Assembly (NCBI RefSeq): GCF_030698125.1 | Contig: NZ_JAUYNV010000019.1 | Location: 1 to 64,000, forward strand | Reading direction: 5' to 3' | DNA length: 64,000 nt | Source: Methyloversatilis sp. | GTDB taxonomy: Bacteria > Pseudomonadota > Gammaproteobacteria > Burkholderiales > Rhodocyclaceae | Part shown: piece by piece, positions 1 to 64,000 of the stretch | Position numbering within the stretch: position 1 is the stretch's first letter | Layout: every line of letters begins with the position of its first letter | Made by a program: the position numbers and the translations under genes | The notes under the pieces: model-generated | Told to the model about the DNA's origin: nothing | The model's database searches: none | Seen by the model: the letters and a program-made list of their open reading frames with translations, nothing else

Positions 1-95
1 GATGCCGCATTTCGAAGACCGGATCGCCTGCGGAGGCGGAGCGCGGGTTTCGGCGAGCACGGCTCGCCGCCCGTGGAGCTGGTCTGACCGTCCCC
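1..95. repeat. Edge copy of the dispersed repeat found at 12 kb
   Basis: The first ~95 bases closely match the second half of the repeat units at 12.2-12.5 kb: the same order of a GCATTTCG-AGACC block, a GGCGGAGCG block, a TTTCGGCGAGCA block and a GCTCGCCGCCCG block, with scattered substitutions. The arms GGCGAGC and GCTCGCC can form a hairpin. The copy is cut by the window edge, so its full length is unknown. It lies downstream of the minus-strand dehydrogenase operon, a usual place for REP-like elements. Confidence 0.75.
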
Positions 96-151
96 TCGGC
101 CATCAGGTGATCGATGCCCTGCTGGCAGGTCGATTTCGCGACGACGCCAAG

Positions 152-238
152 TCAGATGAGGTCGAGCACGACCATCACGATGAGCGTGGTCGTGCATGCG
201 GCAGCAAGCCTGAGGGTCGTGCTCATGGTCGTGCTCAT
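152..238 (-). CDS. Possible 28-residue hydrophobic peptide coupled to the dehydrogenase
   Basis: The start ATG overlaps the stop of the upstream dehydrogenase in an ATGA arrangement, the coupling also seen between that gene and the DUF3309 gene before it. The predicted peptide begins with MSTT twice (a 12-base tandem duplication) and has a short hydrophobic stretch ending [11 protein letters not shown] recognise no family. It could equally be the start of a longer gene broken by a frameshift, or chance. Weak call. Confidence 0.2.
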
Positions 239-1572
239 TTCGCCGCTGCCGTCACGCGCCAGATCGTGTTGCCGACATCATCGGCCACCAGCAGCGCGCC
301 TTTCCGGTCGAGTGCGACGCCGACCGGCCGGCCATAGGCTTCGCCGTCCGGGCTCAGGAAGCCGGTCAGCACATCGACCGGTTCGCCAGTTGGCTTGCCG
401 TTGTCGAACGGCACGAAGATCACCTTGTAGCCGCTGTGCGGCCGGCGGTTCCACGAGCCATGCTGGCCGATGAACATGCCGTTGGCAAATGCCGCCGGCA
501 GCGTGGTGCCCACTGACGACGCCAGACCGAGCGAGGCGGTGTGCGGCCCCAGTGCATAGTCGGGCTTGCGGGCGCGCGCCACCAGCGCCGGCTGCTGCGG
601 CTGCACCCGCACATCGACATGCCGGCCGAAATAGCTGTACGGCCAGCCGTAGAAGTCGCCGTCGCGCACCGACGTGAGGTAGTCGGGCACCAGGTCGCTG
701 CCGATTTCGTCGCGTTCATTCACCACCGTCCACAGGGTGTTGCGATGCGGTTCCCACGCCAGACCATTCGGGTTGCGCAGGCCGGTCGCGAACAGGCGGT
801 GCGTGCGCGTTGCCAGATCCACTTCCCAGATGGCGGCGCGGCCTTCTTCGGCGTCCATGCCGCGCTCGGCGACGTTGCTGTTCGAACCGGTCGTGACGTA
901 GAGCAGGCTGCCTTCCGGATTGGCGATCAGGTTCTTCGTCCAGTGATGGTTGATCGGCCCGCCGGGCAGATCGACCAGCTTGACGCCGGGCGCAGTGATT
1001 TCCGTACTGCCGGTGACGTAAGGAAAGCCGAGCACTGCGTCGGTGTTGGCGACGTACAGCGTGTCGCCGACCAGTGCCATGCCGAAGGGCGAGTTCAGGC
1101 CGGCGAGCAGCACGCTGCGCAGGTCGGCAATGCCGTCGCCGTCGCTGTCGCGCAGCAGGGTGATGCGGTTGGCGCTGGGTACGCCGGCGCCGGCCCGCTT
1201 CATGACCAGTCCGCTGATCCAGCCCTTGAAGCCGTCGCCCGATCTTGCCGGCGCATTGCTTTCCGCCACGAGTACGTCGCCGTTGGGCAGTACGTGCAGC
1301 CAGCGCGGATGATCAAGGCCGCGCGCAAAGGCGGCGACCTGTGTGCCGGGTACGGCGAGGGGTGTGCTTCCCTGTGCCCAGCCGATGGCGGGCGCGATAT
1401 TCACCGTGGGCAACAGTGTTCCGACGGGCGCCGGCAGCACAGGATCGGGTCCGGTGCCGGCACTGACCGGCAGTTTCGCCGCTTCGCCGCAGCTGGCGAG
1501 CAGCACGCAGAGCGCCAGCATCGCACCCGTCAGATAGCCCGGACGCGATGCCGCCGCCCTGCGCTGCGTCAT
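235..1572 (-). CDS. PQQ-type sugar/sorbosone dehydrogenase family lipoprotein
   Basis: Predicted 445-residue periplasmic lipoprotein with the beta-propeller fold of soluble glucose/L-sorbosone dehydrogenases, which oxidise sugars or aldoses with PQQ; the true substrate is unknown. A signal peptide ends in the lipobox LASC. Propeller motifs include [38 protein letters not shown] near the C-terminus and [17 protein letters not shown] in the last blade. The reading frame extends further upstream, but that part has no signal peptide. The ATG at 1572 overlaps the stop of the DUF3309 gene (ATGA) and puts the lipobox correctly, so it was chosen. No PQQ biosynthesis gene lies in the window. Confidence 0.85.
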
Positions 1573-1727
1573 ATGCGGCCCATCAGCAACAGCACGATGA
1601 GTACGATGACGATCAGACCCAGTGCGCCGCTCGGGCCGTAGCCCCAGTTGCGGCTGTGACCCCAGGTCGGAATGACGCCGATCAGGATCAACACCAGCAC
1701 GATCAGCAGTATGGTTCCAAGACTCAT
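1569..1727 (-). CDS. DUF3309-like small membrane protein
   Basis: A 52-residue protein, [15 protein letters not shown] at the start, then a central [13 protein letters not shown] loop and a second hydrophobic stretch [15 protein letters not shown]. Two membrane helices joined by a Trp/Gly-rich loop are the hallmark of the DUF3309 family of proteobacterial small proteins of unknown function. A purine-rich GGAGAA lies just before the ATG. The stop overlaps the start of the dehydrogenase lipoprotein by 4 bases, so the two are probably translated together. Confidence 0.8.
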
Positions 1728-1956
1728 GAATTGTTCTCCGACATATATGTATACGGGCTTGTATCGTGGTCATCGGTTGAACCTTTGTCTGTGCGCTGAC
1801 GGACACAGCGCGGGTGGGACATTCACGGTCTGAAGGCTGAAGTCCGGATCATCGGCCGGCAACTTGTGCGCTGGCGAACAGACCTGACGGCGACGGGTGA
1901 ATAAAACGGTGCGCATCCTCCAGCGAACCGCACCTTCTGCATCCGGTGACCGCACC

Positions 1957-2502
1957 ATGAAATCTCTGTTCGTGATCCTTTCCCCGGGCGCACTCGTGCT
2001 GCTGTCGTGGCCGGCGCTGGCCGCCGGGCCGATGAGCCGCTTCGAGTTTGAACTTGAAACAGGGCGCATCGCGTCGACCTTCACGCACGCAAGGGCCGTT
2101 TGCGACGAGTTGACCAGCAATACCAAGGACATCTGCGTCGAAGAAGCGCGTGCCGTGCAGGCGGTGGCGCACGCTGAACTCGCCTTCCGCCGCAGTGGTC
2201 ACCTGGCGGACGCTGCGACGGTACCGGTGGTACGCGCCGAAGCCGCCTATGCCGTGGCACGCGAACGCTGCGATGAACAGGTGGGCGCCGACAAGGCGCG
2301 CTGTCTTGCCGTAGCGAAGGCAGCGCAGGCGAGCGCGCTGGCCGGCGCCAGGGGCGCAGCCGGAGGCCGCGTTGCGCAGATGCCGGTCAACACCCGCCGT
2401 GATGCCGAATACCAGCGCTCGGTCGCGAAATGCGAAGCCATGGCCAGCGATACGCGCAGCCACTGCCTCACGACAGTCCGCAAGAACGCCGGCAGGATCT
2501 GA
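1957..2502 (+). CDS. Secreted hypothetical protein with Cys-pair repeats
   Basis: A 181-residue protein with a clear Sec signal peptide (MKSLFVILSPGALVLLSWPALAA). The mature part is charged and Ala-rich, with three cysteine pairs of the same spacing, C-x10-C: CDELTSNTKDIC, CDEQVGADKARC and CEAMASDTRSHC. Each pair sits in a helical repeat with Ala/Arg-rich flanks, so intramolecular disulfides in the periplasm are likely. Similar short Cys-repeat proteins are common hypotheticals in Betaproteobacteria; no function is known to me. The ATG at 1957 is chosen because the signal peptide starts there, although the frame is open further upstream. Confidence 0.8.
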   Translation: MKSLFVILSPGALVLLSWPALAAGPMSRFEFELETGRIASTFTHARAVCDELTSNTKDICVEEARAVQAVAHAELAFRRSGHLADAATVPVVRAEAAYAVARERCDEQVGADKARCLAVAKAAQASALAGARGAAGGRVAQMPVNTRRDAEYQRSVAKCEAMASDTRSHCLTTVRKNAGRI

Positions 2503-2581
2503 AGTTCCAGCACGCCGGAAATGAACGTCCGGCCGCGCTCCATACGCCCGCATGCACTGCATCGATTGATCGGAGATCACC

Positions 2582-3403
2582 ATGAACCATGTCACCACGC
2601 GCGACGGCGTGAAGCTTTACGTCAAGGACTGGGGTCAGGGGCGCCCGGTCGTGATGACCCACGGCTGGCCGCTGTCGGCTGACAGTTTCGACGACCTGTC
2701 GATGGCCATCGCCAACGCCGGCATGCGCGCCATCAGTTACGACCGGCGCGGCTTCGGCCGCTCCGACCAGCCGTGGTCCGGTTATGACTACGACACGTTG
2801 TCCGACGACCTGGGCGACGTGCTGGAACAGACCGGCGCGCGGGACGCCACGTTGCTCGGCTTTTCGATGGGTGGCGGCGAGGTGGCGCGCTACATGTCAC
2901 GCCACGCCGGTATTCGGGTGAGGCAGGCGGTGCTGGTGGCCTCGACATTGCCGTTCCGGCTGAAGACCGACGACAACCCGGATGGCGTCGAGCAGGCGAA
3001 GTTCGATGAGACCGCTGCCGCCATCGCACAGGATCGCGCAGCCTTCTGGCCGCCTTTCTTCAAGAACTTCTTCGGTGTCGGCATGGTGTCGCATCCGGTC
3101 AGCGACGAGGTGATGGCCTGGGCCTGTTCGGTGTCGATGCAGGCCAGCCTGAAGGCGACACTGGCCTGCGCGAAGGCCTTTTCGAGTACCGACTTCCGCG
3201 GCGACCTCGCGTCGTTCACGGTGCCGACAATGATCATCCACGGCCGTGACGACAAGATCGTGCCGATCGAATCGTCATCGCGTCTGACCGCGCGCGCCAT
3301 CCTGCACGCCCACTTCATCGAATACGACGACGCGCCGCACGGCCTGTTTGCCAGCCACAAGGAGCGCTTCATCGCCGACGTGCTCGCGTTCCTGCGTGAC
3401 TGA
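2582..3403 (+). CDS. Alpha/beta hydrolase (non-heme chloroperoxidase/arylesterase type)
   Basis: A 273-residue cytosolic alpha/beta hydrolase of the cofactor-free haloperoxidase/esterase group. Visible landmarks are the oxyanion-side HGWP motif near residue 28, the nucleophile elbow GFSMGG near residue 97, the acid Asp in GRDDKIVP near residue 220 and the catalytic His in DAPHGLF near residue 250. These enzymes hydrolyse esters or lactones and can show perhydrolase activity; the natural substrate cannot be read from sequence. It precedes katE by 62 bases on the same strand and may share its transcript. There is no signal peptide. Confidence 0.88.
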
Positions 3404-3465
3404 CCCCGGCGCTTCCAATTTTCCGCGAGCGTCCGCGCTCCACAGACATCCGAAGGACACATCAC

Positions 3466-5559
3466 ATGCAAAAGCATGACAGCAAGGCCGATGGCGCCAC
3501 ATCCGGGTCCGGCAAGGGTTGCCCGGGCAATGGGGGTGAGCTGCATCAGCAGGCCGGCGCAGACCATCCGGTACTGACCACGAACCACGGATTGGCGATT
3601 TCCGACAATCAGAACTCATTGCGGGCCCATCCGCGCGGGCCCACGCTGCTGGAAGACTTCATCCTGCGCGAGAAGATCACGCACTTCGACCATGAGCGCA
3701 TTCCGGAACGCATCGTGCACGCTCGGGGCAGCGGCGCGCATGGCTACTTCGAACTGACGCACTCGCTGGCCGACTACACGACCGCCGAAGTGCTGACCGA
3801 AGTCGGCACCCGCACGCCGGTGTTCTGCCGCATGTCGACGGTGGCCGGCGGCTCGGGCTCGGTCGACACGCCGCGCGACGTGCGCGGCTTCGCGATCAAG
3901 CTCTACACGCAACAGGGCAACTGGGATCTGGTCGGCAACAACATCCCGGTGTTCTTCATCCAGGACGCGATCAAGTTTCCCGATCTGATCCACGCCGTGA
4001 AGATGGAGCCGGACCGCGGCTTTCCGCAGGCCGCCTCGGCGCACGACACCTTCTGGGACTTCATTTCGCTGACGCCGGAATCGATGCACATGGTCATGTG
4101 GGCCATGTCCGACCGCACGCTGCCGCGTTCGCTGCGCATGATGGAAGGCTTCGGCATCCACAGCTTCCGGCTGATCAATGCCGCCGGCAAATCGACCTTC
4201 GTCAAGTTCCACTGGCGTCCGGTGCTCGGCCTGCAATCGACGGTATGGGACGAAGCGGTCAAGATCGCCGGCGCCGACCCTGACTTTCACCGGCGCGACC
4301 TGTTCGAGGCCATCGCCGCCGGCAATTTTCCGGAATGGACCTTTTCGGTGCAGTTGTTCACCGAAGAAGAGGCGGCCGCCTTCCCGTTCGACCATCTCGA
4401 CTCGACCACGCTGATTCCGGAAGAACTGGTGCCGCTGCAGGAGATCGGCCGCATGGTGCTGGACCGCTGGCCGGACAATTTCTTCGCCGAAACCGAACAG
4501 GTGGCGTTCTGCCCGTCGCATCTGGTGCCCGGCATCGACTTCTCGAACGATCCGCTGCTGCAGGGGCGTCTGCATTCCTATCTCGACACCCAGCTGTCGC
4601 GCCTCGGCTCGGCCAATTTCCACCAGATTCCGGTCAATGCGCCGAAGTGCCCGTTCTCGAACCAGCAGCGCGACGGCCACATGCAGATGGGTCAGCCCAA
4701 GGGGCGCGTGGCGTATGAACCCAATACGCTGGCACCGGACGTGGCGCGCGAATCACCGGACACGGGCTTCCGCAGCACGGCCCTCGACGAGAGCGGCCAG
4801 CGCGGCCGCATCCGCGCTGACACATTCGCCGATCATTACAGCCAGGCGCGCCAGTTCTGGCGCAGCCAGACCGAACATGAACAGGCGCACATCGCCTCGG
4901 CGTTCGTGTTCGAACTGTCCAAGGTCGAACACCCGCACATCCGCGCCGCGATGGTCGGACATCTGCGCCACATCAACGAGGCGCTGGCGCGTCGGGTGGC
5001 CGACGGTCTCGGCATGATCGACCTGCCGGCGCCGCCCGCTGCGGCACGCCCGGTGCAGGATCGCGAGCCGTCACCGGCGCTGCGCACCATCGGCAAGGGT
5101 CGCAACACGCTGACCGGACGCGTCGTCGCCATCCTGATGAACGACGGGACGGACGATGCAGCCATCGAAGCACTGCACACGGCGCTGGTCGAAGCCGGTG
5201 CCACCGTGAAGCTCGTCGCACCCAAGGTCGGTGGTGCGAAGCTGCGTGACGGTTCGACATTCGCCGCCGACGGCCAGCTCGCCGGCACGCCGTCGGTCAT
5301 GTTCGACGCGGTGGCCATCGTGCTGTCGTCGCCGGGTGCCGTCGAACTTTCGGCCGACGCTGCGGCCATCGATTTCGTGCGCGATGCCTTCGGTCACCTG
5401 AAGGCGCTGATGCTCGACGAAGGCGGCCGCACGCTGCTGAAGGCCGCCGGCGTCGTCGCCGACGCGGGCGTGTTCGATGTCGATGATCACGCCGGCTTCA
5501 TTGCCGCCGCGGGCACCCGTCAGTGGGCACGCGAAAAGACGGTGCGCAAGCTGGCCTGA
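3466..5559 (+). CDS. katE: Large-subunit catalase HPII
   Basis: A 697-residue monofunctional heme catalase of the large-subunit clade, which converts hydrogen peroxide to water and oxygen. The distal-side His lies in [14 protein letters not shown] and the proximal Tyr in [10 protein letters not shown] (most family members have RLFSY). After the core, residues ~510-697 form the C-terminal flavodoxin/DJ-1-like domain typical of HPII. The hydrophilic N-terminal extension is also typical. An AAGGA ribosome site precedes the ATG by about 9 bases. Its neighbours (alpha/beta hydrolase before, YceI/cytochrome b561 after) make this a small oxidative-stress cluster. Confidence 0.96.
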
Positions 5560-5571
5560 CACCCAGCTGCT

Positions 5572-5588
5572 CGCGCCTTGCAGGCGCG
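5572..5588. terminator. Hairpin between convergent katE and yceI
   Basis: A perfect CGCGCCT-TGC-AGGCGCG stem-loop lies in the 86-base gap where katE (plus) and the YceI gene (minus) converge. It has no T-run on either side, so it may act as an RNA 3' end stabiliser or a weak terminator. Confidence 0.4.
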
Positions 5589-5645
5589 GGCGGTGGAGCG
5601 GCGTCGTGTAGGCGCGGCCCGCCTGTCCGCTGCGACACGGATGGC

Positions 5646-6221
5646 CTATTCCCGGATCGCCTCGACTGCGACATCGATCGTCACGTCGTCGCCGACGTGC
5701 GGGGCGTACTTGCCCATGTTGAAGTCGGTACGCTTGACGGTGACCGTGGCGTTGGCGCCGATGGCGTCCTTTTTCAGGATGGGGTGCGGCATGGACTGGA
5801 AGGACGTCAGTTTCAGCGTGACCGGCCGGCTCACGCCCTTGAGCGTCAGCACGCCTTCGACCGCGGTGGGGGCGTCGCCGCTGAACAGCACCTTGCTCGA
5901 CCTGAAGGTCGCGGTCGGGTGCCGGGTGGTGTCGAGAAAATCTTCCGCCTGGATGTGTTCGTCGAACAGCGCGAAGCCGGTATCGACCGACGTCGTGTCG
6001 ATGGTGATGTCGACGGCGCCGGTCCGGGCTGCGCGGTCCAGCGTCACCGTGCCTGTCGTCTTGTTGAAGCGGCTCAGCTGTGTGGACAATCCGAAGTGGC
6101 TGTACGAAAAGCGCGGGAAGGTGTGGCCGGCGTCGAGCTTGTACGTCTCCGGGGCCGCCAGTGCGGGCGCGGTGACGGTGGCCAAGGCGAGTGCGGCGAC
6201 GAGGGTTTTCAGCGGGGTCAT
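5646..6221 (-). CDS. YceI family periplasmic protein
   Basis: A 191-residue YceI-family lipocalin-like barrel, thought to bind polyisoprenoids or amphiphiles in the periplasm. The signal peptide is MTPLKTLVAALALATVTAPALAA, followed by the family pattern of an AGHT-F/FSYSHFG opening, a DEHIQAEDFLD segment and an LTLKGVSRPV segment before the C-terminal strands. A start 24 bases upstream is possible but lacks a ribosome site, whereas TGGAGC precedes the ATG at 6221. It is the last gene of a minus-strand unit after the dioxygenase and cytochrome b561 genes. The pairing with cytochrome b561 is common in Proteobacteria. Confidence 0.92.
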   Translation of the reverse strand: MTPLKTLVAALALATVTAPALAAPETYKLDAGHTFPRFSYSHFGLSTQLSRFNKTTGTVTLDRAARTGAVDITIDTTSVDTGFALFDEHIQAEDFLDTTRHPTATFRSSKVLFSGDAPTAVEGVLTLKGVSRPVTLKLTSFQSMPHPILKKDAIGANATVTVKRTDFNMGKYAPHVGDDVTIDVAVEAIRE

Positions 6222-6273
6222 GGCGGTGCTCCAGTGATCTTGCATATATATAGAGTGTGTTGTGGTTGGCGGC

Positions 6274-6861
6274 TCAGCCGCCGGTGGTCATCTTCAGCAG
6301 CGTGCGGTCACGCCTGACGAAGTGGTGGTACAGCGCCGCCGCGGCGTGGCCCGCGATCAGCAGCCAGATCAGCCAGGCACCGAGCACATCCTTGTGGATG
6401 AAGTCGATCGGCTTCTCGAAGGTCTTGAAATCCAGTCCCATGCCGTTGGCCACCACGGTCTGGAACAGCGCCGTGCTTTCGAATTTCGGTATGTCGAACA
6501 GGAAGAAGAAGTCGGTATCGACGCCGGTACCCAGATAGCCGGTGATCGGCGCGACGATCATCACCGCATACAGCGCCATGTGGCCCAGATGCGCGGCACG
6601 GTGCGCCAGCGGCGTACCCGGCTCGTCGGCCGGCTGCGTGGTGCCCAGACGCCACAGCACGCGCAGCACGACGATGACCGCGATCGTCACGCCGACCGAC
6701 AGGTGGATCTGCAGCGCGGTCAGGTTTTCCGGCGTCTGCTTTTCGGTGAACCACTGGCGGAAATAGACCGAGCAGTAGGCAGCGAGAAACAGCGCGGCGG
6801 TTGTCCAGTGCAGCCATCGGGCGATGCGACCGTAGTTGTCGCGGGTGTTCGTGAGGCTCAT
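6274..6861 (-). CDS. Cytochrome b561
   Basis: A 195-residue, four-helix diheme cytochrome b of the bacterial b561 (CybB-like) family, a membrane quinol oxidoreductase. Conserved His residues are visible in ARWLHW (helix 1), ALQIHLSVG (helix 2), HLGHMALY (helix 3) and IAGHAAAALYHHF (helix 4), giving two axial heme pairs. Its start overlaps the stop of the dioxygenase gene (ATGA) and the YceI gene follows 52 bases downstream, so the three are probably one transcript. No signal peptide apart from helix 1. Confidence 0.93.
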   Translation of the reverse strand: MSLTNTRDNYGRIARWLHWTTAALFLAAYCSVYFRQWFTEKQTPENLTALQIHLSVGVTIAVIVVLRVLWRLGTTQPADEPGTPLAHRAAHLGHMALYAVMIVAPITGYLGTGVDTDFFFLFDIPKFESTALFQTVVANGMGLDFKTFEKPIDFIHKDVLGAWLIWLLIAGHAAAALYHHFVRRDRTLLKMTTGG

Positions 6862-7706
6862 TGCGTGTCTCCCTGTAACGCGGGGGTGAAGGACCAGGCA
6901 TCCATCGCCAGCACGTGCTCGTCGATGCCTGCATGAAAACGCGTCGCCCGTGCACCGTCGCCCGCCGCGCCCAACGCGACGAACAGCGGCAGCAGATGTT
7001 CTTCGCTCGGGTGCGCCTGCACGCCGTCGGAGGCGCGGCGCCGGTAGTCAATCAGCGCAGCGGTGTCGCCCGCGCTCAACTTTTCGGCCACCCACTCGGC
7101 GAAGCCGCGCACATAGGCAGGCGTGTCGGTGCCGCTACGCGACACGGCGTGCCAGTCGCGCAGGTTGTGCGTCAGGTTGCCCGAGCCGATGACGAGCAGC
7201 CCCGGCTGCAGTGCGGACAGCGCGCGGCCGAGCCGCCACGCCTGATCCGGCCCGCCCGCGCTCTGGATCGACAGCGCGATCACCGGTACGTCAGCGTCCG
7301 GATACATCAGGCGCAGCGGCACCCATGCGCCATGGTCGAGCCCGCGCGTCGTGTCGAGCTGCACCGGCAGACCGGCCGCTTCGATCGCCCCCGCCACGCT
7401 GCGCGCCAGTTCCGGGCAGCCGGTGGCCGGGTAGCGCAGCGCGCGCAGCGCCGGCGGGAAGCCGCTGAAATCGTGGATCGTGTCGAAACGGGTGGCCGCA
7501 CCGACGGTCGGCACGGCGGTGTCCCAGTGCGCGCTCACGATGACGACGGCGCGCGGCCGGGGCAGGCGGGCGGCCATCGCTGCCAGCGCCGCGCCGGCAG
7601 CACCGGGTTGCAGTGCGAAGGTCGGTGCGCCGTGCGGCACGAACAGTGATGCAAGGCCGGCGGCGGTGCGGGATGGGGCGGTCATCAGGGCGGCGTTGAA
7701 GTCCAT
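6858..7706 (-). CDS. DODA-type extradiol ring-opening dioxygenase (YgiD/LigB-like)
   Basis: A 282-residue class III extradiol dioxygenase-superfamily protein (4,5-DOPA dioxygenase/YgiD type), non-heme Fe(II) or zinc dependent. Metal-site elements are SLFVPHGAPTFAL near the N-terminus, VIVSAHWDT, and the later GSGNLTHNLRDW and HPSEEHLLPLF segments with conserved His/Glu. These enzymes cleave catecholic rings; the physiological substrate is unknown. Starts at 7706 (MDFNAAL) or 7685 (MTAPSR) are both possible; the longer is given. It diverges from a LysR gene 74 bases away, the usual arrangement for a regulator and its target. Confidence 0.87.
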   Translation of the reverse strand: MDFNAALMTAPSRTAAGLASLFVPHGAPTFALQPGAAGAALAAMAARLPRPRAVVIVSAHWDTAVPTVGAATRFDTIHDFSGFPPALRALRYPATGCPELARSVAGAIEAAGLPVQLDTTRGLDHGAWVPLRLMYPDADVPVIALSIQSAGGPDQAWRLGRALSALQPGLLVIGSGNLTHNLRDWHAVSRSGTDTPAYVRGFAEWVAEKLSAGDTAALIDYRRRASDGVQAHPSEEHLLPLFVALGAAGDGARATRFHAGIDEHVLAMDAWSFTPALQGDTQ

Positions 7707-7748
7707 GACCGAACCATAGCCGTCATCGTTGCGACGAAATAGGCCACA

Positions 7749-7761
7749 ATCAGTAATTGAT
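7749..7761. promoter_or_regulatory. Candidate LysR operator between divergent genes
   Basis: ATCA-GTAAT-TGAT is a 4+5+4 interrupted dyad in the 74-base gap between the LysR gene and the dioxygenase operon. LysR proteins usually bind T-N11-A type dyads in exactly such gaps, so this is the best candidate. Seen by eye only. Confidence 0.45.
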
Positions 7762-7780
7762 CGTTGCTGGAATGACAACA

Positions 7781-8662
7781 ATGGACCGGCTGGATGCGAT
7801 GCAGCTGTTCGTGCGGGTGGCCGAGCTGGGCAGCTTTTCAGCCGTGGCTCAGCAGCTCAATGTGGCGCGCTCGGTGGTCACACGGCAGATCGCCGGGCTC
7901 GAAGCCCACCTCGGCGTGAAGCTGATGGCGCGCAGCACGCGCCGCCTGTCACTCACTTCGGCCGGCACCGCCTATCTGGAAAAGTGTCGCGTCATCCTGA
8001 ACCTGGTCGAAGCGGCCGAAACCGGCATCGGCGAAGCGCGGCAGACGCCGCGCGGCGCGATCCGCATCGGCGCGCCGCTGAGTTTCGGTCTGAAGCGCCT
8101 GTCGCCGCTGCTGCTCGATTTCGCGCAGCGCTACCCCGAAGTCAGCCTCGACATCGATTACAACGACCGGCGGGTGAATCTGATCGAAGAGGGCATGGAC
8201 CTCGCCCTCCGTGTCACCGCACGGCTCGACCCCGCCACCGTCGCAAGGCGCCTGGCCACCAGCCGCCTCATCGTCGCCGCGTCACCCGATTACCTTGCGC
8301 GTCACGGAGCGCCGCAACGGCCGGACGACCTCATCCACCATGAATGTCTGGGCTACACCGCCAACGCCACGCCGAGCTGGACCTTCACCATCGACGGCCA
8401 GACCGTCACCATCCCGCTGCGCGCCCGCCTGAGCGCCAGCAACGGCGACGTGCTGACCGAAGCCGCCGCCCTCGGCATGGGCATCACCTGCCAGCCCGAC
8501 TTCATCCTCGACCCGTGGCTTGCGGACGGCCGGCTGGTGCCGGTGCTGGACGCCTTCGACACGCCTGAACTCGGGGTGTACGCCGTGCTGCCCGGCAACC
8601 GCCACGTGCCGCACCGGGTGCGGGTGCTGATCGATGATCTGGCGGCGCGCCTCGCAGCGTAG
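7781..8662 (+). CDS. LysR family transcriptional regulator
   Basis: A 293-residue LysR regulator. The N-terminal winged helix-turn-helix starts MDRLDAMQLFVRVAELGSF and contains QQLNVARSVVTRQIAGLE; the C-terminal LysR substrate-binding domain runs from residue ~90 (GAIRIGAPLSFG) to the end. The start at 7781 matches the canonical N-terminus; a TTG at 7757 and an ATG at 7772 are in frame but would add residues not usual for the family. It most likely regulates the divergent dioxygenase-cytochrome b561-yceI operon. The inducer is unknown. Confidence 0.93.
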   Translation: MDRLDAMQLFVRVAELGSFSAVAQQLNVARSVVTRQIAGLEAHLGVKLMARSTRRLSLTSAGTAYLEKCRVILNLVEAAETGIGEARQTPRGAIRIGAPLSFGLKRLSPLLLDFAQRYPEVSLDIDYNDRRVNLIEEGMDLALRVTARLDPATVARRLATSRLIVAASPDYLARHGAPQRPDDLIHHECLGYTANATPSWTFTIDGQTVTIPLRARLSASNGDVLTEAAALGMGITCQPDFILDPWLADGRLVPVLDAFDTPELGVYAVLPGNRHVPHRVRVLIDDLAARLAA

Positions 8663-8748
8663 GGCCGCGGCCGGAGCGTGTCGCGCCGGGCTGATGAACC
8701 GGGGTGCGCGTCGCCTGGCCTGCGGACTGATGCCGTTGTCGGCAAATT

Positions 8749-8760
8749 TGACACTTGTCA
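8749..8760. promoter_or_regulatory. TGACA-CT-TGTCA dyad upstream of the sigma-54 promoter
   Basis: A perfect 5+2+5 inverted repeat centred ~110 bases upstream of the predicted transcription start of the lectin-like PEP-CTERM gene. This is the distance at which sigma-54 enhancer-binding proteins usually bind. Assignment to a regulator such as PrsR is conjecture. Confidence 0.35.
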
Positions 8761-8836
8761 TCGTGTCGTTCGCCACGTCACTTGCGAAGGGCTGAAAAGT
8801 CTTGATAAATCATTGATATGGAAAGATTTTGAGCGT

Positions 8837-8853
8837 CTGGCACTGTCGTTGCT
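8837..8853 (+). promoter_or_regulatory. Sigma-54 (RpoN) promoter for PEP-CTERM gene
   Basis: CTGGCACTGTCGTTGCT matches the -24/-12 consensus YTGGCACGRNNNTTGCW at 16 of 17 positions (only the G after GGCAC differs). Transcription would begin near 8865, leaving a leader of ~135 bases before the PEP-CTERM gene. RpoN control of PEP-CTERM genes is known in floc-forming Zoogloea, which supports the call. Confidence 0.8.
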
Positions 8854-8904
8854 ACGGATCCAGTGCAGCGGGATGGGCGCACGAGCAAGCACGACCGGCG
8901 CCGG

Positions 8905-8921
8905 TGTGACTTCACGTCACA
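8905..8921. promoter_or_regulatory. TGTGAC-N5-GTCACA dyad in the PEP-CTERM leader
   Basis: A perfect 6+5+6 inverted repeat ~40 bases downstream of the predicted start point. It resembles a CRP-like TGTGA...TCACA site, but with 7 instead of 6 bases between the half-sites. It could be a repressor site or an RNA hairpin in the leader. Confidence 0.35.
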
Positions 8922-9001
8922 GCCTCGTTCGGGCGCTACCGGCAATCCCCGGCGGCACGCCCATTTCCCGTTCCATAACGGATATCTAGAGAGGAATGAA
9001 G

Positions 9002-9925
9002 ATGCACAGCGCAGCCACCGACTCCTTCCGCAGACTGACTGCCGCGCCCTTGTGCGCCCTGGCGCTCGCCGCCGTGCCACAGACTGCGTTCGCGAACTTC
9101 TTCGACCTCAGGACCGGCGTCGATTTCACCACCTGGACCTTGTCGGGCGATGCGACTGCATTCAACAACGATCTTGGCGATGCAACGGACAGCTATGCGC
9201 GGCTGAATCGCGGCATCGGCGGCGGATCGGTCGGGGGAGCGTTCGCGCCCGGGCCGGTAATTGTTGATTTCAATGCGCCGTTCGAGGTTTCGTTCCGGTT
9301 CTTTGTTTCGCATTCCGGAGGCGTCGATGGCGAGGGCAACCCGGTGGGGGTGCAAGGCGACGGCCTGACCTTCTTCATGACCGGCAACACACCCGCGCTC
9401 GGCCAGGGCGGCTCCGACCTGGGTTATGGCGGTAGCGGCATGAACGGCTACGCGTTTGCCGTCGACACGTTCAATTTCGACAACGAACCGCAAGCGGTCA
9501 GCGTGCAGATTCTGGGCGAGGGCAGCAGCACCCCCCTGGCATTCACGGAAACCGGCCTGCCCGACATTCAGCCGGCTGACTACTACCAGTGGTTCGGTAC
9601 GGTGGGCTTCACGCCGTCGGGTGATGACGACGAAACCGGCACGCTGTCCTTCGAAATCCTGCAGGCCTTCACCAATCAGAGCTATCGCGTCGAGTGGTCC
9701 TCTGCCGACTGGAGCTCCGTCGCGACCGACGTGTATGACGAAGAGTCGAACTTCCTCGGCCGCGGCATCCACTTTGGCTTTACGGCCGGCAACGGTCTGG
9801 CCGACGACGTGCATTTCGTCGGCTCGCTCACGGTCGCCCCGCCCATCCCCGAGCCCTCGACCTGGGCCATGCTGCTGGCCGGCCTCGGCCTGGCCGGATT
9901 CGCTGCCCGCGCCCGCCGGAACTGA
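9002..9925 (+). CDS. PEP-CTERM protein with L-type lectin-like domain
   Basis: A 307-residue exported protein. A signal peptide (LTAAPLCALALAAVPQTAFA) is followed by a beta-sandwich region with the signatures of legume-lectin-like domains: GDGLTFFM, LGYGGSG and a YAFAVDTFNFD metal-site-like segment. The C-terminus has the exosortase sorting signal: PEPSTWA, a hydrophobic helix and the basic tail RARRN. It should be handed to exosortase after export and displayed on the cell surface or in the matrix, perhaps binding glycans. The ATG at 9002 is 8 bases after AGAGGA; the ATG at 8996 is too close to it. It lies behind a sigma-54 promoter. Confidence 0.9.
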   Translation: MHSAATDSFRRLTAAPLCALALAAVPQTAFANFFDLRTGVDFTTWTLSGDATAFNNDLGDATDSYARLNRGIGGGSVGGAFAPGPVIVDFNAPFEVSFRFFVSHSGGVDGEGNPVGVQGDGLTFFMTGNTPALGQGGSDLGYGGSGMNGYAFAVDTFNFDNEPQAVSVQILGEGSSTPLAFTETGLPDIQPADYYQWFGTVGFTPSGDDDETGTLSFEILQAFTNQSYRVEWSSADWSSVATDVYDEESNFLGRGIHFGFTAGNGLADDVHFVGSLTVAPPIPEPSTWAMLLAGLGLAGFAARARRN

Positions 9926-10028
9926 GCATCCGGTCGAGCGCCGCTGCTGCCCGCACCGCCGGTCATGACGCGGAAGGGCTGATGAGATGACGCGAAAGCC
10001 GGCGCGGCTCGGCTGAACGTCGTCGGAG

Positions 10029-11111
10029 TTACCGGCTCGCGCTTGCCCTGCACGGCGCAACCGGATGCCGGGCAGCGCGTACGCCGGTCTCTGCCGGCAG
10101 CTTGAAGGTCGCGGCAACCTTCCGGCGCGACCCGACCGCTGGCTTCAACGTGGCGGGACGGCAGGAGAGGTCGGTGTCGAAGCCGTTGAGGTAGTCGGTC
10201 ATGGCGCCGATGCTCAGCAGGTGCTTGAGGTAGGCGCGCGCGAGTTTCGGCGGCCAGCCGCGGCGCGCCGGGTCGATGACGGCAAGCTCGGTTCGACCCG
10301 GGTAATGACGCTGGGCAAACATCCGGTAGGCGCGGCGAAAGCGCGGCGGCAAGGTGCATGCGGTGTCGCGCCAGGGCTTGTTCGGGCCGATGAAGTGGAC
10401 GAATTTCGGCTCCACCAGATCGGCGAAGAATCGCGACGACCACGTGTATTGCCAGTTCCACACCGGGCTGAGCTCGGTCCAGTGGCCGTCAAGTACAAGG
10501 TTCAGCAGCGACTGGTCGTGCCGCAGCACGGCTTCGGGCGAGTCGGCGAGCACCTGCAGGCAGCGCCCGAGTATGCGTTCTGACTGGTAACGCTCGACGT
10601 CGATCAGCAGCATGCCCGAGTTGAAGTAGGGCGACGCCGGCCGGCCGAGCTTGCGGTTCTCAGGCACGCGTCGCCCGGGCGTGCGCCACTGCACGTTGTC
10701 GCGCACCGCGCCGATGACCGCGCCGAGCAGGTCGATGCCCAGCAACTGATCAATGCCGGCACTCATCGGCATGATGTCGCTGTCGAGGTAGAGGACGCGC
10801 CGGTAGCGGCCCGTGACCGCGCCGGGGATCAGCAAGCGCAGGTAGGCCGCCGCGCCGTGGCGATCAGCATGGGTTCCGGTGTGGAACGGGTTGCCGGGCG
10901 GCATCTTCATCAGCTTGAGTCCGGTGGCAACCAACGACGGCGGCAGCTCCAGCTCGTCCTGTGAGAACAGGCAGATGTCGAACGTGCGGTCGGGGTGCAG
11001 CAACGCGATCTGCTCTGCCATGAACAACGCGTACGGCGCGTAGTTTGCGTCGCACGCCATGACGACGGCGGTGTCGTGCTGCACGCCCTGTCGGATGTCA
11101 TGTTGAGTCAT
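10029..11111 (-). CDS. Glycosyltransferase family 8 protein
   Basis: A 360-residue GT8-family retaining glycosyltransferase, related to LPS glucosyl/galactosyltransferases and GspA. It opens with TAVVMACDANYAPYA (nucleotide-sugar binding), has the metal-binding DxD as VLYLDSDIM near residue 110, the acceptor-side PYFNSGMLLID near residue 165, DQSLLN, and a later FVHFIGPNKPW segment with the conserved H-x-G-x2-KPW motif. Sugar and acceptor are unknown; a role in surface polysaccharide is a fair guess next to the PEP-CTERM gene. No signal peptide or membrane helix is evident, so it is probably cytosolic. Confidence 0.92.
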   Translation of the reverse strand: MTQHDIRQGVQHDTAVVMACDANYAPYALFMAEQIALLHPDRTFDICLFSQDELELPPSLVATGLKLMKMPPGNPFHTGTHADRHGAAAYLRLLIPGAVTGRYRRVLYLDSDIMPMSAGIDQLLGIDLLGAVIGAVRDNVQWRTPGRRVPENRKLGRPASPYFNSGMLLIDVERYQSERILGRCLQVLADSPEAVLRHDQSLLNLVLDGHWTELSPVWNWQYTWSSRFFADLVEPKFVHFIGPNKPWRDTACTLPPRFRRAYRMFAQRHYPGRTELAVIDPARRGWPPKLARAYLKHLLSIGAMTDYLNGFDTDLSCRPATLKPAVGSRRKVAATFKLPAETGVRAARHPVAPCRASASR

Positions 11112-11413
11112 GGGGTGGCTGACGGGAAAGTTGCCCGACTATCGTGACTGATCGACACATCCTGAGCGCAGCACATTAAGCGGCGCTTAACTCAGTTTCC
11201 TTACGCACGGTGGGGCGTACCCGAACCGGATTCCGACATGCGCATGCCCGGCGAGCGTGCCGGTTCGCCAGCGTACAGACCCTGCACGGCGCAGCCGCCA
11301 CGCTATGGGGGTCGAAGCGCCCGATGGTCGGGCGCGCGTCCAGCGCGGACGTCGTTGAGCGCCTTCCGCGCCACGACCCGGCTTCCGCAAGGCCTCCACA
11401 GGAAAGGGCAGTC
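11112..11413. other. Divergent intergenic region with a TTAAGC dyad
   Basis: This 302-base gap separates the GT8 gene from the stress-protein gene. The only structure I see is a perfect 15-base dyad at 11177-11191, TTAAGC-GGC-GCTTAA, which could be an operator for either gene. No gene is supported here. Confidence 0.5.
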
Positions 11414-11980
11414 ATGACATCCATCATCGCCGGGCGCCTGCAGCGTCAGGATCAGGTTGAACTCGCCATCACCGAACTGCTGGCCGCCGGTTTCCCGCGC
11501 GACGGCATCAGCACCTTCTACGTCAATCCGGCCGGGCAGCACGATCTGTATCCGGTCGGCGGCGACCGAGACGAATCACCGGGAACCAGCGAGGCCGACG
11601 GAGGGCTGGTCCGCGGGGCGGCCACCGGCGGCGCCATCGGCGCTGCGGTGGGCGTCGCCGGCATCGCCGTGATGGGTCCGGTCAGTTCGGTCCTGGGCGC
11701 GGCAGTCGGTGCCCACATCGGCACGCTGGTGGGCAGCCTGTCGCAGATGAAGGAAGGCGACGAGGAGGAGGCGGGTACCGATAACGCGCTGCCCCAGAGA
11801 GCGTCCGGAATGGTGGTGGCGGTGGCGATGAACGGGCAGGGCAGCGAGGCACAGGTGATCGCCATTCTCGAAGCACTCGGTGCCGACCAGATCGAACGCG
11901 CCGACGGCACGATCGCTGCCGGCGACTGGGGTGACTTCGACCCGCGCGACACGCCGAACCTGATCCGGCACCCGGAGTGA
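11414..11980 (+). CDS. Glycine-zipper general stress protein-like
   Basis: A 188-residue protein. Residues 1-35 (TSIIAGRLQRQDQVELAITEL) resemble the N-terminus of the general stress protein 17M-like family, which spans a short alpha/beta domain. Residues ~60-115 form a Gly/Ala-rich zipper (GAATGGAIGAAVGVAG, GAAVGAHIGTLVG) likely to insert in or pack against membranes. An acidic C-terminal region follows. Function is unknown; relatives are induced by stress. GGAAAGGGC precedes the ATG. Upstream in-frame sequence lacks protein character. Confidence 0.8.
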   Translation: MTSIIAGRLQRQDQVELAITELLAAGFPRDGISTFYVNPAGQHDLYPVGGDRDESPGTSEADGGLVRGAATGGAIGAAVGVAGIAVMGPVSSVLGAAVGAHIGTLVGSLSQMKEGDEEEAGTDNALPQRASGMVVAVAMNGQGSEAQVIAILEALGADQIERADGTIAAGDWGDFDPRDTPNLIRHPE

Positions 11981-12027
11981 ATGCTTGTTGAGGGACGCGC
12001 AAGGCCCGCCGCGGACCGGCGCCTGTG

Positions 12028-12139
12028 AGAACCGCGACGGTGTTGCCCTTAGTAGGAGCGGACCCTGTCCGCGATCTGTGCGTTGATCACGTGATACCGC
12101 ATTTCGGAGACCGCATCGCCTGCAGGGCAGGCTCCTACG
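12028..12139 (+). repeat. Tandem REP-like array, unit 1 (short form)
   Basis: A 112-base unit. It begins with an ACCGCGACGGTG block, carries the hairpin GCGGAC-CCT-GTCCGC (12058-12072) inside GTAGGAGCG..., then a TGATACCGCATTTCGGAGACC block, and ends in GGCTCCTACG. It lacks the ~70-base internal GC-rich segment present in units 2 and 3. Confidence 0.85.
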
Positions 12140-12320
12140 AAAACCGCGATGGTGCTGCCCTTCGGAGCGGACCCTGCCCGCGATCCGTGCGTTGATCACG
12201 TGATACCGCATTTCGGAGACCGCATCGCCTGCGGGGGCGGAGCGGGGGTTTCGGCGAGCACGGCTCGCCGCCCGTGGAGCCGGTCGGCCATGCAGGGCCG
12301 ACCGTGGGACGGCTCCTACG
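12140..12320 (+). repeat. Tandem REP-like array, unit 2 (long form)
   Basis: A 181-base unit with the same order as unit 1 plus an internal segment: GGGGGCGGAGCGGGGG, TTTCGGCGAGCACGG, a GCTCGCCGCC block and a GGTCGGCC-ATGCA-GGGCCGACC-like hairpin, ending in GGACGGCTCCTACG. GGAGC at the start and GCTCC at the end give the unit inverted termini. Confidence 0.85.
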
Positions 12321-12506
12321 AAAACCGCGACGGCGCTGCCCTTCGTAGGAGCGGACCCTGTCCGCGATGGGCGCGTCGATCAAGCGGTGCCGCCATTTCG
12401 GAGACCGGAATCGCCTGCGGGGGCGGAGCGGGGGTTTCGGCGAGCATTGCTCGCCGCCCGCAGAGCCGGTCGGCCATGCAGGGCCGACCGTGGGACGGCT
12501 CCTACG
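12321..12506 (+). repeat. Tandem REP-like array, unit 3 (long form)
   Basis: A 186-base unit nearly identical in order to unit 2, with TAGGAGCGGACCCTGTCCGC near its start and GGGACGGCTCCTACG at its end. Some substitutions occur in the middle (for example GCGGTGCCGCC for the TGATACCGC block). Confidence 0.85.
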
Positions 12507-12555
12507 AATACCGCGACGGTGTTGCCCTTCGGAGCGGGCCCTGCCCGCGATAGGC
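12507..12555 (+). repeat. Tandem REP-like array, partial unit 4
   Basis: Begins with the same ATACCGCGACGGTG block and hairpin (GGAGCGGGCCCTGCCCGCGAT) as the other units and then stops, ending the array just before the 3' end of msrA. Confidence 0.8.
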
Positions 12556-12608
12556 GACACCGTGCGCCTGAACGCGCGCATCGTCCTGGCTTCCGGCGTC
12601 CCGGCACT

Positions 12609-13235
12609 TCACTTCCCGCCCCACAGCTCCTTCAGCCGCGCATCGCGGCCGCAGCTCCAGCGGTAGTACTGGTAGCGCGCCGGGTTCTTCTTGTAATAGT
12701 CCTGGTGATAGTCCTCGGCCGGGTAGAAGGTGCTCGCCGTGTTGATTTCGGTGACGATGGGCGCCTTGAAGGGCTTGGTCTTTTCCAGTTCGGCTAGCGA
12801 ACGCCGTGCGGCTTCGAGCTGAGTGGCGTCGTGCGTGAAGATGGCGCTGCGGTAGGAGTGCCCGGCGTCGCAGAACTGACGGTCTTTCGTGGTCGGATCG
12901 ATGCTGCGCCAGAAATGGGCCAGCAGCTGTTCGTAGCTCACCTTCGCCGGGTCGTACTCGATCAGCACCGCTTCAGCGTGGCCGGTGGTGTCGGATGACA
13001 CCGTCTTGTAGGTCGGGTTGGGGGTTTTGCCGCCGGTGTAGCCCGAGGTGGTCGACAGCACGCCCGGCACCTTGTCGAAATCGACCTCGACGCACCAGAA
13101 GCAGCCGCCCGCAAAAGTGGCTTTCGCAACCGCGGGCGGTGCGGCCGGTGCAGCGGCAGGCGCTTGCGCGAACACGACCGCGCACAGCGCGGCGCCGGCC
13201 AGTGCGCCGATCAGCTGTTTCGTCACGGCGCTCAC
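12609..13235 (-). CDS. msrA: Exported peptide-methionine (S)-S-oxide reductase
   Basis: A 208-residue MsrA that reduces the S epimer of methionine sulfoxide. A Sec signal peptide (LIGALAGAALCAVVFAQAPA) and an Ala/Pro linker precede the catalytic domain; the active-site Cys is the first of GGCFWCVE near residue 45. Further family segments are GYTGG, GHAEAV, DAGHSYRSAIF and YPAEDYHQDYY. The start is a GTG whose first base overlaps the msrB stop (GTGA). The secretion signal means it repairs periplasmic or outer proteins rather than cytosolic ones. It is the second gene of an msrB-msrA operon. Confidence 0.93.
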   Translation of the reverse strand: MSAVTKQLIGALAGAALCAVVFAQAPAAAPAAPPAVAKATFAGGCFWCVEVDFDKVPGVLSTTSGYTGGKTPNPTYKTVSSDTTGHAEAVLIEYDPAKVSYEQLLAHFWRSIDPTTKDRQFCDAGHSYRSAIFTHDATQLEAARRSLAELEKTKPFKAPIVTEINTASTFYPAEDYHQDYYKKNPARYQYYRWSCGRDARLKELWGGK

Positions 13236-13744
13236 GCCTCGGCGGGCGCGAAACGCAGCGCGATGCCGTTGTTGCAGTAGCGCTTGCCGGTCGGCGCCGG
13301 GCCGTCGTCGAACACATGACCTTGATGGCCGCCGCAGCGCGCGCAGTGGTATTCGGTGCGCGGCAGGATGGCCTTGAAGTCGGTCTTGGTGCCGAGTGCT
13401 CCGGGCAGCGCGGTATGGAAGCTGGGCCAGCCGGTGCCGCTTTCGTATTTCGTGTCGGACGAAAACAGCGGCAGATCGCAGCCGGCGCAGTGATAGGTGC
13501 CGCGGCGCTTCTCGTCGTTCAGCGGGCTGCTGCGCGGGCGCTCGGTGCCTTCATTGCGCAGTACCGCGTACTGGCCGGGCGACAGGCGCTTGCGCCACTC
13601 GGCGTCACTGAGCTTGAGCGGGATGGGAGCGCCGCTGGCGGCGGCGGCAGGTGCGTCGGCCGCGATCACGCGGGCGGCGACTGCGCCGAGCGCGCCGGCG
13701 GCGATCACGCTCAGCCATTCGCGTCGGTTGATGTGTCGGTTCAT
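13232..13744 (-). CDS. msrB: Tat-exported peptide-methionine (R)-S-oxide reductase
   Basis: A 170-residue MsrB that reduces the R epimer of methionine sulfoxide. The N-terminus has a twin-arginine signal (NRREWLSVIAAG, then an Ala-rich h-region and AADA). The zinc-site pairs are YHCAGCDL and YHCARCGGHQGHVF; the catalytic Cys is in RYCNNGIALRF (the usual SL is AL here). GAGGAG precedes the ATG. With msrA downstream (4-base overlap) it forms a two-gene export pair that restores both sulfoxide epimers outside the cytoplasm. Tat export suggests the zinc protein folds before transport. Confidence 0.93.
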   Translation of the reverse strand: MNRHINRREWLSVIAAGALGAVAARVIAADAPAAAASGAPIPLKLSDAEWRKRLSPGQYAVLRNEGTERPRSSPLNDEKRRGTYHCAGCDLPLFSSDTKYESGTGWPSFHTALPGALGTKTDFKAILPRTEYHCARCGGHQGHVFDDGPAPTGKRYCNNGIALRFAPAEA

Positions 13745-14085
13745 GCAGAATCTCCTCGTGGGTATGCGGTGCGGCGCAGGGCGCCTCAGTGGACGTGCCC
13801 GGGTCGGGCCGGCTCATGCAGGATCAGACCGGCAGGGCAGGGTCAGGCTTACAACGGCCGGCGGCACGGGTGCGCACTGCGACACGCAGCCCATGCGTAT
13901 CTTCGGGCTGGCATGCGCTGTGTTGTCTCGGACAGTGCGGATGGCCGCGAAATCCCGCGGTGTGAAAGAGGGTGCGAACCGGGGCGGTGCGCGGGCGGCG
14001 GAACCCGGACCTTGCGACCGGTTGCGGCGCCGGCACAGGACCCGGCACCCGCCGCCGGATCGGGTGCGACTTCAGTTGCGTCCGC
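13745..14085. other. Intergenic region without a recognised gene
   Basis: A 341-base gap between msrB and the ECF sigma gene, both on the minus strand. It holds the msrB ribosome site at its left end and a small CCGCG/CGCGG dyad at 13945-13960. No convincing promoter box, gene or RNA is visible to me. Confidence 0.5.
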
Positions 14086-15375
14086 TCAGCCGCCCCCTGC
14101 ATTGCGCGCGCAGTGTGCGGCGCGCTCGAGCAGCAGCGCGCGTTCGCGCCCGTTCTGCGTCAGTGCCGCCGCGCGCCTGAACTCCGCTGCTGCCTCGTCC
14201 TGCCGACCGAGTTTGTCCAGCAGATCGCCACGCACGCCGGGCAGCAGGTGATAGTGACGCAGCGCCGGGTCATCGAGCAGCCGGTCGATGATGTCCAGCC
14301 CGGCCTGCGGCCCGAAGGCCATGGCCAGGGCGACGGCCCGGTTCAGCTCGACCACCGGTGACGGCGCCAGCTCGGCCAGCGCGTCATACAGCGCAGCGAT
14401 ACGGCCCCAGTCGGTATCGGCGGCGGTGGCGGCGCGCGCGTGACAGGCGGCGATGGCGGCCTGCAGCGCATACGGGCCGTAACCGTCGGGTGACGCGGCG
14501 CGTTCCAGTGCCGCCAGGCCACGCCGGATCAGCAGCCGGTCCCAGCGGTTGCGGTCCTGCTCGAGCAGCAGGATGGGCGCGCCGGCCGCATCGACGCGCG
14601 CGTGCAGCCGCGACGACTGTATTTCCATCAGCGCCACCAGTCCGTGCACTTCCGGTTCGGCCGGCGCCAGCACGGCCAGGATGCGGCCCAGCCGCAGCGC
14701 CTCTTCGCACAGCGTCGGACGCATCCAGTCGTCACCGGCGGTGGCCGAATAGCCTTCGTTGAAAATCAGGTAGATCACCTTCAGCACCGACGACAGCCGT
14801 GCCGCCAGTTCGGCTGGCGGCGGCAGTTCGAACGGCACGCGGGCCTCGGCCAGCGTGCGCTTGGCGCGCACGATGCGCTGGGCGATCGTCGCTTCAGGCA
14901 CCAGGAAGGCGCGCGCGATGTCGGGCGTGCCCAGGCCGCCGATCAGGCGCAGCGTCAGCGCCACGCGCGCTTCGAGCGACAACACCGGGTGGCAGGCGAT
15001 GAACACGAGGCGCAGCACGTCGTCGCCGAGCGGATTGTCGACGGCGGCTTCGAGCGCGGCGTCGGGTGCGGGCGGCGCGCCGTCCTGCAACTGACCTTCG
15101 AGTTCGAACGCGATGTCGTCGGCCTTGCGTGCGTGCAGCGTGCGCTGGCGCAACAGGTCGATGGCGCGGTTCTTTGCCGCGGTCATCAGCCAGGCGGCCG
15201 GATTGTCGGGTATGCCTTTCAGCGGCCACTGTTCGAGCGCCGTCAGCAGCGCGTCCTGCGCCAGCTCTTCGGCCAGGCCGATGTCGCGCACCCGGCGCGC
15301 CAGCGCACCGACGATGCGCGCCGATTCGATGCGCCACACCGCATCGAGCGTGCGGTGGATGTCGGGCGCGCTCAT
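14086..15375 (-). CDS. ECF42-type RNA polymerase sigma factor with C-terminal extension
   Basis: A 429-residue sigma factor. Region 2 lies near residues 10-80 (VRDIGLAEELAQDALLTALE, NPAAWLMTAAKNRAIDLLR), region 4 near 125-185 (HPVLSLEARVALTLRLIGG, EATIAQRIVRAKRTL). The remaining ~230 residues (from LKVIYLIFNEGYSA) are the DUF6596/TPR-like extension that defines the ECF42 group and is needed for activity in studied members. The ECF42 group is encoded beside DGPF/YciI proteins, and two lie directly upstream here. It is the last gene of a four-gene minus-strand operon, and a TGTCGA/CGTC promoter in front of the first gene fits autoregulation. No anti-sigma factor gene is present. Confidence 0.92.
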   Translation of the reverse strand: MSAPDIHRTLDAVWRIESARIVGALARRVRDIGLAEELAQDALLTALEQWPLKGIPDNPAAWLMTAAKNRAIDLLRQRTLHARKADDIAFELEGQLQDGAPPAPDAALEAAVDNPLGDDVLRLVFIACHPVLSLEARVALTLRLIGGLGTPDIARAFLVPEATIAQRIVRAKRTLAEARVPFELPPPAELAARLSSVLKVIYLIFNEGYSATAGDDWMRPTLCEEALRLGRILAVLAPAEPEVHGLVALMEIQSSRLHARVDAAGAPILLLEQDRNRWDRLLIRRGLAALERAASPDGYGPYALQAAIAACHARAATAADTDWGRIAALYDALAELAPSPVVELNRAVALAMAFGPQAGLDIIDRLLDDPALRHYHLLPGVRGDLLDKLGRQDEAAAEFRRAAALTQNGRERALLLERAAHCARNAGGG

Positions 15376-15391
15376 CGGCCGCGCCTGTGCG

Positions 15392-15805
15392 TCATGAGGC
15401 GCCGGCGTCCATCGCGCGGAAGCGGTCGATCGCCTCGCCCGGCGCGAAGTCGTCCAGCTCGAACAGCTGCCTCACTTCTATTTCGGCGTCGACGCCTTCG
15501 CCGGCCGGGTTCGGAAAGCGGCGCGTCCATTCCAGCGCTTCTTCGCGGCTGTTCACCTGGATGAGCGTGTAGCCGGCGATCATGTCCGTGCCCCCGGTAA
15601 AGGGCCCGTCGGTCACGTTGCGCGTACTGCCGCGGTAGTGGATGCGCCAGCCGTGCGCGCTCGGCTTCAGCCCCGAGGCGTCGAGCAGCACGCCCGCCCG
15701 CATGAGCGCTTCGTGATAGCCGGCCATCGTGGCCAGCAGCGGTTCTTCGGGCATCACGCCGGCTTCGGTGTCGCGCGTGGCCTTGACGATGATCATGTAG
15801 CGCAT
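15392..15805 (-). CDS. YciI/DGPF family protein
   Basis: A 137-residue YCII-related dimeric alpha/beta-barrel protein of the DGPF group; its defining motif reads TDGPFTGG near residue 65. It starts MRYMIIVKATRDTEAG and has the conserved LLDASGLKPS and GYTLIQVNSREEALEW segments. Function of DGPF proteins is unknown, but they are the constant companions and regulon members of ECF42 sigma factors. The ATG at 15805 is chosen because the domain starts there and GAAGGA precedes it. Only 16 bases separate it from the sigma gene. Confidence 0.9.
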   Translation of the reverse strand: MRYMIIVKATRDTEAGVMPEEPLLATMAGYHEALMRAGVLLDASGLKPSAHGWRIHYRGSTRNVTDGPFTGGTDMIAGYTLIQVNSREEALEWTRRFPNPAGEGVDAEIEVRQLFELDDFAPGEAIDRFRAMDAGAS

Positions 15806-15884
15806 GGCGGGCTTCCTTCGCGGTTGCTTGAGCACGCAACAGACGGACGATGCCCGGACGGCCCGGCGCCGTCGCGTGGGTCAC

Positions 15885-16244
15885 TCATCCTTTTTCGAAA
15901 CACGGTCCGACGCCGCGCACTTCCACCGTCGACCAGGAGGCGGCCGGGCAGGCGCGCGCGATGTCGATCGCCTCCTGCCGGTTGTCGGTGGCCAGCAGGA
16001 AGAAGCCGCCGACCATTTCCTTGGCTTCGGCGAACGGCCCGTCGACCACGCTGGTACGGCCTTCGCGCGTCTCCACGCGCGCGCCGGTGGCCGTCGAGTG
16101 CAGCGATTCGCTGGCGATCAACAGGCCGCGCGCCTGCAGGTCGGCGCCGAAACGCATCATGCTGTCGTACAGCGCGCGTCCTTCTTCTTCGGTGCGTTCG
16201 GCGCGCTGGCCGACCGGTTCGACGATCAACAACATGTGCGGCAT
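15885..16244 (-). CDS. YciI/DGPF family protein
   Basis: A 119-residue second DGPF protein in the ECF42 operon, with the signature VVDGPFAEAKEMVGGFFLL. It starts MPHMLLIVEPVGQR after an AAGGAG ribosome site; in-frame sequence upstream of this ATG is not protein-like. It is diverged from its neighbour, so this is an old duplication or a separate acquisition. Two DGPF genes plus a VOC protein is a typical ECF42 set. Confidence 0.9.
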   Translation of the reverse strand: MPHMLLIVEPVGQRAERTEEEGRALYDSMMRFGADLQARGLLIASESLHSTATGARVETREGRTSVVDGPFAEAKEMVGGFFLLATDNRQEAIDIARACPAASWSTVEVRGVGPCFEKG

Positions 16245-16317
16245 GGTGTGCTCCTTGTGCGGGACCGGTGGCGCCGGTCGGGTCGGTGACGGGATGCAGG
16301 CGATTGCCGGCGCTACC

Positions 16318-16806
16318 TCAGTGGCCGTCCGGGTTGCCCGCATCGTTGCTGCACATCGCCCGCACCGCGGCCTGCAATTCATCGGGGCTGACGTCGCGCA
16401 GGTGGGTGGCGACCGACCACTCATGTCCGAACGGGTCTTTCAGCTTGCCGTAGCGGTCGCCCCAGAACGCATCGTCGACCGGCATCGTGACGGTAGCACC
16501 GGCCGCCACAGCGCGGGCGACGACCGCGTCGACATCGGCGACCTGCAGATGCAGCGTGACCGGTGAGCCGCCAAGGTGTATCGGGTCGAACAGGCCGCAG
16601 CCGGCAAAGGCGTCGACCAGCATGACCGTCGAATCGCCGATGCGGATGGCTGCATGGATGATGTTGCCCTGCGGCGCAGCAAGGCGCATCTGCTCCTCGG
16701 CGCCGAAGGCGGTCTGGTAGAAGGCGATGGCCGCGGCGGCATCGGCGCACACCAGATGCGGGGTGACGGTGTGCATGCCGTCGGGGATGGGCTTGACGTG
16801 GGACAT
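16318..16806 (-). CDS. VOC family (PhnB/glyoxalase-like) protein
   Basis: A 162-residue vicinal-oxygen-chelate protein of the PhnB/3-demethylubiquinone-methyltransferase-like subgroup. It has paired beta-alpha-beta-beta-beta modules; recognisable segments are MHTVTPHLVCADAAAAIAFY, FGAEEQMR, IGDSTVMLVD and the closing DRYGKLKDPFGHEWSVATH. The substrate is unknown. It is the first gene of the ECF42 operon, ~60 bases downstream of the predicted ECF42 promoter. The start at 16806 fits the domain; GGAGAA precedes it. Confidence 0.88.
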   Translation of the reverse strand: MSHVKPIPDGMHTVTPHLVCADAAAAIAFYQTAFGAEEQMRLAAPQGNIIHAAIRIGDSTVMLVDAFAGCGLFDPIHLGGSPVTLHLQVADVDAVVARAVAAGATVTMPVDDAFWGDRYGKLKDPFGHEWSVATHLRDVSPDELQAAVRAMCSNDAGNPDGH

Positions 16807-16865
16807 GGTCGGGTTCTCCTGGCAGGTGTCGGGCGCCGCCACCATTCGGGGCGCGTCACCATCAC

Positions 16866-16892
16866 GACGAAGCAGACGGCACCGGATCGACA
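16866..16892 (-). promoter_or_regulatory. Predicted ECF42-dependent promoter
   Basis: On the minus strand TGTCGA (16892-16887) is followed after 17 bases by CGTC (16869-16866). ECF42 sigma factors of Streptomyces and others are reported to use TGTCGA at -35 and a CGA/TC-type -10. The match sits ~60 bases before the first gene of the operon that encodes the sigma factor. Confidence 0.7.
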
Positions 16893-17072
16893 CGATACGC
16901 CCGCATTTTTTGCGGACGACTGCCGATTCCCGCGCCGGACCCGTTCAGCCGCGGCGGTCCGGTGGCGGGACGCGGTGGCTGACACCGCCGCATGGATACA
17001 GGTACTCGGCGGATTGTCGGTACGGGCACTGTTCTCGTTGGAGCGGCGCCCACTCCGAGCCGGGTTCTGTTC

Positions 17073-17160
17073 TTGTGGGAGCCGCGTTCTCGCCGCGCTA
17101 CTCACTTTGATCAGCGATCATCGCAGTACAGGTCGCGGCGGGGAGCCGCTCCCACAGCAA
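17073..17160. repeat. BIME-like inverted pair of REP arms
   Basis: An arm TTGTGGGAGCCGCG...CGCCGCG (17073-17097) and an inverted copy CGCGGCG...GAGCCGCTCCCACAGCAA (17134-17160) flank a short spacer with a GATC-AGC-GATC dyad. Arms of the GTGGGAGC(G/C)GC type are a known REP family of Pseudomonas and relatives. More partial copies (AGCTCCCACACGGGAGGCTCCC) follow to ~17190. No gene lies in this part of the 640-base gap. Confidence 0.65.
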
Positions 17161-17310
17161 GAGCTCCCACACGGGAGGCTCCCCCAAACCTTCCTGAACC
17201 GGTCATCGGACAGCAGTGCGACGCCACCTCGCTGGCGCTGGAGCCGGTTTTCCATGCGTGAAAGGCGGCTGCAAACACCGTGGCACCGTGGTGCCGTCTG
17301 CGATGAGGAC

Positions 17311-17339
17311 TTGAAATTGCAACACCCAGCCCCTATCAT
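17311..17339 (+). promoter_or_regulatory. Sigma-70 promoter of groESL
   Basis: TTGAAA (17311-17316) and TATCAT (17334-17339) are separated by exactly 17 bases. The CIRCE operator begins at the last bases of the -10 box, so repressor binding would block RNA polymerase. Confidence 0.8.
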
Positions 17340-17365
17340 TAGCACTCGTTGGCAGTGAGTGCTAA
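17339..17365 (+). promoter_or_regulatory. CIRCE operator (HrcA site)
   Basis: TTAGCACTC-N9-GAGTGCTAA is a perfect 9+9+9 CIRCE element, the binding site of the heat-shock repressor HrcA. It lies ~80 bases before groES. The hrcA gene is not in the window. Confidence 0.97.
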
Positions 17366-17446
17366 CAAAGCGGTGCCTTAGCGCGCCGCACCGAATATCG
17401 ATCATCTCGCGACCTTGTCGCGATTTATTTTTCAAGGAGTCATTGC

Positions 17447-17737
17447 ATGAAAATCCGTCCGTTGCACGACCGCGTGCTGGTCAAGCGTCTGGAAGAAGAG
17501 CGCAAGACCGCCTCGGGCATCGTGATTCCCGATGCCGCTGCAGAAAAGCCGGATCAGGGCGAAATCATCGCCGTGGGCGCAGGCAAGATTCTCGAAGACG
17601 GCAAGATCCGCCCGCTGGCAGTCAAGGCAGGCGACCGCGTGTTGTTCGGCAAGTACTCGGGCCAGACCGTCAAGGTCGATGGCGAGGAACTGCTGGTCAT
17701 GCGCGAAGAAGACATCATGGGCGTGGTCGAGGCCTGA
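17447..17737 (+). CDS. groES: Co-chaperonin GroES
   Basis: A 96-residue Hsp10 that caps the GroEL chamber as a heptamer. It opens [18 protein letters not shown], has the mobile-loop segment [14 protein letters not shown] and the conserved [11 protein letters not shown] near residue 65. CAAGGAGT is the ribosome site. It is the first gene of the groESL operon, controlled by a sigma-70 promoter and a CIRCE element, and groEL follows after 45 bases. Confidence 0.98.
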
Positions 17738-17755
17738 TCGCCTCCTGCAACCTGA

Positions 17756-19432
<1,677 letters not shown>

Positions 19433-19440
19433 TGTCCGTC

Positions 19441-19462
19441 GCAGCCACCGCAAGGTGGCTGC
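19441..19462 (+). terminator. Hairpin with GCAA tetraloop after groEL
   Basis: GCAGCCACC-GCAA-GGTGGCTGC, a perfect 9-base-pair stem with a GNRA tetraloop, 8 bases after the groEL stop. No T-run follows directly. It may protect the mRNA 3' end or act with the next hairpin. Confidence 0.6.
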
Positions 19463-19480
19463 GACCCGGTCACCCGATTC

Positions 19481-19510
19481 CGAAAAAACCCGCGCGAGCG
19501 GGTTTTTTCG
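19481..19510 (+). terminator. Rho-independent terminator of groESL
   Basis: A perfect 13-base-pair stem, CGAAAAAACCCGC and GCGGGTTTTTTCG around a GCGA tetraloop, with the T-tract within the 3' arm. It would work in both directions. Confidence 0.92.
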
Positions 19511-19624
19511 TTAACAATCGGTCTGCGGCAGGTGTGCGGACGGAAGTGTCGGTCCGGACGACGGGCCGAGCCGGGAACAAAATCGGGAGAAATACGGAAA
19601 GCGACGCTTGGAAGAAAAGGTGGC

Positions 19625-19660
19625 GGAGGGTGCCCCGTGCAGGGAAATGGGGCACCCTCC
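19625..19660. other. Long hairpin and palindrome before the response regulator
   Basis: GGAGGGTGCCCC and its exact complement GGGGCACCCTCC form a 12-base-pair stem with a 12-base loop and no T-run. Ten bases later a perfect 14-base palindrome GCCGGCATGCCGGC (19670-19683) follows. No gene is visible between groEL and 19810, so these are unexplained structures in a 377-base gap. Confidence 0.6.
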
Positions 19661-19732
19661 GGAGCGAGCGCCGGCATGCCGGCCACGCCCCCGAAGACCA
19701 AAAGACGGAGAACTGCAGAATATTCAGGTGGG

Positions 19733-19749
19733 CTTACATCTGCCTTACA
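19733..19749 (+). promoter_or_regulatory. Candidate response-regulator box (CTTACA direct repeat)
   Basis: CTTACA occurs at 19733-19738 and 19744-19749, 11 bases apart, ~60 bases before the response-regulator ATG. Direct half-sites one helical turn apart are typical for OmpR-family regulators such as PmrA/QseB (CTTAA-type boxes), so autoregulation is plausible. Confidence 0.5.
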
Positions 19750-19809
19750 CTTGAATGACGAATGCAGTCACGCGCTCATCGAGGAGGCGGCCGCGAGGCC
19801 GCAAGCGAC

Positions 19810-20484
19810 ATGCACATACTGCTTGCAGAAGACGATCCGGTCATTTCCGACGCCGTGGTACGCGCGCTCAAGCGCGCCGGCTACGCGGTGGACAGCGTGG
19901 CCAATGGCAGTGAAGCCGACGCCGTGCTGCATGGTCAGGGCTTCGATCTCGCCATCATCGACCTCGGGCTGCCGCGCCTGTCCGGCATCGAGGTGATCAA
20001 ACGCATGCGGGCCCGCAAATGCACCGTACCCATCCTGATCCTCACGGCGCAGGACGGCATCGATGACCGCGTGCGCGGACTCGACGCCGGTGCCGACGAC
20101 TACATGTGCAAGCCGTTCGCACTGCCCGAACTCGAAGCGCGCGTGCGCGCGCTGACCCGGCGCGGCACCGGCATGCCGACGCGCATCGAGGTCGGCCCGC
20201 TGGCCTACGATCAGGCCGACCATGTCGCCAGCGTCAACGGACAGGCCATCGAGCTGTCGGCGCGCGAAACGGCGCTGCTCGAAGTGCTGCTGCTGCGCGC
20301 CGGCCGTCTGGTGAACAAGGAGCAACTGGTCGATCATCTGTGCGGCTGGGGCGAGGAGGTCAGCAACAACGCCATCGAGGTGTATGTACATCGGCTGCGC
20401 AAGAAGATCGAGCACAGCGGCCTGCGCATCGTGACGCTGCGCGGCCTCGGCTACTGCCTGGAACGACCGGATGCCGTCGCGTGA
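19810..20484 (+). CDS. OmpR-family response regulator
   Basis: A 224-residue response regulator (QseB/PmrA/TctD type). The receiver domain has the acidic pocket in LLAEDD, the phospho-acceptor Asp in LAIIDLGLP near residue 51, Thr in LILTAQD and Lys in YMCKPFAL. The C-terminal winged helix (IELSARETALLEVLLL to VYVHRLRKKIE, then LRGLGYCLE) binds DNA. The ATG at 19810 gives the usual start MHILLAEDD; an earlier in-frame ATG at 19762 would add an unrelated tail. It overlaps the kinase gene by 14 bases. Confidence 0.93.
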   Translation: MHILLAEDDPVISDAVVRALKRAGYAVDSVANGSEADAVLHGQGFDLAIIDLGLPRLSGIEVIKRMRARKCTVPILILTAQDGIDDRVRGLDAGADDYMCKPFALPELEARVRALTRRGTGMPTRIEVGPLAYDQADHVASVNGQAIELSARETALLEVLLLRAGRLVNKEQLVDHLCGWGEEVSNNAIEVYVHRLRKKIEHSGLRIVTLRGLGYCLERPDAVA

Positions 20485-21985
20485 AAAGCTGAGGCAGCGG
20501 CGCAACAAGGCCGACGAGAGGGCGGCCGGCGAACACAACTCGCTGTTCGGCGAAATCCTCGACTGGATGCTCGCGCCGCTGATGTTCGTGTGGCCGATCA
20601 GCATTGCCATCATCCACAACGTGGCGGACGACATCGCCCACGCGCCTTACGACAAGGTGCTCGGCGACAGCGTCTATGAGCTGAGCCGCCAGGTGCGTTC
20701 GACACCGGTCGGCGCCGCGCTGGTCACGCCGCCGCAGATGCGCGACCTGTTCCACATCGATGGCGAAGACATCATCTATTACCAGGTGCTCGACGGCAGC
20801 GGCCGCCTGCTGGCCGGCGACGCCGAAATTCCCGACGTGCCGCAGGACCTGCCGTGGAAAGCCGGCGAACTGTATTTCCGCGAAGGCCGCGTGAACAACG
20901 AAGACGTGCGCATTGCCTACACGTTCCAGCCGGTTACCACCATTCCGGATTCCTACGTGACGGTGCAGGTCGCCGAAACGCTGAACAAGCGCGAGGCGCT
21001 GACGTCGCGCATCCTGTCCGGCGTGCTGCTGCCGCAGTTCGTCATCATTCCGATCGCCGTGGTGCTGGTGTATTTCGGTCTGGCGCGCGGCCTGCGCCCC
21101 CTGAACCGGCTGCAGCGCATGATCGAGAAGCGCCGCCCGACCGACCTGTCGCCGATCGAAGTCCGGCGCGCGCCCGAAGAACTGCGGCCGCTGATCAGTG
21201 CGCTCAACGACATGATGTTGCGGCTCGAGCTGAATCTGGCGGCGCAGCGACGCTTCATCGCCGACGCCGCGCACCAGATGCGCACCCCGCTGACCGGCCT
21301 CAAGAGCCAGGCCGAACTGGCGCTGCTGGAAAACGACCCGGCGCAGATCCGCGCCTGCATGGAGCAGATCTTCGTCAGCGCCACCAGCTCGGCCCACCTG
21401 ATCAACCAGTTGCTCGCGCTGGCACGCGCCGAATCCAGTACCGAGAAGGTGCATGTGGTCGAGCGGCTGGAACTGAACGCTCTGGTCGAGCGGCTGGTGG
21501 CCGACTGGGTGCCTGCCGCCCGCCTGCGCCGCATCGACATCGGCTTCGAGCGCGCCCACGTGCCGCTGCATGTCGACGGCAATCCGGTGCTGCTGAACGA
21601 AATGTTCAAGAACCTGATCGACAACGCCATCAAGTACACGCCGATCGGCGGCATGGTCACCGTGCGTCTGCGGGCCGACATCCGCGCGCTGTTCGAAGTC
21701 GAGGATTCCGGCCCCGGCGTGCCGGCCGAAGACCGCCAGCGCGTGTTCGAGCGCTTCTACCGCGTGCTCGGCACCCAGGTCGAAGGATCCGGCCTCGGCC
21801 TGCCCATCGTGCGCGAAATCGCCGAACTGCACCGCGCCGACGTCGAACTGCTCGACGCGCGCAGCGAGTCCGGCCTGCTGGTGCGCGTGTCCTTCCCGCG
21901 CGTCATGCCTGAAACCGAAGCGCCGCGCGACGACGACGCGCCCAGCTGGCACTCGGCCCCCGCCGGGGCCGGACGCCCGGCATGA
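20471..21985 (+). CDS. Sensor histidine kinase (TctE/QseC type)
   Basis: A 504-residue membrane kinase. A first helix near residues 35-50 (APLMFVWPISIAIIH), a ~130-residue periplasmic sensor part, a second helix near 180 (LSGVLLPQFVIIPIAVVLVYF), then a HAMP-like linker. The H-box is FIADAAHQMRTPLTGLKSQ with His near residue 275; the ATP-binding boxes are NLIDNAIKYTP (N), VEDSGPGVP (G1) and GSGLGLPIV (G2). Its upstream partner is the OmpR-type regulator. The signal is unknown; the relatives TctE (tricarboxylates) and QseC differ in sensor sequence. Confidence 0.93.
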   Translation: MPSREKLRQRRNKADERAAGEHNSLFGEILDWMLAPLMFVWPISIAIIHNVADDIAHAPYDKVLGDSVYELSRQVRSTPVGAALVTPPQMRDLFHIDGEDIIYYQVLDGSGRLLAGDAEIPDVPQDLPWKAGELYFREGRVNNEDVRIAYTFQPVTTIPDSYVTVQVAETLNKREALTSRILSGVLLPQFVIIPIAVVLVYFGLARGLRPLNRLQRMIEKRRPTDLSPIEVRRAPEELRPLISALNDMMLRLELNLAAQRRFIADAAHQMRTPLTGLKSQAELALLENDPAQIRACMEQIFVSATSSAHLINQLLALARAESSTEKVHVVERLELNALVERLVADWVPAARLRRIDIGFERAHVPLHVDGNPVLLNEMFKNLIDNAIKYTPIGGMVTVRLRADIRALFEVEDSGPGVPAEDRQRVFERFYRVLGTQVEGSGLGLPIVREIAELHRADVELLDARSESGLLVRVSFPRVMPETEAPRDDDAPSWHSAPAGAGRPA

Positions 21986-22308
21986 CCGCCGGCGCCGATA
22001 CCCTCGAACTCGCCCTGCGCGTCGTCGTCGTCCTGAAGGGGCTCAACGAGCTGCTGCTGCTCACCTTCATCGCCCAGGGTGCGCTGTGGCTGCTCGCCGG
22101 CAGCCAGCGTCAGCACAACCTGATCTACAACGCCTTCAACCTGGTCGGCGCGCGCATCCTCGCCATCACCCGCCGCATCACCCCCGCCTTCGTGCCCGAC
22201 CGCCACCTGCCGGCGGTCGCACTGTTCTGGCTGCTGCTCGCCGAACTGCTGCTCATCATCGCCAAGATCAGCCTCGTGCTCGAACTGCAGGCCCGCCCCG
22301 CCGCCTGA
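21982..22308 (+). CDS. Small membrane protein coupled to the two-component system
   Basis: A 108-residue hydrophobic protein with two predicted helices: residues ~10-42 (LALRVVVVLKGLNELLLLTFIAQGALWLL) and ~78-102 (HLPAVALFWLLLAELLLIIAKISLVLEL). Between them is a basic loop with RRITPAFVPDR. I recognise no family. Its ATG overlaps the kinase stop (ATGA), so it may be a partner or target of the sensor. The gene ends just before the tRNA-Phe promoter. Confidence 0.8.
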   Translation: MTAGADTLELALRVVVVLKGLNELLLLTFIAQGALWLLAGSQRQHNLIYNAFNLVGARILAITRRITPAFVPDRHLPAVALFWLLLAELLLIIAKISLVLELQARPAA

Positions 22309-22322
22309 ATACGCCAAACTCT

Positions 22323-22351
22323 TTGACACTGCCTGCCCGACGCATTACCAT
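22323..22351 (+). promoter_or_regulatory. Sigma-70 promoter of tRNA-Phe
   Basis: A consensus TTGACA (22323-22328), a 17-base spacer and TACCAT (22346-22351) precede the tRNA 5' end by 13 bases. Confidence 0.8.
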
Positions 22352-22364
22352 CGCGGCCTCGCGT

Positions 22365-22440
22365 GGCCTGGTAGCTCAGTTGGTAGAGCAGCGGATTGAA
22401 AATCCGCGTGTCGGTGGTTCGATTCCGCCCCAGGCCACCA
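22365..22440 (+). tRNA. tRNA-Phe (GAA)
   Basis: A 76-base cloverleaf. The acceptor stem GGCCTGG pairs with CCAGGCC, the D-arm contains AGCTCAGTTGGTAGAGC, the anticodon stem GCGGA/TCCGC encloses the loop TTGAAAA (anticodon GAA), and the T-arm has GGTTCGATTCC. The CCA end is encoded. Confidence 0.97.
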
Positions 22441-22447
22441 CGCATGC

Positions 22448-22484
22448 AAGCCGGTTCCCGCTACAACGCGCGAGCCGGCTTTTT
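22448..22484 (+). terminator. Terminator of tRNA-Phe
   Basis: AAGCCGG (22448-22454) pairs with CCGGCTT (22475-22481) and is followed by TTT, 8 bases after the tRNA. The 20-base loop can fold further. Confidence 0.65.
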
Positions 22485-22713
22485 ACATGTGGCGCCGGTG
22501 TTCTACAAAAGCGGTGACGTCCTTCCGCGGACCTTCCCCGGATGCTGATGACCTGCTCGTACGTTCTCCGATCACCTGAAGTCCGGCCGGATGTTCCGAG
22601 GCACATTACAGCTCCGAAAACCAACTCTCGGACTGGGCCGAAGAATCCAGGCACATCAAGACCACCACTGACCGTGGCGAAGGGCGCGAAGCGGCTGCCC
22701 TATGAAGGGATAT

Positions 22714-23577
22714 TCAACGAGCGACGGCGTTCAACGCGGGTGCCAATGCCACGCTCAAGCGGCCGACGATGTCAGGCAAAGGTTCTGGCGGAAGTTCGTT
22801 CTTCTTGAGAAATGCCAGCCACAGGGCCTGCCGCGAAGCGTCGTGCGCAAACTCGTCCGTCAGACCGGCTGGCAGCGCTTCAGGAATCGCCATGCCCCGT
22901 CTAGCGAACGTGGCCTTGATCGCCCGGGCCAGCAGATCGGTGTCCAGAGTTTCTCGTTCCAACAGCACCGACAGATCGAAGTAGTCCTTCAAGCGGCTGT
23001 TGGTCATGCCCAGCAAAGCGATGGCGTGGAGCTTTTCCGCGATGACGGTGTACGTTGGGTAGGCCCGCAGTCGCGGTGCGGGCATTTCCTCCAGCAGTAC
23101 CGGATAGACCGAATCAACAGGCGCCGGGGTGACTGCGTCGCCGAAGCCGACGTCGATCCGGGTTTTGCAGCGTGCTCTGGCCAGATCGCCCGCAATGATC
23201 ACGCGAACGCCGCCGTAGCCAGCTTCCTTGCGGATCTCCTCGACCGTGACGGAGGCAGGGTCGAACACGATGCCGTCGTCGACCGCTACAGCTGCGATGT
23301 CCCGGAATACCTGGGACACTGACGCAAGATCGCTGGCACCAGACCCCCACAGGTCGGCATCGCGTGTTGCCCGGTGTGGCATGTCGTACCAGAGCGTGAA
23401 CAGCAGCGCACCTTTGAGCAGAAAGCGATCCGCGTGCGGCGACTGGGTCAGGCGATAGAGAATGCGCTCCAGGGCAAAGCGCACCAGCACCTGATTGAAA
23501 TCGACACCTTGTGCCCTGGCGACGTTGAGCAGGCGCGCACGGACGGATGCCGAGACATTCGGGGTGGACGCGCTCAT
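22714..23577 (-). CDS. abiEii: AbiEii-type nucleotidyltransferase toxin
   Basis: A 287-residue protein of the AbiEii/AbiGii toxin family, a nucleotidyltransferase-fold toxin (MNT/DUF1814 group) of type IV toxin-antitoxin and phage-abortive systems. The family motif is seen as LLKGALLFTLWY followed by RATRDADLWG near residue 65; a later Lys/Asp segment is YTVIAEKLHAI with SRLKDYFDL. Such toxins may add nucleotides to tRNA or bind GTP. Its start overlaps the stop of the AbiEi gene by 4 bases. The 273 bases from the tRNA to this gene contain no other gene. Confidence 0.92.
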   Translation of the reverse strand: MSASTPNVSASVRARLLNVARAQGVDFNQVLVRFALERILYRLTQSPHADRFLLKGALLFTLWYDMPHRATRDADLWGSGASDLASVSQVFRDIAAVAVDDGIVFDPASVTVEEIRKEAGYGGVRVIIAGDLARARCKTRIDVGFGDAVTPAPVDSVYPVLLEEMPAPRLRAYPTYTVIAEKLHAIALLGMTNSRLKDYFDLSVLLERETLDTDLLARAIKATFARRGMAIPEALPAGLTDEFAHDASRQALWLAFLKKNELPPEPLPDIVGRLSVALAPALNAVAR

Positions 23578-24179
23578 CCGACACTTTCCAGGTAGGGGCG
23601 CATCACGTTGGCCACCCGGCATATCTTGGCGAAACGCCAGATGTCGTCGACGGAGGCCTTGCTTCGCGCACGGGCGTCTTTCAGCGCCTCCAGCGCCACA
23701 TCCAGACCGATTTTGTTGCGGTGCTTGAAGCAGTCCGCCACGGTCTTGGCCACGCTGTACACGCGGAGCCTGACACTGTCGCGTTCGACCTCCTCAATCC
23801 CTGCCGAGTAGGCATCGCCCGTGAATTGCACCATCTTGACGGGTGGGTAGTCGATACGGGGCGGGTGGCTGCCCCGAGGCATGGCGATCCAGATCTGACG
23901 CGGCAGCTGCGTGGTCAGCTCATGAAACTGCAGCGCCGTGAGCAGGCAGAACACCGCTTGAGGTACCTTGGTGGCGATGGTGCCAAGGCTCTCGAATTCC
24001 GAAACCTGTGCATCCGGCAGACGGTACAGGCCACGCCCCACCTTCTCCAGCAGACCCGCGGCGGTCAGGCGCGTCAGAACGACCCGAGGCGCACTGATGG
24101 CGTCCAGATCGCTGGCGCGCAGTAGCCCCTTCTGGCTGGCCAGATCGAGGACGCGCTGAGTGTGGGTACTGGAGTGCAT
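23574..24179 (-). CDS. abiEi: AbiEi-type antitoxin/transcriptional repressor
   Basis: A 201-residue AbiEi-family antitoxin. The N-terminal winged helix (residues ~8-60: VLDLASQKGLLRASDLDA, VLTRLTAAGLLEKVGRGLYRLP) binds the operon promoter; the C-terminal domain (TALQFHELTTQLPRQIWIAMPRG onward) is needed for antitoxicity. In type IV systems toxin and antitoxin do not bind each other. The ATG at 24179 gives the expected domain start; an open frame runs further upstream but overlaps the promoter. It is cotranscribed with the toxin gene. Confidence 0.92.
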   Translation of the reverse strand: MHSSTHTQRVLDLASQKGLLRASDLDAISAPRVVLTRLTAAGLLEKVGRGLYRLPDAQVSEFESLGTIATKVPQAVFCLLTALQFHELTTQLPRQIWIAMPRGSHPPRIDYPPVKMVQFTGDAYSAGIEEVERDSVRLRVYSVAKTVADCFKHRNKIGLDVALEALKDARARSKASVDDIWRFAKICRVANVMRPYLESVG

Positions 24180-24191
24180 GGGTGAAGTATG

Positions 24192-24235
24192 TTCCTTTAT
24201 TTCGTCGAAGGAAATTTTCGGAAGATAAAACGAAA
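24192..24235 (-). promoter_or_regulatory. Candidate AbiEi operator and promoter region
   Basis: An AT-rich patch just upstream of abiEi holds TTCCTT-N10-AAGGAA (24192-24213) and TTTTCG...CGAAA (24216-24235), two nested dyads. AbiEi proteins repress their own operon by binding inverted repeats in this position. The patch is strikingly AT-rich compared with its surroundings. Confidence 0.45.
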
Positions 24236-24467
24236 CATTTTCCCATGTCTCCGGGCCTCGCCGCCGGGCCGGGCCGGGCCGTGGTGTGCAGGGCTTCGTG
24301 CGGCGAGCCTGCGTCGCGTCGACGAAGCAGGCCGTGGGCATGTCGTCGGGATTGGCGCCGCTCGAAGTCGGCCCCTGACTTGTTCGCTGCATATCGTCTC
24401 GTTATCATCGACCGCGTGCAGACAGCAAACGCCCCGCGCCCTCGCTCAAGGGACAGGCGAGACGAAC

Positions 24468-27400
24468 ATGCTGCAATTGCAGTGCCTTGGAGACCTGACG
24501 GTGGTCGTGGACGGTGCAGCCGTTGCCTCGCTGACCAATTCGAAGGCGGCCGCATTGTGGTTGTACGTGGCGCTCAGCGGGAGCGCGTGCTCGCGCGCCG
24601 TGCTGGCCCGGATGTTCTGGGGTGAACTCGACGAGGCCGCTTCTCGCGCAAATCTTCGCTTCGTTCTGACCCGTTTGCGGCAGGAACTCCCCGCTCATGT
24701 TCAGGCCGACCGCACCACCGTCAGCGTGCCGGCCGATGCGCGCTGGATGCTCGATCTGTCCGCGCTCGATACGCCGTTTTCCGCTTCCGCAGACAGCGTT
24801 GCCGCGCTGCTTGCACTGCGCATCGAGGATTTTCTCGCCGGATTGCGCTTGCGCAAGGCCCCGGAATTCGAGGACTGGCTCTCCCTGCAGCGCGAAACGC
24901 TGGGCAGGAAATACCTTGCCCGTCTTGACGAGGCAGCCGATGCGCTGCGTGCCGCCGGGGATCAACGGGGCGAGGCAGAAATACTGCGGCGTGCGCTGTC
25001 CGTTGCGCCCTGGTCCGAACAGCATCATCAGGCGCTGATCCGGAGCTACATCGGCATGGGGCAGCGCACTTCGGCGATTGCCCAGTACGAAGCATGCAGA
25101 AAGGCCCTGCAGCGCGAGCTCGATGCTGCACCGGACGCCGCGACCGACGCACTTTACGAATTTGCGCTGCAAACAGGCAGCGCAGCCGGGCCGGCACCGG
25201 TGGCGGGAACGTCGGTCGCCAGCGCGTCCGGCGCACAGCCGTGGCCAGTGCGCAGGGTGACGCTGGACGAAACCCTTCCATGGGTCGGGCGTGGCGAAGA
25301 GCAGGCGCGCATCGTGTCCCTGCTGTCCAGCGCCGATGCCCGCGTGGTTACGCTGGTGGGGCCGGGCGGCATCGGCAAGACACATCTTGCACTGGCCGTG
25401 GGTGCGGCGCTTTCCGGGCAGTTTCAGGATGGCGCCTGCTTCGTGGACCTGTCCGATCTGGCGCCGCAGACCGGTGCCGAGTGCGCGGCGCTGGTCGCGC
25501 ACCGGGTGGCGGCTGCGCTGGGCATCGCCTTGCCAGCGGGGCGCGAGCGCGAATCGTTGCTCGAAGTGCTCGCACCAGGCCGGCAGTTGCTGATTCTCGA
25601 CAACTTCGAGCAGGTGGCCGATGCACGCGATCTGGTGGCGATGCTTGCCCGCCATGCCACCGGCCTGCGCATTCTGGTCACCAGCCGCCATCAGCTCGGG
25701 CTGGCCACCGAATGGGTCGTCAGGCTTTGCGGCTTGCCGTTCCCGGACACCGATCAATGGACACCGGAGCTGCGCAGCGCGCCCGCGCCCAGCCTGTTCT
25801 GCGAACTCGCGCGTCGCCAGCAGCCCGGCTTCGATGCGGACGCAGACGGCGTTCACGTCCTGCGACTCTGCCGCGCAGTCGAGGGGTATCCGCTCGGTCT
25901 GGTGCTGGCGGCCCGCTGGCTCGCAACGCTGTCGTGCCGAGACGTGGCCGAACGACTTTGTGCGGGCGCTCACGTGCTCGGCGAGGCGCCGGCCACGTTG
26001 CCGGAAAATCCCCGCCACAGCGACATGGCTTCGGTGTTCGATCATTCGTGGCGTCTGCTGGAACCGGCGGAGCAGCAGGTACTCAGCGCCCTGTGCATGT
26101 GCCGGGGCGGCTTTACGCCTGATTCCGCCCTGGCTTTCTGTCGTGGCACGCTCGCGATTCTCGCGGGCCTCACCGCCAAGTCGCTGCTGCAGCCCGCTCG
26201 GCATGGGCGGCTCGACGTACATCCGCTGCTGCGTGATTTCGGCGAGCGCAAATTGCTGCAATCCGGGGCGAACGGCGCAGTGCGTGATGCCCATGCGCGG
26301 CATTTTCTGGCGCTTCTGCAGGCTGGCCATCAGCGTTTCGAGTCCCAGGCGGACACCGTCGCGCTGGACGAGCTGCGCGCGGAACAAGGCAATCTGCGAG
26401 TGGTGTTCGACCATCTCGTGAATTCCGGGGCCATTGACGCGCTTGCGCGCCTGCTGCCGGGACTGTGTGCCCTGTACCGGATGCAGGGCTGGTTCGACGA
26501 ACTTGCCGGTCTGCTGCAGCGGGCCCTCGCCATGCAGGGATTGCCATCGGCTTGCGCTTCGAGCTGGCAACTCTGGCTCAGCGATGTTTTCTTCCAGCTC
26601 GGCCGTCACGCGGAGTGCCGCGCCGCGGCGCTCGAATGCCTGGCCCGGCAGGGTGACATCGACATGGAGCAGGGCTCGCCGAACCGGCACATGCTGCGCG
26701 AGTTCGCGCGTACGCTGAACGGTCGCTGGTGGCGGTACGGGAACCTCGATGCCGACGCCGAAGTGCTCGTTTCCCGTGCCCACAACAGGCTTGCACAGGT
26801 CTATTTCTTCGAAGGCGACCGGCCGCGATTCGTCGCAAGCTCCCTGCGTTCGATCAACATCGTGCGCGCCGGCAGCCTCCCCGAGCATCTTGCCTCCGGT
26901 GCGCTCGTGCTCAGCTACACACCGTTCAAGTCAGAGGCCGCGCGCTATGCGGCCAGGGCGGAGCGCTGCCTGGATCAAGCCGGGATGGCCGAGCAGGCAT
27001 GGACCCACGAGCAGCTCTGTCTCTACCGGCTTGCCGGTGGCGACCTGGACGCCGCCCGGGGGCACGGACAGACCGGTGCCGACATCTTCTGGCGGCTGCG
27101 TCAGTACAGGAACTGGGGCGAATGCACGGCACTGGTCTCCTATGCCCACGAGTTCGCAGGCCGGCTCGAAACGGCGCGCACGCATATGCTCACGCTGTGC
27201 GAGGAAGGACGGCGTGTCCGCGAGGCCGCGTCTGAACTCTGGGGGCTGCTCGCCTTGTGCACGATGGACCTTCGCATCGCGGCCTCCACGCCGCATGTTG
27301 ACCTGCACACCATCGACCGGCTGGCCGCCAGGGTAGTGGATCCGAATACCCAGTTGCTCCGCCACGGCGTGCTTGCCTGGTGGTTTGCGCGAACCGGGCG

Positions 27401-27776
27401 CAAGGCAGAGGCGCTGTCATCGATCGACACCTTTTGCCGCGTGTTCGACCGGGCAACGATGACGTCCATCTATGCCCTGAACGGCTTCACCGGCTGTGCC
27501 ATGGCGCTGGTGGTGGTGGCGCATCATGAGACCGGCGATCGACGAGCCCTGGTCGCGGCCGGCGAAGGCCTGATCGGGCGCGCGCTGCGTTTTGCGCGCC
27601 TGCTGCCCGCAGCACGGTCGCGCGTGAGGTATCTGCAGGCGCTGTGGTGGATGGCGAGCGGTCGCCGCACACGCGGCGAACGTCGGCTGGCGCGGGTGCT
27701 GAACGATCTGCCGGCCGGCATCGATCGTGCCGGATTCTCGGCCGGACTGCATTTGCCCCGTGAAGGACGTAAATAA
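24468..27776 (+). CDS. SARP/BTAD-type transcriptional regulator with NB-ARC ATPase and TPR-like region
   Basis: A 1102-residue multidomain regulator like AfsR/large SARPs. Residues 1-90 form an OmpR-like winged helix (LQLQCLGDLTVVVDG, NLRFVLTRLRQEL); 95-245 the bacterial transcriptional activator domain (FEDWLSLQRETL, AEILRRALSVAPWSEQHHQALI); ~265-560 a STAND/NB-ARC ATPase with Walker A GPGGIGKTHLA, Walker B QLLILDNFE and a TSRHQLGL sensor; the rest is helical repeats that probably sense a ligand. Such proteins are typical of actinomycete antibiotic clusters and less common in Betaproteobacteria. It lies 135 bases before a PEP-CTERM gene on the same strand, which it may activate. Confidence 0.9.
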   Translation: MLQLQCLGDLTVVVDGAAVASLTNSKAAALWLYVALSGSACSRAVLARMFWGELDEAASRANLRFVLTRLRQELPAHVQADRTTVSVPADARWMLDLSALDTPFSASADSVAALLALRIEDFLAGLRLRKAPEFEDWLSLQRETLGRKYLARLDEAADALRAAGDQRGEAEILRRALSVAPWSEQHHQALIRSYIGMGQRTSAIAQYEACRKALQRELDAAPDAATDALYEFALQTGSAAGPAPVAGTSVASASGAQPWPVRRVTLDETLPWVGRGEEQARIVSLLSSADARVVTLVGPGGIGKTHLALAVGAALSGQFQDGACFVDLSDLAPQTGAECAALVAHRVAAALGIALPAGRERESLLEVLAPGRQLLILDNFEQVADARDLVAMLARHATGLRILVTSRHQLGLATEWVVRLCGLPFPDTDQWTPELRSAPAPSLFCELARRQQPGFDADADGVHVLRLCRAVEGYPLGLVLAARWLATLSCRDVAERLCAGAHVLGEAPATLPENPRHSDMASVFDHSWRLLEPAEQQVLSALCMCRGGFTPDSALAFCRGTLAILAGLTAKSLLQPARHGRLDVHPLLRDFGERKLLQSGANGAVRDAHARHFLALLQAGHQRFESQADTVALDELRAEQGNLRVVFDHLVNSGAIDALARLLPGLCALYRMQGWFDELAGLLQRALAMQGLPSACASSWQLWLSDVFFQLGRHAECRAAALECLARQGDIDMEQGSPNRHMLREFARTLNGRWWRYGNLDADAEVLVSRAHNRLAQVYFFEGDRPRFVASSLRSINIVRAGSLPEHLASGALVLSYTPFKSEAARYAARAERCLDQAGMAEQAWTHEQLCLYRLAGGDLDAARGHGQTGADIFWRLRQYRNWGECTALVSYAHEFAGRLETARTHMLTLCEEGRRVREAASELWGLLALCTMDLRIAASTPHVDLHTIDRLAARVVDPNTQLLRHGVLAWWFARTGRKAEALSSIDTFCRVFDRATMTSIYALNGFTGCAMALVVVAHHETGDRRALVAAGEGLIGRALRFARLLPAARSRVRYLQALWWMASGRRTRGERRLARVLNDLPAGIDRAGFSAGLHLPREGRK

Positions 27777-27814
27777 AATCAATGAGATAAAAAAATAACG
27801 GCGCGATCTTCGCA

Positions 27815-27833
27815 AACTAACGCGCAACTAACG
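27815..27833 (+). promoter_or_regulatory. Candidate SARP box: AACTAACG direct repeat at 11-base spacing
   Basis: AACTAACG occurs at 27815-27822 and 27826-27833. SARP activators bind direct heptamers spaced 11 bases apart, the last ~8 bases before the -10 box; here 8 bases separate the second copy from TTCATT (27842-27847). It lies between the SARP-type gene and the PEP-CTERM gene. Confidence 0.5.
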
Positions 27834-27911
27834 ACCTGTTCTTCATTGTTGGATCCCGCACCGCGCCGTCGTCTGCTCGGTCGATGTGCCCACCGGACTC
27901 TGGAGACCACA

Positions 27912-29378
27912 ATGAAGATCAATCCTTTATGCAGTCGCAGTCGCGCCCTTGCGACGCTGATGGCCGGACTGCTTGCAGGCGCCGCGGCATCCGACGCGCG
28001 CGCGCTTGAACTGCTCACACAGAATGTGTCGTTCAACACTGCCGGCCAGAGCATCTGGAGTGAAGGCGATGCGTTCGATTTCAGCTACGCCCAGTTCTTC
28101 GGTGCCACATCGCCGCGCAAGACCAGCGTGTACGACCCGAGGGCGGTGTCGGGCAAGGTGGAAATCAAGGTGCTGCCCGACTTCGACTGGTACGTGAATC
28201 CGTACTTTTCCCTCACCACGGATCTGACGGCGGGCATCGAAGTCGGCGCCAACATTCATGGCGGCTCCATCGATGCGAACCTCGACTACACCATCGCCAT
28301 TTCCGCGCCCGGGCCTATCGTCCGGGGTGAGTATTTCCAGCTCGAGGCGGTCGCCAGCACCCGCGGCAGCAGCGCCTTTGCGACCCGCCCGGCCAACGCA
28401 TCGGCCTGGGTGGATGGCATTCTGGACGTGTATGCCCAGAGCTTCATCCGGTTTGAGACGGCACGTGATCTCGGCGATCACGACTATCGCCTGACCACCA
28501 CGCTGGCCAATGTCGATGTGCGCAAGGAAATCGTGTCCTTCAATCGCGATGACAGCGGCCGACTGCGCATCATCGGAGCCGGAGATGTGGGCGGCGTCGG
28601 CAGTGTTTACACGCTGCCTGCTGCGGCCCTGAACGGCTCCACGCGTGTGACCGCCGGCGACTGGCGGGTGTCGGCGAACGGTGCGCTCGGCACCGATACG
28701 CTGACCGGTGCAGGCCAGACAACGCTGCTCACCGCAGATATCGACGTGGACCAGTTTCTGCTGAGCGGATCGGACGTACTGGGTACGCGGCTGCGCAGGG
28801 ATTTCGGCGTCATCGACATCGATTTCGGTTACGAAATCGTGGATCTGGACGCTGCACTGACCGTCGGGCTGCAGCAGAGCTTCGAGGTGTCCGGCGACGT
28901 GCTCATGCAGCTCAGCTTCAGTGAGGCTGTGCGGCTGGAGAATATCGGCGAAATGACGCAATGGATCGGCCGGATCGACGAACTTCCGGCGATCGCCGTG
29001 CTGGGTGACGATGTGACGGTGGATGCCCGGTTCCTCGTCGATGCAACGCTGTCCAACCGGACCGGCATCACGTTCGGCGCGTCCCTCGACCTGACCTTGC
29101 TGGAGCTGTTCGCCCGCGCGAGCTATGACGTGTCCTATTTCGGATCCGATCGTCGCGGGCAGTTCCTCAATGCGCGGTATGGCCCCGTGTATCAGTGGTC
29201 GTCCGCCTCGAACGCACTGGAAATCCCCGTGTTCGACAACGAATTCGCGCTGGGCGGTTTCCAGTCGGTCGACGGCGGCAGTTTCGTGCTGAGTGCGGTG
29301 CCAGAGCCCCGCACAGCAGGACTGCTCTGCGCGGGTCTGCTCGTGCTGGGGCTGGCGGTGCGCAGACAACGGATTTGA
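27912..29378 (+). CDS. PEP-CTERM protein downstream of the SARP regulator
   Basis: A 488-residue exported protein, with a signal peptide ending near AAASDARA. The mature region is predicted all-beta, with many alternating strands (LTTDLTAGIEVGANIHGG, VSYFGSDRRGQF), and matches no family I know. The C-terminal sorting signal is PEPRTAG, then a hydrophobic helix (LLCAGLLVLGLAV) and the tail RRQRI. It should be processed by the exosortase of the XrtA system and anchored or released at the surface. No sigma-54 box is seen upstream; the SARP-like repeat is the only candidate control element. Confidence 0.88.
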   Translation: MKINPLCSRSRALATLMAGLLAGAAASDARALELLTQNVSFNTAGQSIWSEGDAFDFSYAQFFGATSPRKTSVYDPRAVSGKVEIKVLPDFDWYVNPYFSLTTDLTAGIEVGANIHGGSIDANLDYTIAISAPGPIVRGEYFQLEAVASTRGSSAFATRPANASAWVDGILDVYAQSFIRFETARDLGDHDYRLTTTLANVDVRKEIVSFNRDDSGRLRIIGAGDVGGVGSVYTLPAAALNGSTRVTAGDWRVSANGALGTDTLTGAGQTTLLTADIDVDQFLLSGSDVLGTRLRRDFGVIDIDFGYEIVDLDAALTVGLQQSFEVSGDVLMQLSFSEAVRLENIGEMTQWIGRIDELPAIAVLGDDVTVDARFLVDATLSNRTGITFGASLDLTLLELFARASYDVSYFGSDRRGQFLNARYGPVYQWSSASNALEIPVFDNEFALGGFQSVDGGSFVLSAVPEPRTAGLLCAGLLVLGLAVRRQRI

Positions 29379-29512
29379 CCCGGGTTTTCAGCAGGGCATC
29401 CGCCCGGCGCCGAAGGTTGCAGCAACGCGTCGCTGGTAATGAGGTTCGTCAAATTTCGAAGAGCATCGAAGGCGATCGGCGCGCGCCGATCGGGCACCGT
29501 GTCCGGGCAGCG

Positions 29513-30436
29513 TCAGGGTGTGTTGCGCCGGCGCTGCAGGGTGCGCGTGCCCACGAAGGCCAGGCCAAGCAGCATGAGCAGCGCCGTGTGCGGCTCGGGA
29601 ATGGCGGGTGGCTGCACGTAGTCGTAGCCGCCCACGCCGTCGATGTACACATCCACGCCAGGGTCGGCTGAAGCGAAATAGAGGTACGCGGAATTGCCGT
29701 AGCTCGACTGCGACGTGCGACCGTTCGCCACCTCGTCCGCCTGCCAGGCGGCAGTGCTGACACCGGTCGAGGCGCGCAGGCTGTAGTCGACATCCAGCGT
29801 TTCGCCGATGTAGGCGATGAACGAGCCACCCATGCCCGCAATGCTTCTCTGCGCGCTGTTCGAGGATTCGGTATCGCCGAACAGGACTGTCTCGATGCCG
29901 TCGCGTCTGGCGACCACGTTCAGATACAGCGTGCCCTCGCCGATGCCGGTGATGTTGAATACGGTGCTCAGCGTGACGGCCGTTCCGTTGGCGAGTGTCG
30001 AGGACCTGATCCTGATACGGTCTTCGACGGCCGCATAACCGTAGCCGCTGATGCCCGGCACGAAGGCGCCACCCGTGCCGGTGACTTCGACCGCGACAGA
30101 GGCGTGCAGCGAACCCGGCAGCGCGAGCGCGAAGGCATCGCCGGTCAGCCGGAAGTTCGGAGAGCCGCTGGTGTTGCCCGGTGCATACACTTCGCGCAGC
30201 AGCTGGCTGCCGGTCGATACGCCATTCTGGTCGGTGACCAGCAGCGGCTGGTCGAGCAAGCGGTTGCACTCGCGCGTGTCGTTGTTGGTGGTGCAGGACG
30301 TGTTGCCGGGACCGATGACGTTCGGCTCGTATTTCGTCTCGACGTGCGCATACACGGAGGCGGTTGCGGCGTGGACGGTCGGGCTGGCAAACGCGAAAAG
30401 GAGCGCAACGGATGAGCTTGCAATGGCGATTCGCAT
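29513..30436 (-). CDS. PEP-CTERM protein
   Basis: A 307-residue exported protein with a signal peptide (MRIAIASSSVALLFAFASPTVHA), a beta-rich mature domain of unknown family with two Cys (NTSCTTNNDTRECNR) that could form a disulfide, and the sorting signal PEPHTAL, a hydrophobic helix (LMLLGLAFVG) and the basic tail RTLQRRRNTP. It converges with the previous PEP-CTERM gene; the 134 bases between them hold no clear terminator. GAGGAG precedes the ATG. I see no sigma-54 promoter upstream. Confidence 0.87.
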   Translation of the reverse strand: MRIAIASSSVALLFAFASPTVHAATASVYAHVETKYEPNVIGPGNTSCTTNNDTRECNRLLDQPLLVTDQNGVSTGSQLLREVYAPGNTSGSPNFRLTGDAFALALPGSLHASVAVEVTGTGGAFVPGISGYGYAAVEDRIRIRSSTLANGTAVTLSTVFNITGIGEGTLYLNVVARRDGIETVLFGDTESSNSAQRSIAGMGGSFIAYIGETLDVDYSLRASTGVSTAAWQADEVANGRTSQSSYGNSAYLYFASADPGVDVYIDGVGGYDYVQPPAIPEPHTALLMLLGLAFVGTRTLQRRRNTP

Positions 30437-30643
30437 GCGGGCGACTCCTCAGGCTGTCTGACTGCAGTGTAGGTCACCGCCACGACAAGTACAGGAACGC
30501 CACTGACCGCCTGAGCCCTGCAGTTGATGGATCCTGTTTCGCCGGCGTAGCGGGTCGTGAGCCGAGAGAACCTGTTGTCACCCCACCCTCAGCGGCGACG
30601 AAGCGCGGCATCCCGCCGCCGCCGCGCAGCGCGCGCCCGGATC

Positions 30644-30672
30644 GTTCAAGCAATCGCCGCTTTTGTTCAAGC
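30644..30672 (+). promoter_or_regulatory. Candidate AraC-type operator (GTTCAAGC direct repeat)
   Basis: GTTCAAGC at 30644-30651 and 30665-30672 lie 21 bases apart, two helical turns, as in AraC-family half-sites. They sit ~120 bases before the monooxygenase gene, and an AraC-family gene lies just downstream of it. The rest of this 355-base gap holds no gene. Confidence 0.5.
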
Positions 30673-30791
30673 CGCGCGGCGCGCGTGTCTCTACAGTCGG
30701 GCTCCAATGGCGTTCGTCCGGTGGGCCGGTTAGTCTTCCGACACCGAAGCGGCACGCCAGGAACCGGCACACAGACCCATAAGGAGGAAAA

Positions 30792-32438
30792 ATGACAACA
30801 TCTACCGTGGCTACCAAGGCAGCCGACATGCAGGGCAAGGTAACGACTTTCGACGCGGTGGTGATCGGCGCCGGTGTGGCCGGCATGTACCAGCTGTACC
30901 GGCTGCGCCAGCAGGGGCTCAAGGTGGTGGCCATCGAAGCCGGCTCGGCCGTCGGCGGCACCTGGTACTGGAACCGCTACCCCGGCGCGCGCGTCGATTC
31001 GCAGGCCTACATCTATCAGTACTGGTTCTCCGAAGAACTGGCGAAGGAATGGAACTGGAGCGAGCGCTTCCCGGCCCAGCCGGAAACCGAGGCCTACCTG
31101 AACTTCATCGCCGACCGCTGCGATCTGCGCAAGGACATCCGCTTCAACACCCGTGTCGTCGGCGCCCGCTTCGACGAGGCGACGAACCGCTGGCAGATCC
31201 GCACCGATGCTGGTGAAGTGCTCGACGCCAAGTATTTCGTGTCGTGCGCCGGCATGCTGTCGGCGCCGCTGACCTCGACCTTCCCGGGGCAGGAAACCTT
31301 CAAGGGCCCGATCTTCCATACTGCACGCTGGCCGAAGGAGCCGGTGCAGCTCGCCGGCAAGCGCGTCGGCGTCGTCGGCACGGGAGCGACCGGCATCCAG
31401 GTCATCCAGACCATCGCCAGCCAGGTCGGCCACATGAAGGTGTTCATGCGCACGCCGCAGTACATCATTCCGATGCGTAACCACAAGTACGGCGACAGCG
31501 ACCGCGCGGCGCAGAAGGAAGGTTTCCAGGACATGCGCCAGCGCGTGCAGCGCACCTTCGCCGGGTTCGACTACGACTTCGCCGGCGACAGCTTTTACGA
31601 CATGACGCCCGAAGCGCGGCGCGAGCTGATGGAAAAGGTGTGGGCCGACGGCTCGCTGAGCTTCTGGCTCACGCTGTACCCGGAAATGTTCACCGACCAG
31701 AAGGTGAATGACGAAGTGTCGGAATTCGTGCGCGAGAAGATGCGCGAACGCATCAAGGACCCGGTGCTGGCCGAAAAGCTGATCCCGACCAGCTACGGTT
31801 TCGGCACCCACCGCGTGCCGCTGGAAACGCAGTTCCTCGAAGCCTTCCTGCGTCCGAATGTCGAGATCGTCGACGTGAAGGCCTCGCCCATCGTGTGCGT
31901 GACACCGGAAGGCGTGAAGACGGCCGACGGCAAGATCCATGAACTGGATGTGCTCATCCTGGCCACCGGTTTCGACGCCGGCAGCGGTGCGCTGACCCGC
32001 ATGGACATCCGGGGTCGCGGCGGCCGCTCGCTGACCGAAGACTGGAACAAGGACATCCGCAGCACGATGGGCCTGATGGTGAACGGCTATCCCAATCTGT
32101 TCACCACCGCCGCGCCGCTGGCGCCGTCGGCGGCATTCTGCAACATGACCACCTGCCTGCAGCAGCAGGTCGACTGGGTGACCGACTGCATCCAGTACAT
32201 GGAAAGCCATGACCTGAAGGTGATCGAGCCGACGAAGGAAACGGAAGACAAGTGGGTCGAGCACCATGACGAGATCGCCAACGCGACGCTGGTGACCAAG
32301 ACCGACTCCTGGTACATGGGCTCGAACGTCGATGGCAAACCGCGCCGTTTGTTGTCCTACATCGGCGGTGTCGGCACCTATCGCCAGAAGTGCGACGAGG
32401 TGACGGCGTCGAGCTACGCCGGGTTCAGGATGCGGTAA
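30792..32438 (+). CDS. Flavin-containing Baeyer-Villiger monooxygenase
   Basis: A 548-residue FAD/NADPH class B monooxygenase that inserts oxygen next to ketones, giving esters or lactones (cyclohexanone/phenylacetone monooxygenase type). It has the FAD Rossmann motif VIGAGVAGMY near residue 24, GGTWYWNRYPGARVD, the Baeyer-Villiger fingerprint FKGPIFHTARWP near residue 173 and the NADPH Rossmann motif GVVGTGATGIQ near 195, then a conserved ATGFD. The substrate cannot be read from sequence. AAGGAGG-like AAGGAGGAAAA precedes the ATG. It probably works under the AraC regulator that follows. Confidence 0.94.
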   Translation: MTTSTVATKAADMQGKVTTFDAVVIGAGVAGMYQLYRLRQQGLKVVAIEAGSAVGGTWYWNRYPGARVDSQAYIYQYWFSEELAKEWNWSERFPAQPETEAYLNFIADRCDLRKDIRFNTRVVGARFDEATNRWQIRTDAGEVLDAKYFVSCAGMLSAPLTSTFPGQETFKGPIFHTARWPKEPVQLAGKRVGVVGTGATGIQVIQTIASQVGHMKVFMRTPQYIIPMRNHKYGDSDRAAQKEGFQDMRQRVQRTFAGFDYDFAGDSFYDMTPEARRELMEKVWADGSLSFWLTLYPEMFTDQKVNDEVSEFVREKMRERIKDPVLAEKLIPTSYGFGTHRVPLETQFLEAFLRPNVEIVDVKASPIVCVTPEGVKTADGKIHELDVLILATGFDAGSGALTRMDIRGRGGRSLTEDWNKDIRSTMGLMVNGYPNLFTTAAPLAPSAAFCNMTTCLQQQVDWVTDCIQYMESHDLKVIEPTKETEDKWVEHHDEIANATLVTKTDSWYMGSNVDGKPRRLLSYIGGVGTYRQKCDEVTASSYAGFRMR

Positions 32439-32464
32439 GGCGTCGCCGGTCGCGGACGCACGGG

Positions 32465-32489
32465 ACGGGGGCCTTCGGGTCCCCGTTTT
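32465..32489 (+). terminator. Terminator after the monooxygenase gene
   Basis: ACGGGGGCC-TTCG-GGTCCCCGT (one G-T pair) with a stable TTCG tetraloop and a following TTT, 27 bases after the stop codon. Confidence 0.8.
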
Positions 32490-32665
32490 CATGTCCGCCG
32501 CGGCACGCGCCGTTCGCGACCCGGTCACAGCCGGGCCGGCGACGCTCTGGTAAGCTCGTTCCGGGGAATGCATGGCGTCGGCACGTGTCGAACGCGAAAG
32601 CCGCCCCGACAACACCGTTCAGGGCAGGCGACCGGCCGCACCGGACCGGCAGGAGGAGAAAAACG

Positions 32666-33559
32666 ATGGGACGCGCCATCACACCGGAAGAGCTGCTTGA
32701 CTGGGTGCCCGGAACCGTACTGTCGTCGAGCGACAAGCTCGGCTGGAAGGGCGTTTCTCACCGGGCCTATCATTACACCGGGCTGGACGTGGCCATCCCC
32801 CCGCTGGATCATTTCATGGTCGTGCGCTACAGCGCCGGCCAGACGCCCATGAACCGCTGCTTCGACGAGCGCTGGTCGCGCGCGCACTGTGCGCCGGGCG
32901 ACGCCTCGTTGCTGACGATGTCGCAGGCGTCGCACTGGCGCTGGACGCATGATCTGGACGTGTCGCACGTCTACCTGTCGAACACCCTGATGGACCGCGT
33001 GGCCGGCGAAGTCACCGAACGCTCGGTGGCCGAAGTGAGGTTGCGTGACGTGCTGTGCGCAAAAGACCCGACGCTGGTCGCCATCACCGACGCCATCACC
33101 AGCGAGGCAAAGCAGCACGGCATGGGCGGTCCGCTGTACGTCGAGGCGCTCGGCACCCAGCTTGCGGTGCACCTGCTGCGCAATTACGCCGACGTGCGCT
33201 TTCGTTCATCGCACGACCCGGGGCGGCTGTCGTCCGCCCAGCTGCGGCGCGTGCTCGATCTGATCCACGCGCGGTTGCACGAGGCGCTGACGCTGGAAGA
33301 CATGGCCGAAGCGGCGGGGCTGGGCGTGTGCACCTTCAGTCGCCGGTTCCGCGAAACCCAGGGCCGCGCGCCGCACGCCTTCGTCATCGACCAGCGTGTG
33401 AAGCGGGCGCGCGAATTGCTGACGATAGGCGATCTGGCGGTGAAGGAAATCGCGGCCTCGTGCGGCTTTTCGGATCAGGCGCACATGACGCGCGTGCTGC
33501 ACGCCCGACTCGGTCTGACGCCGGCAAAGCTCAGGGCATCAGGGCGCTCCGCCGGCTGA
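32666..33559 (+). CDS. AraC family transcriptional regulator
   Basis: A 297-residue AraC/XylS regulator. The first ~190 residues are a ligand-binding region of no clear family; the C-terminal double helix-turn-helix spans ~195-295 (LHEALTLEDMAEAAGLGVCTFSRRFRE; VKEIAASCGFSDQAHMTRVLHARLGLTPAKLR). AGGAGGAGAA precedes the ATG. It lies downstream of the Baeyer-Villiger gene and probably controls it through the GTTCAAGC repeats. Its last 29 bases overlap the convergent sulfatase-like gene. Confidence 0.92.
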   Translation: MGRAITPEELLDWVPGTVLSSSDKLGWKGVSHRAYHYTGLDVAIPPLDHFMVVRYSAGQTPMNRCFDERWSRAHCAPGDASLLTMSQASHWRWTHDLDVSHVYLSNTLMDRVAGEVTERSVAEVRLRDVLCAKDPTLVAITDAITSEAKQHGMGGPLYVEALGTQLAVHLLRNYADVRFRSSHDPGRLSSAQLRRVLDLIHARLHEALTLEDMAEAAGLGVCTFSRRFRETQGRAPHAFVIDQRVKRARELLTIGDLAVKEIAASCGFSDQAHMTRVLHARLGLTPAKLRASGRSAG

Positions 33560-35228
33560 GATCGCCGGCGAACGCGTCGATCAGCGTTTGCGTCAAGCCA
33601 TGCATCGGCCCGATCGCCGTCACGTCGGGCTGCAGTCCGCGACGGAATCCGGCCACCTCCAGACGCGCCAGCAAGGCCTCGTCGGTGCCGATCACGTGCA
33701 CCGGCACATCCCATGACGCATTTGGCCCGGTGACGCCGCCGACCGGCTGGTGGTCGCCGATCACGATGAGCAGCATGTTGCGGGGCGCCTCTTCACGCAG
33801 CCAGCGGGTCAGCCAGTCGAACTGATAGTGCATCGCGTCGATGTAGGCCGGCGTCGGGTCGGTCCACGACACCGGCGCGGTCAGCGCCCGACTGACGTCC
33901 TCATCGGAGAACGCGTCGGCTGCTAGCAGTCGCTGCGGGTCGGCCAGATACGGTGGCACCGGCCGGAATGGCGCGTGCGTGGTGAGCGTCGGGAACACGA
34001 TGAAGCGCGGCGCGCGCGGCGTCGACGGGTCGACGCCGTGCAGCGACACGGTGCGCAGGCCGGCGTCGCCTGTGTCATCGTCCGCGCGGTTAAGCTCCTG
34101 TTGCTGCAGCAGCGCGATCGACACCTGATCCGGAATGCGCCAGTAGCCAAAGGGCAGGCCGGCGTAGCCGGTGTTGTCGGCATCGGCCAGGCGGTCGAAA
34201 CCGTAGAAGGCACCCTCGGGCCAGGGGCGCTGCAGGCCGGGCATCCAGCCTATGGTGCGGTAGCCGTGCTGCGCGAAGTGGCTGACCAGCGTCGGCCGCT
34301 GCGTGGTCAGCAGCAGCGCGTAGTCGTCCGGGTCCTGCGTGTCGATGCCGGACAGCAGCGCCGCGTGCGCCAGCCAGGAGGCGCCGCCGAAGGTCGGCGA
34401 GGTGACGCGCGCCGACACGACCTGCCGGCCGCCGGCGTCGAGTGCCTGCTGCAGCAAGCGGCGCCGTTCGGCAAGCGCCGCAGCCAGTTCCGGCCGGTCC
34501 AGCGTAATTGCGCCATAGGCTTCGGCAAACAGCACGAACACGTCGGCACCGCCGAGCGCAGCGACGTTGCGGTCGAACGCCGGTCCGGGGCCAAGCTCTC
34601 GCTCACCCGCGCTGCGTGACAGCGCGCGGCTCAGCAGGCTGGCCTGCGCCGCCACCATCGTGCCGACCGGCGGCGCAAACATCCGTTGCAGGTCATGGTG
34701 GGCGACCGATGCAGCGCCGTGCGTCAGCAGTACGGCGCAGCCGAGCGCGGCCAGCGGCGCCTGCCAGCGTGGCGTGGCGGCCGCGGCGCCCAGTGCGCGC
34801 ACGCAGGCGCGCACCAGCATGAACAGCAGTGCCAGCCCGGCGCAGGTGGCGAGCAGTACGGCGGCAATCTGCCAGCCGGCGGCGAATTCGCCACCCATGC
34901 GGGCCAGCTGCCACAGGTGCCGGCCATCCCACCAGGCATTGACCGGCCGGCCGAGCAGCGCCGGAATGGTCACGTCGATGTAGTGCAGCAGCACCCACAG
35001 ACTGGCGAGCGCGGCGACGATGCCGGTCACGCGCGCCGATACGGCGCCGCGCCAGCGCGCCCACAGCACCAGCACAAGCAGGCCGGCGAACAGATCGACC
35101 GACAGGCGCGCCTCCGGCCGCGGCCAGGCGCTCGGCCACAGATTGCCGAAGGCGAGCAGCGCATTGAGCACGATCAGCGCAAGCAGCAGTCGAAGAAGGC
35201 TTTGAAGCGGTGCGGTCGGGTGGGGCAT
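33531..35228 (-). CDS. Membrane sulfatase-superfamily (phosphotransferase-like) protein
   Basis: A 565-residue integral membrane enzyme. Roughly four to five helices lie in the first 170 residues (LLRLLLALIVLNALLAF, LFAGLLVLVLWARW, VTGIVAALASLWVLLHY, IAAVLLATCAGLALLFMLV), followed by a periplasmic alkaline phosphatase/sulfatase-fold domain with VFVLFAEAYGA, TFGGASWLAHAALLSG, LTTHAPFRPVP and a GDHQP metal-site motif. The layout resembles LtaS/phosphoethanolamine transferases, which move head groups onto glycans or lipids, but the nucleophile Thr/Ser position is not obvious. The codon at 35231 is GTG; the ATG at 35228 is preferred. It lies divergent to the creatininase gene at the edge of the 33.5-43.5 kb locus. 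Confidence 0.82.
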   Translation of the reverse strand: MPHPTAPLQSLLRLLLALIVLNALLAFGNLWPSAWPRPEARLSVDLFAGLLVLVLWARWRGAVSARVTGIVAALASLWVLLHYIDVTIPALLGRPVNAWWDGRHLWQLARMGGEFAAGWQIAAVLLATCAGLALLFMLVRACVRALGAAAATPRWQAPLAALGCAVLLTHGAASVAHHDLQRMFAPPVGTMVAAQASLLSRALSRSAGERELGPGPAFDRNVAALGGADVFVLFAEAYGAITLDRPELAAALAERRRLLQQALDAGGRQVVSARVTSPTFGGASWLAHAALLSGIDTQDPDDYALLLTTQRPTLVSHFAQHGYRTIGWMPGLQRPWPEGAFYGFDRLADADNTGYAGLPFGYWRIPDQVSIALLQQQELNRADDDTGDAGLRTVSLHGVDPSTPRAPRFIVFPTLTTHAPFRPVPPYLADPQRLLAADAFSDEDVSRALTAPVSWTDPTPAYIDAMHYQFDWLTRWLREEAPRNMLLIVIGDHQPVGGVTGPNASWDVPVHVIGTDEALLARLEVAGFRRGLQPDVTAIGPMHGLTQTLIDAFAGDLSRRSALMP

Positions 35229-35377
35229 CACTGGGCTCGGGCCTCGGGGGCTCTGATTTCGTGGCTCACGCTGCGTGGTCAGGGCAGCAGGCGTGGTGCA
35301 GATTTCGCTGTCTTGTCGGACCGCCCGGTAGTATCGGGCCGGACAGGCGCCGCCACGGCATTCAACGGAGACACGGC

Positions 35378-36208
35378 ATGGCAGACGGTGCAGGTGAAGG
35401 GCAGTCGGGCGACAGCTCCTGGTGGCAGGACCTGACGCCGCAGCGTATTGCGCAGTGCGCCGCGCGCGGTGGCGTGGCGCTGCTGCCGCTGGCGGCGATC
35501 GAACAGCATGGCGAACACCTGCCGCTGAGCACCGATCTCGATATCGCGAACGGACTGGTCGCGGCGGCCCTGCCGCGTGTGCGCGCCGATGTGCCGGTGT
35601 GCGTGCTGCCGCCGCTGGCCGTCGGGCTCAGTCTGGAACACACCGGTTTCGCCGGCACCCTGAGCCTGAGCCCGGAAACCGCGCTGGCCGCGCTGGGCGA
35701 AATGGGCGACAGCGTGGCGCGCGCCGGCTTCCGGCGGCTGGTGCTGTTCAACAGCCATGGCGGCAACAAGTCCCTGGTCGATCTGGCCGCGCTGAAGCTG
35801 CGTGCCGCACACGGCATGCTGGTGGTGCGCGCCAATTACTTCCGCTTCGCACTGCCGCCCGGTGTGCTCGATGCGGACGAACTTCGTCACGGCCTGCACG
35901 GCGGCGCGCTGGAAACGTCGATGATGCTGCATCTGGCGCCACACGCGGTGCGCCGCGAGGCGCTCGGTGACTTCCGCAGTCTGGGGGCAAACATGGCGGC
36001 CGACGGCTGCCTGCTCGGTCCGGAAGGTGAAGCGGGCTTCGGCTGGATGGCGCAGGACCTGCACGGCTCGGGTGCCACCGGCAACGCGCTGAACGCCACC
36101 GCCGCACTGGGCGCGCGGCTGGTCGATCACTTCGCCGCCCGGCTGGCACAGCTGATCGACGAGGCGTACGACTTCGATCTGGCGCAGCTCAAGCCGGCGC
36201 CGCGCTGA
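35378..36208 (+). CDS. Creatininase-family amidohydrolase (ArfB/MftE-like)
   Basis: A 276-residue metal-dependent amidohydrolase. All family signatures are present: AAIEQHGEHLPLSTDLD (metal Glu, His, Asp), LEHTGFAGTLSLS, FNSHGGNKS and HGGALETSMMLHLAP (metal Glu). The family includes creatininase, archaeal ArfB, which deformylates a GTP-derived pyrimidine in riboflavin/F420 synthesis, and MftE, a mycofactocin peptidase. With GTP cyclohydrolase II and a RibD-type reductase next door, an ArfB-like role on a GTP-derived pyrimidine is the tempting inference, but it is not proven. It ends 16 bases from the convergent ribA-like gene. Confidence 0.87.
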   Translation: MADGAGEGQSGDSSWWQDLTPQRIAQCAARGGVALLPLAAIEQHGEHLPLSTDLDIANGLVAAALPRVRADVPVCVLPPLAVGLSLEHTGFAGTLSLSPETALAALGEMGDSVARAGFRRLVLFNSHGGNKSLVDLAALKLRAAHGMLVVRANYFRFALPPGVLDADELRHGLHGGALETSMMLHLAPHAVRREALGDFRSLGANMAADGCLLGPEGEAGFGWMAQDLHGSGATGNALNATAALGARLVDHFAARLAQLIDEAYDFDLAQLKPAPR

Positions 36209-36224
36209 GCCGCCGACCACGTAC

Positions 36225-37349
36225 TCAGGCACGGCCGGCGCCGTCGGCCAGCGTTCGCACGCCGAGCAACTCGCCCAGACTGTGCCCCTGACGGCGCGCC
36301 TTGGTTTCCAGGTAGCGCTTGTTCTGCGACGTGAGGTCGCCGTAGATCGCCTGCCGCGCCACCACATTGATGCCGGCATGGCGCAGTGCGTCGATCTTGC
36401 CCGGATTGTTGGTCAGCAGCAGCACGCGCGATACGCCCAGCTGGTCGAGGATCTGGTGCGCGATGCGGAAATCGCGTTCGTCGTCGCCGAAGCCGATGAC
36501 CTGGTCGGCATCGATCGTGTCGAGGCCGTCGTCCTGCAGCGCGTAGGCGCGCAGCTTGTTCGCCAGGCCGATGCCACGCCCTTCCTGCGACAGGTAGAGC
36601 AGCACGCCGCCGCCCTGCGCATTGATCGCCGCCACGCCGCGGCGCAGCTGTTCGCCGCAGTCGCAGCGCAGGCTGCCGAACAGGTCGCCGGTCAGGCAGG
36701 ACGAATGCAGCCGCACCGGCACCGGCTCGGCCCAGTCGTCCGGATCGCCGATGACGATGGCGACGTGCTCGCGCAGGCCGTCGGCTTCGCGGAACAGCAC
36801 GAAGCGGGCTTCGTCGGCGTCGGCCAGCGGTATGCGTGCTTCGCTGATGCGCGTCAGCACGCCGTGGCCGCCGTCGCACAGTGCCAGCACGTCGGCCGTA
36901 CCGACCGACAGCAGATGGCCGCTGGCGATTTCGGCGGCGACCAGCGCGGCGCGTGCCGGCAGCACCGGAAAGGCGACGGCCGCCGGCAGCAGTTGTGCGC
37001 GTCCGAGCAGGCGCAGCGCAGCCGCGGCAGCCGTGCTGGCAGGCGCGCGCAGCAGGCCGTCCGGCAGCCGGACGTCGCGCGCACTGGCCAGCCGGCGCAG
37101 CTGCGCACTGTCGGTCAGGCCGGTCGGCGTCAGCGACTGCGCCTCATCGCTGATAGGGTGGCCGAGTGCCGCCAGGCGATGGCGCGACAGCACCAGTTGC
37201 GGCACGCTGCCGGTCAGCAGCTGTGCATCGGTCAGCGCATCGTCGGTCAGTGCTTCGACCGGCAGGATCAGGGTGTCGCTGCCGACGTCGGCCAGCAGCA
37301 CCGGGACGCCGCGTCGCAGGTCAAACAGGGCTCGTTCGGCTTGGCGCAT
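36225..37349 (-). CDS. GTP cyclohydrolase II with N-terminal extra domain
   Basis: A 374-residue protein. Residues ~185-355 are GTP cyclohydrolase II: zinc ligands in HSSCLTGDLFGSLRCDCGEQL, the YLSQEGRGIGL loop, ERDFRIAHQIL and LLTNNPGKIDAL. This chemistry opens GTP to a 2,5-diamino-ribosylaminopyrimidinone phosphate, formate and pyrophosphate. The first ~180 residues (AERALFDLRRGVPVLLADVG) are not the RibB synthase but resemble an N-terminal domain of some proteobacterial RibA homologues. In the segment usually reading D/E-A-N it has IDADQVIGF. It probably serves the local pathway rather than housekeeping riboflavin synthesis. It is divergent from the RibD-like gene. Confidence 0.88.
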   Translation of the reverse strand: MRQAERALFDLRRGVPVLLADVGSDTLILPVEALTDDALTDAQLLTGSVPQLVLSRHRLAALGHPISDEAQSLTPTGLTDSAQLRRLASARDVRLPDGLLRAPASTAAAAALRLLGRAQLLPAAVAFPVLPARAALVAAEIASGHLLSVGTADVLALCDGGHGVLTRISEARIPLADADEARFVLFREADGLREHVAIVIGDPDDWAEPVPVRLHSSCLTGDLFGSLRCDCGEQLRRGVAAINAQGGGVLLYLSQEGRGIGLANKLRAYALQDDGLDTIDADQVIGFGDDERDFRIAHQILDQLGVSRVLLLTNNPGKIDALRHAGINVVARQAIYGDLTSQNKRYLETKARRQGHSLGELLGVRTLADGAGRA

Positions 37350-37452
37350 GTCGTTTTTCCGAATTGATGTTGGATTCGATATTGATGTTGTCTGAAGATG
37401 CCCGTTGCCCGTCCGTTGTCGTGTCGCGGCAGTCACCCCGTGAAGGAATCCA

Positions 37453-38313
37453 GTGCGGATGTCGCTGACCGAAGTCGCCGAAGATGAAGCGTGGGCCCTC
37501 GTCCTTCAGGCCCGTTGCGTCGATTGGTCCGCAATCGGGCTGACAAGTTTCCGTCATGAGCACGTCACGCTCGACGTGACACCGGGCGGCGCGTGGGCCA
37601 GCACCCCTCCGGCCAGCCCTGCAGCCGCCGCACTGTTCGACATCTTTCTGCCGCTGCTGGCGCGTTGCGCGCCGCTCGCCATCGCGCAGATCGGCCAGAG
37701 CCTGGACGGACGCATCGCCACCGAAAGCGGTCATTCGCACTATATAAATGGCGACGAGGCGCGTCGTCACCTGCACAGGGTGCGTGCCGTGGTCGATGCG
37801 GTCGTGGTGGGCGTCGGTACGGCGGATGCCGATCAGCCGCAGCTGACCGTACGCCATGTCGCCGGGCCGCATCCGGTGCGCGTGGTGCTCGATCCGCGCG
37901 GGCGCGCACGGCGCAGCGGACCGCTGTTCGAACAGGCGGATGCGCCGACGCTGCATGTGGTCGCATCGGGTCAGGGCACCGTCGCAACGCCGGCTCACGT
38001 CGAATGCATTGAGCTGACCGCGGATGCAGACGGATTCGCGCCGCAGTCAGTGCTCGCGCTGCTCGCGTCGCGCGGCCTCAAGCGGGTGCTGATCGAAGGG
38101 GGCGGGGTGACCGTGTCGCGCTTCCTGCACGCCGGCGCACTCGACCGGCTGCACGTCATGGTCGCGCCCCTGCTGATCGGCTCCGGCCGACCGGGTCTGA
38201 CCTTGCCGCCGATCGGTACGCTCGACGAGGCGCTGCGGCCGCGCTGTCGCAGTTATGCCTGCGGCAGCGACACGCTGTTCGATCTGGAACTGGACGCGAC
38301 GCGGGCGCGCTGA
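37453..38313 (+). CDS. RibD C-terminal-type reductase without deaminase domain
   Basis: A 286-residue protein. From residue ~70 it is a RibD_C/dihydrofolate-reductase-like fold: AQIGQSLDGRIA, HYINGDEARRHLHRVR, VVVGVGTADADQPQLTVR, VLIEGGGVTVSRFL and HVMVAPLLIGSG. In riboflavin synthesis this domain uses NADPH to reduce the ribosyl side chain to ribityl. The HAE/PCxxC zinc deaminase motifs of bifunctional RibD are absent; the first ~65 residues are of unknown type. AAGGA lies 5 bases before the GTG and 11 before an ATG at 37459. Its 3' end overlaps the convergent membrane-protein gene by 61 bases. Confidence 0.87.
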   Translation: MRMSLTEVAEDEAWALVLQARCVDWSAIGLTSFRHEHVTLDVTPGGAWASTPPASPAAAALFDIFLPLLARCAPLAIAQIGQSLDGRIATESGHSHYINGDEARRHLHRVRAVVDAVVVGVGTADADQPQLTVRHVAGPHPVRVVLDPRGRARRSGPLFEQADAPTLHVVASGQGTVATPAHVECIELTADADGFAPQSVLALLASRGLKRVLIEGGGVTVSRFLHAGALDRLHVMVAPLLIGSGRPGLTLPPIGTLDEALRPRCRSYACGSDTLFDLELDATRAR

Positions 38314-39194
38314 CGCAGCAGCACCAGCGCGCCGGGCAGGCTGGACAGCAGCACCACCAGACCGTACGTCACGGAAATCGCCACGCCCTGCGCCGGGTCC
38401 AGCCCGGCAGCCGCCCAGATCACGGCGGCTGCGCCTTCGCGCACGCCCCAGCCGGCGACCGACAGCGGGATCGCCATCGCGAACAGCACCCAGGGCACCA
38501 GCGGCCACAGTTCGGCCGTCGGCAGCGTCACGCCGATCAGGCGCGCACAGCATATATATACGGTGATGTAGCTCAGCACGACGCCCGCCGACGCCGCGAG
38601 CTGCACCGGCCACACGTCGCGCGCCAGCAGGCTGCGCCCGAGCACGGCAGCGATGTGCCCGGACAGCTGACCACGGCGGCGAAGCACAGCAACACCCACG
38701 GCACCGGCAATCAGCGCGGCGATGATCCAGCCGGCCATGCCGTCGACCGCGCGCACGAGTGCGGACTGCAGCGGCACCGATGCGGCCAGTGCCGCCAGCG
38801 CGCACAGCAGCAGCACGAACTGGCCGGATGCGCGCTCGATCACGACGGCCTGCCAGGCGGCGTGCCCGGCATCCAGGTTCCGCGCATGTCGCCAGGCACG
38901 CGCCGCATCGCCGGCCACGCCACCCGGCAACACCTGGTTCAGAAAGGTGGCCAGGTAGTACTCGGCGTACGCCTGCCGCCTGCCGAGTGGGGCGCCCAGC
39001 CGCGCGGCGGTGTAGCGCCAGCGCCAGGCCGAAAGCGCCACCTGCGGCACGCTCAGCAGCACGGCAGCGATCAGCCAGCCGGGCGATGCGCCGCTGATGG
39101 CCGCGCCGATCGCCGCACTGTCCAGCGTGACGGCGAGGCCGATCAGCAACGCGGCACCGATCGCATAGCGCCAGATGGCGCCGCCTGTCCTCAT
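38253..39194 (-). CDS. Lysylphosphatidylglycerol synthase TM-domain/AglD-like membrane protein (UPF0104)
   Basis: A 313-residue polytopic membrane protein with about eight helices (AIGAALLIGLAVTL, WLIAAVLLSVPQVALSAW, FVLLLCALAALAASV, MAGWIIAALIAGAVGVAVL and others) and the family core YLATFLNQVLPGGVAGDAARAWR plus IPLSVAGWGVREGAA. The family is the flippase half of MprF and includes AglD-like proteins, often with glycosyltransferases, so it may move a lipid-linked product across the membrane. It is last in a five-gene minus-strand operon and starts in a 4-base overlap with the methyltransferase. Confidence 0.88.
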   Translation of the reverse strand: MRTGGAIWRYAIGAALLIGLAVTLDSAAIGAAISGASPGWLIAAVLLSVPQVALSAWRWRYTAARLGAPLGRRQAYAEYYLATFLNQVLPGGVAGDAARAWRHARNLDAGHAAWQAVVIERASGQFVLLLCALAALAASVPLQSALVRAVDGMAGWIIAALIAGAVGVAVLRRRGQLSGHIAAVLGRSLLARDVWPVQLAASAGVVLSYITVYICCARLIGVTLPTAELWPLVPWVLFAMAIPLSVAGWGVREGAAAVIWAAAGLDPAQGVAISVTYGLVVLLSSLPGALVLLRQRARVASSSRSNSVSLPQA

Positions 39195-40120
39195 ATTTCT
39201 ACGCCGGGTTCGGCGTACAGATCGAAGTGCCCGACTTCGATCCGGGTCGATTCGAGAGCCAGCGCCAGCTGCCGGCGTGCGTGCCACGCATCGATGCGCG
39301 CAGCCGCATGCGGGCACTGTTCGGCGGCCGCCGTGCGCCAGCCGTCGAGCAGGGCGGCGGCCAGCGCGCGCTGGCCGGCGTCGGCGGCATGCAGCCGCCA
39401 CGGGCTGTCGGCCAGCGTGACGCGAAACCCCTGCGCTTCCAGCAGGGTGGCCAGCCGCGGCGCTGCGCGGGCGCCGAGTGCGGGGCCGGCATTTCTGCCC
39501 ACGCCGTCGCTCGCTGCGCTTCCCGCTCCGGGGCCCTTGTTTCGTTGCTGATGTGCATTGAAGGCGGTCCGCACGAAGGCGTCATCGGGATCGGCCACCT
39601 CGCCATCGTCGATCGCCCAGTGACCATCGACGCTGAGCGTGATCAGCACCGCGCAGCCGGCATCGGCACAGGCGTCGGCGAAGCGGATCAGCCAGCCCTC
39701 GTCGACCAGATCGATCAACGCCGAAGCGCTGACCAGATCGATGCCGGCAAAGTCGTCTTCGGCCAGCGTGTTCAGCGCGCGCAGCAGGATGTCGACGCCG
39801 ACCGGCCGGCCGTCGCTGTCGTACAGCGCACCGCAGCTGCCTTGCGCCAGCGCGAGCAGCGCCGGGTCGTGATCGACCAGCTGCCAGTGCTGCGGCCCGG
39901 GCAGGCGGGGTGCGAGGTAGTGCGGATTGGCGCCGCTGCCGCTGCCCAGATCGATCAGTCGCAGCGGCCGGCCGGCTCGCGCGCACAGCCAGTCGTGCGC
40001 CAGCCGGTTCAGCGGGTCGGCGCGGGCGGCGGTGTCGGCCGGGCGGCGCAGGGCGAGCCAGCCGGCGTCGAAGACCGTGTCCGGGTGCGGTGCGTCGAGG
40101 CGCCGGGGCGGGACGCTCAT
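39191..40120 (-). CDS. Class I SAM-dependent methyltransferase
   Basis: A 309-residue methyltransferase with motif I LRLIDLGSGSGANPHYLA near residue 53, the acidic end of strand 2 QLVDHDPALLALAQ, and a post-II segment GIDLVSASALIDLV. It has a long C-terminal helical part. The acceptor is unknown. It sits between the GT4 gene (ATGA overlap upstream) and the flippase-like gene (ATGA overlap downstream), so it probably modifies the same product. Confidence 0.85.
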   Translation of the reverse strand: MSVPPRRLDAPHPDTVFDAGWLALRRPADTAARADPLNRLAHDWLCARAGRPLRLIDLGSGSGANPHYLAPRLPGPQHWQLVDHDPALLALAQGSCGALYDSDGRPVGVDILLRALNTLAEDDFAGIDLVSASALIDLVDEGWLIRFADACADAGCAVLITLSVDGHWAIDDGEVADPDDAFVRTAFNAHQQRNKGPGAGSAASDGVGRNAGPALGARAAPRLATLLEAQGFRVTLADSPWRLHAADAGQRALAAALLDGWRTAAAEQCPHAAARIDAWHARRQLALALESTRIEVGHFDLYAEPGVEI

Positions 40121-41178
40121 GCGGCGTGGTCCTTCACCGCAAGCAGGTTCCGCAGCGCGGCGGCGAAGGCGTCGCCGGCGGCAGTCCAGTCCGGCAGGTC
40201 GGCGCGCAGGGCGCGTGCGCCTGCGCGCAGCGCGTGGCGGGCGGAGGCGTCGCCGATCAGGTGGTGCAGCACCGCCGCCAGCGTTGCCGGGTCGCCGGGC
40301 GGCACGGCGACACCGCTGCCCGGCGGCAAGGTGTCGGCGAGCGCGCCGCCGGTCGTCGTGAGAACCGGCAGACCATGCGCCAGCGCTTCGATGATCACCA
40401 TGCCATAGCCTTCGTAGTGCGACGGCAGCACGAACAGGTCGGCCGCCCGCCAGGCGGCGGCCAGTGCGGCGTCGCTGCATTCGCCGTGCAGGCGGATGCG
40501 CGCGTCGAGGCCGGCGGCGGAAATCTGCGCGGCCACCTGCGCTGCATGGCCCGGCGTACGCGTGGTCGAGCCGATGCAGTCGCAGGTCCAGTCGAGGTCG
40601 GCGACCGATGCCAGCGCCGCCACCAGTACATCGTGGCCCTTGCGCGGCGTGATCGTGGCGACGCACAGCAGGCGCGGCGGTTGCTGGTCGGCAGCGGCGA
40701 GTGGCGCGGCATCGACGCCCGGCTCGACGACGGCGAGCGGTCTGCCGCCGACGCCGTAGTGAGCCAGCCGGCGCGCGGTGAACCGGCTGCTGGTGACGAT
40801 GCCGGCCATGTGCGAAAGCGCCATGCATTCGCTGCGCAGCAGGGCACGGCGCCGGTCGGCGTCGAGACCGGTCTCGTCGGCCAGCGGATGGTGGATCAAT
40901 GCGATCAGGCGCAGCCGCCCGGCGTGCGCGGCCGCGACGTCGGGCAGGCCGCCCAGTGCCAGACCATCGATCACCACGGTGCTGTCGTCGGCCAGCGCGG
41001 CCAGCGTGCATTGCAATGCACGGCGCGCCGTGTCGTCGGCGTCGGGGAAGCGGCCGGGCAGGCCGGTCACCTCGACTGTCCAGCCGCGCGCACGCAGCGC
41101 GGCCACGATGCGTGCGTCGTAGCGGTAGCCGCCAGTGTGCTGCGCCGGGTCGCCCGCGACGATGAAATGCAGCGTCAC
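40117..41178 (-). CDS. Glycosyltransferase family 4 protein
   Basis: A 353-residue GT-B retaining glycosyltransferase of the GT4 family. It starts [21 protein letters not shown]; the donor-binding half has [39 protein letters not shown] and the family EX7E segment [20 protein letters not shown]. Donor and acceptor are unknown. It overlaps the PTPS-like gene before it and the methyltransferase gene after it by 4 bases each, showing a tightly coupled operon. Confidence 0.92.
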
Positions 41179-41573
41179 AGATCCGCTTCGTAGCCGGCCC
41201 AGGCGACGTGCGATTCGTGCAGCGTCACCTTCAGCCGGTCCAGCCCGCGACCGCTGTCGCCAAGCCGGCCGTCGCGCGTGGCGGCGGCGATGCGGTCGAA
41301 CACCACGCGCGCCATGAATTCGGTGGTGGTGTTCTTGCCGCTGAACGCCGGCTCTTCGTCCAGATTGCGGAAGTTCAGGTCGGCCAGCACGTCATGCAGC
41401 ACGGTGCTGGCGAGACCGATGTCGATCACCAGCCCGTCGGCGTCGAGTTCGGCGCGCTGGAAGCACACGTCTATCAGGTAGGTGGCGCCGTGCATGCGCT
41501 GCGCCGGGCCGAAGATTTCGCCCTGGAAGCTGTGCGCAATCATGATGTGGTCGCGGACGGTGAGGCTGTACAT
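41175..41573 (-). CDS. 6-pyruvoyl-tetrahydropterin synthase/QueD homologue with altered active site
   Basis: A 132-residue PTPS/QueD (T-fold) protein. His14 (MIAHSF) matches the first zinc ligand, but the usual HGH pair is His28-Gly-Ala30 (RMHGATY), so one zinc His is replaced, and the catalytic Cys that normally precedes it is absent (FGPAQRMHG). The later [15 protein letters not shown] and [12 protein letters not shown] (substrate-binding Glu) are kept. It may still bind a pterin or pyrimidine but is unlikely to do the standard reaction. GGTCCTCCCATG-type sequence puts GGACCTCC just before the start. It is second in the operon, 35 bases after the dehydrogenase. Confidence 0.85.
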
Positions 41574-41608
41574 GGGAGGTCCTTGGTAACGGAAACAGGA
41601 ATGAATAC

Positions 41609-42622
41609 TCAGCCGGGCGCGTAGCGGATGCGATGGCACAGCACACCCGCGCCATCCGCGGCCAGCGCGGGCATCAGGTCGGGCAGATCGGCGAAATCGC
41701 TTTCGCCGCTGATCAGGATATCCAGACTGTGGTCGACGAGCAGCGACAGCGCGAGTTCCATGCGCCGCCGATAAGACCAGCGCGGCAGCCGCGCGGGTGG
41801 CAGGTGACCGACCTGGCTGGAACGCAGCGTGAGGCGCTTTGCGTGGAAGGCTTCGCCCAGTGGCAATGCGACCGCCAGCTGACCGAACCAGCTCATTTCG
41901 ATCACGGTGGCTTCGAAGCCGGCCATCGCCAGCGCGCTGCGCAGACCGGCGGCGCTGCCGCTGGCGTGGATGACCAGATCGCATTCCTGTCTGCAGTCGG
42001 CCGCGTCCGGCGCGAGCACGGCGAGGCCGAGCGCAGCGGCCGGCGTGGCGCGGCCCGGGTCGATGTCGATCAGCGAAACCTGTGTGCCCGGAATGCGCGC
42101 ACACAGCCAGGCGACCAGCGTGCCGACCACGCCGGCGCCGATCACCGCGATGCGATCGCCGACCGAAGGTGCGGCGTCCCACACGGCGTTGATCGCGGTT
42201 TCCATGTTGGCGGCCAGTACCGCGCGCGCGGCCGGCAGGCCGTCGGGCAGCGGCACGACCGCGTCGACGGGCACCACGTAACGCTGCTGATGCGGGTGCA
42301 GACAGAACACGTTGCGGCCGCGCAGCGCGGCAGCCTGTTCGCCCAGGCCGTCCTCGACGATGCCGACGCTGATGTAGCCGTATTTCACCGGGCCCGGGAA
42401 CTCGCCCTGCTGGAACGGCGCGCGCATGCGCTGGTATTCGCTTGCCGGCACTTCGCCGCGGAACACGAGGCTTTCGGTGCCGCGGCTGATGCCGCTGTAC
42501 AGCGCACGCACGCGCACCTCACTGGCGCGCAGTGCCGGCAGCGCTTCGGTGCGCAGTTCGCCGATGCCGGGCGCGACGGTCCAGAATGCAGACGTGTGGT
42601 CGATGGACGTGTCAGTAGGCAT
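41609..42622 (-). CDS. Zinc-type alcohol dehydrogenase superfamily protein (BchC-like)
   Basis: A 337-residue MDR-family oxidoreductase. The N-terminal catalytic domain has [18 protein letters not shown], resembling BchC-type dehydrogenases, and the nucleotide-binding domain has [16 protein letters not shown] near residue 155 with an acidic strand-2 end LIDIDPGR, suggesting NAD. Classical Cys/His zinc ligands are not evident. It is the first gene of the minus-strand operon ADH-PTPS-GT4-methyltransferase-flippase and diverges from the CDP-alcohol phosphatidyltransferase gene. Its substrate is unknown. Confidence 0.87.
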
Positions 42623-42815
42623 GGTTTTTCGTCGTGAGCGAACGATTCGATGCTTCAGGGTATCGAAACGCGAGTTGAAGTATGCAGGCCGATGGACGTG
42701 CCGCCACACCGGAAGGTTGCACGGCGACCGACATGCAGGCCTCGGGACAGCGTTCAGGGAGATCGGCTTGGCAGCAGGACTGGGGAATGCGCGACCGCTG
42801 GACACCGTGCCGCCG

Positions 42816-43505
42816 ATGTGGGTGGATCTGCTGGCGGGTGGTGCGCTGCTCGCCATCCTGACAGCCGCGCTCACGCACGCGCTCGATCTGCCGCCGCGGG
42901 TCGGTGGTGCTGCACTGTGTGTATACGTGGTGATGGCGGCACTGCTGCTGCGCCACGGGCCGGACAGGCGCCGACCGCTGGGCGCGGCGAACCGGGTGAC
43001 GCTGTTCCGTGCGCTGCTGGTGGCCTTGCTGGCGGGCACGCTGGCGAGCCCGGCCGTGCTCGCGGCGCAGGCGACGCCATTCGCCATGCTGGCGCTGGCC
43101 GCGCTGCTGCTGGACGGGGTCGATGGCTGGGTCGCCCGCCGCTTTGACGCCGCCAGCGATTTCGGCGCGCGTTTCGACATGGAACTCGACGCCTTCCTGA
43201 TCGCAGTGCTGTGTATGGCGCCGGTACTGCTCGGCAAGGTCGGGCCCTGGGTGCTGGCGATCGGCGCGATGCGCTACGCCTTCGTCGCCGCGATGCCGGT
43301 CTGGCGCTGGCTCGATCGCCCGCTGCCGGACAGCCTGCGCCGCAAGACGGTGTGCGTGGTGCAGGTGGCCTGTCTGCTGGTGTGCCTGCTGCCGGCGGTC
43401 GATGCGCGCACCACCGCCGCATTGCTCGGGCTCGCGTTGCTGGCGCTCGCGGCCTCTTTTTTCATCGACATCCGCTGGCTGTACGGTCGGCGGACACGCG
43501 CATGA
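42816..43505 (+). CDS. CDP-alcohol phosphatidyltransferase family protein
   Basis: A 229-residue integral membrane enzyme with about six helices. The complete family signature D-x2-DG-x2-AR-x8-G-x3-D-x3-D is present in residues ~90-120 (DGVDGWVAR, then GARFDMELD). Such enzymes transfer a phosphoalcohol from a CDP-activated donor to an alcohol, making phospholipid head groups or phosphodiester-linked glycolipids. The ATG at 42816 starts just before helix 1; a TTG at 42768 with GGGAG upstream is a serious alternative. It is divergent from the ADH operon and may be cotranscribed with the YceI gene. Confidence 0.85.
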
Positions 43506-43542
43506 CTTCGTCGGATTTCCGATTGAACCGGGAGGGCTTTCC

Positions 43543-44154
43543 ATGAAAACGATGCATCCGCTACTGCAGCACCTGTATCGCCCGCTGCTTGTCGCGCTGG
43601 CCTGCGGCACATTCGGCACCACTGCACAGGCCGAACCGCGCACCTATGACATCGATCCCGATCACTTTTCGATCGGTTTCGGGGTCGCACATATCGGCTA
43701 CGCCGACATCCTCGGCCTGTTCCTGAAGGGCAAGGGCAGCTTTGTCTATGACGAACAGACCCGCAAACTGAGTTCAGGGCGCGTCGTCGTGTCGGCCGAC
43801 AGCGTGTTCAGCAATCACAAGGCGCGCGACAACCACATTCGCGAGAACGATTTTCTGGACGCCAAGCAGCATCCGGACATCGTGTTCGAAGCCACGGGAT
43901 ACGAAACGACCAGCGCGACAGCCGGCAAGCTGGCCGGCAAGCTCACGCTGCTCGGCCAGACCCGGCCGGTCACGCTGGATGTGACGCTGAACAAGGCGGC
44001 CAGCTACCCGTTCGGCCACAAGAAGCACACGCTGGGCATTTCGGCGCGCACGACGATACGGCGCAGCGAATGGGGCATGACCTATGGCGTGGAAAAGGGG
44101 CTGGTCGGCGATGAAGTGGCGCTGACGTTCGAGCTGGAGGCGATCAGGCAGTAG
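43543..44154 (+). CDS. YceI family periplasmic protein
   Basis: A 203-residue YceI lipocalin-like protein with a signal peptide (LYRPLLVALACGTFGTTAQA), then YDIDPDHFSIGFGVAHIGYADILG, ARDNHIRENDFLDAKQHPDI and LTLLGQTRPVTLDV. YceI proteins bind isoprenoid-type amphiphiles. It follows the CDP-alcohol phosphatidyltransferase by 37 bases, which hints at lipid or isoprenoid carriage linked to that locus. It is distinct from the YceI protein at 5.6 kb. GGGAGG precedes the ATG. Confidence 0.92.
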   Translation: MKTMHPLLQHLYRPLLVALACGTFGTTAQAEPRTYDIDPDHFSIGFGVAHIGYADILGLFLKGKGSFVYDEQTRKLSSGRVVVSADSVFSNHKARDNHIRENDFLDAKQHPDIVFEATGYETTSATAGKLAGKLTLLGQTRPVTLDVTLNKAASYPFGHKKHTLGISARTTIRRSEWGMTYGVEKGLVGDEVALTFELEAIRQ

Positions 44155-44184
44155 CCGGCTCGCCGCTGGCACAGCGGACCTGAA

Positions 44185-44934
44185 TCAGGCCGGCTCGCAC
44201 GCGTACTGGCGCGACATGTCCTGCTTCATCTGGTCGTACAGCGGCTGCATGAAGGGCGGCAGGTGTGCCATCAACTCGGTGCGGTAGATGACCGAAGGCA
44301 CCCGCTTGCCGCGATGTTCGATCGCCCGGCCGATCAGATGGATGCGGAAACCCAGCGCCGACAGGTGTCGCGCCAGCCGCGCTTCGGTAAGCGTGAACAG
44401 GTGTTCGATGCCGTGCAGTTCCGCGGCCACGAGCAGGCCCAGATACAGGCCGACCGGTATGTACGGGAAGCGCGGCTGATCGCGCGTGCCCATGTCTTCT
44501 TCGGAAATTGCCATCGGGCTGCCGCTGTCGCCCTTGCGCTTGCGGTAATCGGACAACACCGCCAGGCGCGAAATTTCGACCATGGCGCGTCGATCCACCT
44601 TTGCCGGATCGATGATCGACCGGTCTATGGCGTCGGTGCAGAGATTTTCGAATGGCAGCAGCTTTTCCGGCGTATCGGGGTCGCACTGGACCAATCGGAC
44701 ACAGCCAACGATGCGGCCGTGTGCCTGTGCGCGCAGCGCAATGTGCAGTGACCGCGCATCGTAGCTGTCGGTTTCCTGGTGTTCGGGATTGGTGTTTTCG
44801 TAGCCAAGCTCTTCGCAATACACCGCGTGCCTGACGCGAAACACCTCGTGCTTGAGTTCGTCGGTGACGGCCGCTTCCACCGAGAAATACTTGGCGAAAT
44901 TATCTTTTAGGTTTCCGACTTCGAGCAGAAACAT
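44185..44934 (-). CDS. PEP-CTERM/exosortase-associated acyltransferase (N-acyl amino acid synthase type)
   Basis: A 249-residue GNAT-fold/autoinducer-synthase-like acyltransferase. The segments VFRVRHAVYCEELGYE near residue 33, IVGCVRLVQ near 75, MVEISRLAVLSDYRKR near 117 and LGLLVAAELHGIEHLF fit the family that occurs with exosortase loci and that has been shown to make long-chain N-acyl amino acids from environmental DNA clones. It acts on acyl-ACP or acyl-CoA and an amino acid in the cytoplasm. It follows the LolA-like gene by 60 bases on the minus strand. Confidence 0.88.
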   Translation of the reverse strand: MFLLEVGNLKDNFAKYFSVEAAVTDELKHEVFRVRHAVYCEELGYENTNPEHQETDSYDARSLHIALRAQAHGRIVGCVRLVQCDPDTPEKLLPFENLCTDAIDRSIIDPAKVDRRAMVEISRLAVLSDYRKRKGDSGSPMAISEEDMGTRDQPRFPYIPVGLYLGLLVAAELHGIEHLFTLTEARLARHLSALGFRIHLIGRAIEHRGKRVPSVIYRTELMAHLPPFMQPLYDQMKQDMSRQYACEPA

Positions 44935-44994
44935 GATGATCTGACCACGAAAGACGACGCTGGATCCGTTCCGCGACGTAACGGCAGGATGCGG

Positions 44995-45816
44995 CTACTC
45001 CACCTTCTTCAGATATTCCTTCGTGAATATCTTGTCCGGGAGTTCGCGCAACTGCAATGCACTGTATTCAAGCACAGATTGATCGCCTTCCCTGAGGGCA
45101 TCCTGCATGACCAGCCGCGTCGGGCGCAATTTTCCGCCCAAGGTCTTGTACTCGTCATATACGCAGGTTTTCAGAAGTTTTCCCGAAAGTGAATAAAACT
45201 CGGCCTTGTGTGGCGCGCCATTGCTCACACGGACCCAGTACAGCACGCGTGCATAGGTCACCGAGCGATCCACTGCCGTGAGCTCCAGCGCATGGTGATC
45301 GGCGCCGTCAATCTTCTCGACGCCGATCAGTCTCGGCGTGTAGTCACCGGAAAAATTGGCGCGCGCAAGATCACCGTTGGCCACCTGACCTGTCAGACGC
45401 TGAGCGAGGGAGAGGCGTACGGGTTGCGATACCGTCGGCAGGAATGCCCACAGGTCACGTTCTTTCATCAACAGTATCTGCCCGCGCTCGGACGCCGGTT
45501 CCATGGTCTGGATGATCGTGTTGCTGCTGCCCTTGGACAGAATCCTGAACTTGCGGAATTCTTCACCGCTCGAGCTTTTTGACGTGATGCTGACTTCGAC
45601 CTGGAAGGCCTCGCGCGGGAAGCGGATCGTGTCGGCCTTTTCCACTATACTCGCGGCATCCTGAGCAAAGGCAGGCTGGGCAACAAGAAATGCCGAACCC
45701 AATGCGACCGAAGCGAGTACGCAGCGAGCAAGCGATGCCAGGCGATTCGGGGCTGCAGCAGCGCGCAATGAGCGTGTCGGTCGTGCAGCCAGACGGATGC
45801 AGGAAAGCAATGCCAT
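44995..45816 (-). CDS. LolA-like outer-membrane lipoprotein-sorting protein
   Basis: A 273-residue periplasmic protein of the LolA/LppX-like (DUF4292-type, 'outer membrane lipoprotein-sorting') group. A long signal region ends in LVAQPAFAQ, followed by the half-barrel with IVEKADTIRFPREAFQVEVSI, ERDLWAFLPTVSQPVRLS, KIDGADHHALEL and LPDKIFTKEYLKKVE at the end. Such carriers ferry hydrophobic molecules across the periplasm. It is divergent from the ABC ATPase gene 54 bases away and upstream of the acyltransferase, so it may carry that enzyme's lipid product. Confidence 0.87.
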   Translation of the reverse strand: MALLSCIRLAARPTRSLRAAAAPNRLASLARCVLASVALGSAFLVAQPAFAQDAASIVEKADTIRFPREAFQVEVSITSKSSSGEEFRKFRILSKGSSNTIIQTMEPASERGQILLMKERDLWAFLPTVSQPVRLSLAQRLTGQVANGDLARANFSGDYTPRLIGVEKIDGADHHALELTAVDRSVTYARVLYWVRVSNGAPHKAEFYSLSGKLLKTCVYDEYKTLGGKLRPTRLVMQDALREGDQSVLEYSALQLRELPDKIFTKEYLKKVE

Positions 45817-45870
45817 TCGTGATGTCTCCAGTGGCGGGCGTCTCGCCCTCAACTCTAGCCGGGCGTATTG

Positions 45871-46620
45871 ATGAATAACGTCGTCCAGATCCGGAACGTG
45901 AGCCGCAGTTACATGCTGGGCGGCCAGCTGGTGACCGCATTGAAGAGTATCACGCTCGATATTGAGGACGGCGTGTTCATCGCCATCGCCGGTCCCTCCG
46001 GCAGCGGCAAGTCGACCTTGCTCAATCTGATCGGTTGCATCGATACGCCGACCAGCGGGCAGATACTGATCAACGGTCAGGATGTGTCCGGCCAGACGCC
46101 GGATCAGCTGGCCGGGCTGCGCGCACGCACCATCGGTTTCATATTCCAGACCTTCAATCTGCTGCCGGTACTCACCGCCTACGAGAACGTCGAATATCCG
46201 TTGCTTCAGTTGCCGGAAGTCGGCAAGGAAGAACGTGACCGGCGCGTCCGCTATTTCCTGGACGTGGTCGGACTGGGCAAAAAGATGAATAATCGACCGA
46301 ACGAATTGTCGGGCGGCCAGCGCCAGCGTGTGGCGATCGCCCGGGCGCTGGCCGCGCAGCCCGCTATCGTGCTGGCAGACGAACCGACCGCCAACCTCGA
46401 TCGCAAGACGGGTGACGCCATTCTTGAATTGATGCGTGAGATCAACCGTACCTTGAAAACAACCTTCATTTTTTCCACACACGACAAGCGCGTCATGTCG
46501 ATGGCCGACCGTCTGGTCCGCATCGAGGACGGCGAATTGACCGCACTGGGTGTTCAGAAATCGCCGGGTGAGTGGTCATATGTCAAGCCGCCGAAGCCGG
46601 CTGCCGACAAGGCGGCGTGA
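45871..46620 (+). CDS. LolD/MacB-type ABC transporter ATPase
   Basis: A 249-residue ABC ATPase. Walker A is [11 protein letters not shown] near residue 43, Q-loop [10 protein letters not shown], signature [15 protein letters not shown] near 145, Walker [14 protein letters not shown] and H-loop FSTHDKR. It belongs to the o228/MacB group that works with FtsX-type permeases. No permease is adjacent, but two FtsX-type permease genes lie at 53.8 and 55.1 kb on the same strand and are the likely partners. The ATG at 45871 is preferred over the preceding TTG. Confidence 0.92.
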
Positions 46621-48020
46621 TGATGTCCCGAGTCATGCTCCCGATGAAGCGGAATGCGGTCATTCCATCGCTGGTCGTCGCGCTGCTTGTCGCGTTTCCC
46701 GCTGTGCATGCCGCAGATCCGCTGGACGACCTCTTCCTCGACGCACCGGCGTCCGACACGCCTGGGAAGCCGGACGCAGGGGGTTCATTGCCTGATCTGG
46801 GCGAAGCGTCTGCGCCCGCGACTTCCGGCTGGAAAGGATTCACCCAGTTCGAACTGGCCCGTACGGTCGCCGGCGAAAGCCACTGGTCGAAGGCGCGCTG
46901 GCGCAACGAGCTGGGGCGCAGCGGCAGTTTCGGGCAGGGCATCAAGTGGAAGGCCTTCGGCCGCGTCGATTACGATTTCGCCTATGGTTGGGAAGACGAC
47001 TTCTACAACGCGAATGTGCGCGACGACAAGCGCAGCGAGTTCCAGTGGCGCGAAGTGTTCGTTGATGTGCCGCTGGGCAATATGGAACTCCGGCTCGGAC
47101 GCCAGCACATCGTGTGGGGCGAAATGGTCGGTCTTTTCTTCGCCGATGTCGTGTCGGCCAAGGACACCCGCGAATTCTTCAACCCTGAATTCGACCAGCT
47201 GCGCATTCCACAGTGGGCAGCGCGCGCCGAGTACTTCATGGGCAACGTGCACGCCGAAGTCGTGTGGATACCCTACGTCAGCGTCGACAACATCGGGCGT
47301 TTCGGTGGCGACTATTACCCTGTCCAGCCGGAAATCTCCGGGCTGACAGCCGTGTACAACGATCAGGTGCGACCGGATCGCAAGTTGAGCAACTCGAACT
47401 ACGGTCTGCGCGTCAGCGCGCTGATGAAGGGCTGGGACCTGTCGGCGTTCTATTACCGCAGCCTGGACGTCAATCCGACCTTCGCCCGCCAGATCGTCGG
47501 TCCGACCGCGGTGTATACGCCGGAACACGACTGGATACATCAGTATGGTTCCACGCTGAGCAAGGACTTCGGCCGGGTATTGCTGCGCGCCGAAGGCGTG
47601 CTGACGCTGGATCGTCGCGCGCCGACGTCGTTGCCCGGCGCGGATGGCCTGGTCAAGCAGAACATGGTCGACTACGCGGTCGGCCTCGACTTCCCGCTTG
47701 AGAACGAAGCGCGTTTCAACGTCCAGTACTTCGAGCGTTATCACAACGATCGCCCACCGGAGCTGCTGGCCTCCAGGCGCGAGAACGGCATGTCGCTGCT
47801 GTATCACCACAAGTTCGGCGAACGCGTGGAAGGCGAGGTGCTGTGGGTGCAGTCATTGGTGCGCAACGATTACATGTTCCGGCCGAAGGTCATCTGGCGC
47901 GTGCAGTCGAATCTGCGTGCCATGTTCGGCGCCGACCTTTTCGGCGGCAACTCGAATGGTTTCTTCGGTCGTTACGGCGAATCGGATCGCTACTACGGCG
48001 AAATGCGCTACTCATTCTGA
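46620..48020 (+). CDS. DUF1302-family outer-membrane protein
   Basis: A 466-residue protein with a signal peptide (NAVIPSLVVALLVAFPAVHAA), an Asp/Pro-rich linker and then a beta-barrel: WRNELGRSGSFGQG, EFQWREVFVDVPLGNMELRLGRQHIVWGE and a terminal MRYSF whose last Phe is a barrel-insertion signal. DUF1302/alginate-export-like porins often sit beside LolA-like carriers and MMPL or FtsX transporters. The start overlaps the ATPase stop (TGATG), so it is coupled to it and may be the outer-membrane end of that export path. Confidence 0.88.
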   Translation: MMSRVMLPMKRNAVIPSLVVALLVAFPAVHAADPLDDLFLDAPASDTPGKPDAGGSLPDLGEASAPATSGWKGFTQFELARTVAGESHWSKARWRNELGRSGSFGQGIKWKAFGRVDYDFAYGWEDDFYNANVRDDKRSEFQWREVFVDVPLGNMELRLGRQHIVWGEMVGLFFADVVSAKDTREFFNPEFDQLRIPQWAARAEYFMGNVHAEVVWIPYVSVDNIGRFGGDYYPVQPEISGLTAVYNDQVRPDRKLSNSNYGLRVSALMKGWDLSAFYYRSLDVNPTFARQIVGPTAVYTPEHDWIHQYGSTLSKDFGRVLLRAEGVLTLDRRAPTSLPGADGLVKQNMVDYAVGLDFPLENEARFNVQYFERYHNDRPPELLASRRENGMSLLYHHKFGERVEGEVLWVQSLVRNDYMFRPKVIWRVQSNLRAMFGADLFGGNSNGFFGRYGESDRYYGEMRYSF

Positions 48021-48039
48021 GCCGAAAGCGGGGTCGTCA

Positions 48040-49173
48040 ATGCGAGTACTGATTACGGGGGGGGCTGGTTTCATCGGCTCGCATACTGCCGATGCGCTTC
48101 TCGCGTGTGGTCACAGCGTGCGTGCGCTCGACATACTCGATCCGCAGATACATGGAGAGGGCCGGCAGCGACCGGTCTACCTTGCGCCTGAAGTCGAGTT
48201 GATGGTCGGGGACGTGTGCGATGCAGCCGATGTCGCTCGCGCACTGGAAGGCGTGGATGCCGTGTTCCACTTCGCCTCATTGACCGGCGTCGGGCAAAGC
48301 ATGTACGACATGGCCCACTATGTGCGCGTGAATTGCCTCGGCACGACGACCCTGATCGAGGGCATCGTCAAGGGCGGACACACGCTCAAGCGCTTCCTGC
48401 TGTCGTCATCGCGGGCCATCTACGGCGAGGGCGCCTATCGGTGCGCCGAACATGGCGTGCAGTTTCCCGGCGCCCGTGCCCGGGAGCGTCTGCAGGCGGG
48501 CAGGTTCGCCATGCCCTGTCCGGTGTGCGGGGCTGACCTCGAAGTGATTCCGACGCCCGAAAACAAGCTGTCAGAGCCGTTTTCCGTCTACGCGATCACC
48601 AAGAAGCAGCAGGAGGATTACGTGCGGTACGCCGCATCGACCTTCGGTATCCCGGCCACCATCCTGCGTTACTTCAATGTGTTCGGCTCACGCCAGTCCT
48701 TGCGCAATCCCTACACAGGTGTGGTGTCGATCTTTTACTCGCGCATCTGCGCCGGTCAGCCGATCTCGGTCTACGAAGGCGGCCTGCCGGTGCGCGACTT
48801 CGTGCATGTATCGGATGTGGTGGCCGCCAACCTGCTGTCGCTCACGCAGGACGTGGCGCCCGGCGCCGTCTTCAATGTGGGTGCGGGGGTGTCCAGCACC
48901 ATCGCAGACATCGCGAATGCGCTCGCCCGCGCCGCCGGAAAGCCGGTATCGATGGAAGACAAGGGCGAGTTCAGGGTGGGCGACATCTTCGGCTGTGTTG
49001 CAGATCTGAGTAACTCCCGCGCGCAACTCGGCTACGTGCCGGCCTGCACACTCGATTCCGGCATGGCCGAGTTCGAGTCATGGGCGCGTACTCAGGCATC
49101 CGAAGACCGTTATCTACAGACGGTGTCCGAGCTGACCCGTTTCGGTTTGTTCGGCCGCGCCGGGAGCGCCTGA
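48040..49173 (+). CDS. NAD-dependent nucleotide-sugar epimerase/dehydratase (extended SDR)
   Basis: A 377-residue extended SDR enzyme. NAD-binding VLITGGAGFIGSHT at the start, FHFASLTGVGQS, the catalytic Ser region LLSSSRAIYGEG and YxxxK as YAITKK near residue 188. Between the Ser and Tyr regions it carries an insert of ~45 residues with four Cys/His candidates (YRCAEHG and MPCPVCGADLEV), which could form a zinc ribbon. It most likely epimerises or dehydrates a UDP- or dTDP-sugar for the next gene, a glycosyltransferase whose start overlaps its stop (TGATG). Confidence 0.88.
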   Translation: MRVLITGGAGFIGSHTADALLACGHSVRALDILDPQIHGEGRQRPVYLAPEVELMVGDVCDAADVARALEGVDAVFHFASLTGVGQSMYDMAHYVRVNCLGTTTLIEGIVKGGHTLKRFLLSSSRAIYGEGAYRCAEHGVQFPGARARERLQAGRFAMPCPVCGADLEVIPTPENKLSEPFSVYAITKKQQEDYVRYAASTFGIPATILRYFNVFGSRQSLRNPYTGVVSIFYSRICAGQPISVYEGGLPVRDFVHVSDVVAANLLSLTQDVAPGAVFNVGAGVSSTIADIANALARAAGKPVSMEDKGEFRVGDIFGCVADLSNSRAQLGYVPACTLDSGMAEFESWARTQASEDRYLQTVSELTRFGLFGRAGSA

Positions 49174-50378
49174 TGGCTGAGCGCCGCCGCGTGCTGTTCG
49201 TGGCGGAAGCAGTCTCGCTTGCGCATGTTGCGCGCCCGGTCGTGCTCGCTCAGGCGCTCGCGCCCGCGTGCGATGTCAGCATTGCGTCGGCCGGGGCGTT
49301 TGACCTGTGCCTGCGCGGTACAGATCTGGCGCGTGTCGGTCTCGACAGCATTGCGCCCGCGCTTTTCCTTGAACGTCTCGCTGAAGGCGCGCCTTTGTAC
49401 ACTCAGGCCGAACTTGCGCGATACATCGAACAGGACGTCGAGTTGCTCCAACGACAGAAGCCGGATGTCGTGGTGGGTGATTTTCGCCTGTCGCTCAGCG
49501 TATCGGCGCGGGTGGCGGGCATCCCCTACATGGCGCTGTGCAATGCGCACTGGAGTCCGTGGTCCGTGCACCGGCGCTTTCCTCTGCCCGACATCACGCT
49601 CACCCGTCTGCTCGGCCCGGCCCTGGCAACGCCCATCTTCCAGATGGCGCAGCCCATCGCGTTTCGCCTGCATGCAAGACCGCTGAATGCGCTGCGGCGC
49701 AAGCACGGCTTGTCGACCTTTCCGGATGTCCGCTACGCTTATACCGACGGCGATTTCACGTTGTATGCCGATACGCCGTCTCTGGTGCCGGTCACAGCCG
49801 ACTGTCCGTCGAATCATCATTTCATCGGCCCCATCGTCTGGTCACCGGATACGCCGCTGCCCGAGTGGTGGACGCAGATTCCCGATGGGCCGCTGGCTTA
49901 CCTGACGCTGGGTTCGACCGGACGCGTCGACCTGCTGCCGATGTTGTTCGATGTGCTCGAACGGCAAGGCGTGCAGTGCATGACGGCCACCGCCGGTCGT
50001 TCGAACGTTGCGGTCAGCAGTGCCTCGTGTTTCGTCGCGGATTATCTGCCCGGTGCTTCAGCCGCAGCGCGCGCGGACTTCGTCATCTGCAATGGTGGCA
50101 GCGCGACCGTCTATCAGGCGCTGTCTGAGGGGCGGCCGGTGATCGGCATCTGTTCGAACATGGATCAGTTCCTTACCATGTCGCGGGTGCAGGATGCCGG
50201 CGCCGGCATTTGCCTGCGTGCGGGTACGGTGAAACAGGATGAGTTGCAGGTCGCGGTTGACCGCATGGTCCGGGACCCGGGTTTCGCCACTGCAGCCGGG
50301 CGCGTGCGCGCTGATTTTTCAGGTTTCGTTGCCGGCAAACGGCTGAACGATCTGATCGGCACGATCCTCAAGGCCTGA
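49173..50378 (+). CDS. GT1-like (UGT/MGT-type) glycosyltransferase
   Basis: A 401-residue GT-B glycosyltransferase similar to macrolide/sterol UDP-glycosyltransferases. It starts RRRVLFVAEAVSLAHVARPVVLA with the conserved acceptor-side His, and the donor half has PLAYLTLGSTGRVDLL and the signature CNGGSATVYQALSEGRPVIGI near residue 315, then MDQFLTMSR. GT1 enzymes usually glycosylate small lipophilic acceptors, which fits the nearby acyl-amino-acid and export genes better than polysaccharide synthesis. A strong terminator follows. Confidence 0.88.
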   Translation: MAERRRVLFVAEAVSLAHVARPVVLAQALAPACDVSIASAGAFDLCLRGTDLARVGLDSIAPALFLERLAEGAPLYTQAELARYIEQDVELLQRQKPDVVVGDFRLSLSVSARVAGIPYMALCNAHWSPWSVHRRFPLPDITLTRLLGPALATPIFQMAQPIAFRLHARPLNALRRKHGLSTFPDVRYAYTDGDFTLYADTPSLVPVTADCPSNHHFIGPIVWSPDTPLPEWWTQIPDGPLAYLTLGSTGRVDLLPMLFDVLERQGVQCMTATAGRSNVAVSSASCFVADYLPGASAAARADFVICNGGSATVYQALSEGRPVIGICSNMDQFLTMSRVQDAGAGICLRAGTVKQDELQVAVDRMVRDPGFATAAGRVRADFSGFVAGKRLNDLIGTILKA

Positions 50379-50428
50379 AAAGCGCGCCTTCAACCTCGCT
50401 TCAAGCGCCATTGTTCATTGTGTCAGGA

Positions 50429-50466
50429 CGAAAAAAAAACGGGAGCGAAAGCTCCCGTTTTTTTCG
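50429..50466. terminator. Bidirectional Rho-independent terminator
   Basis: ACGGGAGC-GAAA-GCTCCCGT with a long A-tract on the left and a T-tract on the right (whole structure CGA9...T7CG). It serves the glycosyltransferase gene on the plus strand and the PEP-CTERM gene on the minus strand. Confidence 0.95.
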
Positions 50467-50481
50467 ATCGGCTTTGACCGA

Positions 50482-51528
50482 TCAGGCCTTGCGGCGACGT
50501 GCCAGGCTGAGGGCGCCCAGAGCGAGGCCAGCCAGAGCCAGCGTGCCGGGTTCCGGAACACGTTGTTGTACCGGGCCGTTCGGGTCGGTCTGGAACAGGA
50601 TGTCCGGGCCAGCTGCAACCAGGCCGCCGGGGCCAAACGACGTGCCGCCGTTGGTCGTGCCGACGTCCGGGATGATCGTGCCGCCGATGAAGGTTTCCGA
50701 CGGATCAACCGACGTGAAGGGCAGGTTCTGATTGATGTTGGAAATCAGGAACTCGATCAGCTGACCATTCCAGAAGGAATTGTCGTAGGTCGTCGGAACA
50801 ACCGACAACAGGTCGATGATCGGCGTGCTGCCGCTGCCGGTCACACTCGGCGTTGCGGACAACGCTGACACACCATTCGACGCGTCACCATCACCACCCA
50901 GCGGAAAGATGCCTGCGCCGGTCGCGAAACTCGAGAATACGCCGGCTTGTGACGCGGCCGGAGCGACCTTGCCTTCAAATACCATGAGGCCGTCAGAGAA
51001 ACCGAGGCCGGAAGCGTAGTTGGAAGCGACTGCACCGCCTGCATCCAGATCCTGCACGTAGATGCGGAAGTAGTTCGTCGTCTGGACGGCAGCGAAGTCG
51101 AAGAATGCCTGATTGGTCGGGAACGTCGATGCTGCACCAACGATTTCCGTGTAAGCCAGTTCAAACGTCACTTCGTACTTGCCTGCGGTACTGCCGGCAC
51201 CGGTCCAGAGACCCGAGGTGGCTGCGCCCGTTCCGTCCTGGAACAGATTCAGACGACCTTGCGAATAAACCGTGAAGGCATTGCCAACCAGCGGCGTGCC
51301 TGCGGTGGTGAGATTGGTGCCGAGCACGCCGTCATTCGTACCATTTACAAGCTTGACAAACGCTTCATTGCCGCCTTGAGCCAGCACCGGCGACGGTGCC
51401 CAGTCGAACGACGTGATGCCGCTGACGACGCCGTTCGGCGTTGTGACACTGATCGGCGCAGCGTGCGCCGCAACCGAGAACGCACTGGCGATTGCCACAG
51501 CGATCGCAATTTTCGAGAACTTGATCAT
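50482..51528 (-). CDS. PEP-CTERM protein, PepA-like flocculation protein candidate
   Basis: A 348-residue exported protein, signal peptide MIKFSKIAIAVAIASAFSVAAHA, a beta-rich Gly/Thr/Asn-rich mature domain (FDWAPSPVLAQGG, FTVYSQGRLNLFQDG, FRIYVQDLDAGG) and the sorting signal PEPGTLA-helix-LARRRKA. The sequence and length resemble PepA, the PEP-CTERM protein needed for floc formation in Zoogloea; this is my recollection and not a search result. A near-perfect sigma-54 promoter precedes it, as PepA-type control would need. Exosortase should cut the tail and release it to the matrix. GGAG precedes the ATG. Confidence 0.88.
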   Translation of the reverse strand: MIKFSKIAIAVAIASAFSVAAHAAPISVTTPNGVVSGITSFDWAPSPVLAQGGNEAFVKLVNGTNDGVLGTNLTTAGTPLVGNAFTVYSQGRLNLFQDGTGAATSGLWTGAGSTAGKYEVTFELAYTEIVGAASTFPTNQAFFDFAAVQTTNYFRIYVQDLDAGGAVASNYASGLGFSDGLMVFEGKVAPAASQAGVFSSFATGAGIFPLGGDGDASNGVSALSATPSVTGSGSTPIIDLLSVVPTTYDNSFWNGQLIEFLISNINQNLPFTSVDPSETFIGGTIIPDVGTTNGGTSFGPGGLVAAGPDILFQTDPNGPVQQRVPEPGTLALAGLALGALSLARRRKA

Positions 51529-51573
51529 TTTTTAACTCCGACTGGTTGGTTACTGAACCCACGGAACTACTAA

Positions 51574-51590
51574 AGCAATCACCGGGCCAG
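51574..51590 (-). promoter_or_regulatory. Sigma-54 (RpoN) promoter for PEP-CTERM gene
   Basis: On the minus strand CTGGCCCGGTGATTGCT matches YTGGCACGRNNNTTGCW at 16 of 17 positions (A to C in the -24 box). Transcription would begin near 51563, ~35 bases before the ATG. An AT-rich stretch (51590-51650) lies upstream. Confidence 0.82.
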
Positions 51591-51736
51591 TTTTTAACGA
51601 GTTACATAAGAGTATGAATATAAAAGGGTTTATTTTAAATAATTCGGGATCGACGCGTGCCCGTTCAAGTGCTGATCGGGATTTGTAAAGTATTCCGACA
51701 GCGCTGGCGTATCCGCTCGCCCGGTGCGCGAAGTGC

Positions 51737-52804
51737 TCAGTTCGACTCTGGCCGAAGGCGCTGCACGGATTTGCGCAGGGAACGTCCCGGCGCGCTGCGA
51801 GACCGGCCCACGCGGCAGAGCCAGGACGCGCGATCCAGATCAGTCCTGCCGAGCATGGATTCGAGCGAGTCGCTCAGCGCGCGAGCGCTGGTCAGTGCGC
51901 TGTCGGACGTTGTGAAGCGCAGCCCGCTGCGCGTGTAGTGACTGAAAATGAGGGGTGTCATTTCCGGTTGATGCTGCAGGCCAAGTTGCTCACAGCTCAG
52001 CCAGAAGCGCTGAACCGCGGCCCCGGCGGCCACCCTCTGCTCGATTGTCGTCATGGGCTCCGGCGCGATCAGGCAGGCATGTGCCGAGCACGCAATGCCG
52101 GGAATCAGGTCGAGCTGGATGCGGGGCGCGAACGTACCGGCGAGCCACGCGTTAAAAAACTCGACACGCGACCAGCTGTGCATGACCCACTTCATCATTT
52201 TCGCCGTCATCGGATCCACACCGACCGCCGCTTCGGGGATGCGGTCCTCGCTGAACCGCGCGCCCCATTCGATGACCCGCTTGTGCACCTCGTACGCCTC
52301 GCGGATGGTCAGGCGGATCTTGGCATTGGCGAAGTTCAGGCGGGCGATCGACCATCGCTCCGATCTTGATTCGAACCAGCGCACCCTGAACGGATAGGCG
52401 GCGGTTTCGAGGGCGGTGCGCTCGGCACTCGTCAGCGGCGCGCCAGGCATCGGGCGTCGCTGAACGCTCCGTCGCTCTATATATGCAAGGAGTGGATCTT
52501 CCGTCAGCGTCGGGTCCGGCTGCAGTCGTACGTCGTACAGCAAATGGGTGTCCGGCGTTCCGGCGCGCCGTGTCCAGGCGGCGTTCAGGCCATGCCGGGT
52601 GGCGGCGATGCGCAGTGTTTCAAGCAGTGCGCCGTGCGCAAGCTGGCTGGCGTGGCCTTCGAGGTCATACACGCAGTCGTGTCGCGTGTCGAAGCCGTGG
52701 ATCAGGACATGGTCGTCGGCGAGGATTTCGAAGCGCCAGGGCTGGGTGTTGTCGCCGCTGGGCGCCCAGCGGGCGAGGTCGAGGATCTGTTCGATGACGC
52801 GCAT
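51737..52804 (-). CDS. Nitroreductase-family protein
   Basis: A 355-residue protein of the nitroreductase (FMN-dependent) superfamily, longer than the usual ~200-250. It begins VIEQILDLARWAPSGDNTQPWRFEI, the typical FMN-binding opening with Arg/Ser/Asn residues, and has a late GAAVQRFWLSCEQLGLQHQPEM segment. Related proteins act as oxidoreductases or, with E1-like partners, in tailoring of small molecules. It lies 27 bases after the ThiF-like gene on the same strand, so the two likely work together. Confidence 0.85.
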   Translation of the reverse strand: MRVIEQILDLARWAPSGDNTQPWRFEILADDHVLIHGFDTRHDCVYDLEGHASQLAHGALLETLRIAATRHGLNAAWTRRAGTPDTHLLYDVRLQPDPTLTEDPLLAYIERRSVQRRPMPGAPLTSAERTALETAAYPFRVRWFESRSERWSIARLNFANAKIRLTIREAYEVHKRVIEWGARFSEDRIPEAAVGVDPMTAKMMKWVMHSWSRVEFFNAWLAGTFAPRIQLDLIPGIACSAHACLIAPEPMTTIEQRVAAGAAVQRFWLSCEQLGLQHQPEMTPLIFSHYTRSGLRFTTSDSALTSARALSDSLESMLGRTDLDRASWLCRVGRSRSAPGRSLRKSVQRLRPESN

Positions 52805-52831
52805 GGGAAGTGCCTCGCGTTGGATGAGGTG

Positions 52832-53710
52832 TCAGGCCGAAGGTTTGCGTGCGAGCTGCCGACGACCGATGGACATGATCAGCCGTTGCAGCGGGTTGTT
52901 GTTGCCACCCGGCCGCCAGGTACGCACCAGCTTGTTGCGGAAGGCGTCGTACTGCAGGCCCCAGGGCGCGGCGCGCACATCGCCGCGACCGAGCAGCAGC
53001 TTGATGCCTTCGGCGGCGGCGAAACCCGCGCACAGATTGCACGCAATCATGGTTGAGGGGCCGCGCCGTGCCGCCAGATCGATGCGCGAGGGCTCGACCA
53101 GATACGGGCGGTGCAGGCCTGCCGGCGCCAGACCGACGAGAAAACGCAGCGCCTGCTCGGTTTCGTCGCACCCTTCGAGCCGGAAGTACTCCTCGAAACT
53201 CATCCGGTCGGGCAGAAAGACGAGCAGGGCCGACCCCATGCCGAGCGGCGCCGCGGTGACGGCCGGAATGCGCAGCCGATGACAGGCCGCAAAGGTCGCG
53301 CGGCGTGCCGAAAAGGCAAAAAAATCGAGTCCATCTATATATACATCCGCGCCGCGCAGAAAGTCGTCGGGGGATTCGGCCGATACACCCTGCGGAAAAA
53401 GTTTCAGCTGGACTTCAGGGTTGATGTCCCGCGCCTGCGCGGCCAGCACGTCGAGCTTGCGCTGGCCCAGTGTGCTCATCGTGGCGCCCACCTGCCGGTT
53501 GAAGTTGGCGACGTCGAAGGTGTCGAAGTCTGCAATGTGGAAGCGGCCGACCCCAAGTCGCGCCAGGGTCAGCAGGTGGATGCCGCCGACACCGCCGAGC
53601 CCGGCGATGGCGACTGTGCTGTTGCGCAGTTTTTGCTGCTCAACCTCTGTAAACCAGCCAAGATTCCGGCTGAATGCTTCGTTATAGTCAAATGCGGAGT
53701 GATTCATCAT
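52832..53710 (-). CDS. ThiF/MoeB/E1-like adenylyltransferase
   Basis: A 292-residue E1-like enzyme that adenylates a carboxylate, usually the C-terminus of a ubiquitin-like protein or peptide. The nucleotide-binding loop is STVAIAGLGGVGGIHLL near residue 37, followed by IADFDTFDVANFNRQ with the conserved Asp/Asn/Arg and TMSTLGQRKLDVLAAQARDINPEV. CxxC zinc pairs are not evident. No small ubiquitin-like or peptide gene is visible beside it. The start MMNHSAFDYNEAFSRN at 53710 is preferred to an upstream one at 53761. It is first in an operon with the nitroreductase. Confidence 0.88.
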   Translation of the reverse strand: MMNHSAFDYNEAFSRNLGWFTEVEQQKLRNSTVAIAGLGGVGGIHLLTLARLGVGRFHIADFDTFDVANFNRQVGATMSTLGQRKLDVLAAQARDINPEVQLKLFPQGVSAESPDDFLRGADVYIDGLDFFAFSARRATFAACHRLRIPAVTAAPLGMGSALLVFLPDRMSFEEYFRLEGCDETEQALRFLVGLAPAGLHRPYLVEPSRIDLAARRGPSTMIACNLCAGFAAAEGIKLLLGRGDVRAAPWGLQYDAFRNKLVRTWRPGGNNNPLQRLIMSIGRRQLARKPSA

Positions 53711-53825
53711 CGTCCTGCCATTCGGCATTCGCTCGAGAGGATTTTTGCCCTGAAGGCTCACGGCTGCTGGAAAGTGAAAAACTGTTATGCTGGCAATACC
53801 TTAGCATCTTACCCTTCGAATCCGC

Positions 53826-55055
53826 ATGAAGTTTTGGCTGCTTGATCTGCGACTGGCCATGCGCAGCGTGCTGCGGCAGGGGCGGCGCACGATGATTGCG
53901 ATCGGAGCGGTCAGCTTCGGGGTTGTCGCCATGATCCTTTCGGCCGGATTCATCGAATGGTTGATGGACGGGATGCGCGAATCGACGATCAAGTCACAGC
54001 TCGGCCACATCCAGGTCGTCAGGCCAGGGTATGTGGAGCGCGGCACATCGGATCCGTTCGGCTTCATGATCGAAGGCGAGGAAGCTGCCCGTACCGCGGT
54101 GCAAACCAGCAGTGGTGTGAAGGTGATCGCGCCCAGACTCAGTTTCAATGGTCTGGCGAGCAAGGGCGAAAATACCTTTGCATTTCTCGGGCAGGGCGTC
54201 TCGCCGGAAGCCGAGGCCGTGCTGTCGAGTTCGATCCGTATCAGTCGCGGTCGAAACCTCTCCGCTGACGGTGCGAGCGAAATGATCATGGGGCGCGGGC
54301 TGGCGATCAATCTCGATGCCCAGGTCGGTGACACCATCGTGCTGCTGACCACGACAGCCGGCGGCAGTATCAATGCAATCGAGGCGCCCATCGTCGGTCT
54401 GTTCAATTCGGTCAGCAAGGAATACGACGATTCGGCGCTTCGCATGCCGATCGCGCTGGCTCAACAGCTGGTCAAGGTGTCCGGTGCGCAGCAGTGGCTG
54501 GTGCTGCTTGAACGCACCGACGACACCGACAGCAAGATCGAAGAGTTGCGCAAGGTGCTGCCCGCCGCCACGCTCGAACTTGTGCCCTGGTATCAACTGG
54601 CCGACTTCTACAACAAGACGCGCGACCTCTTCTCCAGTCAGATCAACGTGGTGCGGCTGATCATCCTGATGATCATCGTGCTGAGCATTTCGAACACGTT
54701 GTCGATGAGCGTCATGGAGCGGGTCAGTGAAATCGGCACCTGCATGGCCCTGGGCCTCACGCGCAGTCGCATCCTGCGCATTTTCGTGTCCGAGGGCCTG
54801 ATGTTGGGTGTCGTGGGCGGTGGCCTGGGCGTGGTGCTGGGTTGCCTGCTGGCGCTCGGAATCTCGGCGGTCGGCATCCCGTTGCCGCCGCCGCCCGGCA
54901 TGGAGGAGGGGTTTGACGGCAAGATCATGCTGACCTTCGATATCGTGGCGCAGGCCATGCTGGTTGCGGTGGTCAGCAGCTTCGTGTCCAGCCTGTATCC
55001 CGCCTGGCGAGCGTCGCGCATGAACATCGTCGACGCGTTGCGCCAGAGTCGCTGA
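53826..55055 (+). CDS. FtsX-family ABC transporter permease
   Basis: A 409-residue permease of the LolC/E-MacB group: helix 1 near residues 22-42 (MIAIGAVSFGVVAMILSAGF), a periplasmic MacB-like domain of ~220 residues, then the FtsX domain with three helices (VRLIILMIIVLSISNTLSMS, LMLGVVGGGLGVVLGCLLAL, AMLVAVVSSFVSSLYPAW). The motif VMERVSEIGTCMALG is characteristic. It probably pairs with the next gene and the ATPase at 45.9 kb to extract a lipid or lipoprotein from the inner membrane. Confidence 0.9.
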   Translation: MKFWLLDLRLAMRSVLRQGRRTMIAIGAVSFGVVAMILSAGFIEWLMDGMRESTIKSQLGHIQVVRPGYVERGTSDPFGFMIEGEEAARTAVQTSSGVKVIAPRLSFNGLASKGENTFAFLGQGVSPEAEAVLSSSIRISRGRNLSADGASEMIMGRGLAINLDAQVGDTIVLLTTTAGGSINAIEAPIVGLFNSVSKEYDDSALRMPIALAQQLVKVSGAQQWLVLLERTDDTDSKIEELRKVLPAATLELVPWYQLADFYNKTRDLFSSQINVVRLIILMIIVLSISNTLSMSVMERVSEIGTCMALGLTRSRILRIFVSEGLMLGVVGGGLGVVLGCLLALGISAVGIPLPPPPGMEEGFDGKIMLTFDIVAQAMLVAVVSSFVSSLYPAWRASRMNIVDALRQSR

Positions 55056-55061
55056 GCCGCC

Positions 55062-56273
55062 ATGTTCAAGCTCGCCCTGCGCAATATCCTCCGTCAGAAA
55101 TCGCGTACCGCGATGACGCTGGCTGCCATCGTGTTCGGTGTGTCAGGCCTGATTCTGACCGGTGGCTTCGTGGCGGATGTGCTGACCCAGCTCGGCGAGG
55201 CCACGATCCACAGTCAGCTCGGCCATGTGCAGGTGTTCAAGCAGGGGTTTTACGAGAAGGGTTCACGCTCGCCGGAAAAGTACGTCATTGAAGACGCCGA
55301 CCAGATCGCGCGCTTTGCGGCCAAGATGCCCGAAGCTGACACGGTGCTTCAGCGCATCCGCTTCGCCGGCCTGCTCAACAACGGCAAGGCCGACTGGGCC
55401 ATCGTCGGCGAAGGCGTGGAACCGGACAAGGAAAATCACCTCGGTACCTTTGTCCGGATCACGGCGGGCCGACAGCTCAAGGATGAAGATGCGTCGGGCG
55501 TGCTGATCGGCGACGGTGTGGCGAAGGCGCTTGCGCTTGAGCCGGGCGACACGGTCACGCTGATCATGAATACTGCGGACGGCGCCCTGAACACGACAGA
55601 ACTGAACGTGGTGGGCGTTTTTCAAAGCTTTTCGAAAGATTTCGATACCCGTGCCGTAAGAATTCCCATCGCAGCAGCGAGGGAGCTCCTGGCGCGCGAT
55701 GGTGCCAATTCGATCGTGCTGCTGCTGCATCGCACGGCCGACACCGCGCTGGTGAAGGATCTGCTCGTCCCGCGGCTGCAGTCCCTGGGGTTCGATATCC
55801 GGGATTGGGTGGAACTGTCTGATTTCTACTCGAAGACGGTCGAGCTGTACCGCACGCAGTTCGGCGTGCTGCAGTGGATCGTGCTGATCATGGTGCTGCT
55901 CAGCGTGTTCAACACGGTGAATATGAGTGTTTTCGAGCGTGTGGGAGAATTCGGTACGCTGATGGCGCTGGGCAACACCCGTGGCTATGTGTTCAGGCTG
56001 GTCATGGTGGAGAACGCAATGTTGGGTCTGTTCGGCGCCGTGGTGGGGGTCGTGCTGGGTACACTCGCGGCATTGGCGATCAGCGAGGTCGGTATACCGA
56101 TGCCGCCTCCGCCGAACTCGAATGTCGCCTACACCGCTACCGTCAGGGTGCTGCCCAACACCGTGTTGCTGGCGTTCGGGGTCGGTCTGATTGCCACCCT
56201 GGTGGCTGCGCTACTGCCGGCCCACCGGGTATCGCGTACGCCGATTGTCGATGCGCTGCGCTACAACATCTGA
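55062..56273 (+). CDS. FtsX-family ABC transporter permease
   Basis: A 403-residue homologue of the preceding permease with the same layout (helix 1 TAMTLAAIVFGVSGLILTGGF; FtsX motif VFERVGEFGTLMALG; C-terminal LLPAHRVSRTPIVDALRY). It starts 6 bases after the first permease stops, so a heterodimer like LolC/LolE is likely. The tandem duplication is diverged. Downstream is the XrtA polysaccharide operon, 85 bases away. Confidence 0.9.
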   Translation: MFKLALRNILRQKSRTAMTLAAIVFGVSGLILTGGFVADVLTQLGEATIHSQLGHVQVFKQGFYEKGSRSPEKYVIEDADQIARFAAKMPEADTVLQRIRFAGLLNNGKADWAIVGEGVEPDKENHLGTFVRITAGRQLKDEDASGVLIGDGVAKALALEPGDTVTLIMNTADGALNTTELNVVGVFQSFSKDFDTRAVRIPIAAARELLARDGANSIVLLLHRTADTALVKDLLVPRLQSLGFDIRDWVELSDFYSKTVELYRTQFGVLQWIVLIMVLLSVFNTVNMSVFERVGEFGTLMALGNTRGYVFRLVMVENAMLGLFGAVVGVVLGTLAALAISEVGIPMPPPPNSNVAYTATVRVLPNTVLLAFGVGLIATLVAALLPAHRVSRTPIVDALRYNI

Positions 56274-56358
56274 TGAGCCGTGACGGAATAGAGCGCGCTG
56301 TCGGGCGCATTGGCTATGATTCGCGGCTTGTCTCGCCGCTGTCCTTCTGGAGGATGCA

Positions 56359-56985
56359 ATGTTTCGTTCGACCTTTATGATGTCCGTACTGCGCAGGTGC
56401 GCCTTGCTCCTTGCGCCGCTGGCGCTCGTGGCGTGCACTTCGTCACCGTATCCGGCCGCTCCGACGCAGGCCTACAGTGACGGCTACAACTACATTCTCG
56501 GCCCCGGCGATTCGGTCAGCATCGTCGTGTGGCGAAATCCGGAGATTTCGTCGACGGTCACCATCCGGCCGGACGGCAAGATCACCGGCACGCTGTTCGA
56601 AGACCTGCCGGCCGCCGGCCGTGATCCCACGACACTGGCGCGCGAGATCGAGCAGGTACTGTCCAAGTACATCCGCGACCCCATCGTCAGCGTCATCGTC
56701 GCTGGCGGAATCGGCCCGTACAGCGAACAGATCCGCGTGATCGGCGAAGCGGCCAAACCGCAGGCGCTGGCCTACAAGCAGAAGATGACCTTGCTCGACG
56801 TGATGATCGCCGTGGGCGGCATCACCGATTTCGCCGACGGCAATGCGGCAACCATCCTGCGCACCTCCGAAGGCGACAAGCAGTACAACGTGCGTTTGAA
56901 AGACCTGATCCGTCGCGGCGACGTCAGCGCAAACGTTGATGTCAAGCCGGGCGACATCCTGATCATCCCGCAGAGCTGGTTCTGA
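56359..56985 (+). CDS. XrtA-system polysaccharide export lipoprotein (EpsE/PrsE, Wza-like)
   Basis: A 208-residue outer-membrane polysaccharide export protein. The lipobox is LVAC after a signal peptide, then the Poly_export domain (YILGPGDSVSIVVWRNPEIS, VTIRPDGKI) and an SLBB domain (IRVIGEAAKPQALAYKQKMTLLDVMIAVGGI), ending with DVKPGDILIIPQSWF. The size is that of the short exosortase-cluster version. GGAGGATG is the ribosome site, and TATGAT at 56315 could be its -10 box. It opens the exopolysaccharide operon. Confidence 0.93.
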   Translation: MFRSTFMMSVLRRCALLLAPLALVACTSSPYPAAPTQAYSDGYNYILGPGDSVSIVVWRNPEISSTVTIRPDGKITGTLFEDLPAAGRDPTTLAREIEQVLSKYIRDPIVSVIVAGGIGPYSEQIRVIGEAAKPQALAYKQKMTLLDVMIAVGGITDFADGNAATILRTSEGDKQYNVRLKDLIRRGDVSANVDVKPGDILIIPQSWF

Positions 56986-57021
56986 GTCTCATGTACATCT
57001 TCAACAAGGAGTTGATCGCTC

Positions 57022-58629
57022 GTGGATGACCTTCTTGGCCAGTTGTCGGGGTATGCGCGGCAGGCTTGGGGCTACCGCTGGGTCGGTCTGGTGACGGCCT
57101 GGCTGATCGGTGTCATCGGAATGGGTGTCGTATTGATCCTTCCCGATCAATATCAGGCTTCTGCAAAGATCTACGTCGATACTCAGTCGATCTTGCGCCC
57201 GCTCATGACAGGTTTGGCTGTTCAGCCGAATATTGACCAGCAGATCAATATGCTGAGCCGGACGCTGATCAGTCGTCCGAATATCGAAAAACTCATTCGC
57301 ATGGCAGATCTTGATCTTGAGGCGAAGACCAAAACGGAAAAGGACAAGCTGATCGACGAATTGATAACAAAGATTACCTTGTCGAGTTCGGGAAGGGATA
57401 ATTTGTACTTTGTTTCATTTCGCGATGAAAAACCACCGCGTGCGCAAAAAGTCGTGCAGGCTATGGTATCCCTGTTCGTTGAGTCTGGTCTTGGTAGCAA
57501 GAGGCTGGATTCCGACCAGGCAAGGAAGTTTATCGAAGAACAAATCAAATCCTACGAAGCGAAACTTCTTGAAGCCGAGAATCGGGTCAAAGAGTTTCGA
57601 CTGAAAAATCTTGAACGCCCGGGCGGTGGGCAGAAGGATTATTTCGGAAGCCTCGGAGAGGTGCAGAATCAATTAAGCCAGGCTCAGCTTGAGTTGCGCG
57701 AGGCGTCGAACTCACGCGACTCACTTGCGAGACAATTGCTCGGAGAAGAGCCCACCATTGCCGCGGAGTCGACATTCCAGGGAATGCAGTCGTCAAAGGG
57801 TGGCCCGTCCACCGCAGAGATAGATGCGCGGATCTCGGCGATCAATAACGATATCGAGACACTTCTTCAACGTTACACCGACCGCCATCCCGATATTGTT
57901 CTTTCAAAGGCACGCATTCGCGCACTTGAAGTAGAGCGGAAGGAAATCGTTGATAAATATGAGGCTGAAGCCGCTGCGGCAGCGGCTAAAGAAGAACCCG
58001 TGGCTGCCAGAAAGCCAGTGGCGGGGTCGCAGCAGATGCCAAATCCGGTTTACTTGCAGATCAAGATCGCTCTTGCCTCGGCGGAGGCATCTGTTGCCTC
58101 TCTGGGAGCCCGGGTTGCCGAATACCAGGGGCGGCTGGAAAAGCTTCGTCAATCGTCGCGCCTCGTGCCGGAGCTGGAAGCGGAGTTTGCGCAGCTGAAT
58201 CGAGACTACGATATTCACAAAACGAATTACAACAATCTTGTGTCGCGTAGAGAGTCGGCATCAATGGCTGAAGAAATGGACGCGACAGGTGTTGCGGAGT
58301 TCCGGCTCATAGAGCCGCCGCGAGTTGCTCCACAACCCGTCGCGCCCAACCGGCTTATTCTCCTCACTGCCGTCATCGTCGCTGCACTGCTCGGCGGTGT
58401 TGCGGCATCCTTTGTCGTATCGCAACTGCGCCCCGTATTTCATGATGGGCAAAAACTCTCTGAAATCTCGGGTGTGCCAGTTCTGGGTTCGGTCTCCATG
58501 CTGCTTTCGGACGATCGCAAGAAATACGAACGCCGGCGAAGTGTTTTTTTCTTTGGCGGAGTGAGCGGCCTGTTGGCTGCGTACGCCGCCATATTGGCCT
58601 TCGTGTCGCTTGTGATGCGTAGCGCTTAA
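57022..58629 (+). CDS. XrtA-system chain-length determinant (Wzz/EpsF-like)
   Basis: A 535-residue Wzz-type inner-membrane protein. Helix 1 near residues 17-38 (WVGLVTAWLIGVIGMGVVLIL), a long periplasmic coiled-coil part (YEAKLLEAENRVKEFRLKNLE; AQLELREASNSRDSLARQL; LEVERKEIVDKYEAEAAAAAAKEE) and C-terminal helices (NRLILLTAVIVAALLGGVAASFVV and FFGGVSGLLAAYAAILAFVSLV). It sets polysaccharide length and contacts the kinase. It starts with GTG, with AAGGAG 10 bases upstream. The coding sequence is noticeably less GC-rich than the genes to its left. Confidence 0.92.
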   Translation: MDDLLGQLSGYARQAWGYRWVGLVTAWLIGVIGMGVVLILPDQYQASAKIYVDTQSILRPLMTGLAVQPNIDQQINMLSRTLISRPNIEKLIRMADLDLEAKTKTEKDKLIDELITKITLSSSGRDNLYFVSFRDEKPPRAQKVVQAMVSLFVESGLGSKRLDSDQARKFIEEQIKSYEAKLLEAENRVKEFRLKNLERPGGGQKDYFGSLGEVQNQLSQAQLELREASNSRDSLARQLLGEEPTIAAESTFQGMQSSKGGPSTAEIDARISAINNDIETLLQRYTDRHPDIVLSKARIRALEVERKEIVDKYEAEAAAAAAKEEPVAARKPVAGSQQMPNPVYLQIKIALASAEASVASLGARVAEYQGRLEKLRQSSRLVPELEAEFAQLNRDYDIHKTNYNNLVSRRESASMAEEMDATGVAEFRLIEPPRVAPQPVAPNRLILLTAVIVAALLGGVAASFVVSQLRPVFHDGQKLSEISGVPVLGSVSMLLSDDRKKYERRRSVFFFGGVSGLLAAYAAILAFVSLVMRSA

Positions 58630-58637
58630 GGAAAATC

Positions 58638-59633
58638 ATGAGCATCATCGAACAGGCGGTTGAGCGAATCACCCTGCTGAAGAAGGCGGGTGTCGATATT
58701 GGTTCGACCGATACTGCCGTACCGCCGGAGCCATTGAATACACTCCACAACGCAGGGACGGTGGCGAGTGCTTCGGCTGTCGTTCCGGCAAATCCCGTTT
58801 CGTCGAATCAGTCCGCGCCCGAAGTGCGGGCTTCGATCCAGTCGCCGGAAGCGGCATCGCGCATTGTCGAGCTTGATCTGAAGCGACTGGATTCGATGGG
58901 TATTGTGGTGCCCTCATCGCCGCGGTCCCAGATTGCCGAGGAGTTTCGCGTTATAAAGAGGCCGATTCTTGCCAACGCTCACGGGAAGGGCGCCGCGCCG
59001 GTCGATAACGGAAATCTGATAATGGTGACGAGCTCGGTTCCGGGGGAGGGGAAAAGTTTCAATTCCATCAACCTCGCGATGAGCATTGCAATGGAGCTTG
59101 ATAATCGAGTGCTCCTGGTCGATGCTGACGTTGCGAGACCATCCATTCTGAATCTTCTGGGATTGCCTCCAGCCAAGGGTTTGATGGACGTGTTGCTGGA
59201 CAAGAACGTCAGTTTGCCCGATGTCCTGTTACGCACAAATATAGAGAAGTTGACACTGCTTCCGGCGGGAATGCCTCACAAGAACGCAACCGAATTGCTT
59301 GCAAGCGGTGCAATGCATATGCTGCTGGTCGAGCTCGCACACCGATATCCTGATCGCATCATCATTTTCGACTCTCCTCCGTTGATGGTCACAACGGAAG
59401 CGCCCGTACTCGCGCAATCAATGGGACAAGTGCTGATCGTCGTAGAAGCGGGTCGCACCACGCACACAATGGTCAAGCAGGCCTTGAACAAGGTTCGTAA
59501 CTGTCCAGTCAGAATGGTGGTTCTCAACAAGGCGCGCTACGCACGTACGGACGGCTACTATGGTTATTACGGATACGGTTACGGTTATGGCGCTGACCGC
59601 CCCCGAGTGCCCGGCGACAAGGTTCTTGACTAA
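58638..59633 (+). CDS. XrtA-associated tyrosine autokinase (BY-kinase)
   Basis: A 331-residue bacterial tyrosine kinase, CpsD/Wzc-cytosolic-domain like. It has Walker A MVTSSVPGEGKSFNSI near residue 135, Walker A' LLVDADVARPS near 162 and Walker B IIFDSPPLM near 246. The C-terminal tail is a Tyr cluster (DGYYGYYGYGYGYG) that is the autophosphorylation site. It controls polymer export by its phosphorylation cycle with the chain-length protein. AAGGAAAATC precedes the ATG, 8 bases after the previous gene. Confidence 0.94.
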   Translation: MSIIEQAVERITLLKKAGVDIGSTDTAVPPEPLNTLHNAGTVASASAVVPANPVSSNQSAPEVRASIQSPEAASRIVELDLKRLDSMGIVVPSSPRSQIAEEFRVIKRPILANAHGKGAAPVDNGNLIMVTSSVPGEGKSFNSINLAMSIAMELDNRVLLVDADVARPSILNLLGLPPAKGLMDVLLDKNVSLPDVLLRTNIEKLTLLPAGMPHKNATELLASGAMHMLLVELAHRYPDRIIIFDSPPLMVTTEAPVLAQSMGQVLIVVEAGRTTHTMVKQALNKVRNCPVRMVVLNKARYARTDGYYGYYGYGYGYGADRPRVPGDKVLD

Positions 59634-61182
59634 GAAGCAGGCTGCCTTTTGCAGTCGCCCTGTGACTGCCTTGATTGTTGGCTGGACGCTTGTCGTTCCT
59701 GCCCAGTATGCGCACGCCGAGAACTGGAGGGTGACGCCGACATTGACAACGCGTGCGATCACGTCCGACAACATCAATTTTTCGCCTAATGATCCGGCGT
59801 CGGATACGCTCGTCGAAGTCAATCCAGGTGTCAGTGTCAGGCGAGTGAGCCCGCGCATCAATCTGACTGCCGCCTACACGCCTCGATATTTTCATTATGT
59901 TGATGAGACGTTTTCTTCGAGGGTTTCACACGCGTTCAATGTGAATGGACGGTTTGAAGTCATTGACGACCTGTTCTTCATGGATGTGCGTGCTGTGGCC
60001 GGACAGCAAAATACTTCTGTTTTCAATGCCGTACCTACCGACAATACACTTTCACCGAACCAGCTCAGCAACACACGCACCTATTCGATCACGCCTTCGT
60101 TTCGTGGCAAGGTGCGGTTGGGCGAAGTTGCGACGTGGTCTTCCAGCCTTTCGACAGTGCGAACTGAATCGACAGGTAATCTGGGCAGCGTGAGTTCCGA
60201 GACGTTCAACGGAGCGCTGGAAGGCTTACCTGCAAAACTCGGCTGGCGCGTCGATGTAAGCTCTACCTCCACCGAATCGGATCGTGGGAGCACAAAGCGA
60301 GAGCGTATTACCGGATCGCTGATTTATCGACCTGATGTTTCGTTTCAGTTATCCGTTCGATACGGCTTCGAGAAGGGCAATGTGTTCAACAGTGGGCGAA
60401 GTCCTGGTGACCAGGGTTTCCAGGGTACTTACGGTGCAGGCATCGTATGGACGCCAACGCCGCGGACCTCGATAAGGGCTGATATCGACAACCGGCCTTT
60501 CGCCAACACCAGTTCGCTGAGTGCGACGCATCGTATGGCGCGCATGTCTTTCAGCGCCACGCACGCGCGTACGCTTACCAATCGCGCACAGCAGTTGCTC
60601 CAGCCGTCGGGCGTAGTCGATCGCTTTGACAGCCTCAGTCTGCTAGAACCGTTTGCAAGCCTGACTGATCCGATCCAGCGTGAGCAACTCATGACTGCCT
60701 TCCTCGACAGTCAAGGCATCAGCCGATACATCGTCGGACTCAGCCCCATTCTGACCGACAGCGAGTTTCTGCAAACCCGGTCCCAGATATCACTCAGCCG
60801 CGTTGGCGCGCGCAACACGATGTCGCTGAGCCTGTTTCTGACTGAAAGTGATAGCGGTGTCGGGTCGCCCCTGGCGGCGACTGGAGACGATTTCTCGCGC
60901 GCCAGCGTCATTCGGCAACACGGCTGGAATGCCTCTTACTCACACCGTATCGGGTCGAAATCGTCGCTCGCATTCAGCTACTCTTCGACGCAGTCGAATG
61001 GACGCTCAACATCGCTTTCCGGACTGAGCAGCAACAGGGATGTGCTGAACGCAACTTTGTCGACCGCTCTCGGGGCGCGTACGAACGGCTCGATCGGCTT
61101 GCGCATGACACGTGCCACAGTCATCAGCGGGGATGTGGATGAAAATGCTGTCATTGCAACCCTGAACACTCGATTCAACTGA
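59626..61182 (+). CDS. PEP-CTERM system-associated outer-membrane beta-barrel protein
   Basis: A 518-residue outer-membrane protein of the family regularly found between the tyrosine kinase and the ExeA-like ATPase in exosortase-A clusters. After the signal peptide (KKQAAFCSRPVTALIVGWTLVVPAQYAHA) come alternating strands (WRVTPTLTTRAITSDNINF, INLTAAYTPRYFHYV, FQLSVRYGFEKGN) to a terminal VIATLNTRFN. A TTG at 59626 after AAGG places the signal peptide correctly and overlaps the kinase gene by 8 bases; ATGs at 59587 or 59560 would add a non-signal tail within the kinase gene. It is AT-richer than its neighbours. Confidence 0.86.
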   Translation: MTKKQAAFCSRPVTALIVGWTLVVPAQYAHAENWRVTPTLTTRAITSDNINFSPNDPASDTLVEVNPGVSVRRVSPRINLTAAYTPRYFHYVDETFSSRVSHAFNVNGRFEVIDDLFFMDVRAVAGQQNTSVFNAVPTDNTLSPNQLSNTRTYSITPSFRGKVRLGEVATWSSSLSTVRTESTGNLGSVSSETFNGALEGLPAKLGWRVDVSSTSTESDRGSTKRERITGSLIYRPDVSFQLSVRYGFEKGNVFNSGRSPGDQGFQGTYGAGIVWTPTPRTSIRADIDNRPFANTSSLSATHRMARMSFSATHARTLTNRAQQLLQPSGVVDRFDSLSLLEPFASLTDPIQREQLMTAFLDSQGISRYIVGLSPILTDSEFLQTRSQISLSRVGARNTMSLSLFLTESDSGVGSPLAATGDDFSRASVIRQHGWNASYSHRIGSKSSLAFSYSSTQSNGRSTSLSGLSSNRDVLNATLSTALGARTNGSIGLRMTRATVISGDVDENAVIATLNTRFN

Positions 61183-61250
61183 CCGGTTGGCGCTAGCCGG
61201 ACGAAGTTGCGCGGGCGGACAGGTGGCCTTCACTTCACAATCCCTGTTCA

Positions 61251-62366
61251 ATGTACGAATCCTTCTACGGCCTCTCTGGCAAGCCTTTCCAGCTCAACCC
61301 CGATCCATCCTTCTTCTTCGGCAGCAAGGGACATCGCCGCGCGCTCGCCTACCTCGAGTACGGCTTGCACCAGAGTGAAGGCTTCATCGTCATCACCGGT
61401 GAAATCGGTGCCGGCAAGACCACGCTGGTACGCAGCCTGCTGCAGAAGCTCGACGTCAAGAAGGTCGTGGCGGCGCAGCTGGTCAGCACCCATCTCGATG
61501 CCGAAGACACGCTGCGTCTGGTCGCTGCCGCGTTCGGCCTGCCGAACAAGCAGCTGAAGAAGGCCGACCTGCTGCTGTCGATCGAAATGTTCCTGCTGTC
61601 GCTGACCGCGGCCGGCAAGCGCGCACTGCTGATCGTCGATGAGGCACAGAACCTGACGCCACGCGCGATCGAGGAACTGCGCATGCTGTCCAACTTCCAG
61701 CTTGGCGAGCATGCGCTGTTGCAGAGTTTCCTGGTCGGTCAGCCCGAGTTTCGCGAAACGATGCAGAGCCCGGACATGCAGCAGCTGAGGCAACGGGTCA
61801 TTGCGTCCTATCACCTCGGGCCGATGGACCCGGCCGAAACCGAGGCCTACATCGAACACCGGCTCAAGCATGTCGGCTGGCGCGGATCGCCTGCCTTCCT
61901 GGCGGGTACGCACGAAGCCATATTCAAGGCGACCGACGGGGTGCCGCGGCGCATCAACACGCTGTGCGACCGGCTCATGCTGGCAGGGTTTCTCACTGGC
62001 GCGACCGCATTCTCGACGGAAGAAGTGGCCGTGGTGGTCAGTGAAATCCGCGATGAAGCGGGTGACGCCGCCGCTGCTGCGGCAGTGGCCAAGCATGGCG
62101 ATTCGGGGGGTGCGGCTGCGACCGGGCGCGCTGCCTTCGGCGGTTCGCACATGGTCGGCGCTCCGGCCCTTTTCGACATGGATCTGTCGCAGTTCAAGCT
62201 CGATGCACCATCCGCGCAACGGGTGCGTGATTTCGTCAATGCGCAGCAGGCCGGCTACCTCGAAGACCGGTTGTCACGTATCGAGCGTACGCTTGAGCAA
62301 ACCATCGCAATGCTCGGAGAACTGGCTGACCGCTCGCTTGATGCATCCTCGAGGGAGGCGGAGTGA
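61251..62366 (+). CDS. XrtA-associated ATPase (ExeA-like AAA)
   Basis: A 371-residue AAA ATPase of the ExeA/general secretion-like group. It opens MYESFYGLSGKPFQLNPDP, with Walker A ITGEIGAGKTTLVRSLL near residue 50, Walker B ALLIVDEAQNL near 128 and the sensor segment VPRRINTLCDRLMLAGF. A C-terminal ~100-residue tail ends with a likely coiled coil. The family is a constant member of exosortase-A loci and is thought to energise polymer or protein export. It overlaps the wecB start by 4 bases. GC content returns to the high level here. Confidence 0.93.
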   Translation: MYESFYGLSGKPFQLNPDPSFFFGSKGHRRALAYLEYGLHQSEGFIVITGEIGAGKTTLVRSLLQKLDVKKVVAAQLVSTHLDAEDTLRLVAAAFGLPNKQLKKADLLLSIEMFLLSLTAAGKRALLIVDEAQNLTPRAIEELRMLSNFQLGEHALLQSFLVGQPEFRETMQSPDMQQLRQRVIASYHLGPMDPAETEAYIEHRLKHVGWRGSPAFLAGTHEAIFKATDGVPRRINTLCDRLMLAGFLTGATAFSTEEVAVVVSEIRDEAGDAAAAAAVAKHGDSGGAAATGRAAFGGSHMVGAPALFDMDLSQFKLDAPSAQRVRDFVNAQQAGYLEDRLSRIERTLEQTIAMLGELADRSLDASSREAE

Positions 62367-63511
62367 CTGATGCCTCCTCGCTCTCGCCGGTGCTGTGCAT
62401 CGTCGGCGCCCGCCCGAACTACATGAAGATGGCGCCCATCCTGCGCGCCTTCGACGAACACGTTCCTGCCATTCCGTGGGTGCTGGTGCACACCGGTCAG
62501 CACTACGACCACGCGATGAACGAACGCCTGTTCAGCGGCCTGCGCCTGCCGACACCGCAGCACAATCTCGAAGTGGGCTCGGGCACGCACGCGGTGCAAA
62601 CGGCCGAAATCATGAAGCGCTTCGAACCCCTGGTCGACGACATCAGGCCGTCGTGTGTGCTGGTTGTCGGCGACGTGAATTCCACGCTGGCGTGCGCACT
62701 GGTCGCGGTGAAGAAGCACATCGCCGTGGTGCATGTCGAAGCCGGCCTGCGCAGCGGCGACCGGGCGATGCCGGAAGAGATCAACCGTATCCTGGTCGAC
62801 CGCATTTCCGATCGGCTGTACACGACCGAACGCAGCGCGCTGGCAAATCTGGTGAGCGAAGGCGTCGATGCATCCTGGGTGCATTTCGCCGGCAACGTCA
62901 TGATCGACTCGCTGCTGTCGAGTCGCTCGCTGGCGGTGCCCCCGGCGGCGACATTGAGCGAGCACGGCATCGACCCCGCGCTGATCGCCGGCGGCCGATA
63001 CGGCGTCGTCACGCTGCACCGCCCGAGCAATGTCGACGATCCGGAACAGCTCAAGCGCCTCGCCGGCATGCTGTCCCAGGCCGCCGAGCGTCTGCCGCTG
63101 GTGTTCGCCATCCATCCGCGAACCCGCAGCAATCTCGAAAAATTCGGTCTGGGCGCCTTGCTGGACAATCCGAGCATCGCGCTGCTGCCGCCGCTGGGTT
63201 ACCTGGAAATGCTCGGTCTGATGGATGGGGCAACGGTCATGATCACCGACTCCGGTGGTCTGCAGGAAGAGACGACGGCGCTGTCGGTGCCGTGCATCAC
63301 CCTGCGCGAAAACACCGAGCGGCCGATCACGGCGGAGCAGGGCACCAACACCGTGGTGGGGTCGGACGAAACCTTGTTCGTGCGCTGCCTCGACGACACG
63401 CTCGCAACCGGTGGCAAGCGCGGTCGCGTCCCCGAATATTGGGACGGCGCCGCCGCCCCGCGCATCGCCGCCGACCTGTACGCCTGGTTGCAGGCGCGCG
63501 CCGCATCGTGA
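62363..63511 (+). CDS. wecB: UDP-N-acetylglucosamine 2-epimerase (non-hydrolysing)
   Basis: A 382-residue epimerase that interconverts UDP-GlcNAc and UDP-ManNAc, feeding exopolysaccharide synthesis. Motifs are CIVGARPNYMKMAPI, LVHTGQHYD, HVEAGLRSGDRAMPEEINR near residue 128, TLHRPSNVDD, HPRTRSN and the SGGLQEE/LRENTERP segment near 290-310. It starts with GTG inside a 4-base overlap (GTGA) with the ATPase gene. ManNAc or ManNAcA in the polymer is the implied consequence. Confidence 0.95.
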   Translation: MTDASSLSPVLCIVGARPNYMKMAPILRAFDEHVPAIPWVLVHTGQHYDHAMNERLFSGLRLPTPQHNLEVGSGTHAVQTAEIMKRFEPLVDDIRPSCVLVVGDVNSTLACALVAVKKHIAVVHVEAGLRSGDRAMPEEINRILVDRISDRLYTTERSALANLVSEGVDASWVHFAGNVMIDSLLSSRSLAVPPAATLSEHGIDPALIAGGRYGVVTLHRPSNVDDPEQLKRLAGMLSQAAERLPLVFAIHPRTRSNLEKFGLGALLDNPSIALLPPLGYLEMLGLMDGATVMITDSGGLQEETTALSVPCITLRENTERPITAEQGTNTVVGSDETLFVRCLDDTLATGGKRGRVPEYWDGAAAPRIAADLYAWLQARAAS

Positions 63512-63521
63512 GCCGGACGTC

Positions 63522-64000
63522 GTGACGGCCATCCGCAATGCTTTCACCGTCGACGTGGAAGATTACTTCCAGGTGTCGGCGCTCGCGCCCTACATCGCCC
63601 GCGCGGACTGGGATCGCATCGAATGTCGCGTCGAACGCAACGTGGACCGCATCCTTGCGCTGCTCGACGCGTCCGGCAACCGCGCCACCTTCTTCACGCT
63701 GGGCTGGATTGCGCAGCGCCATCCGGCCATGGTGCAACGCATTGCCCGCGCCGGGCACGAAATTGCCAGCCACGGCAGTGCGCACCTGCGTGCCACCGAC
63801 CAGTCGCCGGCCGACTTCCTCGACGACATTTCGCGTGCCAAGAAGCTGCTTGAAGACATTACCGGCGCGGAAGTGCGCGGTTACCGCGCGCCGAGCTTTT
63901 CCATCGGCCACGCCAATCCGTGGGCGCTCGACTGCGTGGCCGAAGCCGGCTACCGCTACAGCTCCAGCATCTATCCGGTCAAGCACGATCACTACGGCAT
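63522..64000 (+). CDS. XrtA-system polysaccharide deacetylase (partial, cut by window edge)
   Basis: The first 159 codons of a NodB-type carbohydrate esterase family 4 deacetylase; the 3' part lies outside the window. The catalytic/metal Asp is in FTVDVEDYFQVS, the zinc His pair in IASHGSAHLRA near residue 85 and the conserved GYRAPSFSIG near 127. It removes N-acetyl groups from the polymer. It starts with GTG 11 bases after wecB. In related loci FemAB, exosortase XrtA and a sugar transferase follow. Confidence 0.92.
   Translation, partial: MTAIRNAFTVDVEDYFQVSALAPYIARADWDRIECRVERNVDRILALLDASGNRATFFTLGWIAQRHPAMVQRIARAGHEIASHGSAHLRATDQSPADFLDDISRAKKLLEDITGAEVRGYRAPSFSIGHANPWALDCVAEAGYRYSSSIYPVKHDHYG

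Follow-up and report, generated by a model that had tools for sequence, protein, structure and literature searches.

In the Methyloversatilis DNA analysed here (a stretch of 64 kb, hereafter the window), a large SARP-STAND regulator lies next to the gene of a PEP-CTERM protein, and it is most likely an AfsR-type activator, gated by ATP or a ligand, that is paired with its own target, the neighbouring PEP-CTERM gene. This reading is based on the architecture of the regulator, the pairing of both genes, a conserved repeat between them whose two copies change in a co-ordinated way, and a spacing from this box to the -10 that is fixed among the family members with a downstream box. A preliminary description of this DNA had placed a large SARP/BTAD-STAND regulator directly before a PEP-CTERM gene, and the two open reading frames (24468-27776 and 27912-29378, both on the + strand) were found as described.

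The regulator gene extends from an ATG at 24468 to a stop codon ending at 27776 and encodes a protein of 1102 aa, which is a large SARP by its domain order, wHTH-BTAD followed by a NOD/NB-ARC ATPase and TPR. Both the BTAD domain (42.7 bits, cut-off 22.1, E 9.5e-11) and the NB-ARC domain (28.4 bits, cut-off 23.5, E 1.2e-6) scored above their cut-offs. The wHTH was revealed by profile and fold, Pfam alone being insufficient (Trans_reg_C, E 0.12), and a profile search matched EmbR and AfsR. The AF2 model of the regulator had a pLDDT of 81. In fold comparisons, the SARP domain (OmpR-type wHTH plus BTAD, aa 1-239, 24468-25184, + strand), which includes a recognition helix at about aa 56-73, was aligned over aa 1-239 to 8hvr_I and 8k60_I, corresponding to AfsR on DNA with RNA polymerase (8k60_I: Z 15.9, rmsd 3.9, 230 aligned). 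A profile of the regulator's relatives, 965 positions long, also matched AfsR 8k60_I across positions 9-829 (E 5e-59).

The NOD/STAND ATPase (about aa 268-694, 25269-26549, + strand) contains the Walker A sequence GPGGIGKT. Its aa 264-694 matched 8bob_C, an entry of the maltose system whose chain we take to be MalT (Z 25.2, rmsd 3.2, 355 aligned), and similar scores were obtained against Apaf-1, NLR and 6mfv chains (6mfv STAND, aa 259-997, Z 25.7). The TPR sensor (aa 689-1102, 26532-27773, + strand), a putative ligand or partner site, was assigned by its fold, as Pfam TPR matches were under the cut-off; the match was to MalT domain III (1hz4; Z 20.9, rmsd 5.2, 330 aligned). With its modelled MalT-like NOD and TPR sensor folds over aa 264-1102, the regulator can be placed among the STAND proteins of the MalT type. 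The DNA-binding domain of MalT is of the LuxR type and C-terminal, whereas the Methyloversatilis regulator carries an N-terminal SARP domain instead.

The predicted target (27912-29378, + strand) is a protein of 488 aa with a signal-peptide-like start and a PEP-CTERM motif at aa 462-485, which scored 17.9 bits against NCBIfam TIGR02595, above the cut-off of 16, and 17.9 against Pfam PEP-CTERM, below the cut-off of 20.7. Its orthologues are 98, 98 and 81-83% identical, and its structure model was too poor for use (pLDDT 49). Two exosortase matches (TIGR02602) above the cut-off were detected in the genome, one of them 2.8 kb past the end of the window, and the protein would presumably be sorted by an exosortase.

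The exact repeat with an 11-base period noted earlier in the gap was recovered as a candidate operator on the + strand (27815-27833), formed by two 8-bp direct repeats at 27815-27822 and 27826-27833 with the layout AACTAACG-CGC-AACTAACG. These are the two copies of AACTAACG present in the window, and at least two copies anywhere were also found in 9 of 100 whole-window shuffles. When the 135-bp gap was subjected to 20,000 dinucleotide shuffles, a perfect repeat of at least 8 bases appeared at offset 11 in 30 of them and at any offset between 9 and 24 in 515. The repeat is by itself notable and not decisive, and it is its conservation that decides. A possible third, degenerate copy, AAATAACG, lies 22 bp upstream of the box (27793-27800, + strand) and is not conserved, the corresponding site being AAATAACA in genome G012 and without a match in the MAG Ga0077532.

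Conservation of the gene pair and of the repeat among orthologous gaps had been proposed as the check that could refute the idea, and both are retained. The partner gene adjoins the regulator in the four genomes found with the regulator at >60% identity, including Ga0077532, whose regulator gene is interrupted by a prophage. All four gaps keep the box at 11 bp. Three of these four pairs belong to a single genus, with 92% identity between their regulators, and the fourth is that of the MAG. In this single divergent gap, both copies of AACTAACG have changed together to AGCTAACG with the spacing still at 11 bp. The similarity of Ga0077532 to the window covers 24464-25720 and 25730-29347, with none in the compared flanks, and is limited to both genes plus their gap. 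In a survey of the genus, the regulator and the PEP-CTERM gene were each found at full length in 3 of 13 genomes, and the three were the same for both; box sites with 2 mismatches in two further genomes were at chance level across these 13, a reversed control giving more.

The box had been described as ending 8 bases before a possible -10, in the geometry of Streptomyces SARP activators. A hexamer does follow the box, but the distance is probably 10 and not 8 bases: TTCATT, at 8 bases, matches TATAAT in 3 of 6 positions, and comparison with other boxes, beside which YAnnnT is found at +10, suggests that CATTGT (27844-27849, + strand), starting 10 nt after the box, is probably the better -10. 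The likeness to Streptomyces itself is supported by the profile and fold matches to AfsR, and the layout recurs beside distant family members. At afsS, the box spans 22 bp (-40 to -19) as two 11-bp repeats and the -10 is CACTGT; in each repeat, it is the first 8 bp that AfsR contacts (PMC10936776). The genes afsR and afsS are described as adjacent (PMC10972967). The Methyloversatilis pair resembles this system of Streptomyces coelicolor in having a SARP, NOD and TPR regulator next to its target gene, a pair of 11-bp repeats where the -35 would be and a weak -10 (CATTGT, compared with CACTGT at afsS). The repeated part takes up 8 of 11 bases in the Methyloversatilis box, and 8 of 11 are contacted by AfsR. 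It differs in its betaproteobacterial host and in the box, AACTAACG with an AACG core versus CGTT(T/C)ATCG for AfsR. The AfsR contact set (Q48, W74, P79, T88, R94 and K95, with the box CGTT(T/C)ATCGNN) is not reproduced by the Methyloversatilis regulator: in a hand mapping on the profile alignment, W51 and R71 match W74 and R94, and R69 and R64 match R92 and R87, whereas K26, E56, F65 and Q72 differ from the AfsR DNA-contact residues. As both contact residues and box sequence differ, the regulator is AfsR-like and not AfsR.

No sigma-70 site with a -35 was found in 27650-28000. Between the genes, the + strand also showed no intrinsic terminator, so that transcription of the regulator gene may continue into its neighbour. 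The SARP could bind the box as a repressor, or read-through from the regulator transcript could dominate with the box merely modulating it, and the overlap of the box with the -35 position would agree with this, as would the terminator result. However, a weak -10 without a -35 at a fixed spacing fits the activation geometry of AfsR, and the 11 downstream boxes discussed below are all oriented away from the stop codon of their regulator, towards the next gene, which makes repression or dominant read-through quite improbable.

Even less probable is that the repeat is incidental and the gene belongs to the usual PEP-CTERM regulon of PrsK-PrsR and sigma-54, as described by Haft 2006 (PMC1569441) and for Aquincola pepA (PMC9850573). 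This regulon has in common with our case a PEP-CTERM target and a genome with exosortases and PrsR, the latter scoring above its cut-off, and an exact TGGCACTGTCGTTGC, at 8838, accompanies a second PEP-CTERM gene of the window (8996-9925). By contrast, the gap shows a SARP-type promoter layout, and its + strand (27777-27911) gave no -24/-12 site at up to 2 mismatches to TGGCACN5TTGC. PEP-CTERM genes without the sigma-54 motif had already been noted by Haft 2006 (PMC1569441).

The arrangement AACG-N7-AACG was found within 300 nt downstream of the stop codon in 7 of 34 other SARP-domain regulators from the same order or class, the remaining 27 being without it, and in 11 of 38 SARP-type regulators when the present family was included. 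Other AACG spacings (5-40) appeared downstream in at most 3 of the 38, and in 0 or 1 of the 34 without this family. Boxes upstream were present in 3 of 38 SARP-type versus 1 of 31 STAND regulators lacking the SARP domain. Among SARP-type regulators fetched later, a downstream box was detected in 1 of 7 usable cases (L161), L160 being left out for having no usable downstream sequence. Of 12 box pairs, 11 had YAnnnT at +10, and it was seen just once at any other offset from 0 to 40; in the 34-gene set, it was at exactly +10 in 7 of 8 box pairs and 7 of 7 genes (binomial 8e-13 for a fixed offset). Weighing against the activator reading are the 27 regulators without a downstream box, the single box among the seven fetched later, and three upstream boxes (L121, L122 and L123) that had no -10 at +10. 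The AACG core is common to the Methyloversatilis box and to those beside other SARPs, and the two bases preceding it differ by regulator (CT, GG, GA, CA, GC). At the position of the recognition helix that corresponds to T88 of AfsR, a Lys goes with a downstream box in 5 of 6 regulators and a Gln in 0 of 14, a tracking that shared ancestry may cause.

OmpR-type domains bind similar repeats, and the box might instead be the site of another regulator of 11-bp repeats, such as a PhoB/OmpR-type response regulator, with the SARP gene as a mere neighbour. A response-regulator-like ORF exists in the window (19762-20484; a match covers its receiver part), and Streptomyces PhoP is reported to compete with AfsR for the same afsS box (PMC10972967). 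Nevertheless, such boxes track the SARP domain (downstream in 11 of 38, versus 0 of 31 STAND regulators without it), and the restricted similarity of Ga0077532 also argues against an outside regulator, which we regard as unlikely. Judged from sequence, the balance tips slightly towards a joint reading in which betaproteobacterial SARP-STANDs include self-contained switches (AACG repeated with an 11-bp period and YAnnnT after a further 10 nt, before an adjacent and often exported gene), with the Methyloversatilis pair as a two-gene cassette of this kind driving its PEP-CTERM protein.

In the mechanism that we propose, the MalT-like C-terminal ATPase and TPR sensor would keep the N-terminal SARP domain inactive until the binding of ATP, and probably of a ligand, releases it. 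Two SARP domains would then bind side by side to the two 11-bp repeats (27815-27836), in replacement of a -35 element, and bring RNA polymerase with sigma-70 to CATTGT, the weak -10, which would switch on the PEP-CTERM gene.

Judging by sequence, the AfsR mode of promoter recognition appears to occur in Betaproteobacteria, beside a probable surface-protein gene. If true, the rule of box plus -10 would make the targets of orphan STAND sensors predictable from sequence, and PEP-CTERM expression would gain a second route besides RpoN. SARPs are presented as exclusive to actinobacteria in a 2024 review (PMC10972967), yet GSU1771 of Geobacter sulfurreducens, a SARP-family regulator that controls biofilm genes, has been studied outside Actinobacteria (PMC10599522). 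It is like the Methyloversatilis regulator in this respect and unlike it in having a response receiver domain (PMC10599522); the GSU1771 work was the only one found in the open-access literature (PMC) for PEP-CTERM together with SARP.

Several additional candidates were discarded. An autoregulatory box was not supported, as neither an AACG pair nor a 7-base repeat at 11 bp was present over 330 nt before the regulator, and in this region the similarity of Ga0077532 begins just 4 bases before the ATG. A conserved leader segment (27871-27890, + strand), seen in the four-way alignment of orthologous gaps, suggested a hairpin in the 5' leader that would hide the ribosome site, but none of five stretches folded better than shuffled sequences (z 0.24 to 1.14). 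For a conserved upstream start of the PEP-CTERM protein, the frame is also open in Ga0077532, yet a gap of one base interrupts the leader alignment there, and therefore this frame is not conserved as protein. The TAACTGA repeats of Beggiatoaceae were dropped as a parallel, neither a SARP link nor an 11-bp period being found in the parts of the source used (PMC4679880). A PEP-CTERM gene is apparently not the general neighbour of such regulators: a scan with a simple, crude pattern found PEP-CTERM-like tails in 3 of 43 loci (L044-L053, L066 and L070-L101, the later L116-L127 and L158-L183 being outside the scan), namely the sister loci L070 and L071, and L051, where the tail is about 1.9 kb from its regulator. 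A plasmid search with the regulator returned partial matches in 11 records, with an identity of 28-35% in the 10 listed.

The SARP-STAND regulator gene (24468-27776, + strand) encodes a protein of 1102 aa in which the BTAD and NB-ARC matches exceed the Pfam cut-offs and the wHTH alone falls below its cut-off (Trans_reg_C, E 0.12). EmbR was only a weak match in a single-sequence search with the N-terminal 247 aa (E 0.32). AfsR was matched over most of its length by a profile of the regulator's relatives (8k60_I, E 5e-59), and a profile of the wHTH matched both EmbR and AfsR. The predicted structure (pLDDT 81) was used for fold comparison: aa 1-239 resembled RNA polymerase-bound AfsR (8k60_I: Z 15.9, rmsd 3.9, 230 aligned), aa 264-694 resembled 8bob_C (Z 25.2), a maltose-system entry whose chain is taken to be MalT, and aa 689-1102 resembled MalT domain III (1hz4, Z 20.9).

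The gap between this gene and its PEP-CTERM partner (27912-29378, + strand, 488 aa) is 135 bp. The repeat at exactly 11 bases that the preliminary description had placed in this gap was recovered, as AACTAACG is found twice in the 64-kb window, with starts at 27815 and 27826. By chance, an 8-base repeat appeared at offset 11 in 30 of 20,000 shuffles of the gap, and at any offset of 9-24 in 515 of 20,000.

The association of both genes was borne out across genomes, since of the 13 genomes of the genus the three that have a full-length regulator are also those with a full-length partner (identity 92% for the regulator, 98% for the partner), and the pair recurs, with the regulator split, in the MAG Ga0077532. 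Among 399 genomes of the order, the latter was the one additional genome with a regulator above 60% identity, and it was also the one of 12 genomes of its family with the PEP-CTERM gene. In the class (369 genomes), with matches counted at E 1e-20 or better, the best other regulator match had 28-35% identity. The PEP-CTERM protein has distant homologues in genomes G489 (36%) and G529 (27%), and no such regulator adjoins them: G529 gave no match, and the two weak matches of G489 are not on the contig of the homologue.

The repeat was likewise conserved. Within the 13 genomes of the genus, the exact box is confined to the three with the gene pair; two further genomes had sites with two mismatches, not above a reversed control pattern. 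As the three Methyloversatilis gaps are almost identical end to end, they carry little weight alone. The Ga0077532 gap reads AGCTAACG-GGC-AGCTAACG, with the register kept and the identical base altered in both copies; elsewhere the gap is diverged, and only the ribosome site and a leader block at 27871-27890 are retained. This leader segment, GTCTGCTCGGTC-A-GTGCCC, is kept in all four gaps; it is not coding, and a hairpin had no support.

Further STAND regulators were surveyed for similar boxes. A first set held all 12 other places of the order matching the window regulator (window and Ga0077532 left out), read regardless of repeats; 6 of its 13 regulators had an 11-bp repeat of at least 7 bases within 500 nt downstream, with AACG in all six. 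Then 26 more stretches were fetched and counted systematically with the earlier loci. Of 73 distinct STAND regulators, four lacking a stop or 150 nt downstream were dropped, and the 69 usable ones were 38 SARP-type (two with the domain at the C-terminus) and 31 without a SARP-type domain. Repeats of at least 7 bases within 200 nt downstream were at offset 11 in 12/38 SARP-type regulators, and at other offsets of 7-26 in 0-4/38; in the non-SARP set, offset 11 gave 3/31, none with AACG and one a run of N. AACG-N7-AACG was present downstream (within 300 nt) in 11/38 SARP-type and 0/31 non-SARP regulators, and upstream (within 330 nt) in 3/38 and 1/31; AACG at other spacings of 5-33 reached at most 3/38 in the SARP-type set. 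Without the four members of the pair family, 7/34 SARP-type regulators had the downstream box, which was absent in 27/34, and other spacings of 5-40 gave 0 or 1/34. These seven belong to some five lineages, L119 sharing 53% identity with both L117 and L120. Among the SARP-type regulators added after the lead (loci L158, L159, L161, L162, L163, L169 and L171), only L161 had a downstream box (1/7); L158 had an 11-bp repeat with AACG absent. Further observations that do not fit the pattern are as follows. The box of L116 is a variant with a CACG core and the hexamer at +9. The upstream boxes of L121, L122 and L123 face away from the SARP gene and have three copies of TAAC and no YAnnnT at +10.

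The YAnnnT offset was first spotted by eye and afterwards counted across offsets 0-40. The hexamer starts 10 nt past the second AACG in 11 of 12 box pairs, the other being at +21 (first pair of the L124 triple). Without the two sister genomes the count was 9/10, and the best offset among 5,000 shuffles reached 4/10. In the 34-gene set it was 7/8 pairs and 7/7 genes (binomial 8e-13 for a fixed offset and hexamer, both of which were picked after looking). The full box plus -10 pattern occurred as 12 distinct strings in 1.25 Mb of loci, all of them chosen for a STAND regulator or its PEP-CTERM partner. Ten had been counted before; of the two new sites, one precedes an exported-looking protein some 3 kb away from the regulator of L125, and the other a patatin-domain protein some 6 kb away from that of L127. 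Control spacings of 8-10 and 12-14 gave 0-2 matches each in a slightly smaller locus set.

In the window, the second AACG is followed at the same 10-nt distance by the predicted -10 element, CATTGT (27844-27849, + strand). With -12 assigned to the first base of this hexamer, transcription would start near 27856 and the box would span roughly -41 to -20, a shift of one base from the AfsR box at afsS (-40 to -19; PMC10936776). The same source describes full-length AfsR as inhibited by NOD/TPR and released by ATP. By analogy, the module would be an ATP-gated activator of the PEP-CTERM gene, probably ligand-gated too. Binding of the regulator to the box and activation of the PEP-CTERM gene are modelled on AfsR and appear quite likely; gating by a specific ligand seems somewhat favoured. 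The window pair is of the same kind as AfsR-afsS, although phylum, operator sequence and cargo differ, the repeat of AfsR itself being unlike the AACG boxes.

The start of the partner protein looks signal-peptide-like by eye, and its PEP-CTERM tail is above the NCBIfam cut-off and below that of Pfam; the genome has two exosortase genes. First genes downstream of the boxes were of mixed kinds. On a crude pattern, signal-peptide-like starts were called for the first gene in the window, L124, L116 and L125, and for a gene after a small ORF in L118 and L161. Both small ORFs, just past the box and before exported-looking proteins, have roughly 65-70 codons and similar-looking sequences. The first genes of L117 and L120 had no Pfam match, and that of L127 encodes an HD-domain protein.

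Two other PEP-CTERM genes are present in the window. The one at 8996-9925 (+ strand) is preceded at a distance of 143 bp by an exact match to the sigma-54 -24/-12 promoter (8838-8852). This promoter type is the usual one for PEP-CTERM genes, and the partner gene differs in this respect; the only other exact match in the window is within a chaperonin-like ORF. The gene at 29513-30436 (- strand) is convergent with the partner gene and has no -24/-12 match with up to two mismatches in 1 kb on its upstream side.

In Ga0077532, the regulator is interrupted at about aa 418 by a Mu-like prophage of roughly 41 kb (L066-L068, G673:C62 about 275000-315830), with halves of 70% and 66% identity that are otherwise open. 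Eight prophage ORFs were scanned: six matched a transposase (phrog_310), a transposition protein (phrog_296), terminase, portal, tape measure and tail fibre, one had a match of unknown function and one no match. By our own reading of the sequence, the target duplication is 5-6 bp. With about 14 kb of left and 10 kb of right flank compared, similarity to the window covered only 24464-25720 and 25730-29347 (blastn, E 1e-5). In the two sister genomes, similarity extends from about 24300 to well beyond the pair. Directly upstream of the regulator, an AbiEi/AbiEii-type toxin-antitoxin pair (22714-24182, - strand) lies in a variable junction, because sister-genome similarity begins only at about 24300, besides a 42-base stretch.
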